DNA from: a virus
Length of the DNA: 28,247 nucleotides
Virus record (IMG/VR): IMGVR_UViG_3300027906_000104
Location: 1-28,247 of that record
Reading direction: 5' to 3' (one strand)
This document shows positions 1 to 28,247 of the stretch, in pieces (position 1 is the first letter of the stretch; every line of letters starts with the position of its first letter). A model generated the notes under the pieces. That model saw only the letters and a list, made by a program, of their open reading frames with translations. It did not search any database and had not been told where the DNA came from. Both the position numbers and the translations under genes were made by a program.

Positions 1-462
1 CTGGGGACTGATTCACAGTCAGAAAAGGAGGCAATTAAGTTAAGAGATGCTTGGATTGAACATCCTGATCATTGTATTCTTAAAGCACTTGTCGCAGAAC
101 GAGCTATCTTCTTTGTTCTACTCCCTTTCTTTCGGTTTAATGGGGATGCTGCTCTTAGAACGGTTTCTATGGATATCTCGAGAGACGAACAGGTACATGT
201 CGGATGTAATAGTCTTGTATGTACAGAGTTGGGTCTTTCTGCTAGTCCTAGCTTGGATCGTCTTAGGAAAGCCACTATTAACTGGATAATGCAGCCCCTA
301 GGTAGAAATACCTACGATAGATATTTGGACAAAAAATTTTGGCTAGATGCTAGTGATCGGTTAATGTATGAGGGCAAAGCCCCAGAATTTTCTGAGACAC
401 AGCGAGCCAGAGTACCCGCCTTTTTTGAACATGCAAACACAAATCTCCCTCAATACTCTTAA
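1..462 (+). CDS. nrdB: Ribonucleotide reductase class I small (beta/R2) subunit, C-terminal part
   Basis: The gene is open from the first base, so it is cut by the window edge; about 153 C-terminal residues remain. The R2 ferritin-like fold is recognised by a helix containing AER followed, 30 residues after its Glu, by SRDEQVH. These match the second-half metal ligands of R2 proteins (E. coli E204, and E238/H241 in ARDEALH). With the large subunit, R2 reduces ribonucleotides to deoxynucleotides in the host cytoplasm. Cyanopodoviruses commonly carry class I RNR just before the virion genes, and the position fits. The tail after the metal site is divergent (ends QYS), as expected for the region that docks on the large subunit. 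The tyrosyl-radical position lies upstream of the window and cannot be judged. Family is fairly sure; subtype is not. Confidence 0.8.
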   Translation: MGTDSQSEKEAIKLRDAWIEHPDHCILKALVAERAIFFVLLPFFRFNGDAALRTVSMDISRDEQVHVGCNSLVCTELGLSASPSLDRLRKATINWIMQPLGRNTYDRYLDKKFWLDASDRLMYEGKAPEFSETQRARVPAFFEHANTNLPQYS

Positions 463-622
463 GCTACATAACGAACGTTTAGATAAGCTACTCGTAAGAC
501 TTGAGGAGAACTTTGGTTGGAAACCAATCCATCCAAAGGAAAATATAAATACAATTATGTATAGAGCTGGTCAAGCCAGCGTCATTGAGTACATTAACAC
601 AATTATGGAGGAAGAAATCTAA
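431..622 (+). CDS. Small conserved-looking protein between nrdB and the gp7.3-like gene
   Basis: A 63-aa reading frame starting MQTQISLNTL. An upstream in-frame ATG at 368 would lie deep inside nrdB; the start at 431 gives a 32-nt overlap with the nrdB end and is preferred. The protein is charged and probably helical: a leucine-rich segment (LNTLKLHNERLDKLLVRLEE) is followed by a C-terminal half ending in EEEI. No signal peptide, membrane segment or metal motif is visible. Its stop overlaps the next start (TAATG), so it is translated as part of the same operon. Function is not recognised. Confidence 0.6.
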   Translation: MQTQISLNTLKLHNERLDKLLVRLEENFGWKPIHPKENINTIMYRAGQASVIEYINTIMEEEI

Positions 623-885
623 TGTGTTTCGGAGGAGGAGCCCCTGCGCCACCACCACCACCACCTTTGCCACCAGCACCGCCGCCACCATTGCCACCTA
701 AGAAACCTGTACCTGATCCTGCGCCAGTAGAGACAGATCAGAATCCAAACGTGAAGCCATCGGCAACAGGTGGAGGCAAGACTGGACAAGGACCAGGATT
801 GACAGTACAACCGAATAATACAATGGACCCTAACAAGGGTATGAATACAGGTCCACAAGGACCAGCCGGAGGACTTAATATATGA
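622..885 (+). CDS. Proline-rich protein, gp7.3-like (tail assembly/host-range) candidate
   Basis: An 87-aa protein starting MCFGGG with a proline/alanine run over residues about 8-37, encoded by CCA/CCG repeats, then a Gly/Asn/Pro-rich tail ending AGGLNI. T7 gp7.3, a small virion protein needed for adsorption and tail assembly, also lies just ahead of the portal gene and ends GGGINI, so position and C-terminus both suggest the same role. The rest of the sequence is low complexity and cannot be aligned by eye. The gene is joined to its neighbours by a 1-nt overlap at the start and a 4-nt ATGA overlap with the portal gene. The Met-Cys start recurs in the gp14-like protein (11690). The gp7.3 link is inference. 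Confidence 0.65.
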   Translation: MCFGGGAPAPPPPPPLPPAPPPPLPPKKPVPDPAPVETDQNPNVKPSATGGGKTGQGPGLTVQPNNTMDPNKGMNTGPQGPAGGLNI

Positions 886-2462
886 ACGCTCGTGAGTGTT
901 ACAACAAATTAGCTACAGATCGTTCCCAGTTTCTGGACACTGCAGTTGAATGTTCTGAACTCACGTTACCATATTTAGTACAAGATGATTCATCAACACG
1001 ACCAAATCATCGGAACCTTACTCAGCCTTGGCAGAGTGTAGGGGCTAAGGCAGTAGTGACGTTAGCAGCAAAACTTATGCTAGCGTTACTACCTCCTCAA
1101 ACCTCATTCTTCAAGCTACAAATCAGAGATGATAAAGTTGGTGAAGAGATACCTAAAGATGTTAGAAGTGAATTAGATCTAGCCTTCTCCAAAATGGAGA
1201 GAATGGTAATGGATTATATTGCAGCTTCTAGTGATAGGGTAGTAGTTCACCAAGCTTTGAAGCATCTAATTGTAAGTGGTAATGCACTTATCTTTATGGG
1301 TAAGGATGGGTTAAAGAACTTCCCACTAAATAGGTATGTGGTCAGAAGAGATGGAAATGGTAACGTCCTAGAAATAGTTACAAAGGAACTTATAAATAGA
1401 AAGGTACTTGGTTTTGAGCTGCCAGTATCTAATCCTAATTCACCTAATGATGCAGGACAAGGCTCAAATGGAGATGACGTAGAGGTATACACCCGTGTCA
1501 GACTGGATGAAAAATCAGGACGTTGGTCTTGGCATCAGGAAGTAGATGATTTAATCATACCTGATAGTCGTAGTACAGCACCGAAGAATACTAGTCCATG
1601 GTTACCACTCCGATTTAACACGGTAGATGGAGAAGATTATGGAAGAGGAAGAGTTGAAGAGTTTATCGGTGACTTGAGATCCCTTGAGGGACTCTCTCAG
1701 GCACTCGTAGAAGGCTCTGCAGCGGCTGCTAAGGTAGTCTTCCTTGTATCACCCTCCTCAACTACTAAACCTAAGACCATAGCCGAGGCTGGGTCAGGTG
1801 CAATAGTGCAGGGACGACCAGAAGATGTAGCTGTAATTCAAGTAGGGAAAACTGCTGATTTCCAGACAGCTTCTCAGATGATACAAAGTCTAGAAAGAAG
1901 AATAGGAGAAGCATTCATGCAGTTAAACGTTCGTCAATCAGAACGTACTACTGCTGAAGAGGTACGCCTCACTCAAATGGAATTAGAACAACAGCTCGGT
2001 GGTTTATTCTCACTGTTAACTGTTGAATTCTTAATCCCTTACTTGAATAGAACTCTCTTAGTCTTACAAAGAAGTAATCAAATACCTAAAATACCAAAAG
2101 ATCTAGCACGTCCATCTATAGTAGCTGGTGTTAACGCACTAGGTAGAGGACAAGATAGAGAAAGTCTTACTGCTTTCATAGGTACTATTGCTCAGACATT
2201 AGGACCGGAAGCTTTAATGAAATTCCTTGATCCGTCAGAAGCTATCAAACGTTTAGCAGCTGCACAAGGTATTGATATATTAAATCTAGTTAAGACTGAA
2301 GAGCAGATGGCTCAAGAGCAACAACAAGCAATGCAAGCTCAACAGATGCAATCATTAACTGAGCAAGCTGGACAATTAGCAGGGTCACCAATGGCTGATC
2401 CATCTAAAAACCCAGCTCTACAGCCACCTGAAGAAGAACAACAACCACCTCAAGAACAATAA
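882..2462 (+). CDS. Portal (head-to-tail connector) protein, gp8-like
   Basis: At 526 aa it is close to the 536 aa of T7 gp8. Portal proteins form the dodecameric ring at one capsid vertex through which DNA is packaged and ejected. Features typical of the T7-type portal family are visible: an N-terminal helix region followed by QPWQSVGAKAVVTLAAKLMLALLPP, split here as QPWQSVGAKAVV and TLAAKLMLALLPP, near residues 48-73; a region around residues 350-375 containing ERRIGEAFMQLNVRQSERTTAEEV; and a Gln/Met-rich, probably coiled tail (residues about 470-526) ending in PPQEQ. It starts inside the stop of the gp7.3-like gene and ends one base into the scaffold gene, giving the T7 order 7.3-8-9. Confidence 0.93.
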   Translation: MNARECYNKLATDRSQFLDTAVECSELTLPYLVQDDSSTRPNHRNLTQPWQSVGAKAVVTLAAKLMLALLPPQTSFFKLQIRDDKVGEEIPKDVRSELDLAFSKMERMVMDYIAASSDRVVVHQALKHLIVSGNALIFMGKDGLKNFPLNRYVVRRDGNGNVLEIVTKELINRKVLGFELPVSNPNSPNDAGQGSNGDDVEVYTRVRLDEKSGRWSWHQEVDDLIIPDSRSTAPKNTSPWLPLRFNTVDGEDYGRGRVEEFIGDLRSLEGLSQALVEGSAAAAKVVFLVSPSSTTKPKTIAEAGSGAIVQGRPEDVAVIQVGKTADFQTASQMIQSLERRIGEAFMQLNVRQSERTTAEEVRLTQMELEQQLGGLFSLLTVEFLIPYLNRTLLVLQRSNQIPKIPKDLARPSIVAGVNALGRGQDRESLTAFIGTIAQTLGPEALMKFLDPSEAIKRLAAAQGIDILNLVKTEEQMAQEQQQAMQAQQMQSLTEQAGQLAGSPMADPSKNPALQPPEEEQQPPQEQ

Positions 2463-3286
2463 TGTCAGAAACATTAACTTATGACCCAGGTACTGATACA
2501 GTAACCGTTGGTGATAACCTTACACCTGATGAGCAAGAGTCTCTACAGGTGGGTGAAGAGTTAGAAACTCAACAAGAAGGATTGTTAGCTGGTAAATATA
2601 AAAATGCAGAGGAATTAGAACGAGCGTATGGAGAACTCGAAAGAAAACTTGGAGAGAAAGGTGATAAAGATAGCGAAACAGTTGACGAAACTGAGGTTCA
2701 AGAATCCGACGAAGTATCTGAAGAAAAGACAAAAGATGAAGAAACTTCTGCGGTCACAACCTTACTAGAAGAAGCAAACAAAGAGTACTATGATAATGAT
2801 CAGTCCTTATCTCAAGAAACTATAGATAAGTTTTCTGAGATGAGTAGCACTGAATTAGTTAGTGCTTATGTTGAAAGTCTTAAAGGTGCTCAACCACAAC
2901 AAGCACAGGAAGCACCTGAATTAACTGATCGTGATATAAACGTTGTTAAAAATTCAGCAGGTGGCGAAGCTGAGTATACTAAGCTTGTTAATTGGACACG
3001 AGAAAACGCTGCGCAAACTGACATAGATTCATTCAATGATCTAATTGCTACAGGTAATGTAGGTGCTATTAAGTTAGCAGTTGCAGGACTGAAAGCACAG
3101 TACCAAGATGCAAACGGATACGAAGGTAAAATGTTAACAGGTAAATCACCTAAAGCTTCTGGAGATGTATTCAGAAGTCAACAAGAAGTTATAGCAGCTA
3201 TGGAGGATCCTAGATATGATAGAGATCCTGCTTACAGACAAGACATTATAGAAAAATTAGATCGTTCTGATAACGTACAATTCTAA
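2462..3286 (+). CDS. Capsid scaffold/assembly protein, gp9-like
   Basis: A 274-aa, strongly acidic protein rich in Glu, Gln and Asp, with no membrane segments. T7 gp9 (307 aa) is a comparable acidic, helical protein that guides assembly of the procapsid and then leaves. The assignment rests on composition, size and placement directly behind the portal gene. The segment GKYKNAEELERAYGELERKLGEKG (residues about 44-67, written here only for orientation as KNAEELERAYGELERKL) is typical of cyanophage scaffold proteins and looks like a short coiled coil. The C-terminus, with SPKASGDVFRSQQEV followed by basic and acidic residues, probably contacts the shell. In T7 the capsid gene follows directly; here about 2.9 kb of accessory genes intervenes. 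Confidence 0.87.
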   Translation: MSETLTYDPGTDTVTVGDNLTPDEQESLQVGEELETQQEGLLAGKYKNAEELERAYGELERKLGEKGDKDSETVDETEVQESDEVSEEKTKDEETSAVTTLLEEANKEYYDNDQSLSQETIDKFSEMSSTELVSAYVESLKGAQPQQAQEAPELTDRDINVVKNSAGGEAEYTKLVNWTRENAAQTDIDSFNDLIATGNVGAIKLAVAGLKAQYQDANGYEGKMLTGKSPKASGDVFRSQQEVIAAMEDPRYDRDPAYRQDIIEKLDRSDNVQF

Positions 3287-3291
3287 AAACT

Positions 3292-3432
3292 ATGAGTGAT
3301 ACAAAATGGACGATGGCAAAAAAGAAAGAATTTGTCGTTAACAAAAAGAAATGGGACAAAAGGAGACTTGCTGAGATCCGTTCTGGAAAACGTGATCCTG
3401 GGCAATATCCAGGTCCATACCCACCTAAGTAA
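3292..3432 (+). CDS. Small basic protein, unknown function
   Basis: A 46-aa frame that starts six bases after the scaffold stop: MSDTKWTMAKKKEFVVNKKK, then WDKRRLAEIRSG, ending YPGPYPPK. It is rich in Lys/Arg and closes with a Pro/Tyr tail, which looks like a soluble nucleic-acid-binding or unstructured peptide. No family is recognised. It fits the tight gene packing here and otherwise the stretch would be empty, which supports it being real. Confidence 0.5.
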   Translation: MSDTKWTMAKKKEFVVNKKKWDKRRLAEIRSGKRDPGQYPGPYPPK

Positions 3433-3439
3433 GTGTAGC

Positions 3440-3464
3440 GGAGACCCGAAAGATCGTCCTCTCC
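3440..3464 (+). promoter_or_regulatory. Hairpin in the hli leader
   Basis: GGAGA at 3440-3444 can pair with TCTCC at 3460-3464, enclosing a loop with a GAAA stretch; a competing GAC/GTC pairing is also possible. It lies in the 59-nt gap before the hli start, the first true gap after the structural genes. No solid T-run follows (only a mixed TTTTATTCTT), so it is more likely an RNA leader or processing element than a strong terminator. Weakly supported. Confidence 0.28.
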
Positions 3465-3491
3465 CACATGCACTTTTATTCTTATCTATTA

Positions 3492-3677
3492 ATGACAACT
3501 ACAACTGAACCAGGCAACCGCCAAAACAGATTCGCTACTGAACCACAAGTACAGGTAATCGAATCAGACTATTTTGATAACGCTGAGCGTGTAAATGGTC
3601 AACTAGCTATGCTAGGTTTTGTGGCTGCACTTGGTTCATACATAATAACTGGACAAATTATTCCTGGCATTTTTTAA
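3492..3677 (+). CDS. hli: High-light-inducible protein (Hli, one-helix LHC-like)
   Basis: A 61-aa protein starting MTTTTEPGN. An in-frame ATG at 3468 would add eight residues (MHFYSYLL) not expected in Hli proteins, so 3492 is preferred. The single chlorophyll-binding helix carries the family signature AERVNGQLAMLGFVAALGSY, with the Glu and Asn ligands and following Arg/Gln-x-A-M pattern, and ends TGQIIPGIF, typical of cyanophage Hli. Such proteins sit in the thylakoid membrane, bind chlorophyll and carotenoid, and protect photosystem II and nascent D1 from light damage. The stop is directly followed by the psbA start with no gap, so the two are co-transcribed and act together to keep the infected cell's photosystem II working. 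Confidence 0.93.
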   Translation: MTTTTEPGNRQNRFATEPQVQVIESDYFDNAERVNGQLAMLGFVAALGSYIITGQIIPGIF

Positions 3678-4736
3678 ATGGCAACTACAGTAACATTAAC
3701 AAAACCATCTAATAACTGGCAGAGTTTTTGTGACTGGGTTACTAGTACCGACAACCGTATATATCTCGGTTGGTTCGGTGTCCTAATGATCCCTGCACTA
3801 TTAACAGCAACAACAGCATTCATACTTGCGTTTATTGCGGCTCCTCCAGTAGACATAGATGGCATACGCGAACCCGTCGCAGGCTCTCTACTCTATGGCA
3901 ACAACATCATCTCAGGGGCAGTCGTCCCATCATCTAACGCAATCGGTCTTCACTTCTACCCAATCTGGGAAGCTGCAACCATCGACGAATGGTTGTATAA
4001 CGGTGGACCATATCAACTCGTTGTGTTCCACTTTCTCATCGGTATCGCAGCATACATGGGACGCCAATGGGAACTTAGTTATAGACTAGGTATGAGACCT
4101 TGGATATGTGTAGCATATTCAGCTCCCGTCTCGGCAGCCTTTGCTGTATTCTTAGTCTATCCCTTTGGACAAGGAAGTTTCTCTGATGGTATGCCACTAG
4201 GTATATCAGGGACGTTCAACTTCATGTTTGTCTTTCAAGCAGAACATAATATATTAATGCATCCCTTCCATATGGCTGGGGTAATTGGTATGTTTGGTGG
4301 TGCTTTGTTTGCTGCTATGCATGGTTCATTAGTGACTTCTTCATTAATACGTGAGACTACTGAGAATGAGTCTCAGAACTATGGATATAAATTCGGTCAA
4401 GAGGAAGAGACGTATAACATTGTTGCGGCTCATGGCTACTTTGGAAGGCTTATCTTCCAATACGCTAGTTTTAATAATAGTCGTAGCCTTCATTTCTTCC
4501 TTGCTGTTTTCCCAGTCGTTTGCATATGGCTCACCTCTATGGGAATCAGTACTATGGCTTTTAATCTCAACGGTTTTAACTTCAATCAGTCAATCGTTGA
4601 TTCAAATGGTAGGGTTGTCCCTACTTGGGCAGACGTCTTGAACCGTGCTAACCTAGGAATGGAAGTGATGCACGAAAGGAATGCTCATAACTTCCCGCTC
4701 GATCTAGCGGCTAAAGAGATAACAAAATATGCATAA
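3678..4736 (+). CDS. psbA: Photosystem II D1 reaction-centre protein
   Basis: A 352-aa D1, colinear with cyanobacterial D1 (about 360 aa) to residue 344. Key residues are present: Tyr161 (TyrZ, in [11 protein letters not shown]), Asp170, Glu189, His190, His198 (MHPFH), His215, Ser264 (ASFNN), His272, and the manganese-cluster tail His332, Glu333, His337, Asp342, Ala344 (HNFPLDLA). Residue 130 is Gln, the form found in low-light D1 types. Only eight residues (AKEITKYA) follow the CtpA cleavage point after Ala344; about 16 is usual. The product would enter host thylakoids and replace photodamaged D1, keeping energy flowing during infection. GC is near 50% in 3841-4080 and near 39% in 4321-4500 by hand count, hinting at a recombinant history. 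The frame is intact. Confidence 0.98.
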
Positions 4737-4741
4737 AGTCA

Positions 4742-5239
4742 ATGACTTTTACACCACCCTATTGGAATCATAAAAGAACTATATTCCCACGGGCTGAAAT
4801 AGATCGTGTTATATCAGATATAAAATCTAATCCTATTGAATATAATAATATATCAAGTTATCCTGCAAATCGTCTAAGACCTGAAGCTAGATGGCTTGAT
4901 AGATATAGCAAAATCATAGGTGAATTTATGTCTGATATGGGATTATTTAAAAGAAATTCATATACATTTAGTTATTGGGCTCAACTTTATTTGAACAATC
5001 ATGATCATAAAATCCATAACCATTTAGGAGATGGAGCTACTATCAGCTTTGTTCATTTTATCAGACCTAGCCCAGAACCTCTTTTTAGATTTTCAAATTT
5101 TAATGGTGAATATCATGTACCACAGAAACAAACAGCTGGAGAGATTCTATGCTATCCAGCATGGTTGTGGCATGAAGTACTACCTAATGAATCTAATATA
5201 GAAAGATTTATTGTTGCTGGAAATGTATCAATAGATTAA
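4742..5239 (+). CDS. Putative 2OG-Fe(II) oxygenase-like protein
   Basis: A 165-aa protein with the layout of small phage 2-oxoglutarate/Fe(II) dioxygenases: a helical N-terminus, then FSYWAQLYLNNHDHKIHNHLGD (visible as YWAQLYLNNHD and HNHLGD; His92 and His94 likely hold one iron-site edge), a beta-strand segment TISFVHFIRP, and the distal motif GEILCYPAWLWHEVLP with His144, followed by Arg155 in ERFIVAGNVSI, which would contact 2-oxoglutarate. Such enzymes hydroxylate proteins or small molecules in the cytoplasm; the substrate cannot be told. It starts five bases after psbA and shares its accessory island. Codon use is more AT-rich than psbA. The classic H-x-D pair is not clear (H-x-H instead), so catalytic activity is uncertain. 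Confidence 0.65.
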   Translation: MTFTPPYWNHKRTIFPRAEIDRVISDIKSNPIEYNNISSYPANRLRPEARWLDRYSKIIGEFMSDMGLFKRNSYTFSYWAQLYLNNHDHKIHNHLGDGATISFVHFIRPSPEPLFRFSNFNGEYHVPQKQTAGEILCYPAWLWHEVLPNESNIERFIVAGNVSID

Positions 5240-5245
5240 CATCAC

Positions 5246-5310
5246 GTCCGTTCATCCTTTCACAAGGACGCATGAAACCACAGCATGGAACGGGGTTGTG
5301 GTACTTGGAG
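5246..5310 (+). promoter_or_regulatory. Glutamine-II riboswitch (Downstream-peptide RNA motif)
   Basis: The 137-nt gap holds the conserved core of this cyanobacterial/cyanophage glutamine aptamer. P1 is formed by CCGTTC (5248-5253) with GAACGG (5288-5293); P2 by TCCTT (5255-5259) with AAGGA (5264-5268) around loop TCAC; a pseudoknot by ACCACA (5277-5282) with TGTGGT (5297-5302). The characteristic unpaired words CGTTCATCC, GGACGCATGAAA and GCATGGAACG are all present. The 3' pseudoknot strand ends two bases before the Shine-Dalgarno TTGGAG (5305-5310) of a 13-codon ORF. From the known family, glutamine stabilises the pseudoknot and should occlude that ribosome site, lowering translation when nitrogen is plentiful. 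The direction of control is inferred, not shown. Confidence 0.88.
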
Positions 5311-5317
5311 ATTACTA

Positions 5318-5359
5318 ATGGTAACACTTAAGTATCGTGGTGTAACTTACACAAAATAA
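5318..5359 (+). CDS. 13-residue YRG micro-peptide, PirA/DUF4278-like, riboswitch-controlled
   Basis: The frame reads MVTLKYRGVTYTK and stops with TAA. A strong ribosome site (GGAG at 5307-5310, seven-base spacing) sits right behind the glutamine riboswitch. The pattern M-x-L-x-YRG-x-x-Y is the N-terminal signature of DUF4278 proteins, the family of the cyanobacterial PII-interacting arginine-synthesis regulator PirA, and is what is usually encoded downstream of glutamine-II riboswitches. Known members are longer, so this is a miniature containing only the signature. By family, it may act on host PII and nitrogen/arginine flow; that is inference. It could alternatively be a leader peptide that couples translation to the secreted protein gene 17 nt downstream. 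A shortened remnant is also possible, although aptamer and ribosome site look intact. Confidence 0.72.
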   Translation: MVTLKYRGVTYTK

Positions 5360-5376
5360 CATTTAATTAATTTAAC

Positions 5377-5736
5377 ATGAAAAAAATTGCACTAGCCCTA
5401 GCTACAATTACATTTGCTTCGACTCCTGCAATGGCTGGCGTCTATGTAAATGCCGAGTCAAATGCATCTTATACAGGTAATGACTTTACCTCTAGAACAA
5501 CTGATCTTCATCTAGGCTATGAAGGTAATGTAGGACAGCTTGGATACTATGTCCAAGGTGGTCCAGCCTTTGCAGCTGCAGATGGAGCTGATGGTACAAC
5601 TGATTTCTCAGGTAAGCTCGGAGGTTCCGTAGCAGCATCAGAGAAGTTAGATGTATATGGAGAGATCTCATTCCTTACAGATGAGACTGCTGATACAGCA
5701 TACGGTACTAAGATAGGTGCTAAGTTTAAGTTCTAA
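5377..5736 (+). CDS. Secreted small beta-barrel-like outer-membrane protein
   Basis: A 119-aa protein with a clear Sec signal peptide, MKKIALALATITFASTPAMA, and predicted cleavage after Ala20 (AMA|G). The mature part alternates polar and hydrophobic residues in strands (VYVNAESNASYTG, DLHLGYEGNVG, LGYYVQGG, KLDVYGEISFL) and ends KIGAKFKF, with a terminal aromatic residue as recognised by the outer-membrane assembly machinery. About six strands fit this length, so it is either a very small barrel or part of an oligomeric one. It would be exported by the infected host. It follows the riboswitch-controlled ORF by 17 nt and may share its control. Function unknown; possibilities are altered uptake, exclusion of other phages, or lysis help. 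Confidence 0.7.
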   Translation: MKKIALALATITFASTPAMAGVYVNAESNASYTGNDFTSRTTDLHLGYEGNVGQLGYYVQGGPAFAAADGADGTTDFSGKLGGSVAASEKLDVYGEISFLTDETADTAYGTKIGAKFKF

Positions 5737-5894
5737 TGGCACATCAAAACAATGCTATGAGAGCAGGTGTAACGTCGTTCTCACCTGAACCTGAAGAAAA
5801 GGTAGATACTAATCCTAGTGACTACCAACCCCCAGGTGTTGATGAGGATGATGATATGCCTCAATCACTAGAAGAAGCTCTTCTCGGTGAGTAA
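5736..5894 (+). CDS. Acidic 52-aa protein with a capsid-like N-terminus
   Basis: Starts one base inside the preceding stop (TAATGG). The N-terminus MAHQNNAMRAG closely resembles that of the major capsid protein encoded 459 nt downstream (MAHQNSALAAS), while the rest is acidic and unstructured (SPEPEEKVDTN, GVDEDDDMPQSLEEALLGE). No membrane segment or catalytic motif. Sharing the first residues with the capsid protein may reflect a shared translation-start context, a partial duplication, or a common assembly contact. The acidic tail resembles small capsid-associated or scaffold-like helpers. Function is not known. Confidence 0.6.
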   Translation: MAHQNNAMRAGVTSFSPEPEEKVDTNPSDYQPPGVDEDDDMPQSLEEALLGE

Positions 5895-6030
5895 AATTAA
5901 TGAACTATGGATAGTGGTCTTCGGACTGCTATCCTTCATTCTATTTGTAGAATGGTCTCATGTAATACATCATGAGAAGGCGGCACCTCATTGTGCTTCC
6001 AGCGAGATTAGTTTAGCGGTAAAACTGTAG
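5887..6030 (+). CDS. Possible GTG-started single-span membrane peptide
   Basis: A 47-aa frame starting with GTG that overlaps the end of the previous gene (GGTGAGTAA) and runs 29 nt into the tRNA gene. It reads MSKINELW followed by a hydrophobic span IVVFGLLSFILFVEW (residues about 9-23), then HVIHHEKAAPHCASSE. A well-formed transmembrane span with a short N-terminus, and the coupling to an upstream stop, argue for a real gene. The weak ribosome site and the overlap with tRNA-Gly argue against it. Its last eight or nine residues are encoded by tRNA sequence, so the natural C-terminus may be a by-product. Confidence 0.4.
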   Translation: MSKINELWIVVFGLLSFILFVEWSHVIHHEKAAPHCASSEISLAVKL

Positions 6031-6072
6031 CCTTCCAAGCTATTGTCATCGGTTCGATTCCGATATCTCGCT
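6002..6072 (+). tRNA. tRNA-Gly (anticodon UCC)
   Basis: A full cloverleaf can be folded by eye: acceptor GCGAGAT/ATCTCGC, D arm GTTT-AGCGGTA-AAAC, anticodon stem GTAGC/GCTAT with loop CTTCCAA (anticodon TCC), four-base variable loop, T arm ATCGG-TTCGATT-CCGAT, and discriminator T as usual for tRNA-Gly. Length 71 nt, with no encoded CCA. It decodes GGA and GGG. It is the only tRNA in the window, placed just ahead of the capsid gene in the most highly expressed part of the genome; the late proteins, above all the glycine-rich adhesin at 22589-23758, use many GGA codons. Confidence 0.95.
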
Positions 6073-6083
6073 TTGGCTTTAGC

Positions 6084-6162
6084 CCTGTACGCAGGATACC
6101 TTTAGCCGTCTAGACGGTGGGAGAGACCACAACAAAATGATCAAAAAAAAATTACACGTGTA
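6084..6162 (+). promoter_or_regulatory. Structured leader/possible phage late promoter region of the capsid gene
   Basis: Between tRNA-Gly and the capsid start lie several compact symmetrical elements: hairpin CCTG-TACG-CAGG (6084-6095), the perfect palindrome CCGTCTAGACGG (6106-6117), hairpin GTGG-GAGAGA-CCAC (6117-6130), and palindrome TACACGTGTA (6153-6162). The stretch GGGAGAGACCACAAC (6119-6133) is nearly the same as the initially transcribed sequence of the T7 class III promoter phi10 (GGGAGACCACAAC), and lies in the same place, before the major capsid gene. No recognisable 17-bp T7 promoter precedes it, so it may be an RNA stability/processing leader or a diverged promoter. Confidence 0.5.
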
Positions 6163-6194
6163 GAAAGTAAACAAATACAAATTTTTAATAGAAA

Positions 6195-7352
6195 ATGGCT
6201 CATCAGAATAGTGCCTTGGCTGCATCACTCACCGCGCCAGGTGCTAATAACGGCGACCTCACCACTAATGTAGCAGGTGAAGGTAAACGTCGGGCTCTGT
6301 ACCTCAAGCTTTTTTCAGGAGAAATGTTCAAAGGATTCCAACGCAATACAATTGCAAGGGATCTAGTTACTAAGCGTACCCTCAAGAACGGCAAGTCTTT
6401 GCAGTTCATTTATACGGGTCGTACCACAGCAGAATTCCATACCCCTGGAAATTCTATACTGGGTAACGGTGACAGTGCACCTCCTGTAGCTGAGAAGACG
6501 ATCACTTGTGACGATCTATTGATCTCCAGTGCATTCGTATATGAATTAGACGAGACACTTGCGCATTATGATTTGCGTGGGGAAATATCTAAGAAGATTG
6601 GATATGCTCTTGCAGAAAATTATGATAGAAAAATCTTCCGTGCAATATCTAAGGCAGCACGTAAAGCTTCACCTGTTACGAAGGCTAACTTCGTAGAACC
6701 AGGTGGTACACAGATCCGTGTAGGTACTAACGCCCAAGCATCCGATGCTTATGCATCAGCTAGTTTAATCTCTGCATTCTATGATGCTGCAGCTGTATTA
6801 GACGAAAAGGGAGTAAGTACAGAAGGACGTGTAGGTGTCTTAAACCCAAGACAATACTATGAACTTATCCAAGCGGTAGGTACTAATGGTCTTGTCAACC
6901 GTGACGAGCAGGGTACATCCTTGCAGTCAGGTAACGGCATCATCGAGATTGCTGGTATCAAAATTTATAAATCAATGAACATTCCGTTCTTTGGTAAGTT
7001 TGGTACTTCTCTTGGTGGAACTGCTGGTGCTACTATTCCTGGCACACCTGATCCTGGTAATACTGGATCATTTGTAGGTGATGCTATGGCAGATGAGCAT
7101 AACGTGACCGTTAATGATTATGGTCAAGCTGCTAAATTCAACAACTCATGTGGGCTCATCTTCCAGAAGGAAGCCGCAGGGGTCGTAGAAGCCATTGGAC
7201 CTCAAGTCCAAGTAACATCCGGGGACGTATCCGTGATTTATCAGGGTGACGTGATTCTAGGACGTTTGGCAATGGGAGCTGACTATCTTAATCCAGCTGC
7301 TGCTGTTGAACTGTACGCTGGTACAGCAACTGCGCCTGCTGCATTCGGGTAA
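6195..7352 (+). CDS. Major capsid protein, gp10-like
   Basis: At 385 aa it is somewhat longer than T7 gp10A (345 aa). It has the HK97-fold layout of T7-type capsid proteins: an N-arm with LYLKLFSGEMFKGFQRNT (residues about 37-54), an E-loop region around SLQFIYTGRTTAEFHTPG, the segment CDDLLISSAFVYELDETLAHYD, a spine-helix region (AENYDRKIFRAISKAARK), and a C-terminal P-domain containing VGVLNPRQYYELIQ and VIYQGDVILGRLAMGADYL. Hundreds of copies form the icosahedral shell. The gene sits between its own structured leader and an intrinsic terminator, which gives it a separable, high-level transcript as in T7. No slippage site producing a longer minor form is evident at its end. Confidence 0.96.
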   Translation: MAHQNSALAASLTAPGANNGDLTTNVAGEGKRRALYLKLFSGEMFKGFQRNTIARDLVTKRTLKNGKSLQFIYTGRTTAEFHTPGNSILGNGDSAPPVAEKTITCDDLLISSAFVYELDETLAHYDLRGEISKKIGYALAENYDRKIFRAISKAARKASPVTKANFVEPGGTQIRVGTNAQASDAYASASLISAFYDAAAVLDEKGVSTEGRVGVLNPRQYYELIQAVGTNGLVNRDEQGTSLQSGNGIIEIAGIKIYKSMNIPFFGKFGTSLGGTAGATIPGTPDPGNTGSFVGDAMADEHNVTVNDYGQAAKFNNSCGLIFQKEAAGVVEAIGPQVQVTSGDVSVIYQGDVILGRLAMGADYLNPAAAVELYAGTATAPAAFG

Positions 7353-7369
7353 TATTTAACCAACATACA

Positions 7370-7397
7370 GGGGGTCTTCGGACCTCCTTTTTTTTTT
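7370..7397 (+). terminator. Intrinsic terminator after the capsid gene (T7 Tphi equivalent)
   Basis: Stem GGGGGTC (7370-7376) and GACCTCC (7381-7387) with one G-T pair, the very stable TTCG tetraloop, then ten T residues (7388-7397). It begins 17 nt after the capsid stop and ends 12 nt before the gp11-like start. T7 has its only late terminator at exactly this place, where partial read-through sets the ratio of capsid to tail proteins. Confidence 0.92.
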
Positions 7398-7409
7398 ACA
7401 GATTTTTAT

Positions 7410-8024
7410 ATGGCTACCTCGACAATTGACACCGATACCGAACTATCCGCAGTGAACTCAATTCTGGGTAGCATAGGTCAATCACCCGTAACAGAATTAA
7501 ACTATGAGAACCCTGAAGTCTCATTTATTTACAATATTTTAACTGAAGTTAACAAGGATGTACAGAATGAAGGCTGGCATTTTAACACAGAATATCATAT
7601 TAAACTATCTCCTGAAGATACCACAGGTTATATTACATTACCTAATAACACATTACAGTATGATATACATGATGGTCTTACAGATAAGACTAAAGATGTA
7701 GTAGTACGAAATGGTAGACTTTATGATTTAGTACAACACACAGATGTATTTACAAATGATATCTATGTAGATGCTGTAACCTTATATCCATTCGCTGACT
7801 TACCTAATCCATTCCAAAGATATATCACATATCGATCTGCTGTAAGAGCTGCTACTCAATTAGTATCTAACCCTACTCTAGCTCAAGCATTGACATTAGA
7901 TGAGAATAAATCTAGGGCTACCTGTGTTGAATATGAATGTAAGCAAGGAGATCATAGTTTCCTTGGACATCCACATGAAGGTAGGTATCAATCCTTTAGA
8001 CCTTATAATGCACTTAGACGCTAA
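7410..8024 (+). CDS. Tail tubular protein A (gatekeeper), gp11-like
   Basis: A 204-aa protein, similar in length to T7 gp11 (196 aa). The N-terminal pattern DTDTELSAVNSILGSIGQSPV followed within 25 residues by NPEVSFIYNILTEVNKDVQNEGWHFN is characteristic of the family (seen here as AVNSILGSIGQSPV and VQNEGWHFNTE). It also has the internal LYPFADLPNPFQRYITYRSAVRAA block. It forms the ring between the portal and the nozzle. The next gene starts on the last base of its stop, and the two products assemble together. Confidence 0.93.
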   Translation: MATSTIDTDTELSAVNSILGSIGQSPVTELNYENPEVSFIYNILTEVNKDVQNEGWHFNTEYHIKLSPEDTTGYITLPNNTLQYDIHDGLTDKTKDVVVRNGRLYDLVQHTDVFTNDIYVDAVTLYPFADLPNPFQRYITYRSAVRAATQLVSNPTLAQALTLDENKSRATCVEYECKQGDHSFLGHPHEGRYQSFRPYNALRR

Positions 8025-11000
8025 TGGCAAGTATTTCACAAACGATACAACAGTATACAGGTGGTATCTCACAACAGCCTGATGAAAAGAAAGTACCAGG
8101 TCAAGTTACAGATGCTATAAATGTATTACCTGATGTAACTCAAGGACTTTTGAAACGACCAGGAGCTGAACTAGTAGCTTCGTTAAGTGATAATGGTACG
8201 GCTGCACTTAATTCAAATACCAATGGTAAATGGTTCCATTATTATAGAGATGAAGCTGAGCAATATATAGGACAGATAAATAGAGCAGGTGATGTTAATA
8301 TGTGGAGATGTAGTGATGGAGCTGTAATGACAGTTACCTATGATGGTAACTCTACAATGCAAGATGCTTTAACTGATTATCTTGTACATACAGACGATGA
8401 AGATATACAAACATTAACTTCTAAGGACTATACATTTATAGCTAATCGTAAAAAAGCTACTGCAATGTCTTCTACAGTAGAAGCTGTTAGACCGCATGAA
8501 GTATATATAGAATTAAATAAGATTGCTTATTCTAGACAGTATGCGTTGAATATTTATAATGATACTAGTACTCAAACAGAACGTATGGCTACTAGAATTA
8601 AAGTAGAACTATTTAAGTCAAGTAATAATTATTGTAATGGTTCAGGTGCACTGGTAGCTAGAGCATTCCGTGAAGCTAATACTGGTATATGTACTTCAGC
8701 TGCAGGATCAGGTAATGATCCATTATGCCCAAATACAGCTACAGGAATATTTAATGTAACTGCAGGTGTAGATGATACAGATAATGCTTTATCAGGTGGG
8801 CACACATATAAACATGTTGTCTATAATCCAGCAGATAATGTGACTGGTACATATGGCAGATCAGGATCAACAATTACAATAACAACAACAAATGCGCATG
8901 GTTTGTCAGCTAATGATTATTTAGATATAAACTTTACAGGTGGTGGATCAGATGGGCAATATCAAGTTGCTTCAATTGTAGATGCTAATAATTTTACTGT
9001 AACTGATCATGGTGCTAGTGGTACTTTATCAGGTCAGAATGTTGGTTATTCTAAAGGAGTGATTACAGGTAGAGATAATCTTTATTTTCAAATTACTAAT
9101 ATAGCTCAATCTATACCATCAGGTTCAGGATCTAATGTTGTATATAATGCACGTTATACAACTACACATGATCTATTATTTGGAGGATCTGGATGGGTTA
9201 AAGATGATTATATGTATGTATGGATGAAAGATGCATTATATATGGTCACTGTTCAAGAGGCAAGTGCGGGACAAGTACAAGCTAATTTAGGATTAATTAG
9301 ACCTGATCCAACTCCATTTGATACAGATACAACTATTACAGCATCTAGTGTTTTAGGTGATCTACAAACAGCAATAGCAGCAACTAGTACCTTTGCTCTA
9401 GCTGATGTCCAGATTATAGGTAATGGTATTTATATTACTGATGCTGCTAATTTTAATGTAGTATCAATAGATAAAGACTTAATAAATATTGTTTCAGATG
9501 AAATCCAAGATATAGCTGATTTACCTCCACAATGTAAACATGGTTTCATTTGTAAAATTGCTAACTCTGAAGCTACCGAAGATGATTACTGGGTTAAATT
9601 CTTTGGTGATAATGATCGAGATGGTAAAGGTACATGGGAAGAATGTCCTGAACCTGGTAGAAAGGTAGAGTTTGATGCAGGTACAATGCCTTTACAATTA
9701 GTTAGGCAGGCAAATTTAACAGAGTTTAAATTAAGTCAAGTTGCTTGGAATAATTGTTTATGTGGTGGTACAGAGACAGTTCCTAAACCTAGTTTTATCT
9801 CAACAGTTTCAGGGACAGATGGTGATACAGTAACTGCAAATAGGTATATTAATAATATGATGTTCTGGAGAAACAGATTAGTTATCATAAGTGGTGAGGA
9901 TGTAGTTCTATCTAGACCTAGCCATTTCTTTGACTTTTGGCCAGTATCTTCTATTACTTATACAGCTACAGATAATATAGATTTAACTGTTAGTGCAGAA
10001 GAACCTGCAGTTTTATATGATGCGATACCTACAAATGCTGGTTTAGTATTATTTAGTAAATCTCATCAGTTCTTACTTACAACAGATAGTGATGTACTTA
10101 GCCCACAAACTGCTAAGGTAAATAGGTTATCTACATATAATTTTAATTATAAAACTAATCCTATTTCACTTGGAACAACAGTTGGTTTCTTAGATAATGC
10201 TGGTAAGTATTCACGTTTCTGGGAAATGGCTAATGTCAATCGTCAAACAGAACCTTCTGTAGTAGATCAATCTAAAGTTGTTAACCAATTATTTGCTAAT
10301 GATTTAGATACAATGTCTAACTCACGTGAAAACTCTGTTATATTTTTTAGTTCTAAGGGTACTAATACCTTATATGGATTTAGATATTATAGCTCAGCAG
10401 ATAAACGTTTACAACAAGCTTGGTTTAAATGGACCTTTAGTGGTACGATTCAACACCATGCTGTATTAGATGATGCATTATATGTTATAATCAGGGACGA
10501 TGGAAAAGATACTATGCAGAAGGTTCCAATTAAAATGGAATCTACTTCTAATAGTATAACTGATGATTTAGATACTACTGACACTACTGATGATATTATA
10601 TATAGAGTACACTTAGATAATAGTAAAGTTATAACAGCATCTCAATTAGGATATTCAGCTGCATCTGGTAGAACTGGATTTACTAAACCTGATGGATTCA
10701 ATAGTACTACTGGACAGCTTGTTGTCTATTGCCATAAAGCTTCGACTACCTTACCTAATTCCAATCCTACTACAGACGCTCAAGATTCAGATCTTATAGG
10801 TTCTTATAGTACAGCTAGTGTTGTTGGTAATCCTGGAAATTATAATATAGAATGGGATGGTGATTGGACAGGTCATGATATTATTGTAGGTTATCTCTTT
10901 GATATGGAAGTAGAATTCCCTACCATTTATTATACTCAAACAAGTGGAGACAATATTAAATCTGATCAAACTGCTAGTTTAGTTGTACATAGAGTTAAGA

Positions 11001-11266
11001 TGAGCTTCGGTGCATCAGGTATGTATACAACTACATTAGATAGAAAAGGTAAAGATCCTTATGTAGAAACATATGAACCACCTTTAGCAGATACTTATAA
11101 TGCTAACCAAGTAGGTATAAATGACCAGATCATACAACGCATACCTATCTATGAAAAAAATAAGAACTTTACTTTAAAACTTAAATCTTCACATCCTGCC
11201 CCAGCTACATTGTATTCAATGACTTGGGAAGGATTATATAATAGACCTTATTACAAACAAATTTAG
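8024..11266 (+). CDS. Tail tubular protein B (nozzle), gp12-like, enlarged
   Basis: A 1080-aa protein, clearly larger than T7 gp12 (794 aa). The start SISQTIQQYTGGISQQPD and the following PGQVTDAINVLPDVTQGLLKRPG are diagnostic of the nozzle family (shown in parts: YTGGISQQPD, DAINVLPDVTQGLLKRPGAE). The later blocks NNMMFWRNRLVIISGEDVVLSRP, FDFWPVSSITYTATDNIDLT and the C-terminal YTMTWEGLYNRP-like end also fit. Residues about 272-346 form an extra Ser/Thr/Gly-rich, beta-rich domain (GSTITITTTNAHGLSANDYL) not expected in T7 gp12. The protein builds the lower tail and holds the fibres; the added domain may be exposed on the tail surface. The next gene overlaps by one base with a GTG start. Confidence 0.93.
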   Translation: MASISQTIQQYTGGISQQPDEKKVPGQVTDAINVLPDVTQGLLKRPGAELVASLSDNGTAALNSNTNGKWFHYYRDEAEQYIGQINRAGDVNMWRCSDGAVMTVTYDGNSTMQDALTDYLVHTDDEDIQTLTSKDYTFIANRKKATAMSSTVEAVRPHEVYIELNKIAYSRQYALNIYNDTSTQTERMATRIKVELFKSSNNYCNGSGALVARAFREANTGICTSAAGSGNDPLCPNTATGIFNVTAGVDDTDNALSGGHTYKHVVYNPADNVTGTYGRSGSTITITTTNAHGLSANDYLDINFTGGGSDGQYQVASIVDANNFTVTDHGASGTLSGQNVGYSKGVITGRDNLYFQITNIAQSIPSGSGSNVVYNARYTTTHDLLFGGSGWVKDDYMYVWMKDALYMVTVQEASAGQVQANLGLIRPDPTPFDTDTTITASSVLGDLQTAIAATSTFALADVQIIGNGIYITDAANFNVVSIDKDLINIVSDEIQDIADLPPQCKHGFICKIANSEATEDDYWVKFFGDNDRDGKGTWEECPEPGRKVEFDAGTMPLQLVRQANLTEFKLSQVAWNNCLCGGTETVPKPSFISTVSGTDGDTVTANRYINNMMFWRNRLVIISGEDVVLSRPSHFFDFWPVSSITYTATDNIDLTVSAEEPAVLYDAIPTNAGLVLFSKSHQFLLTTDSDVLSPQTAKVNRLSTYNFNYKTNPISLGTTVGFLDNAGKYSRFWEMANVNRQTEPSVVDQSKVVNQLFANDLDTMSNSRENSVIFFSSKGTNTLYGFRYYSSADKRLQQAWFKWTFSGTIQHHAVLDDALYVIIRDDGKDTMQKVPIKMESTSNSITDDLDTTDTTDDIIYRVHLDNSKVITASQLGYSAASGRTGFTKPDGFNSTTGQLVVYCHKASTTLPNSNPTTDAQDSDLIGSYSTASVVGNPGNYNIEWDGDWTGHDIIVGYLFDMEVEFPTIYYTQTSGDNIKSDQTASLVVHRVKMSFGASGMYTTTLDRKGKDPYVETYEPPLADTYNANQVGINDQIIQRIPIYEKNKNFTLKLKSSHPAPATLYSMTWEGLYNRPYYKQI

Positions 11267-11712
11267 TGTCTAAATACATCCACCAACTAACTAAAGAGGC
11301 TGCTTTTGAGGTAGCCTCCAACCTCCTCCCAGAAGACCGCAGAGAGGTCGAAGAGGGTCATGGATATGATCCTACCGTAATACTACCTTCAACCTATGAG
11401 ATGGGCGATTCAGTCTATTTCAGAGTACCTAACGGTGAACTAGCAGGAATAGCAGGAGTACATGATGAAGGGCAAATCTGGATGCTCTGTACACCAGCTA
11501 TACTTAAATACCCAGTAACCTTTGCCAGGGAAGCAAAACGTTATGTAGACAGTAGACAAGAAAAGTTACTTTGGAACATCGTTGATAAACGAAATACAGT
11601 TCACCTTAAGTTACTTAGATTCCTAGGGTTTAAATTCTTACGAGAAATAGAACACGGACCCAACAAATTGACCTTTATAGAGTTTTGCCGTGTGTTTAGG
11701 AGCACAAGCTAG
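11266..11712 (+). CDS. Internal virion protein, gp13-like (GNAT-like fold)
   Basis: 148 aa, near T7 gp13 (138 aa). The start is GTG, overlapping the gp12 stop by one base. Similarity to T7 gp13 is visible in the second half: REAKRYVDSRQEKLLWNIVD, then NTVHLKLLRFLGFKFLREI with T7's pattern of WNYVW...HIRFLKTIGA. The fold resembles acetyltransferase-like (GNAT) proteins, with ELAGIAGVHDEGQIWMLCTP as the central strands (seen as LAGIAGVHDEGQIWML). T7 gp13 is needed for infective particles but is not part of the mature ejection tube. The downstream gene overlaps by 23 nt. Confidence 0.85.
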   Translation: MSKYIHQLTKEAAFEVASNLLPEDRREVEEGHGYDPTVILPSTYEMGDSVYFRVPNGELAGIAGVHDEGQIWMLCTPAILKYPVTFAREAKRYVDSRQEKLLWNIVDKRNTVHLKLLRFLGFKFLREIEHGPNKLTFIEFCRVFRSTS

Positions 11713-12289
11713 AGCAGCGAATGAGAACGCTCGTCGCCAATATCAATACCAACTCGAAAAACGAGAGCATGATTGGATGCGTACACTTAGCGTAGCAGGT
11801 GTAGAACGTCTTCAATATGAACAAGGTATAAATGCAAGTAACCTTGGTGTAGCTAATGTATATGCCGATATACAAGAGAAACATGGTGACTTGGTGGGAG
11901 AAACAATGCAAGAAAATGAGCAAGTTTGGAAAGAATTTTTACAAGATAATACAGGAGCAACAATGGCTGCAAGTGGTCAAACAGGTGCTTCTGCTAGAAG
12001 AATAGCTAGTTTAGATTTAGCGAAATATCTAACTAAAACTTCACGTAATGCTCGTGAATTAACCGATGCTACACATGAGTTAAGAAAAGAAGGCAGTAAA
12101 GCTGCTGGACAAGCTGCAGCACAACAAGAACAAATGTTTGCTAAACAAGCTTGGGTTAAAACTCCTGGCATGGCTCCTCCTCAACCTGTTATGCAGAATG
12201 TAGGGGCAGCAGCATTTATGGATGCATTAAGCATTGGTGGAAAAATCGCTACAATCGGTGGTAGTGGTGGTTTGGATTTATTTACTTAA
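11690..12289 (+). CDS. Internal core/ejection protein, gp14-like
   Basis: A 199-aa protein beginning with GTG inside the gp13-like gene; the N-terminus MCLGAQARAANENARRQYQY recalls T7 gp14 (196 aa, MCWAA...). It is rich in Ala, Gln and charged residues and mostly helical, with likely coiled segments at residues about 10-60 and 120-155 (ARELTDATHELRKEG). In T7, gp14 leaves the virion first and forms a pore in the host outer membrane, starting the gp14-gp15-gp16 channel for DNA entry. The Gly/Ala-rich C-terminus (GAAAFMDALSIGGKIATIGG) would suit membrane insertion. Gene order 13-14-15-16 supports the call. Confidence 0.85.
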   Translation: MCLGAQARAANENARRQYQYQLEKREHDWMRTLSVAGVERLQYEQGINASNLGVANVYADIQEKHGDLVGETMQENEQVWKEFLQDNTGATMAASGQTGASARRIASLDLAKYLTKTSRNARELTDATHELRKEGSKAAGQAAAQQEQMFAKQAWVKTPGMAPPQPVMQNVGAAAFMDALSIGGKIATIGGSGGLDLFT

Positions 12290-12295
12290 TTAACT

Positions 12296-14872
12296 ATGCC
12301 TTTCAATACAGATCCGTCTCCTCATCTTCGAGACTATTATCAAAAAACGACTGATTGGGCTACATCACTACGAGCTCAATATGATGAAGATGAACAAAAA
12401 GAAGCTCATTGGATTTCACAAAAAGTAGCAGTATCTAATCAAAAAGAAAAAGCAGATCCTGGAGTTGCAGCATTAGCTATGGTAAATAAGGTGTTAGATA
12501 CTACACCTGCTTTTATACAATGGCGAGACCAAGTTAAAAAGAAATCTGAAGAAAAAGTTCATCTTAAACTTTCTTCTTTTAAAATGAGTAAAGAAGATAG
12601 AGAAGCATTTAATAAACAATGGGAGAAATCACAAGAGGAAGATATTAGATTTAATAAAGTTGCATCTACTATTAAAGATCCTGCATTAAAAGAGTATATT
12701 CAAAGTTTAAACCCAGGTAAAATAAAACATGCTAAATCTTATTTCTCTAAAATTAAAGCACAGAATTTAGGTAAAATATTTATAGATGCTCAAGAAGCAA
12801 ATGCCAAAGATTCAAGTGGAATACCTTTTCTAGATAAATTAAGGGCAGTAGAAAAGGAAGGCGCAGTAGCTTATTCTGATTTTATTACAAACTGGGCAGG
12901 TGAACAATTAGTAGAAGGCTCATTAAGCAATGGTCTTATTGCTAAAAATGTAATGCCTAGTATAGATAGCTTTGTTAAAACAGAAAACTCAAGATTTGCA
13001 AAAGATTATAAAGATAAAGCTACTACAGATAATGATACTGAAATAGAACAAACTCTAGAAATGGATTTGAACTATCAATCTATTTTATCTGATGGACAAG
13101 GAGGACTAAGTGTTGATCCTCATACACCACTTAAAACAATTAGCTTTGCTACTAGAAATCTTGCTGCAAAATTAGTTCCAGAAGATATTCCTGCTGGAAT
13201 GACTGCAGATCAATATGCTGGTAAAATTGTATGGGGTAAAGTTTTTTCTAGAGCTGAAAAAGGTTTAATCACTGAAGCTCAGAAGACTCAAATCTTAAGT
13301 GGTTTGGTTCCACATGGTGCAGGTAAGGAACTTTTAGATGGTGAAAAAGCAACTGGTCCAGCTTTATTATTAAAAAATGCTGGTTACAGTGTTAGTGATT
13401 TCAGTGAAGCAGTAGAAAGAGGACAACGTGCAAGTTTAGAGTTACAAGTTACAGAGATACATTCTCAAGGTGAGAAACAAGCTAATGCACAAATGTTGAA
13501 ATGTAGTAAGGAGGGTTGTAGTGCTGAAGAGGTTGCTTCTACAATTGAAACTTTAAAACGAGATTTTGCTGGATATAATAATGATGATCTTAATAGAATG
13601 AAAGGTGGTGGAAATAATGATCCTGATTTATTTAAATCTCTTAGTCTAAGACATGAAAATGATATAAAAACAGGTTCTATTGAGAAGTGGGATGAAAAAA
13701 CTATAGAAGCAAATAGTAAAGGTAATATCGAATTTAAAAATTTCATTACTAAACGAATTGCACTTATCAAAACTAGTAAACTTTCCCTAAACTATAGTGA
13801 TAAACCAATTGAAACAGCCGTAAATGAAGGTGGAAAATTTCAAGATGGTCAAGCTATACTTACTGCCAATGGTCTACTTGTATCAAATGATGTTAAAAAA
13901 GTTTTAAATGAAAATTTTATAGCTAATATAGTAGCAAATCCCGCTGATCCTGATGCATATAGCAAAGCTCTTATTACTGCTCAACAATATTTTATAAACA
14001 ATGGTGGTGGTAAAGGGAATGAGATTCAAGGTAAATTCTCTAGTGGAGATAAGAATGATTATGAAATTTATAAGGCTATGTTTAATGCTAAAATTGGGTA
14101 TATAGAAGAAGCTAAGAATCCTAGTGATGAAAAGACTTGGAAGACAAGTTTGTATCTTAATGGTAAACGTCAACCTCCAACCACTTATGGTCAACTTGAG
14201 ATAGGTGATTTTATAGGTATGAAAGGAACTGGAGGCTATACTCAAGAGGTTTTAGCTAAAGCAAGAGAACATGGACTACGACCTGGTGATTATGTAAAAA
14301 AACAATGGGACGCACTACTTGCATATTCCAAAGGTGATTCAAAAGGTGCTATTGAACTTCAAAAAGAACTAGCTAACTTCAATCAAGGAGAACCAGATTT
14401 AGCTCAGAATATTCCTGGACTAGATGATGCCGATGAGTTACGTGCTTGGACTGCAGCAGAAGGTGATCCTAATTTATTATATGCTTTAAAGTTTACTGAT
14501 CCTAAAGATTTCTCACCTGTTTTACAGCAAAGATTACAGCTATTAGTAGCTGGATACGATGCACAGATAATGGCTGATAAGGCAGAAGCAGTAACAGAAC
14601 AGAACAAAGCTGCTGCTGCAGCCACAAAAGAAAAGGACAGACAAAAGGCTCTAGATGATGCACGAAAATTAGAAGCTGACACAATTAAAAAGATTCAAGA
14701 TGCAAATGACAAAGCTAAAGGTCGATCATTAGCTGGTGATCTTGTGAACGGTACACAAGCTGCTGTAGCTAATCCTGCACAATATTTTGGTACTAATCAA
14801 TTCAGTGATCAAACACCTGATTTAGATGAAAAAGGTGAACCATTACCACCTTTAGAATATAAAGGATTTTAA
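12296..14872 (+). CDS. Internal core/ejection protein, gp15-like
   Basis: An 858-aa, Lys/Glu-rich helical protein (T7 gp15 is 747 aa). No enzymatic motif, signal peptide or membrane span is visible; most of it alternates charged helices, with a coiled stretch near residues 755-800 (KAEAVTEQNKAAAAATKEKD, then DDARKLEADTIKKIQDAND). By T7 analogy it forms the periplasmic part of the DNA-ejection conduit with gp16. The call relies on length, helical character and place between gp14-like and gp16-like genes, six and three bases from them, since direct sequence similarity across this family is low. The C-terminus is acidic and proline-rich (DEKGEPLPPLEYKGF). Confidence 0.82.
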   Translation: MPFNTDPSPHLRDYYQKTTDWATSLRAQYDEDEQKEAHWISQKVAVSNQKEKADPGVAALAMVNKVLDTTPAFIQWRDQVKKKSEEKVHLKLSSFKMSKEDREAFNKQWEKSQEEDIRFNKVASTIKDPALKEYIQSLNPGKIKHAKSYFSKIKAQNLGKIFIDAQEANAKDSSGIPFLDKLRAVEKEGAVAYSDFITNWAGEQLVEGSLSNGLIAKNVMPSIDSFVKTENSRFAKDYKDKATTDNDTEIEQTLEMDLNYQSILSDGQGGLSVDPHTPLKTISFATRNLAAKLVPEDIPAGMTADQYAGKIVWGKVFSRAEKGLITEAQKTQILSGLVPHGAGKELLDGEKATGPALLLKNAGYSVSDFSEAVERGQRASLELQVTEIHSQGEKQANAQMLKCSKEGCSAEEVASTIETLKRDFAGYNNDDLNRMKGGGNNDPDLFKSLSLRHENDIKTGSIEKWDEKTIEANSKGNIEFKNFITKRIALIKTSKLSLNYSDKPIETAVNEGGKFQDGQAILTANGLLVSNDVKKVLNENFIANIVANPADPDAYSKALITAQQYFINNGGGKGNEIQGKFSSGDKNDYEIYKAMFNAKIGYIEEAKNPSDEKTWKTSLYLNGKRQPPTTYGQLEIGDFIGMKGTGGYTQEVLAKAREHGLRPGDYVKKQWDALLAYSKGDSKGAIELQKELANFNQGEPDLAQNIPGLDDADELRAWTAAEGDPNLLYALKFTDPKDFSPVLQQRLQLLVAGYDAQIMADKAEAVTEQNKAAAAATKEKDRQKALDDARKLEADTIKKIQDANDKAKGRSLAGDLVNGTQAAVANPAQYFGTNQFSDQTPDLDEKGEPLPPLEYKGF

Positions 14873-14875
14873 TAC

Positions 14876-17800
14876 ATGGAAGAAGAAACCCAAGGGCAAC
14901 CTGTTGAAACAGATTCAGAAAAACTTGAACGTATACGAGCAAGGATTGCTGAACTCGAGGCGGCAAAGCCACAACAGGTTGAAGAAACACAAACAACAGT
15001 TCCAGTAGAATCCACGGAAACTACAACAGAACCTGTTGAACTAACAAGAATGCAAAAACTCTTCGGAGCTGGTAATGGTGTAGCTGATACACAATTACTT
15101 GATTATTCTGGAGGTGGTTTTATTTATGGAGGAGGTAAAGCACCATTAGAATATTATAGTACTGATTTTAAAGAAGCTGTATCAGCTCCAGGTCATGGTG
15201 TTATGGATACTGGTATTGATACTCTCAATCTTATAACTCCAAAAGGTATACCTGATATACCTAAAGCAGAGACTTATGAAAATAAGGCGGCTCAAGCTGT
15301 TCGTAATATATCAGGTTTAGTTATACCAGCATTAGGTTTAAGAAGTATGGCATTAAATGCCGCTTCTAAATACCATGCTGGTGGACAAATGGCAACAAAA
15401 GCCCCAGCTCTTTATAATTTAGGTAATAGAAAATCATTTGAATTTATCTCAAAATGGGGTATAGATGTATTTACTGGAGGTCTTGTAGATTATGTTGCAA
15501 AACAAAATCAAGAAGATGATAACTTATTAGGTACGCTTAAGAAGTATTGGCCAAAAACTTTTCAATGGATTTCTGGAAAATACGCAACAACAGATGCTGA
15601 TACACCTGATATTAAACGTATGAAGAACGTTAATGAAGGTGCTATCTTTTCTATGCTATCAAGTATAGTAGAAGGATTTGCTTATATCACTAAAGCAGAT
15701 ATGAGTTTAAAAAAAGTTGGTACATTTATACCATCTAAAGAGAAAGGTGTTGCTAAAATTAATGAAATAGCTAATGCAGAAAATGCAAAGTATGGTCATA
15801 TTCAAGGGAGTAATCCCATGGAAACATCTATTCTAGTTAATCAGGCTAAACAAAATGATGCTCTAGAAGAAATCAGTCAATACTATCAACTTAATGGACA
15901 ACCTGCTATTGATTTCAATAAGTTTGACCAAGGTGAAACTTTAGCTAGATCAGTAGATGGTAGTATTTTTGATAGTTGGGTAGATGCTACTAGAGTACAA
16001 AATAATATAGGTAGTGAATGGGGACGTGTAGGTAATCCAATAAGTGAAGCTACACGTATGAAAGCTTTAGAATTAGAAAACTTATATGATAGAACATTAG
16101 TTTCTGAATTAACAGCGCAATTAAAAAAAGGTGGTAAGTTTGCTTATAAAACAACAGGCAATCATTATATAACTGAACAGATGTTAGACGCAGCTGGTGA
16201 TGCTATTTCAGCTAAATTATTAAACCCTCGTTCAGAAACTGAAGATATTATAAAGTATTTAAAAGATTTTCATCGTTCTGTAGATGAATCAGCTGTTAAA
16301 ATATCTGGTAAAAAAGGTATCTCTAAAGCTATTAAAGAATTAAAAGCACAATTATTAGATTTAGATGCTCATAAAGCTAGAGCATTATTAACAACTTCAG
16401 AAGCTGGTTATGTATCAGATGCAGCTGAAGGTATCAGATTAATGGAAGATAGTGCAGTAGTCAATAGTGCTGTAAATAAATTAGTTGACCGTTTAGAATT
16501 ACTAAATGTAGAAAAAGGTTTAGCTAATTTTGAAGGTAATGCTATGGTTAGTAATCTAAATGCTTGGCAAACAGCTGTTGCTACTGGAGATAAAGCTACC
16601 ATTGATGCAGCTGCTGGTATTATATTAGATAATAAAAATAGTAGATTACTTGAGATTATACCTAAAGCTAAAGAATACTCTCAAACATTAAAAACTATTG
16701 CAAGAGAACGTCCTGCATGGATGAAGAGTTTCTTGTTAGCTAGTGAAATGGCTGATGGAGATGTAGATAGTTTATGGAAGATGCATAGGTATGCACAAGA
16801 TAAATTAGGTACATATAACAAAGCATTCTATGATGCTAACCCTGAAGTACCTTCTATTATAAATAAAGCTTTCCAAGGAAACTTATTTAATAGTATGTTA
16901 TCTGCCTTTGCTACACCAATCAATGCTGCAGTAGGTAACTTAACAGGTTTATTAGGTAGAGGTACTGCCACAGTTGCAGGTGCTGTAATGAGTGGTGATT
17001 TAATAAGAGCTAGAAAAGCAATGGTTGCTCATTTCGCCTTAGATGATACTATGCAATTAGCAACTAACCATATGAGAGTTGTCTTTAGAAAAGCAGCTCT
17101 TAATCCTAAAGAAGTTAGTTATATGACTCGTGGAGACTTAATGCTTAAAGAAGAAAAGTCTTTAACTTTCTTACGAGAATTTGCTGATGCTTCAGCTAAA
17201 GAAGGTGAGTATGGTCCACAAGCATTACTTAGAATATATGAAGATTTAGAAGCTATGGCAGGTGATCCTGCTTTAAGATTCAGTAGCAATGCTATGACAG
17301 CATTTGACGGATTTTCAAGATCAGTAGTTGCTAATACAGAAGCTAAATACTTGGCTCTTAATAATGCTATGAAAGAAGGTCAGACATTAAGCAGAGCTGA
17401 TTTACAAGAAGCCAAACAACAGATTTATGATAGTTGGTTTGATTCTGATGGTATGATTAAAAATGAGGCTATTGATAAAATAACTAGTGAAATAGCACTT
17501 AACGCAGATTCTCCTATTGTTCAAGGTGTAAATGAATTTATTAGTAGATTTCCAGTGGGAAGATACTTTCTTTGGTTCCCTAGAACTACTGCTAATACAA
17601 TTGATGTACTTGGTAAATGGAGCCCTGGTGGTATATTCTCCAAGGATATGTGGGAAATGTGGGGACCATTATACTCTAAAACTTTAGATGATTTTAGTTA
17701 TGATGAAATGGTATCTATTCTACAAAAAAAAGGTAGACCCATAGATGATCATGTTCTCGAAAATTTCCAAACACTTCGATATGAAGTTAAAGGAAAGGCT

Positions 17801-18919
17801 GGTATTTCTGGCACGTTTATGACTATGGCTTTCATGGCTGGAATAGGTGATAGATGTACAGGACAAGTAGGTCATTATAATCAATCAATCCAAAATAGTC
17901 GGAAGAAAAAAGGTTGGAAACCTAAGATGTGTAAGAATCCAGTTACTGGAGATTATGAAAGTTATGCATGGATGGGTCCAGTTGGGGATTGGTTAGCACT
18001 TGCTATAGATACTGTAGATAATGCTGACACTTTAGATACCACATTTCTTGAAGATTGGATGCCAAAAATGCTAGCTGTTTTCGGTGGTGCTATAACAGAT
18101 AGGTCTGTCTTAGCGCAACTTGAACCATTACACGATATCTTAAAAGGTAATGGTGCACAAGCCAGTAGATGGGCAGCTAATTTTACTAATATTTTAATGC
18201 CTTTAGGTAATCAAAGAAATGAAATAAGTAAATTACTATTTCCTCAATTACGTCAATTAAGAACAGAATTTGATGATAACTTAAGAAAACGTAATGCATA
18301 TCTAGATGTAGTTGACCCTGAACGTGCTTTATCATATGTTGTAGATCCTATTGATGGTAAAGTTATTAATGGAGATTGGAGTTGGGGAACTAGAATTAGA
18401 AATACATTCACTCCATTTAAAACAACTGATGCTCCTGGACCTGAAAATCAATGGTTAATTGATATTGAATTTAACCATTCTCCTAGTATGAATATGAGTA
18501 ATGGAGGAGCAAGATTAGAGAATCATGAAATAACTGCTATCCATACAATTATGGGAAGGCAAGGTATTTATAAGCAAGATTTAAATCGTATTAAAAAACG
18601 TGCTTCAAAACTTACTTATACATTAGATAATGGTACTGTAATAAAAGGCTTCCGTAATATCATTAGGGCTGCTAGATCAGGTAATATACCTTCTGAAGCT
18701 TTACAACATGATCAATACGGTAATGTATTTAATGAAATTAAACATGCTTATAATAAAGCTAAGAGTTTAGCTGAAGATGGATTAGGAGATTATGATGCAA
18801 CAGCTAAAGAAAGAGAAATATATGCAAATATTAAAGATCGTGAATATAAAGTTAAAGCATCTAAATCTTTCCAAAGATCTGGAGATATAGATAAAGCTGT
18901 AGAATTAGTAACACCATAA
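14876..18919 (+). CDS. Internal core/ejection protein, gp16-like
   Basis: At 1347 aa it matches the giant T7 gp16 (1318 aa), which spans the inner membrane during ejection and pulls in the first part of the genome. The first 55 residues are acidic and Thr/Glu-rich (a coiled LERIRARIAELEAAK, then TTTEPVEL). I see no transglycosylase motif in the N-terminus, whereas T7 gp16 has a lytic domain there, so cell-wall opening must come from elsewhere. Moderately hydrophobic stretches (IFSMLSSIVEGFAYI; FMTMAFMAGIGD near residue 985) may enter the membrane. The C-terminal portion contains YIVDPIDGKV-like and basic repeats. It is followed by a 29-nt gap before the tail fibre. Confidence 0.88.
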   Translation: MEEETQGQPVETDSEKLERIRARIAELEAAKPQQVEETQTTVPVESTETTTEPVELTRMQKLFGAGNGVADTQLLDYSGGGFIYGGGKAPLEYYSTDFKEAVSAPGHGVMDTGIDTLNLITPKGIPDIPKAETYENKAAQAVRNISGLVIPALGLRSMALNAASKYHAGGQMATKAPALYNLGNRKSFEFISKWGIDVFTGGLVDYVAKQNQEDDNLLGTLKKYWPKTFQWISGKYATTDADTPDIKRMKNVNEGAIFSMLSSIVEGFAYITKADMSLKKVGTFIPSKEKGVAKINEIANAENAKYGHIQGSNPMETSILVNQAKQNDALEEISQYYQLNGQPAIDFNKFDQGETLARSVDGSIFDSWVDATRVQNNIGSEWGRVGNPISEATRMKALELENLYDRTLVSELTAQLKKGGKFAYKTTGNHYITEQMLDAAGDAISAKLLNPRSETEDIIKYLKDFHRSVDESAVKISGKKGISKAIKELKAQLLDLDAHKARALLTTSEAGYVSDAAEGIRLMEDSAVVNSAVNKLVDRLELLNVEKGLANFEGNAMVSNLNAWQTAVATGDKATIDAAAGIILDNKNSRLLEIIPKAKEYSQTLKTIARERPAWMKSFLLASEMADGDVDSLWKMHRYAQDKLGTYNKAFYDANPEVPSIINKAFQGNLFNSMLSAFATPINAAVGNLTGLLGRGTATVAGAVMSGDLIRARKAMVAHFALDDTMQLATNHMRVVFRKAALNPKEVSYMTRGDLMLKEEKSLTFLREFADASAKEGEYGPQALLRIYEDLEAMAGDPALRFSSNAMTAFDGFSRSVVANTEAKYLALNNAMKEGQTLSRADLQEAKQQIYDSWFDSDGMIKNEAIDKITSEIALNADSPIVQGVNEFISRFPVGRYFLWFPRTTANTIDVLGKWSPGGIFSKDMWEMWGPLYSKTLDDFSYDEMVSILQKKGRPIDDHVLENFQTLRYEVKGKAGISGTFMTMAFMAGIGDRCTGQVGHYNQSIQNSRKKKGWKPKMCKNPVTGDYESYAWMGPVGDWLALAIDTVDNADTLDTTFLEDWMPKMLAVFGGAITDRSVLAQLEPLHDILKGNGAQASRWAANFTNILMPLGNQRNEISKLLFPQLRQLRTEFDDNLRKRNAYLDVVDPERALSYVVDPIDGKVINGDWSWGTRIRNTFTPFKTTDAPGPENQWLIDIEFNHSPSMNMSNGGARLENHEITAIHTIMGRQGIYKQDLNRIKKRASKLTYTLDNGTVIKGFRNIIRAARSGNIPSEALQHDQYGNVFNEIKHAYNKAKSLAEDGLGDYDATAKEREIYANIKDREYKVKASKSFQRSGDIDKAVELVTP

Positions 18920-18948
18920 CCACCCGCCATAACTATTAACAAACAAAC

Positions 18949-21072
18949 ATGGCAATTACATATAATGATAACCATACCAATACTCCAAATGGTTCCCACC
19001 TTTGGTTTGGTTATACATTTCAGACAATTAAAGAAACATCAAGTGCTGGAGCCAATGAAGAAGTTAAAGTAGCTCTCAATGGTTCTACACAAGCAACAAC
19101 TAAATACACGGTTGATAGTACAAGCAATCCAACTAGAATCACTTTCAATAATACTAGTATTGATACGGATTTACAAGAGAGTGATGGTGCTCCTAAAAGT
19201 GGAGTAACTGTAAGAGTTTATAGAGATACTGCTGTAGCCACCCCTGGTGATCTCAGACATACATTCCAAGCAGGTTCTACAATAACAGCATCTGCTTTAA
19301 ATAAGATGTATGAACATGCTTTATTTGCAGCTCAAGAAGAAAGAGAACAACCTATATTCAGTGAAAAGATAGCTAGTGGAGCTGTAGAACATAGTAATAT
19401 TAAAGATAATACTATTACTAATGTTGATATTAGTACAGCTGCTGAAATTGAAGTTAGTAAGTTAAAAGATGGTACTGCAAGACAGATACTACAAACTGAC
19501 TCAGGTGGTACAGGTGTTGAGTGGACAAGTAATGTAGATGTACCCGGTACACTAGATGTTACAGGAGCTACTACATTTGATGGTTCAGTTACAGCATCTA
19601 CCTTTACAGGTAATGTAACAGGTAACGTTACCGGTAATGTGACGGGTAATGTAACAGGTAATGTCACTGGTAATCTTACTGGAAATGCAGATACTGTAAC
19701 AGATTTAGCAGCTGCCACTAAAATTACAAATAGTGAGCAAGCAGCACATACGGTAAATGATACTACATACTTTACAACAGCAGCTACAGAAGCTAGATAC
19801 TTTAATGTAAGTACAGGTGAAACAATCAAGGACGGTGATACCTTCCCTGATAATGATACAACAATTGCTACTACTGCAGCTATAAATGATAGGATCATTG
19901 ATCTTGTTGATGATGTAGGAGGGTTTGTCCCAATAGCAAATGAATTAGCGTTCCCTAATGCTAATCCAGATGTCAATAATGGTGCAGGGACTCTTGTTAG
20001 TATTAAAACTTTATCAACAAATTATACCTCAAGTGGTAGTGGAGTAATAACCATTGCTAATGGTACTGTAGGTAATTCTACTGTAACTATTAATGGAGCT
20101 GCAAATAGCACTACTTATGGTCCTAACTTTGGAATGCTTGTAGAAACAACTACAACATTAAATACTTATAATTTCCATAGATTATCACCTAAAGCTACAG
20201 AAGTTACAACTTGTGCAGGCATTGCAGCTAATATCACAACAGTTGCAAATAATGATGCAAACATCACAACTGTTGCTAATGACTTAAATGAAGGTACAAG
20301 TGAAATTGATACAGTAGCTACTAATATAGCTAACGTAAATACAGTTGGAGCTGCTATAACTAATGTTAATGCTGTAGCCACTAATATAACTGGAGTACAC
20401 CACTATGCTGATGTCTATCAGGTAAAAACATCCGCACCCACTGCAAGAGCAGATTCTGATGCTTTACAAGCTGGAGATATGTGGTTTGATAGTTCTTCAA
20501 ATAAAGAACTTAAAATCCATAATGGTTCAGCTTATCAGTTAGTAACACCTTCTCAGTCTGTTCTAAATGATATATCAGTTGTATCTGGTAACATTACATA
20601 TGAAGAAGATTTAGGTCTTATTTCTGAGTCTGTAGCAACAGGTACAGGTAATAGTATAGAAACAGTTGCTGATGCTATAGCTAATGTTAATACTACAGCT
20701 GGCTCTATAGCTAATGTAAATACAACTGCAGGGTCCATAGCAAATGTAAATACTACAGCTGGTTCTATTGCTAATGTAAACACTGTAGGAGCTTCTATAG
20801 CTGATGTAAATAGATACGCTGCTGAATATGTGATACAATCTGGTAACCCTTCCAGCCCTTCAAATGGAGATCTTTGGTATAATAGTACAGCTAATACTTT
20901 AAACTTCTATAATGGTTCTTCATGGATAGGAATTTCACCTGGTATTACTTCTGTACTTTCTGATGCAAACCCAGCATTAGGTGGTCATCTAGACTGCAAC
21001 GATAAAAACCTCACTGAAGTTGGTACTGTCAGTGGAAATAACTTACAAATTGACTTCGGAACTCTTACATAA
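18949..21072 (+). CDS. Tail fibre protein, gp17-like
   Basis: A 707-aa protein whose first ~130 residues match the T7 gp17 N-terminal attachment domain: TNGSH-like start (PNGSHLWFGYTFQTIKETS), KYTVDSTSNPTRITFN, VRVYRDTAVATPGDLRHTFQ, then ITASALNKMYEHALFAAQEE. This part binds the nozzle/portal junction. The rest is a repetitive trimeric shaft: six T-G-N-V repeats (19609-19680), an ITTVANN/NIANVNTV region (residues about 425-485), and five ten-residue SIANVNTTAG repeats (20671-20820), with two GDLWYNSTANTLNFYNGSSW-like modules (residues about 502-530 and 640-670). The fibre contacts the host receptor. The gene ends one base into the second fibre gene, which probably provides the tip. Confidence 0.93.
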   Translation: MAITYNDNHTNTPNGSHLWFGYTFQTIKETSSAGANEEVKVALNGSTQATTKYTVDSTSNPTRITFNNTSIDTDLQESDGAPKSGVTVRVYRDTAVATPGDLRHTFQAGSTITASALNKMYEHALFAAQEEREQPIFSEKIASGAVEHSNIKDNTITNVDISTAAEIEVSKLKDGTARQILQTDSGGTGVEWTSNVDVPGTLDVTGATTFDGSVTASTFTGNVTGNVTGNVTGNVTGNVTGNLTGNADTVTDLAAATKITNSEQAAHTVNDTTYFTTAATEARYFNVSTGETIKDGDTFPDNDTTIATTAAINDRIIDLVDDVGGFVPIANELAFPNANPDVNNGAGTLVSIKTLSTNYTSSGSGVITIANGTVGNSTVTINGAANSTTYGPNFGMLVETTTTLNTYNFHRLSPKATEVTTCAGIAANITTVANNDANITTVANDLNEGTSEIDTVATNIANVNTVGAAITNVNAVATNITGVHHYADVYQVKTSAPTARADSDALQAGDMWFDSSSNKELKIHNGSAYQLVTPSQSVLNDISVVSGNITYEEDLGLISESVATGTGNSIETVADAIANVNTTAGSIANVNTTAGSIANVNTTAGSIANVNTVGASIADVNRYAAEYVIQSGNPSSPSNGDLWYNSTANTLNFYNGSSWIGISPGITSVLSDANPALGGHLDCNDKNLTEVGTVSGNNLQIDFGTLT
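19609..19680 (+). repeat. Six tandem 12-bp repeats in the fibre gene
   Basis: Six copies of a 12-bp unit (GGTAATGTAACA and close variants) encode G-N-V-T six times, the last as G-N-L-T. Differences are almost all at third codon positions, so the protein repeat is held while the DNA drifts. Confidence 0.92.
20671..20820 (+). repeat. Five tandem 30-bp repeats in the fibre gene
   Basis: Five units in register at 20671, 20701, 20731, 20761 and 20791, each encoding ten residues on the pattern SIANVNTTAG. The flanking units are more diverged than the central three. Typical of repeat expansion in a coiled fibre shaft. Confidence 0.92.
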
Positions 21073-22589
21073 TGGCTAAATTATTAAAACTAAGACGTGG
21101 TACAACCACGCAACATGGTAGCTTTACTGGAGCCGAAGGTGAAGTTACTGTCGATACCGATAAGGAAGCCCTTGTCGTACATAACGGTTCAACAGCTGGT
21201 GGTTTTCCAGTAGCTAGAGCAGACGGTACAGGTGTAACCAACTTTACTATTAGTGGTGAATTAGATGCTGCTACTTTAGATATCTCAGGTAATGCAGATA
21301 TTGATGGTAATTTAGATGTAGATGGTACATTAGAAGCAGATGCATATACAGTAGATGGTACAGCTCTTAATGAGTATATAGCTGATACTGTTGGTGCAAT
21401 GGTAGGTAGTAATACTGAAACAGGTATTGCAGTTACATATGAAGATAGTGATAATACATTAGATTTCTCTATTACATCAATACCAGGTGTAACATTTACT
21501 GGTGATGTTATCTTTACTGGTGATGCAGCTACTATTACTTTTGATAAATCAACAGATGATTTGATCTTCAATGATAATGCAAAAGCAATATTTGGAACAC
21601 TTTCAGATGGTCTTGAAATCTATCATGATGCATCTAACTCATACATAAAAGATGCAGGTACTGGAGGTTTATTTATACAAGGCGAAAGTCAAATATTACT
21701 AGGGGATAGCTCTGATGGTGACCATTATATTATTGCTACCAAAGATGGAAGTGTTGACTTATATCATAATAATGTTAAGAAGATTGAAACAACTGCAACT
21801 GGAATAGATGTAACTGGAACAGTGACAACAGATGAGTTAACAGTTAAAAAAGCATCTGGTAATTTAGGTGTTCTTATTGAGGCTGATAATGGTCTAGGAA
21901 CTATGGAAATCGGAGGTTCAACTGGCGCATTTATTGATTTAAAGACACCAATTTCTGATGATTTCGATTTAAGGGTAAATGCTGATGGTACTTTAACAAG
22001 TGTTGGTAATATATCCTTAAAGGTTAAAACTAATGAAGAGGGAATAAATATCACACAAGATGGAGCTGTAGATTTATATCATGATAATATCAAAACAGTA
22101 TCTACAATTGCTAATGGTATAAATGTTACTGGAACAGAAGCTGCTTCTGCATATATAGAATTGTTTGCTGATGAAGGTGATGACAATGGCGATAAGTGGA
22201 GAGTAGAATCTTCTCAAGTTGATAATAAATTTAAAATTCAACATTATGGAGCTGGTTCTTGGGTAACTGAAACAGAGTTAGATTCATCAGGAAATCTTGT
22301 TGCTACAGGTAACGTAACTGCTTATTCTGATGCCAGACTAAAGACAGATGTTGATACTATTGAAAATGCACTAGATAAAGTAACTAAACTCAGAGGTGTA
22401 TCTTATACTAAAGCAGATACTCAAGAAAGAGGTATTGGTGTAATTGCTCAAGAGATTGAAGAAGTAATCCCTGAAGTTGTACAAGACGGTGCATATAAAT
22501 CCGTTGCCTATGGAAATATTGTAGGCGTCTTAATTGAAGCTATTAAAGAGCTTAAATCTGAAATCGACGAATTAAAAGGAGGTAAGTAA
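21072..22589 (+). CDS. Second tail fibre/tip protein with S74 intramolecular chaperone
   Basis: A 505-aa protein. The N-terminus MAKLLKLRRGTTTQHGSFTG and the next GEVTVDTDKEALVVHNGSTA form a module seen at the start of many cyanophage fibres. The middle is beta-rich with repeated motifs (SDGLEIYHDASNSYIKDAG, DGSVDLYHNNVKKIETTATG, DGAVDLYHDNIKTVSTIANG). The last 87 residues are a peptidase S74 chaperone: SDARLKTDV contains the autocleavage Ser419 and partner Lys424, then GIGVIAQEIEEVIPEVV and a coiled end, IEAIKELKSEIDELKGGK. The chaperone trimerises and folds the fibre, then cuts itself off before Ser419. The product would be a trimeric tip of about 418 residues. Confidence 0.92.
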   Translation: MAKLLKLRRGTTTQHGSFTGAEGEVTVDTDKEALVVHNGSTAGGFPVARADGTGVTNFTISGELDAATLDISGNADIDGNLDVDGTLEADAYTVDGTALNEYIADTVGAMVGSNTETGIAVTYEDSDNTLDFSITSIPGVTFTGDVIFTGDAATITFDKSTDDLIFNDNAKAIFGTLSDGLEIYHDASNSYIKDAGTGGLFIQGESQILLGDSSDGDHYIIATKDGSVDLYHNNVKKIETTATGIDVTGTVTTDELTVKKASGNLGVLIEADNGLGTMEIGGSTGAFIDLKTPISDDFDLRVNADGTLTSVGNISLKVKTNEEGINITQDGAVDLYHDNIKTVSTIANGINVTGTEAASAYIELFADEGDDNGDKWRVESSQVDNKFKIQHYGAGSWVTETELDSSGNLVATGNVTAYSDARLKTDVDTIENALDKVTKLRGVSYTKADTQERGIGVIAQEIEEVIPEVVQDGAYKSVAYGNIVGVLIEAIKELKSEIDELKGGK

Positions 22590-23758
22590 TGGCTTGTCCA
22601 TCTAGCGGAACTATTACAATACAAGATTTAGTTGATGAGTTTGGGGGATCTACCCCTCACTCATTAAGTGAATATTATAGAAACGGTGCTAATGTCCCAG
22701 GAAATAACACTAATGTACCTGAATCAGGTGCAATTGATTTAGCGGATTTTTATAGTGCTGTTAATGAAATACAATATACAATTAGTACAGATACTGCAAA
22801 TCTAAACCTAGAAACTGCATTCACTACTTCTAACTGGACATCTACTGTACCTAAGAGACTTATTATTAATTCTACTAAATCAGTATATGGTACTGGTGCA
22901 AATGCTGCAATTACAGCTCCTGATGGTATGTTAGGAACACTTATCATTGATAATAATGGTAATATTTATGGAGCAGCAGGTGCAGGTGGAGCAGCAGGAC
23001 AAGCTGGTGGTGTAGGTGGTGATGCTATATCATTACATGCAAATATAACCACAGGTGTAACTATTAATAATGCATCTGGTGCTAACATCCAAGCTGGTGG
23101 AGGCGGCGGCGGCGGTGCTGCAACAGGAGGTACTGGCGGTACTGGTGGTAATGGAACTAAATCTGCTTGTATGTGGACTTTCCAATATTGTTGGGGCTTT
23201 ATGTGGCAAATCTACACTCCAGTAACGGCATGGTGTTCTCCTGGAGGAGCTGGCGGAGCTGGAGGAGCTGGAGGAGCTGGCGGAGCTGGTGCAACTTATC
23301 AATCTTTAACAGGTACTGCAGGTTCAGCTGGTGCTGCTGGCTCTAGTGGTGCAAGCGGTACTGGACCAACAAACTGTTATACATATGGTCAATGTAGTAA
23401 TGCTGGTACATCAGGAACTGGTGGTGCTGGAGGTGCAGGCGGTACTGGAGGTACTGGAGGTACTGGTGGAAATATAGGACTTAGTGGAGCTGATGGTGCT
23501 GCTGGTTCTGCTGGTGCTTCTGGCAGTGGTGGTTCACATGTTGGAGCTACTAACTGCTGTCAACACCAACGACCATGTAGCACAAGTGCTTTAGCGAAAA
23601 ATCGTCACAACTGGTCAGTATTATATCCTTCATCAGGAGGTGGTGGCGGTGCAGCGCCAAGTGATCATGGTGCTGGAGGACTTGCAGGATATTACCTTTT
23701 AGATCCAGGTACTGCAGTAACTATGAATAATAGTGGAACTTTAACAGGAAGATCTTAA
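22589..23758 (+). CDS. Glycine-rich tail-tip adhesin candidate
   Basis: A 389-aa protein. The first ~60 residues (ITIQDLVDEFGGSTPHSLSEYY, seen as LVDEFGG and HSLSEYYRNG) form a module common in cyanophage tail proteins. From residue about 128 onward it is dominated by glycine-rich runs (GAAGAGGAAGQAGGVGG, GGTGGTGGNG, GGAGGAGGAGGAG) broken by short cysteine- and aromatic-rich segments: CMWTFQYCWGFMWQIYT with CSPGG, NCYTYGQCSN, and NCCQHQRPCSTS. This is the layout of polyglycine-II sandwich adhesins such as T-even gp38, where the runs build the core and the intervening loops contact the receptor. A role in host recognition is inference. Glycine codons are mainly GGT and GGA; the latter is read by the phage tRNA-Gly(UCC). 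Confidence 0.75.
   Translation: MACPSSGTITIQDLVDEFGGSTPHSLSEYYRNGANVPGNNTNVPESGAIDLADFYSAVNEIQYTISTDTANLNLETAFTTSNWTSTVPKRLIINSTKSVYGTGANAAITAPDGMLGTLIIDNNGNIYGAAGAGGAAGQAGGVGGDAISLHANITTGVTINNASGANIQAGGGGGGGAATGGTGGTGGNGTKSACMWTFQYCWGFMWQIYTPVTAWCSPGGAGGAGGAGGAGGAGATYQSLTGTAGSAGAAGSSGASGTGPTNCYTYGQCSNAGTSGTGGAGGAGGTGGTGGTGGNIGLSGADGAAGSAGASGSGGSHVGATNCCQHQRPCSTSALAKNRHNWSVLYPSSGGGGGAAPSDHGAGGLAGYYLLDPGTAVTMNNSGTLTGRS
23243..23287 (+). repeat. Five tandem 9-bp GGA-GGA-GCT repeats
   Basis: Five consecutive copies of GGAGGAGCT or GGCGGAGCT encode G-G-A five times in the glycine-rich core of the adhesin. Such a tract can change copy number by slippage without breaking the frame. Confidence 0.9.
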
Positions 23759-23777
23759 CTCACTCTAAACTTAAATT

Positions 23778-24335
23778 ATGGCAATAACCTACACGGTCAC
23801 AGATGTTACCAAATCAACCCTCACTGTTAGTTACAATACAGGTGACTGGGCACGATTCTCTATCAAAAAAGGACAAACTAAAGCAGAAATAGAAGAATTA
23901 ATTCAAGGCTTTGGACCCGCTCCTAGTGAAGACGATCCTTGGGATAATGTTTCTGATATCCCATTAAAATTGAATGATTCAGCTACTATCAATGATAAAG
24001 CAGAACAAACTACAGTTGATAATCAATTAGCTGAAGAAACTCGAAATGCAGAAGCTATAGATTATAAAACACAACGTAAGGAGCAATATCCAGGTATTCT
24101 TACTCAATTAGAAGGTTTATATAAAGCTCGAAAAGGAGATAACACATTGTTAAATCAAATTGATGCAATCATTGATGAAACAAAAAGTGCTATACCCAAA
24201 AGTACAGCTAATACAACTTATAAGGCTTGGTCAGATGCTGTCAAACAAGGTAGTATAGATGATAGAGCTACGCCTAAATTAAATATTTATTCTGCTGATA
24301 ATTATACATCAAAGGTTTATAGAACAGAAGACTAG
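23778..24335 (+). CDS. Tail-fibre accessory/assembly-like protein
   Basis: A 185-aa protein. The N-terminal third is beta-rich (ITYTVTDVTKSTLTVSYNTG, then DWARFSIKKGQT). The second half has YKTQRKEQYPGILTQLEGLY and KARKGDNTLLNQIDAIIDET, matching the R-x-x-x-YP-x-x-x-QL-x-x-LY pattern found in many phage proteins encoded behind fibres and adhesins. Position just after the adhesin gene suggests a fibre-attached or fibre-folding protein. No catalytic motif is visible. Begins 19 nt after the adhesin stop. Confidence 0.55.
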   Translation: MAITYTVTDVTKSTLTVSYNTGDWARFSIKKGQTKAEIEELIQGFGPAPSEDDPWDNVSDIPLKLNDSATINDKAEQTTVDNQLAEETRNAEAIDYKTQRKEQYPGILTQLEGLYKARKGDNTLLNQIDAIIDETKSAIPKSTANTTYKAWSDAVKQGSIDDRATPKLNIYSADNYTSKVYRTED

Positions 24336-24338
24336 TTA

Positions 24339-24515
24339 ATGAATAACATCCAAGCAGCTTTAGCGAAAGCAAGGGAGGCTCGTGATAAAAAATTAGCTAT
24401 ATGTAAAGAATGCCCTGAATTAAGGCAGAGTATAATGCAATGTAAAATATGTGGATGTTTTATTCCAGTAAAAGCAGCCATTGCTAATCAACATTGCCCA
24501 TTAGATAAATGGTAG
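24339..24515 (+). CDS. Zinc-ribbon-like small protein
   Basis: A 58-aa protein, MNNIQAALAKAREARDKKLA followed by ICKECPELRQ and QCKICGCFIPVKAA, ending HCPLDKW. Cysteines at 22, 25, 35, 38, 40 and 53 form two CxxC knuckles typical of a zinc ribbon. This C-x-x-CP ... C-x-x-CGCF ... K-x-A ... CPL-x-KW pattern recurs in marine cyanophages of several types, but the role is unknown; binding nucleic acid or protein through the ribbon is possible. It starts four bases after the preceding gene and overlaps the next gene by seven. Confidence 0.75.
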   Translation: MNNIQAALAKAREARDKKLAICKECPELRQSIMQCKICGCFIPVKAAIANQHCPLDKW

Positions 24516-24910
24516 ATATACCTAAAGCAACCCTCCCTAAAGCTTTAGATATCCCTCAGATCTACTTCAGACCGCCTACAGCGGACGTTCCTGCCTATAA
24601 ACCTATGATCGTACCCCCAGCCGATTTGGAGCGTCCTGAAGAGACTGAGGCTGAAGAGACAACAGAAGAGCCAGAAGCTCCTACTTTAAAGATTCCGGTA
24701 TTAGATATTAAAATGCCTATACCGGAAACTGCAGTAGTGGTTACGGCTGTAACAACAGCTGTCATAGCAGTTACAACAACCACTATTACTCAATCTTTAT
24801 TTGAACCTATTAAGAAGAAGGTTCAGAAACAATTACAAGCTAAAGTAAATAAATGGAAGGAAAACCAGAAGAAAAAAAAGGACTCCTCGGAAAACTTAAA
24901 GACGGAATAG
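24509..24910 (+). CDS. Proline/acid-rich membrane protein
   Basis: A 133-aa protein with a Pro-rich N-terminal half (ATLPKALDIPQIYFRPPTAD, then acidic EETEAEETTEEPEAPTLKIP), one hydrophobic segment at residues about 76-96 (AVVVTAVTTAVIAVTTTTIT), and a Lys-rich tail (KKKVQKQLQAKVNKWKENQ). Topology is likely one span with a basic cytoplasmic end. It overlaps the preceding zinc-ribbon gene and the following two-span gene. Function is not recognised; the location in the T7 holin/lysis interval suggests a role at the envelope. Confidence 0.6.
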   Translation: MVDIPKATLPKALDIPQIYFRPPTADVPAYKPMIVPPADLERPEETEAEETTEEPEAPTLKIPVLDIKMPIPETAVVVTAVTTAVIAVTTTTITQSLFEPIKKKVQKQLQAKVNKWKENQKKKKDSSENLKTE

Positions 24911-25164
24911 AAGATCAAGAAGCCCAGATTCAGATACTAGGAGCATTCGTCAGACTTGGCGTTGTTGTTTGGTCTGGATTTATCATAACATTAAATTACA
25001 TTGAAATTCCAGTAGTTAAGAAATCTGGTAATTCAGATATCACGTTCGTTGCTTCGGTGTTTACAGGAGCACTTGCTACTTTTGGCTTATCCACTGGTAA
25101 TAATAAAGATAAAGGTAATGGTAAACCCATTAACTGTCCTATGGTAAAGAAAAAGGAAGAATGA
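24853..25164 (+). CDS. Two-span membrane protein, holin candidate
   Basis: A 103-aa protein with a basic start (MEGKPEEKKGLLGKLKDG), two likely membrane segments at residues about 28-50 (ILGAFVRLGVVVWSGFIITL) and 64-82 (TFVASVFTGALATFGLSTG), and a charged C-terminus ending MVKKKEE. Two spans with a charged tail is a classic holin topology, and the gene occupies the interval between fibre genes and small terminase, where T7 has its holin (gp17.5). It overlaps the previous gene by 58 nt. Holin function is inferred from topology and place only; no endolysin is visible in this window. Confidence 0.5.
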   Translation: MEGKPEEKKGLLGKLKDGIEDQEAQIQILGAFVRLGVVVWSGFIITLNYIEIPVVKKSGNSDITFVASVFTGALATFGLSTGNNKDKGNGKPINCPMVKKKEE

Positions 25165-25532
25165 AGAAATGGCTATTACTCTTCCTACTGGCATCACCCA
25201 CGGTAGCGAGAGCAGAGTTAGTAACCCCTCAATTTACACAGGGGTCGATGAACTCGACAACAACTACCACCCAAGAAATCGTAGAGGAAATTACAACGAC
25301 AACCTATGGCTCTGCACTAAATTCATGGGATGGAATCAATATTACTCATACTTCAGCAAGTTCTGGAGGATTAGTAGACTCAGATTCCGTCTTCACGCTA
25401 CATACAGTTGGCGATCCCTTCTCATTAGAAATAGTGACAAGAGCAGCCAGTCAAGTGCTGTCAGTAACAGAAATAGAACGAGAAATCGACACTACTTCTA
25501 CTACGGTCTCCTTATCAGTCTTCTCTCAATAG
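25161..25532 (+). CDS. Secreted protein, first of an overlapping pair
   Basis: A 123-aa protein with a Sec signal peptide (MKKWLLLFLLASPTVARA, cleavage before Glu19), then VTPQFTQGSMNSTTTTTQEI and a beta-rich Thr/Ser body ending TTVSLSVFSQ. Similar short exported proteins with a VTPQFTQGSM segment are common in cyanophages, where they are hypothetical or tentatively virion-associated. Its start overlaps the end of the holin-candidate gene by four bases, and the distal part of the frame overlaps the coding frame of the next secreted protein. Confidence 0.75.
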   Translation: MKKWLLLFLLASPTVARAELVTPQFTQGSMNSTTTTTQEIVEEITTTTYGSALNSWDGINITHTSASSGGLVDSDSVFTLHTVGDPFSLEIVTRAASQVLSVTEIEREIDTTSTTVSLSVFSQ

Positions 25533-26179
25533 CACCAGTTCGTGCTGGAGAAGGTGAAACAAATAACACTTCTAACCCTGTGGCGGCTGCAACGGGCAAT
25601 GTGACCAACCAAGCCGTCCAATTTCAGAACAATGGTGCTCCATCTAGGCAGCACTATGGTCCTAATATAAGCTGTAATGGCAGCACAATGACTTTTTCCC
25701 CATTCTATATGGGTAATCATACCTCTCCTTATGATGATACTATGACTCAACAGAGTTATACAGTAGCAGAAAACTGGGGATTCCAAGTTAACTTCATGGT
25801 TCCTTTAGATAAGGGAGGTTTAGAACAATGCAGACAGATGGCTGCACGTCAGGAAGATAAGATGAAACTTAATTACGAGCTAGTAAGAATCGACAATTGT
25901 GCTAAGCTTCAACAAAAAGGTTTCATGTTAATGCCTGGTTCTCGTGTATATCATCTATGTAGTGATGTAATACCTATAGCTGCCTGGAAAAAAGCACAAG
26001 CAAAGGTTCTTAAATGTAAGAGCCCACCTAAGCCATGGTATAAACCGTGGTATAAACCTATAGAGCAATGTCAAATGAGTACTTTATCAGATTTGAAAGC
26101 TAAAGAGCTTGCAGCAGCTGAAAAGAAAACTAAAAAACAGTCTAAAACAGAAGAGAAAACCACTACCACTAAAGAATAA
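25325..26179 (+). CDS. Secreted/membrane-anchored protein, second of an overlapping pair; start uncertain
   Basis: The part that is clearly coding begins near 25490: a hydrophobic signal-like run HYFYYGLLISLLSIAPVRA, cleaved before GEGETNNTSNPVAAATGNVT, then the conserved block QAVQFQNNGAPSRQHYGPNI and cysteines (SCNG, QCRQ, NCAK, LCSD, KCKS, QCQM) suggesting disulfides, and a Lys-rich tail. The frame is open from well upstream, but no ATG, GTG or TTG lies close to the signal peptide: in-frame ATGs are at 25169 and 25325, and an ATT at 25424. The 25325 start is given provisionally. The true start may be non-standard, or the protein may be made by a -1 frameshift from the preceding gene. Cyanophage homologue-like; function unknown. 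Confidence 0.6.
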   Translation: MGWNQYYSYFSKFWRISRLRFRLHATYSWRSLLIRNSDKSSQSSAVSNRNRTRNRHYFYYGLLISLLSIAPVRAGEGETNNTSNPVAAATGNVTNQAVQFQNNGAPSRQHYGPNISCNGSTMTFSPFYMGNHTSPYDDTMTQQSYTVAENWGFQVNFMVPLDKGGLEQCRQMAARQEDKMKLNYELVRIDNCAKLQQKGFMLMPGSRVYHLCSDVIPIAAWKKAQAKVLKCKSPPKPWYKPWYKPIEQCQMSTLSDLKAKELAAAEKKTKKQSKTEEKTTTTKE

Positions 26180-26334
26180 TGATCCTATTAATCAAGCCCA
26201 TCCTGTTCGCCTTCTTGAAGTCAGATTCAGTTAAGAAACTTGTAGTAGATTTACTAGAAGCTTATGTAGCTAGAACTGATAATAAATTAGATGATCAAGC
26301 ACTTAAAATTGTAAAAGAGAAACTATTTAACTAA
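26179..26334 (+). CDS. Small amphipathic/membrane-associated protein
   Basis: A 51-aa protein: MILLIKPILFAFLKSDSVKK, then LVVDLLEAYVARTDNKLDDQ and ALKIVKEKLFN. The hydrophobic start and the amphipathic helix suggest it lies at the membrane surface. Start and stop overlap both neighbours by one base (TAATG on each side), so it is firmly inside the operon. A protein of this pattern is frequent in marine cyanophages, but no function is known. Confidence 0.65.
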   Translation: MILLIKPILFAFLKSDSVKKLVVDLLEAYVARTDNKLDDQALKIVKEKLFN

Positions 26335-26588
26335 TGCATAAAGCCACTGAAGACCAGTTCAATGAATTACATAGCCTTGTCACAACAGAATTCCTACAAC
26401 GGGTAAAAAGTGGCACTGCTACAACACAAGACTTAAAAGCCGCTTGTGACTGGCTAAAAACAAATGATATAAGCGGTATTGCTTACGAAGGTAGTCCTTT
26501 AGATAAGCTAGCTAATATAATACCTAAAGTAGACCCTGAACTCGTAAAACGGAGAATGTATGGCAAAATCGTCAACGCAAACCTATAA
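26334..26588 (+). CDS. Small terminase subunit-like (TerS, gp18-like)
   Basis: 84 aa, near the 89 aa of T7 gp18. The segment EFLQRVKSGTATTQDLKAACDWLKTNDISG (seen as LQRVKSGTATTQDLKAACDWL) matches the helical core of cyanophage and T7-type DNA-recognition terminase subunits, and GSPLDKLANIIPKVDPELV follows. TerS binds concatemer DNA and loads the large subunit for packaging. The position ahead of the large terminase supports this, although three genes intervene. It overlaps the next gene by 29 nt. Confidence 0.75.
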   Translation: MHKATEDQFNELHSLVTTEFLQRVKSGTATTQDLKAACDWLKTNDISGIAYEGSPLDKLANIIPKVDPELVKRRMYGKIVNANL

Positions 26589-26805
26589 AACTAATGCATC
26601 TGCCCGTGCTAAGCATGTCAAGGACAATAGTCCTGGAGGTAAGTATGCCCACTCTAAGAAGTATAAACGGGATCATGGTAAAGCAAGAGCTGCACTAGGC
26701 ATACCTAAAGGTTCTAAATCTGATGCGTCTAAGCAATCCGATGGTTCCTATAAAACAGAGAGTCGTAAGACAAATCGTGGAAGAGGAGGAGGTCAAAGGA
26801 AATGA
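26560..26805 (+). CDS. Very basic small protein
   Basis: An 81-aa protein rich in Lys, Arg, Ser and Gly: MAKSSTQTYKTNASARAKHV, then KDNSPGGKYAHSKKYKRDHG, ending in RKTNRGRGGGQRK. No fold is recognised and no acidic patch is present; an RNA/DNA-binding or capsid-packing role is plausible from charge alone. The start lies inside the TerS-like gene and the end overlaps the next gene by four bases. Similar basic proteins with SPGGKYAHSKKYKR-like segments are common in cyanophages, which supports it being real. Confidence 0.65.
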   Translation: MAKSSTQTYKTNASARAKHVKDNSPGGKYAHSKKYKRDHGKARAALGIPKGSKSDASKQSDGSYKTESRKTNRGRGGGQRK

Positions 26806-27920
26806 GCGATATAGGTGGTCCATTACCGGGTAAAGAAGAAGAAGAGAAACCGAAAGTAAGTAAACAAGAACAAAGTCTTATTAATAGTTATGGACCTAAT
26901 TGGAGAGATGCCCTTGGACCTGGAGCAGATGTTGCATTAGAAGATCAAGGTATTCGTCCTTCTTTCTTAGGTGATGCGGCAATGTTGGCTGTAACTTATG
27001 GTGCTGTTAAAAACCCTCTTAAAGCTGTAGAAGTATTAGGTGTTGATCCAAACGATTTTCAATTAGATTTATTAGCTCAAAAAGCTTCTATGAATCCAGG
27101 TAATCTTAGTTTTGGAAAAGTAAAAAGATTAAAAAAAGGAGTTCAAAGAATTGCAAAGACTTTAGATACTATTGTTTCTGGACCAAAACTTGTTTTAGCG
27201 TATGAAACAGTTGCAGTAGGTATTAATGATGGTTTAATAACAAATGCTGCAAAAGCGGTTATGGAAGGTGAAGATCTAAATCGAAATCCATTGTTTAGAA
27301 ATGTATTAGCATTTAGTAAAAAAGCAGATGCAGTTGAATATTATAAAAAACATCCGCCATTTGGTGGAGAAGATTATGCTATAAAAAATTCTAGATCTAC
27401 TGAAAATCCTAATTGGACACCTAAACGAAAATCAAACTTAGAAGCACAAAGATTAAGACGAGCACAAAGACTTGAGGAACTTAACGCGTCTTATGCACCT
27501 GAAGTTAATGTAAGAGGTCAAGATAAAATCAACGCGATTAAAGCAAAAACTATGGACCCACATCATCTTGTTCCTACTCATGTTTCTAAGAAAATAAAAG
27601 ATAGTATGACACCTGAACAATGGGCAATAAGAGTACAAGAAGATGCTGCACGTTATATTTATCATGGTGATCACCCTCGTAATTTAGTAGCAGCTAGACG
27701 TAGTAATCAAGCGCCTAGACACACCGCAGGTCAACAAAGTGAAATTTTCCATAGGCAAGGTAAACCAGAAGAAGGTTTATCAGGTTATCATACATTAGAA
27801 AGAAAAATTGATTCAGTACTACATTATGATCAATATAGAAATTTAATGGCGAAACAGATGAAAGATAAACGTCAAGCTACTAAATTCTTAGAATCATTAG
27901 GCACATTTATTATTGACTAA
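26802..27920 (+). CDS. Large protein with HNH-like C-terminal domain between terminase genes
   Basis: A 372-aa protein. The N-terminal ~240 residues are Lys-rich and of unknown fold (starting MSDIGGPLPGKEEEEKPKVS). The C-terminal part has an HNH-type layout: DPHHLVP with His254/His255, GDHPRNLVAARRSNQ with Asn294 and His291, and PRHTAG with His307. That would be the beta-beta-alpha-metal core, with His as general base and the later residues binding metal. HNH enzymes cut DNA, and some sit beside terminases and act in packaging. Spacing is longer than typical, so activity is uncertain. It replaces the region T7 uses for its spanin genes. Confidence 0.5.
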   Translation: MSDIGGPLPGKEEEEKPKVSKQEQSLINSYGPNWRDALGPGADVALEDQGIRPSFLGDAAMLAVTYGAVKNPLKAVEVLGVDPNDFQLDLLAQKASMNPGNLSFGKVKRLKKGVQRIAKTLDTIVSGPKLVLAYETVAVGINDGLITNAAKAVMEGEDLNRNPLFRNVLAFSKKADAVEYYKKHPPFGGEDYAIKNSRSTENPNWTPKRKSNLEAQRLRRAQRLEELNASYAPEVNVRGQDKINAIKAKTMDPHHLVPTHVSKKIKDSMTPEQWAIRVQEDAARYIYHGDHPRNLVAARRSNQAPRHTAGQQSEIFHRQGKPEEGLSGYHTLERKIDSVLHYDQYRNLMAKQMKDKRQATKFLESLGTFIID

Positions 27921-27926
27921 ACAATT

Positions 27927-28109
27927 ATGGGAAACTCTAAAAACACAGCGAAACATCCAGGTTGGACAGGTAATACTAATCCAGCTAAATATGGTATTGA
28001 CGTAAACAAACCTTATGAATCACCTCCTACAGGAAGGTTTAATGTTAATACTATGAAGAAAGCTAAAAGAGTAGATTACTTTAAAAAAGATAATACTTAT
28101 CCAGTATGA
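27927..28109 (+). CDS. Small basic protein before the large terminase
   Basis: A 60-aa protein: MGNSKNTAKHPGWTGNTNPA, then KYGIDVNKPYESPPTGRFNV and NTMKKAKRVDYFKKDNTYPV. It is polar, basic and proline-containing, with no membrane segment or known motif. It is coupled to the terminase gene by an ATGA overlap, so it is probably co-expressed. Function not recognised. Confidence 0.5.
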   Translation: MGNSKNTAKHPGWTGNTNPAKYGIDVNKPYESPPTGRFNVNTMKKAKRVDYFKKDNTYPV

Positions 28110-28247
28110 ATGATACCGTACTAGCTTTACAGGAGGATTTTAAACTCTTCCTGCAAGCATTATGGTCCCAACTAGACTTACCATCTCCCACGAGAGCTCA
28201 ATATGCAATCGCAGACTATCTTCAAAATGGACCTAAGCGTCTTCAGA
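28106..28247 (+). CDS. Large terminase subunit, N-terminal fragment (gp19-like)
   Basis: Only the first 47 codons lie in the window. MNDTVLALQEDFKLFLQALW followed by SQLDLPSPTRAQYAIADYLQ and NGPKRLQ parallels T7 gp19 ([25 protein letters not shown]... shown in part as [19 protein letters not shown]), just ahead of where the Walker A region should come. This ATPase/nuclease drives genome packaging. The start overlaps the preceding stop (ATGA). Confidence 0.85.
   Translation, partial: MNDTVLALQEDFKLFLQALWSQLDLPSPTRAQYAIADYLQNGPKRLQ

Follow-up and report, generated by a model that had tools for sequence, protein, structure and literature searches.

Which gene does an RNA of a glutamine-sensing class in a virus of marine cyanobacteria control, and by what means? 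The question is raised by a short intergenic element in the virus record IMGVR_UViG_3300027906_000104, which was analysed over its full 28,247 nucleotides (the window). Hosts of such viruses are the ocean's most abundant photosynthetic bacteria. T7-like cyanophages, the model phage P-SSP7 included, have been studied for two decades, and the element is without annotation in their records.

Glutamine riboswitches of type 2 activate expression (PMC6316151, PMC6698751). For a member from Prochlorococcus a glutamine-dependent rise of downstream expression is known, and in the host picocyanobacteria a riboswitch of the same class controls DUF4278 proteins (PMC6316151). The evidence below, taken as a whole, is best explained if the phage element is an ON switch acting on the translation of a 13-residue peptide with a DUF4278 core, a reading that we consider likely.

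Aptamer

When the whole window was compared with all Rfam models (cmscan), two RNAs scored above threshold: a tRNA-Gly and, on the plus strand, Glutamine-II (RF01704; 56.4 bits, gathering score 33, E = 2.5e-11). The type-1 glutamine model RF01739 gave 19 bits at the aptamer, under its cut-off of 35. A sequence-only reading of this DNA had proposed a glutamine-II riboswitch in a T7-like cyanophage and named a covariance-model search as the check; with a score so far over the gathering threshold its family call was right. The conserved words on which it relied are all present (CGTTCATCC at 5249–5257, GGACGCATGAAA at 5266–5277 and GCATGGAACG at 5283–5292), and the P1, P2 and pseudoknot parts could all be mapped on the crystal structure PDB 6QN3 (PMC6698751), from which the helices in Table 1 were assigned by homology. 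Its placing of the ribosome site two bases past the pseudoknot has to be corrected: GGAG is separated by 4 nt from P2 and by about 14 nt from the pseudoknot strand.

Table 1. Features at and around the riboswitch (window coordinates; SD, Shine-Dalgarno)
Feature	Position	Strand	Basis
psbA	3678–4736		
2OG-Fe(II) oxygenase-like gene (PF13759; PHROG 81), between psbA and riboswitch	4742–5239		
P0 5' strand (proposed), pairs with micro-ORF RGV codons 5336–5343	5239–5246	+	RNAalifold, duplex energies; covariation moderate
Glutamine-II riboswitch aptamer (RF01704)	5246–5302	+	cmscan; P1/P2 covariation in 34 distinct relatives
Pseudoknot strand PK5' (CGTTC), pairs with 5288–5292, holds ligand-contact C1 (5249)	5249–5253	+	homology to 6QN3 numbering
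P1 hairpin, 5255–5259/5264–5268, loop TCAC	5255–5268	+	cmscan alignment; both-side changes among relatives
Linking-strand CGC (C17, G18, C19 equivalents), ligand pocket	5269–5271	+	mapping to 6QN3
P2 stem, 5277–5284/5295–5302, around pseudoknot 3' strand GAACG 5288–5292	5277–5302	+	cmscan alignment, 6QN3 homology, covariation
Extra pairs	C5271:G5293 (long-range, adds to pseudoknot); A5285:G5294	+	6QN3 homology
P3 5' strand GGUACUUGG (proposed), takes in first SD half, pairs with 5328–5336	5300–5308	+	RNAalifold, covariation, thermodynamics
SD core GGAG, 7 nt before ATG 5318	5307–5310	+	sequence; relatives' spacing
Micro-ORF, unannotated, 13 codons, peptide MVTLKYRGVTYTK, DUF4278 core (YRG)	5318–5359	+	YRG linkage, synonymous variation, DUF4278 match of longer homologues
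Cyanophage outer-membrane-like beta barrel gene (PF24653), next after micro-ORF	5377–5736	+	Pfam 145.6 bits
tRNA-Gly (TCC), just upstream of capsid-leader element	6002–6072 (cmscan); also given as 6001–6073		cmscan
Capsid-leader element	6073–6134	+	
Capsid gene	6195–7352		

All nucleotides that contact ligand or metal in 6QN3 are kept in the window: C1, G2, G18 and C19 correspond to C5249, G5250, G5270 and C5271; A37, A38, C39, G40 and G41 to A5289, A5290, C5291, G5292 and G5293; and the A33:G42 pair to A5285:G5294. These conserved contacts are good support for the view that the RNA would allow the phage to sense glutamine.

Standard pairs are formed in 93.8% of the P1, P2 and pseudoknot cells across 34 distinct relatives, which are viral with few exceptions. 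Cells changed on both sides and still paired number 79, as against 21 after shuffling (0/500) and at most 19 in slid registers; it should be noted that significance obtained by shuffling is inflated by the relatedness of the sequences. The pattern with which the relatives were collected fixed the pseudoknot words and the linking-strand CGC and left P2, and P1 beyond CC/GG, free. The PK5' strand is invariant in the resulting alignment, but most of it was set by the pattern, and the invariance of the pseudoknot is therefore uninformative; that of the linking-strand CGC is for the same reason partly by construction. P1 and P2 covary strongly among the phage relatives, and the phage aptamer is thus under selection.

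Genomic setting

The gene order of the window is that of marine T7-like cyanophages: portal, scaffold, a possible hli (its Pfam match is weak), psbA, 2OG-Fe(II) oxygenase-like gene, aptamer, micro-ORF, outer-membrane-like gene, tRNA-Gly, capsid and tail. A location between psbA and the capsid genes, as originally described, is correct in that these two flank the module, but neither is its immediate neighbour; the oxygenase-like and outer-membrane-like genes are. At the corresponding place in P-SSP7 the oxygenase-like gene is without annotation. The upstream gene stops 7 nt before the aptamer, which may therefore be part of a polycistronic transcript. In a promoter scan of 4600–6300, matches were no more frequent than in shuffled sequence, and there were none on the plus strand.

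The micro-ORF and its peptide

The 13-codon ORF was absent from the sequence-only reading, which thus overlooked the regulated gene and instead placed the switch within a photosynthesis/metabolism island. Tuning of such an island is not supported, for the constant ORF beside the switch is the DUF4278-core micro-gene, and the gene that follows varies. Control of psbA was likewise considered and rejected: psbA lies upstream of the aptamer and is therefore not its downstream gene, and it comes after the module in 1 of 113 loci (L063).

A short ORF with a YRG core follows 196 of 197 related aptamers, compared with 1.8% of random control positions. To guard against circularity, 80 loci were also picked by similarity of the next gene rather than by the aptamer. 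Wherever at least 220 nt of upstream DNA were available the aptamer was present (68/68), and 4 further loci, whose upstream stretch is shorter, have it too. Each of the 72 aptamers found in this way is followed by an ORF that begins with ATG and has a YRG core, in nearly all cases with an SD. In most relatives the SD-to-start spacing is 6–7 nt, and across relatives the peptide has 12–38 residues; that of P-SSP7 is MKVTFVYRGVAYTRVIG. The sole exception among the 197 is L110 (minus strand, 835), in which the aptamer is kept, the micro-ORF is deleted and the SD region is joined to the capsid-leader element described below.

Where the codons for the conserved Y, R, G and Y differ, they do so nearly always in the third position; beyond them, T and K/R codons that lie outside the RNA stems considered vary synonymously too. 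Judged by these codon patterns, the micro-ORF is under selection at the amino-acid level. The two tyrosine codons of YRG..Y have their own preferences: the first is TAT in 69 and the second TAC in 64 of 72 distinct cores, the latter in contrast to the TAT-rich usage of the window (TAT:TAC 222:36).

The 13-residue peptide of the window is below the 20-residue minimum of the Pfam scan, and longer phage homologues were compared with the DUF4278 profile (PF14105; cut-off 25.3 bits). One of 38 residues scored 26.8 bits and one of 35 residues 24.5 bits, just under the cut-off; of two further long peptides, one reached 17.3 bits and one gave no match. From the longer phage matches, together with the comparison with host DUF4278 proteins, it follows that the phage peptide would represent a single-repeat DUF4278 core.

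Could the switch instead serve mainly the structural gene that follows, capsid or outer-membrane-like, by translational coupling, with the micro-ORF merely a leader peptide? The module does lie directly before the capsid gene, or before an outer-membrane-like gene preceding it, in nearly all marine T7-like cyanophages, and the next ATG in the window, which has no clear SD of its own, comes just 17 nt after the micro-ORF stop. Yet the gene after the module is not constant between phages (113 loci: capsid 77, outer-membrane-like 25, others 11), which makes the micro-ORF the constant partner of the aptamer, and in phages of the P-SSP7 type a gap of about 180 nt with a separate structured element precedes the capsid gene. 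Moreover, what is conserved is the amino-acid sequence of the peptide and not an open frame alone, this sequence matches DUF4278, and host versions of the switch serve DUF4278 proteins themselves. We therefore regard coupling as an unlikely main function and keep the micro-ORF as the probable target, with co-regulation of the outer-membrane-like gene of the window as a possible addition.

A second structured element before the capsid gene

Directly upstream of the capsid gene there is a second conserved structured element, TTTGGCTTTAGCCCTGTACGCAGGATACCTTTAGCCGTCTAGACGGTGGGAGAGACCAC, found also in L205 (4166–4225), L207, L202 and L002. It consists of a covarying hairpin, often with a UACG loop, in which one pair is changed on both sides in 16 of 28 sequences, and of invariant CCGTCTAGACGG and GGGANAGACCAC. 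The element occurs in 102 of 253 loci examined and, by BLAST, in many marine T7-like cyanophages; it has no match in Rfam. Its GGGANAGACCACAA is similar to the start of the T7 phi10 transcript, and by this analogy the element may be a phage promoter/leader or a processing element.

Candidate expression platform

The authors of the crystal structure take the ribosome site to be occluded by an alternative structure that glutamine probably displaces (PMC6698751). When leader and ORF of the phage module are folded together, the SD pairs with codons of the ORF itself. Run on 21 aligned phage leaders without any structure as input, RNAalifold predicts two helices, P0 and P3, the latter joining GGUA[C/U][U/A] (end of P2 plus leader, within the leader stretch GGUA..GGAG) to the xYR codons. 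P3 is paired in 84% of cells and shows 31 both-side changes, as against 11 after shuffling (0/500). One pair of alignment columns (81/121; C5304:G5332 in the window) is seen as C-G, U-A, G-C and A-U.

For P0 the covariation is modest and in some relatives absent. Its duplexes in 126 loci average −10.5 kcal/mol when matched, −8.6 when mismatched and −6.4 when shuffled; in 13 host loci, 2 or 3 of them seemingly phage-derived, the corresponding values are −6.9, −6.2 and −4.9 kcal/mol, and no comparable P0 is found in these host leaders.

The GGU at 5300–5302 is contested between the base of P2 and P3. In the thermodynamic model its pairing gives the P3 hairpin a median extra stability of about 6.8 kcal/mol, and because full-length P3 and P2 both need it, a P2 stabilised by ligand should shorten P3. 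With the GGU locked in P2, the predicted SD accessibility goes up by more than 0.1 in 29 relatives out of 88, and no relative shows a decrease. In the window itself no gain is predicted: there, as in many relatives, a short P3 still covers the SD, and for this reason the switching of P3 remains a model. Simple sequestration was tried and rejected, since forcing the pseudoknot bases to be unpaired hardly alters SD accessibility; the switch is therefore not readable from the simple fold alone.

This failure of simple folding to release the SD, together with the weakness of P0, would also be expected if the P0 and P3 pairings merely reflected clade structure of codons and leaders and the switch used another alternative structure. 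We give this explanation real weight, while holding it to be the less probable one, because P3 carries double changes in separate backgrounds (C-G is replaced by G-C in L133 when compared with its relative L122, and likewise in L026 when compared with L020), because registers slid against each other yield at most 8 double changes as compared with the 31 of P3, and because RNAalifold finds P3 unprompted. Covariation thus strongly suggests that P3 is an anti-ribosome-site hairpin with the ORF's xYR codons as pairing arm. We propose, as a new model, that the phage expression platform lies inside the ORF; competition between P3 and P2 would fit a translational ON switch, and P3 is a concrete phage candidate for the occluding structure that the crystallographers inferred.

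Distribution among phages and hosts

In IMG/VR an exact-pattern scan found the aptamer in at least 120 viral contigs, and BLAST found it in about 18 cultured marine T7-like cyanophages. Aptamer and micro-ORF were both found in P-SSP7, P-SSP2, P-SSP3, P-SSP6, P-SSP10, P-GSP1, NATL1A-7, NATL2A-133, 9515-10a and P-SCSP-R27W. The aptamer was found in S-RIP1, S-RIP2, S-TIP28, S-TIP37, S-CBP1, S-CBP4, KBS-P-1A and S-SBP1, the match in S-CBP4 being to the peptide only, and some of this second group have a YRG peptide of 33–38 residues. In the cultured phages inspected, P-SSP7 included, the module lies between psbA and the major capsid gene, and the RNA is not annotated there. A glutamine-II switch is thus not unusual among such phages. 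A search of open-licence papers gave no earlier account of glutamine-II in T7-like cyanophages, nor of the micro-ORF or of a platform embedded in the ORF; Rfam match lists may already include such phages.

In the hosts, Prochlorococcus and Synechococcus, the same aptamer class precedes DUF4278 proteins of 33–58 residues with two or three YRG-like repeats. Two contigs, filed as a Prochlorococcus single-cell genome (L202) and an Actinomycetota MAG (L204), contain the phage module together with the outer-membrane-like gene and for that reason look like cyanophage DNA within cellular assemblies. The crystallised 'Prochlorococcus RS01' aptamer was considered as phage-derived because of its phage-type linker; this was rejected, there being no exact match in viral contigs and no phage match by BLAST.

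Capture of the module from a host is plausible because host genomes have the same riboswitch class, there with longer DUF4278 proteins, and RNA and micro-ORF might then be a mere passenger that has lost its glutamine response in the phage. Against this stand the compensatory changes in P1, P2 and P3 and the synonymous codon changes, which speak for continuing selection in phages, and the near-universal presence of the module in a lineage of tight 45-kb genomes, which is hardly that of a relic. A passenger is thus highly improbable, and we continue with the functional switch.

Proposed function

In the absence of glutamine P3, aided by P0, would take the GGU from P2 and hide the SD. At high glutamine the pseudoknot and P2 would be stabilised, P3 would be shortened or weakened, and the peptide would be made. 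It might then mimic, or compete with, the small DUF4278 proteins of host nitrogen control, whereby host nitrogen assimilation would be adjusted in the late, capsid-building phase of infection. Judged solely by its resemblance to the DUF4278 family, the peptide probably engages host nitrogen control. In its widest form the proposal is tentative, and we would not yet bet on it: a micro-gene gated by glutamine would be widespread in marine T7-like cyanophages, its codons would double as peptide and anti-ribosome-site arm, and its product would rewire host nitrogen assimilation as glutamine rises in the course of infection. If the peptide does act on host nitrogen control, this would be a direct, metabolite-gated intervention of phages in marine nitrogen assimilation. 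The module would then also offer DUF4278 in a naturally occurring single-repeat form, together with a concrete model of a glutamine-II expression platform that is open to mutation.

Comparison with known systems

The closest relative of the phage module is picocyanobacterial Glutamine-II (Downstream-peptide, type 2, RF01704), with which it shares fold, pseudoknot, ligand pocket and the position upstream of a short DUF4278 ORF; both are likely translational ON switches. They differ in the ORF, which in phages has a single YRG repeat (13 residues here, 12–38 in phages) and in hosts two or three repeats in 33–58 residues; in the linker, CGCAUGA in the phage and CGCAGUUC in the host; and in the leader, the candidate expression platform of the phage lying inside the ORF whereas the host leader is different.

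Another phage-encoded glutamine-sensing class has been reported, the glnA-type Glutamine-I (type 1) riboswitches of T4-like cyanophages (PMC9964418, PMC9602691) and of OM43/SAR11 phages (PMC9004378). Glutamine-I (RF01739) is, however, another RNA class, in other phages and beside other genes.

DUF4278 (PF14105) is the N-terminal part of the glutamine synthetase (GS)-inactivating factor IF17 and is also found in proteins of the PMM1846 type. These proteins and the phage peptide have in common the core repeat [LF].YRG[VI].Y and probably control by the same riboswitch, the phage keeping one repeat. Finally, Yfr6 of Prochlorococcus, a 244-nt RNA with a 33-residue ORF (PMC1242208, PMC2864571), has as its 5' part a Downstream-peptide element before a small ORF and is in this respect built like the phage module, from which it differs in its host locus, its longer peptide and its antisense partner Yfr14.

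Follow-up and report, generated by a model that had tools for sequence, protein, structure and literature searches.

The window analysed here, a 28,247-nt stretch of viral DNA, carries a gene for a glycine-rich protein immediately behind two tail-fibre genes, and the question here is what this protein does. Which proteins bind the receptor in T7-like cyanophages is, to our knowledge, poorly defined. The best explanation, to which we give a probability of roughly 0.84, is a host-recognition fibre tip in which a dock on an S74 fibre, a beta-helix and a polyglycine-II (PGII) sandwich would present disulfide-stapled, host-binding loops. The computed support comes from a match in fold, periodic glycines, loops that vary around a conserved core, conserved gene order and even cysteine counts. 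The adhesin is a concrete receptor-binding candidate for T7-like cyanophages and points to the residues expected at the host contact.

Genomic setting of the adhesin gene

The window encodes psbA and is a fragment of a T7-like cyanopodovirus. Genes for connector, scaffold, capsid, tube, nozzle and a T7-type fibre N-domain occur in T7 order, bearing out the podovirus call of the first-pass annotation, with a fibre N-domain match that lies under the Pfam cutoff (PF03906, E = 6.9e-5, 23.0 bits, cutoff 25.2). This match belongs to the 707-aa fibre, the N-terminal part of which resembles the tail-binding N-domain of the T7 tail fibre. The hosts of this marine virus are probably photosynthetic bacteria and may belong to Prochlorococcus or Synechococcus.

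The second fibre protein carries an N-terminal Mtd_N domain (residues 6-41) and a C-terminal S74 intramolecular chaperone (residues 419-470, approximately 22326-22481). Its stop codon shares its last base with the ATG of the adhesin, a 1-base overlap seen in 32 of 33 loci, the window included. S74 is encoded in the gene directly upstream of the adhesin in 29/30 close relatives (again counting the window; two duplicates and one locus with 62 upstream residues were left out of the 33) and in 31/38 wider relatives, the scan covering loci before L073. We presume that the 505-aa protein is a trimeric stalk that would be capped by the adhesin after chaperone cleavage, and propose that the docking domain plugs into the trimeric fibre tip. 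A docking domain directly behind an S74 fibre gene may also help to find adhesins in metagenomes, since glycine runs defeat ordinary sequence search. The small gene downstream of the adhesin has relatives in 56 of 88 close adhesin loci. When 15 members of its family were compared with Pfam, 14 had no match and one had a weak match to Rib; at a guess, the product is possibly an assembly chaperone.

Table 1. Coordinates of the adhesin gene, its parts and its neighbours in the window
Feature	Position	Strand	Remarks
T7 gp17-like tail fibre, 707 aa	18949..21072	+	Pfam PF03906 and PHROG tail-fibre families
Second fibre protein, 505 aa	21072..22589	+	Pfam PF13884 (2.8e-16), PF18454 (2.1e-14)
Adhesin gene	22589..23758	+	ATG to TAA, 389 aa; ORF borders exact
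N-terminal docking domain, residues 1-58	22589..22762	+	Most conserved part
Beta-helix, residues 59-169	22763..23095	+	pLDDT mostly 80-96 in both models; aligned to gp38 beta-helix
First glycine hairpin (tracts 1-2), residues 128-146	22970-23026	+	Turn of beta-helix
Glycine sandwich, residues 170-366	23096..23686	+	3-residue glycine phase
Glycine tract 3	23096-23155	+	GGX
Hypervariable loop 1, residues 190-218	23156..23242	+	Cys 194, 201, 216; 28% Trp/Tyr/Phe
Glycine tract 4	23243-23290	+	GGX
Proximal turns of sandwich	23291-23311 and 23471-23491	+	
Glycine tract 5	23312-23359	+	GXX
Hypervariable loop 2, residues 258-272	23360..23404	+	Cys 263, 269
Glycine tract 6	23405-23470	+	GGX
Glycine tract 7	23492-23539	+	GXX
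Hypervariable loop 3, residues 318-348	23540..23632	+	Cys 323, 324, 330
Glycine tract 8	23633-23686	+	GXX
C-terminal strands, residues 367-389	23687..23755	+	Close beta-helix; pLDDT 83-92
Small downstream gene, 185 aa	23778..24335	+	phrog_9114, function not assigned

Predicted fold and glycine lattice

A Foldseek search of the PDB with the first AlphaFold2 model returned gp38 of the T-even phages PP01 and S16 as the sole matches at E ≤ 0.001. In VIA-align, gp38 reached Z-scores of 17.8 (S16, 6f45_D) and 16.6 with model 1 versus 7.5 for the first unrelated chain, and 19.1 (6f45_D) and 18.1 with model 2 versus 8.9, with 191 residues superimposed on S16 6f45 at an rmsd of 3.2 and 193 residues at 3.5, respectively, although AlphaFold2 may have learned 6f45, which was released in 2018. 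The beta-helix was paired with its gp38 counterpart both by VIA-align and by profile comparison, and in both models the C-terminal strands align to the last residue of gp38. The glycine core has a pLDDT of about 50-85, and the docking domain was modelled at low confidence both times. A mycobacteriophage Bxb1 tail-tip chain (Z 2.7 in VIA-align) was too weak a match to use.

Profile comparison with seven T-even gp38s gave a probability of 93.7 (E = 1.9e-7) for a 10-member profile and 69.2 (E = 4.4e-5) for a 24-member profile. Residues 1-169, a range that excludes the long glycine tract 3 and keeps the first hairpin, matched gp38 residues 1-150 with a probability of 50.7, compared with at most 11.1 for 30 column-shuffled decoys. 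The adhesin itself has no Pfam match, and the GP38 family (PF05268) was not matched by the P0001, L004 or L036 proteins. Because formal Pfam GP38 membership is not reached, the "gp38-like" of the first-pass annotation is apt, with a fold match far above unrelated chains in both models, and calling the protein "a gp38" outright would overstate the case. PDB sequence searches were of no use owing to the low-complexity sequence, and returned chance matches, many of them in glycine-rich linkers and collagen.

The docking domain (mean identity 0.77 among 24 relatives) is made up of three segments of weak mutual similarity, which begin at residues 6, 21 and 46 and are predicted to form short helices. 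One of 200 column shuffles reached this triple repeat, and segments 1 and 2 pair weakly. No similarity to Gp38_N (PF21721) was detected, and residues 1-58 contain no tryptophan, whereas Gp38_N has three exposed ones. The weak repeat may nevertheless be an analogue of the Gp38_N attachment domain.

Glycine accounts for 23.4% of the adhesin compared with 0 to 16% in 22 other listed window genes. Its 30 GG pairs are a moderate excess over 2000 shuffles (mean 21, maximum 35). Across 24 relatives, the 3-residue glycine phase of tracts 4, 5, 6 and 7 was not reached in any of 2000 permutations; p was 0.0015 for tract 3, 0.018 for tract 8 and, not significantly, 0.14 for the first hairpin. An automatic measure of tract length was overly sensitive to loop composition and was left unused. 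Glycine at every third residue would fit PGII packing, and we infer PGII torsion in the core. The residue positions confirm the proposed alternation of glycine runs with Cys/Trp/Tyr loops. Structure prediction, suggested earlier as a check, yields a predicted beta-helix with glycine extensions matching gp38, and a PGII core is consistent with the periodicity.

T-even gp38 (S16 6f45, PP01 9v85; PF05268, PF21721) likewise has a beta-helix with two turns extended into a glycine lattice, hypervariable distal loops and a chain that ends in the beta-helix. It is also encoded right behind an S74-bearing fibre, S16 gp37, which ends in S74 at 1.4e-11 (Pfam). The window adhesin has eight glycine tracts, three long loops and one short turn, whereas ten tracts are described for S16 gp38 (PMC6851490) and five loops of 6-10 residues for PP01 gp38 (PMC12892980). 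The phages also differ, a T7-like cyanopodovirus here and T4-like enterobacterial phages there. A homologue in Rhizobium phage RHph_I46 shares dock and beta-helix (33% identity over residues 1-123) and an upstream S74 gene, but has no cysteine and belongs to a phage of about 154 kb. This homologue carries the annotation "tail fibre adhesin" and scores 3.8e-5 against Pfam GP38 (24.1 bits, cutoff 25), and the best BFVD match of the window adhesin is a protein of Rhizobium phage RL2RES named Gp38 domain-containing.

Variable loops and even cysteine counts

Among 24 relatives, mean pairwise identity is 0.12, 0.15 and 0.37 in the three loops versus 0.46-0.76 in tracts 3-8, and loop 1 ranges from 17 to 139 aa. 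The loops diverge and the glycine core is kept, as a gp38-like design led one to expect; neither of the two refuting outcomes named in the first-pass annotation thus came about. Between the window and relative L001, the DNA of the gene is 0.82-0.98 identical in its first 540 bases, 0.45-0.82 in the tract and loop region and 0.85-0.87 at the end. Change is not always fastest in the loops, since in the pair L022/L023 they are 0.95-1.00 identical and the N-terminal half dips to 0.77. The option of a diversity-generating retroelement was dropped, since the Pfam-scanned genes of this window, itself a fragment, showed no reverse transcriptase.

The adhesin has eight loop cysteines (3+2+3), and Cys3 is the only one elsewhere. 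All eight cysteines from residue 170 on fall within the 75 of 220 residues termed loops, a count that is partly circular because loop borders were drawn by eye where glycine stops. In 100 distinct relatives, the number of loop cysteines is even in 75 of the 80 proteins with any and in 75/76 with two or more, the latter rule having been set after four single-cysteine exceptions had appeared. The exceptions are L080 with seven cysteines and L157, L164, L165 and L170 with one each. By set, counts were even in 24/24 proteins at first (21 with any loop cysteine), then in 41/42 new relatives with any, and in 13/17 such proteins of the third set. Over the first 71 relatives, 62/63 with any loop cysteine are even, compared with 23-67% for 18 other residues; cysteines before tract 3 are even in 16/42, and 26 of 27 loop clusters, from clustering these 71 proteins, are wholly even.

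From the 55 loci of the second set, four cut ones were left out, and L025, which belongs to the first set, was added for the 62/63 total. The start pattern of tract 3 was loosened: the stricter one gave 16 values, all even, failed to place the start in 35 complete loci of the 55 and set it wrongly in L102 and L106. The third set began with 36 loci, not counting nine same-contig repeats; six were dropped (two cut, two without GGGG, two identical to earlier ones), and the merging of one further identical pair left 29 distinct proteins. The two without GGGG, L144 and L146, each contain ten cysteines over their full length.

The even counts therefore suggest that the hypervariable loops are very probably stapled by cysteine pairs, and this parity supports the disulfide-stabilised loop tips that had been proposed from a single sequence. 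The 3+2+3 arrangement in the window leads us to predict a disulfide between loops 1 and 3. By comparison, seven T-even gp38s that were checked have no or one cysteine after the glycine run. The even-numbered loop cysteines are new here, and we did not find their combination with a glycine adhesin described in the literature. If confirmed, the parity rule would mean that hypervariable loops stapled by disulfides are available to the fibre tips of phages.

The same fold and place would also accommodate loop cysteines that bind zinc or an iron-sulphur centre and form no disulfides. The cytoplasm in which phage proteins fold is reducing, and metal sites can show even counts and adjacent cysteines such as Cys323-Cys324; yet counts of 2, 6 and 10 occur besides 4 and 8, and histidine counts lack parity (29/65 even), so we regard metal binding as unlikely. 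It is very improbable that the protein, instead of being a PGII adhesin, is a glycine-rich spacer or a decoration protein of collagen-like or unstructured character. The GXX periodicity seen in tracts is a signature of collagen too, and one BFVD match is named "Collagen triple helix repeat". However, proline makes up 1.5% after residue 170 and the proline-rich GXY repeats of collagen-like phage proteins were not found (24 relatives), three of six tracts, counted from tract 3, follow GGX, the tracts are short and broken up by long loops, and in the model, which matches gp38, the chain returns to close the beta-helix.

Loop variability by itself is no proof of selection, and the loops might vary simply because they are unconstrained, on a fibre assembly factor or cap without host specificity. 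The gp38 of T4 is described as binding no receptor and serving as a chaperone (PMC6851490), and in the L022/L023 pair it is the loops that are conserved. Even cysteine counts are not expected of unconstrained loops, however, nor is the aromatic share of at least 0.14 that is kept by 13 of the 18 proteins with a loop 1 of at least 29 residues, and the fold matches gp38 of the adhesin type. We hold such an assembly role to be improbable, and that the loops grip the host cell, as receptor-binding elements, to be probable.

Proposed function and parallels

In the host-recognition reading, the gene product would be the distal tip of a tail fibre of a T7-like cyanopodovirus. The conserved N-terminal dock would cap the S74-processed fibre from the upstream gene, with presumably one adhesin copy per fibre tip. 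Turns of the beta-helix would extend as antiparallel glycine tracts into a PGII sandwich as in T-even gp38, and the three variable loops, judging by tract order, would leave its far face and bind the cyanobacterial surface. Disulfides would staple the loops, in the window phage also loop 1 to loop 3, and may form after lysis in oxic sea water.

Other systems resemble parts of this design. Gp24 of myocyanophage Pam3 also forms the tip of a cyanophage fibre, with a lattice rich in glycine and distal ends that vary, but in this myovirus the fibre is described as trimeric and made of a single protein, which has a TNF-like domain as well as 12 glycine-rich motifs (PMC9608196). Pam3 gp24 was not among the fold matches listed, an absence that is uninformative, and the adhesin model shows the gp38-matching beta-helix. 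In haloarchaeal hafunaviruses, host range is governed by a glycine-rich tail adhesin that contains hypervariable segments; these viruses are archaeal myoviruses, and the cysteine feature goes unmentioned in the available part of that account (PMC8651126).

Bovine ultralong CDR H3 antibodies are alike in working, with no kinship. They combine hypervariable loops and changing cysteine pairs with a fixed stalk, and an even cysteine number was taken there as evidence of disulfides (PMC7366855), but they are vertebrate immunoglobulins diversified somatically. Whether marine phages independently reached this solution, with an invariant glycine lattice, very long loops and changing cysteine pairs including inter-loop ones, and whether the conserved dock swaps tips or other C-terminal binding domains among S74 fibres across lineages, is a reading for which we see an even chance. 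If true, host recognition in the sea would draw on a widespread and evolvable library of such tips.

Relatives of the adhesin are encoded by 482 stretches and form a large uncultured family. A tblastn search of phages with the whole protein gave 12 records, in which matches were confined to residues 1-127, and one with residues 1-59 gave 53 records, neither including a cultured cyanophage. A scan of genome contigs recovered one distant adhesin locus, in a bacterial genome bin.

Fold and probable kinship with gp38

The product of the adhesin gene (P0001) is a gp38-like adhesin with a glycine sandwich and represents a new type: its dock and its host group are new, and its loops carry paired cysteines. 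Within the reach of computation, it works in the manner of gp38. Two AlphaFold2 models, built from 6 and 24 sequences, both reached a mean pLDDT of 66.1 and a pTM of 0.57. The beta-helix (residues 59-169) is confident (pLDDT mostly 80-96), the glycine region is of low to medium confidence, and the C-terminal strands (pLDDT 83-92) return to the beta-helix. A Foldseek search of the PDB with the first model gave seven matches at E <= 10, and all three at E <= 0.001 were gp38 (phage PP01 9v85 chains C and A, phage S16 6f45). VIA-align placed the first model on 6f45_D with Z 17.8 (191 residues, rmsd 3.2; first unrelated chain Z 7.5) and the second with Z 19.1 (193 residues, rmsd 3.5; first unrelated chain 8.9) in an alignment across model residues 3-389. 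According to PMC6851490, S16 gp38 has beta-helix turns b5-b6 and b8-b11 drawn out into ten polyglycine-II helices, as well as five distal hypervariable loops.

Because 6f45 was probably in the AlphaFold2 training data, sequence evidence matters. Unlike T-even gp38, P0001 fails the formal Pfam test and matched no family there. A Rhizobium phage homologue with 33% identity to the adhesin over residues 1-123 matches Pfam GP38 at 3.8e-5, just under the cutoff. Against a profile of seven T-even gp38s, a 10-member profile including this homologue gave a probability of 93.7 (E 1.9e-7) and the 24-member adhesin profile 69.2 (E 4.4e-5). When the long glycine tract 3 was excluded and the first hairpin retained (adhesin residues 1-169, gp38 residues 1-150), the probability was 50.7, compared with at most 11.1 for 30 column-shuffled decoys. 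The Rhizobium match and these comparisons make remote homology of the beta-helix with gp38 likely, if not beyond doubt.

Predicted glycine lattice and distal loops

The polyglycine-II (PGII) repeat has three residues per turn. Across 24 non-redundant relatives, two of the three phases are filled by glycine in tracts 3, 4 and 6 (mean frequency 0.92-0.97; third phase 0.01-0.32), and tracts 5, 7 and 8 have a single glycine phase (0.95, 0.94 and 0.77). Permutation p for this phase was < 1/2000 in tracts 4-7, 0.0015 in tract 3 and 0.018 in tract 8; in the first hairpin it was not significant (p = 0.14). Most naturally read, the GGX tracts would be packed inside, flanked by other tracts, and the GXX tracts would form the edge. 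Collagen is opposed by a proline content of 1.5% after residue 170 (24 relatives). The first-pass annotation of a gp38-like glycine sandwich was right in substance: the structure prediction it had proposed led to gp38, and PGII is read from the glycine phase.

If the tracts are counted as antiparallel, loops 1-3 share one end with the short first turn, and both proximal turns lie at the opposite end. Mean identities among the relatives (loops 0.12, 0.15 and 0.37; proximal turns 0.51 and 0.41) agree with this placement and bear out the expected loop diversity, although the contrast between loop 3 and proximal turn 2 is weak because 0.37 is close to 0.41. The strongest backing for a binding role of the loops in this fold comes from PP01, where crosslinking showed gp38 loops D and E in contact with OmpC (PMC12892980).

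At the DNA level, the window and the related locus L001 are 82-98% identical from the S74 end of the fibre gene to base 540 of the adhesin gene, 45-82% across the tract/loop region and again 85-87% at the C-terminus. Loci L022 and L023 show the opposite pattern, with loops at 95-100%, the N-terminal half down to 77% and the upstream fibre stalk at about 50%. Both patterns would be compatible with segment exchange, and either selection or recombination may lie behind them.

The loop cysteines had been proposed to be paired. Their sum is even in 24/24 of the first relatives (21 with any), which we took as a prediction for 47 new distinct relatives, counting every cysteine from tract 3 onwards: five had none, 41 an even number and one an odd number (L080, seven). 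Together, 62 of 63 cysteine-bearing relatives are even, and 26 of 27 cysteine-bearing clusters at 40% non-glycine identity contain even counts throughout. For comparison, each of 18 other residue types has an even count in 23-67% of these 71 proteins, and cysteines before tract 3 do so in 16/42. A third, more distant set (n = 29) comprised 12 proteins with none, 13 even and four odd, each of the latter with a single cysteine. Over all 100 distinct proteins the number is even in 75/80 with cysteine, in line with pairing, and in 75/76 with two or more, a cut made post hoc. In the seven T-even gp38s, in contrast, at most one cysteine follows the glycine run. Among the first 24, individual loops with an odd count occur in the window alone (3, 2, 3); pairing of all its loop cysteines would require loops 1 and 3 to be linked directly or via loop 2. 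The same parity argument appears in print for bovine antibodies (PMC7366855). A literature search, with most subscription papers outside its reach, found no title or abstract on this adhesin family or on disulfide-stapled PGII adhesins. Since BFVD holds related predicted proteins from two Prochlorococcus phages, P-SSM2 and MED4-213, tips of the glycine-sandwich kind may be commoner among cyanophages.

Virus and gene setting

By Pfam and PHROG matches, the 28,247-base virus record (GC 37.5%) has T7-type genes in the order seen in T7: connector, scaffold, capsid, tail tube, nozzle, then a gp13-like gene and large internal proteins, and finally a fibre whose N-domain is of T7 type; for gp13 and the fibre N-domain, the matches fall below Pfam cutoffs. 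The earlier assignment to a podovirus therefore holds. The window also encodes photosystem II D1, and among cultured phages its DNA is closest to that of Prochlorococcus and other cyanophages, e.g., P-GSP1 and 9515-10a. T7-like cyanopodovirus is a safe label; any exact host is putative. The tRNA-Gly would read the 33 GGA codons of the adhesin gene and might aid translation of glycine-rich genes.

Features in the window and in loci encoding relatives of the adhesin or its docking domain
Feature	Sequence	Coordinates	Strand	Remarks
Adhesin ORF	window	22589-23758	+	389 residues; first base is also the final base of the upstream fibre gene's stop codon
psbA, putative 2OG-Fe(II) oxygenase (PF13759, phrog_81), cyanophage outer-membrane-like beta barrel (PF24653)	window	3678-5736		between scaffold and capsid genes
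tRNA-Gly	window	6001-6073		anticodon tcc; upstream of capsid gene
336-aa ORF	window	25169-26179		7 cysteines; matches two PHROGs of unknown function; relatives downstream of adhesin in up to 43/88 close loci
Terminase small subunit match (phrog_891)	window	26334-26588		3' of fibre genes, its place in T7-like genomes
2OG-Fe(II) oxygenase gene	L026	4378-5001		directly upstream of adhesin
Oxygenase-like gene (by eye)	L025	6194-6850		directly downstream of adhesin
Oxygenase-like gene (by eye)	L033	6206-6862		directly downstream of adhesin
Docking domain in small protein	L068 (Vibrio phage KVP40)	4438-5031		
Docking domain	L128 (Rhodobacteraceae Water_Bin34)	5001-5198		one bacterial metagenome bin

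Upstream fibre and docking domain

The gene directly upstream of the adhesin carries an S74 chaperone in 29/30 close loci scanned, the window included (three further loci, two duplicates and one with 62 upstream residues, were omitted); the remaining one, by locus listing, is L026 with its oxygenase. S16 gp37 is likewise S74-terminated. In 32/33 loci the adhesin gene overlaps its upstream neighbour by one base. In a wider set of loci with the docking domain, mostly joined to other C-terminal parts, S74 is present in 31/38, and those without it appear to include Vibrio phages of the KVP40 type and one phage each of Xanthomonas and Lentibacter.

The docking domain is the best conserved part of the adhesin (identity 0.77) and has a weak threefold internal repeat, reached by 1/200 shuffles at 10 columns and 2/200 at both 11 and 12; at 9 columns 7/200 reached it and the best triple was a different one. 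According to PMC6851490, the S16 gp38 N-terminus is a three-helix bundle whose three tryptophans fill pockets of the gp37 trimer, whereas the proposed plug of the adhesin has none. We infer that the docking domain is an analogous plug that dispenses with these tryptophans.

Another glycine-rich class (L007-L017, L055-L059), nearly cysteine-free and about 310-350 aa long, has the docking domain in common with the adhesin, a different C-terminal part and mostly an S74 fibre upstream, which suggests a common dock with exchangeable tips. The small docking-domain proteins of KVP40-type phages (L068, L021, L072) apparently have no S74 gene in front. The bacterial bin sequence L128 may stem from a prophage, or from a viral contig that ended up in the bin.
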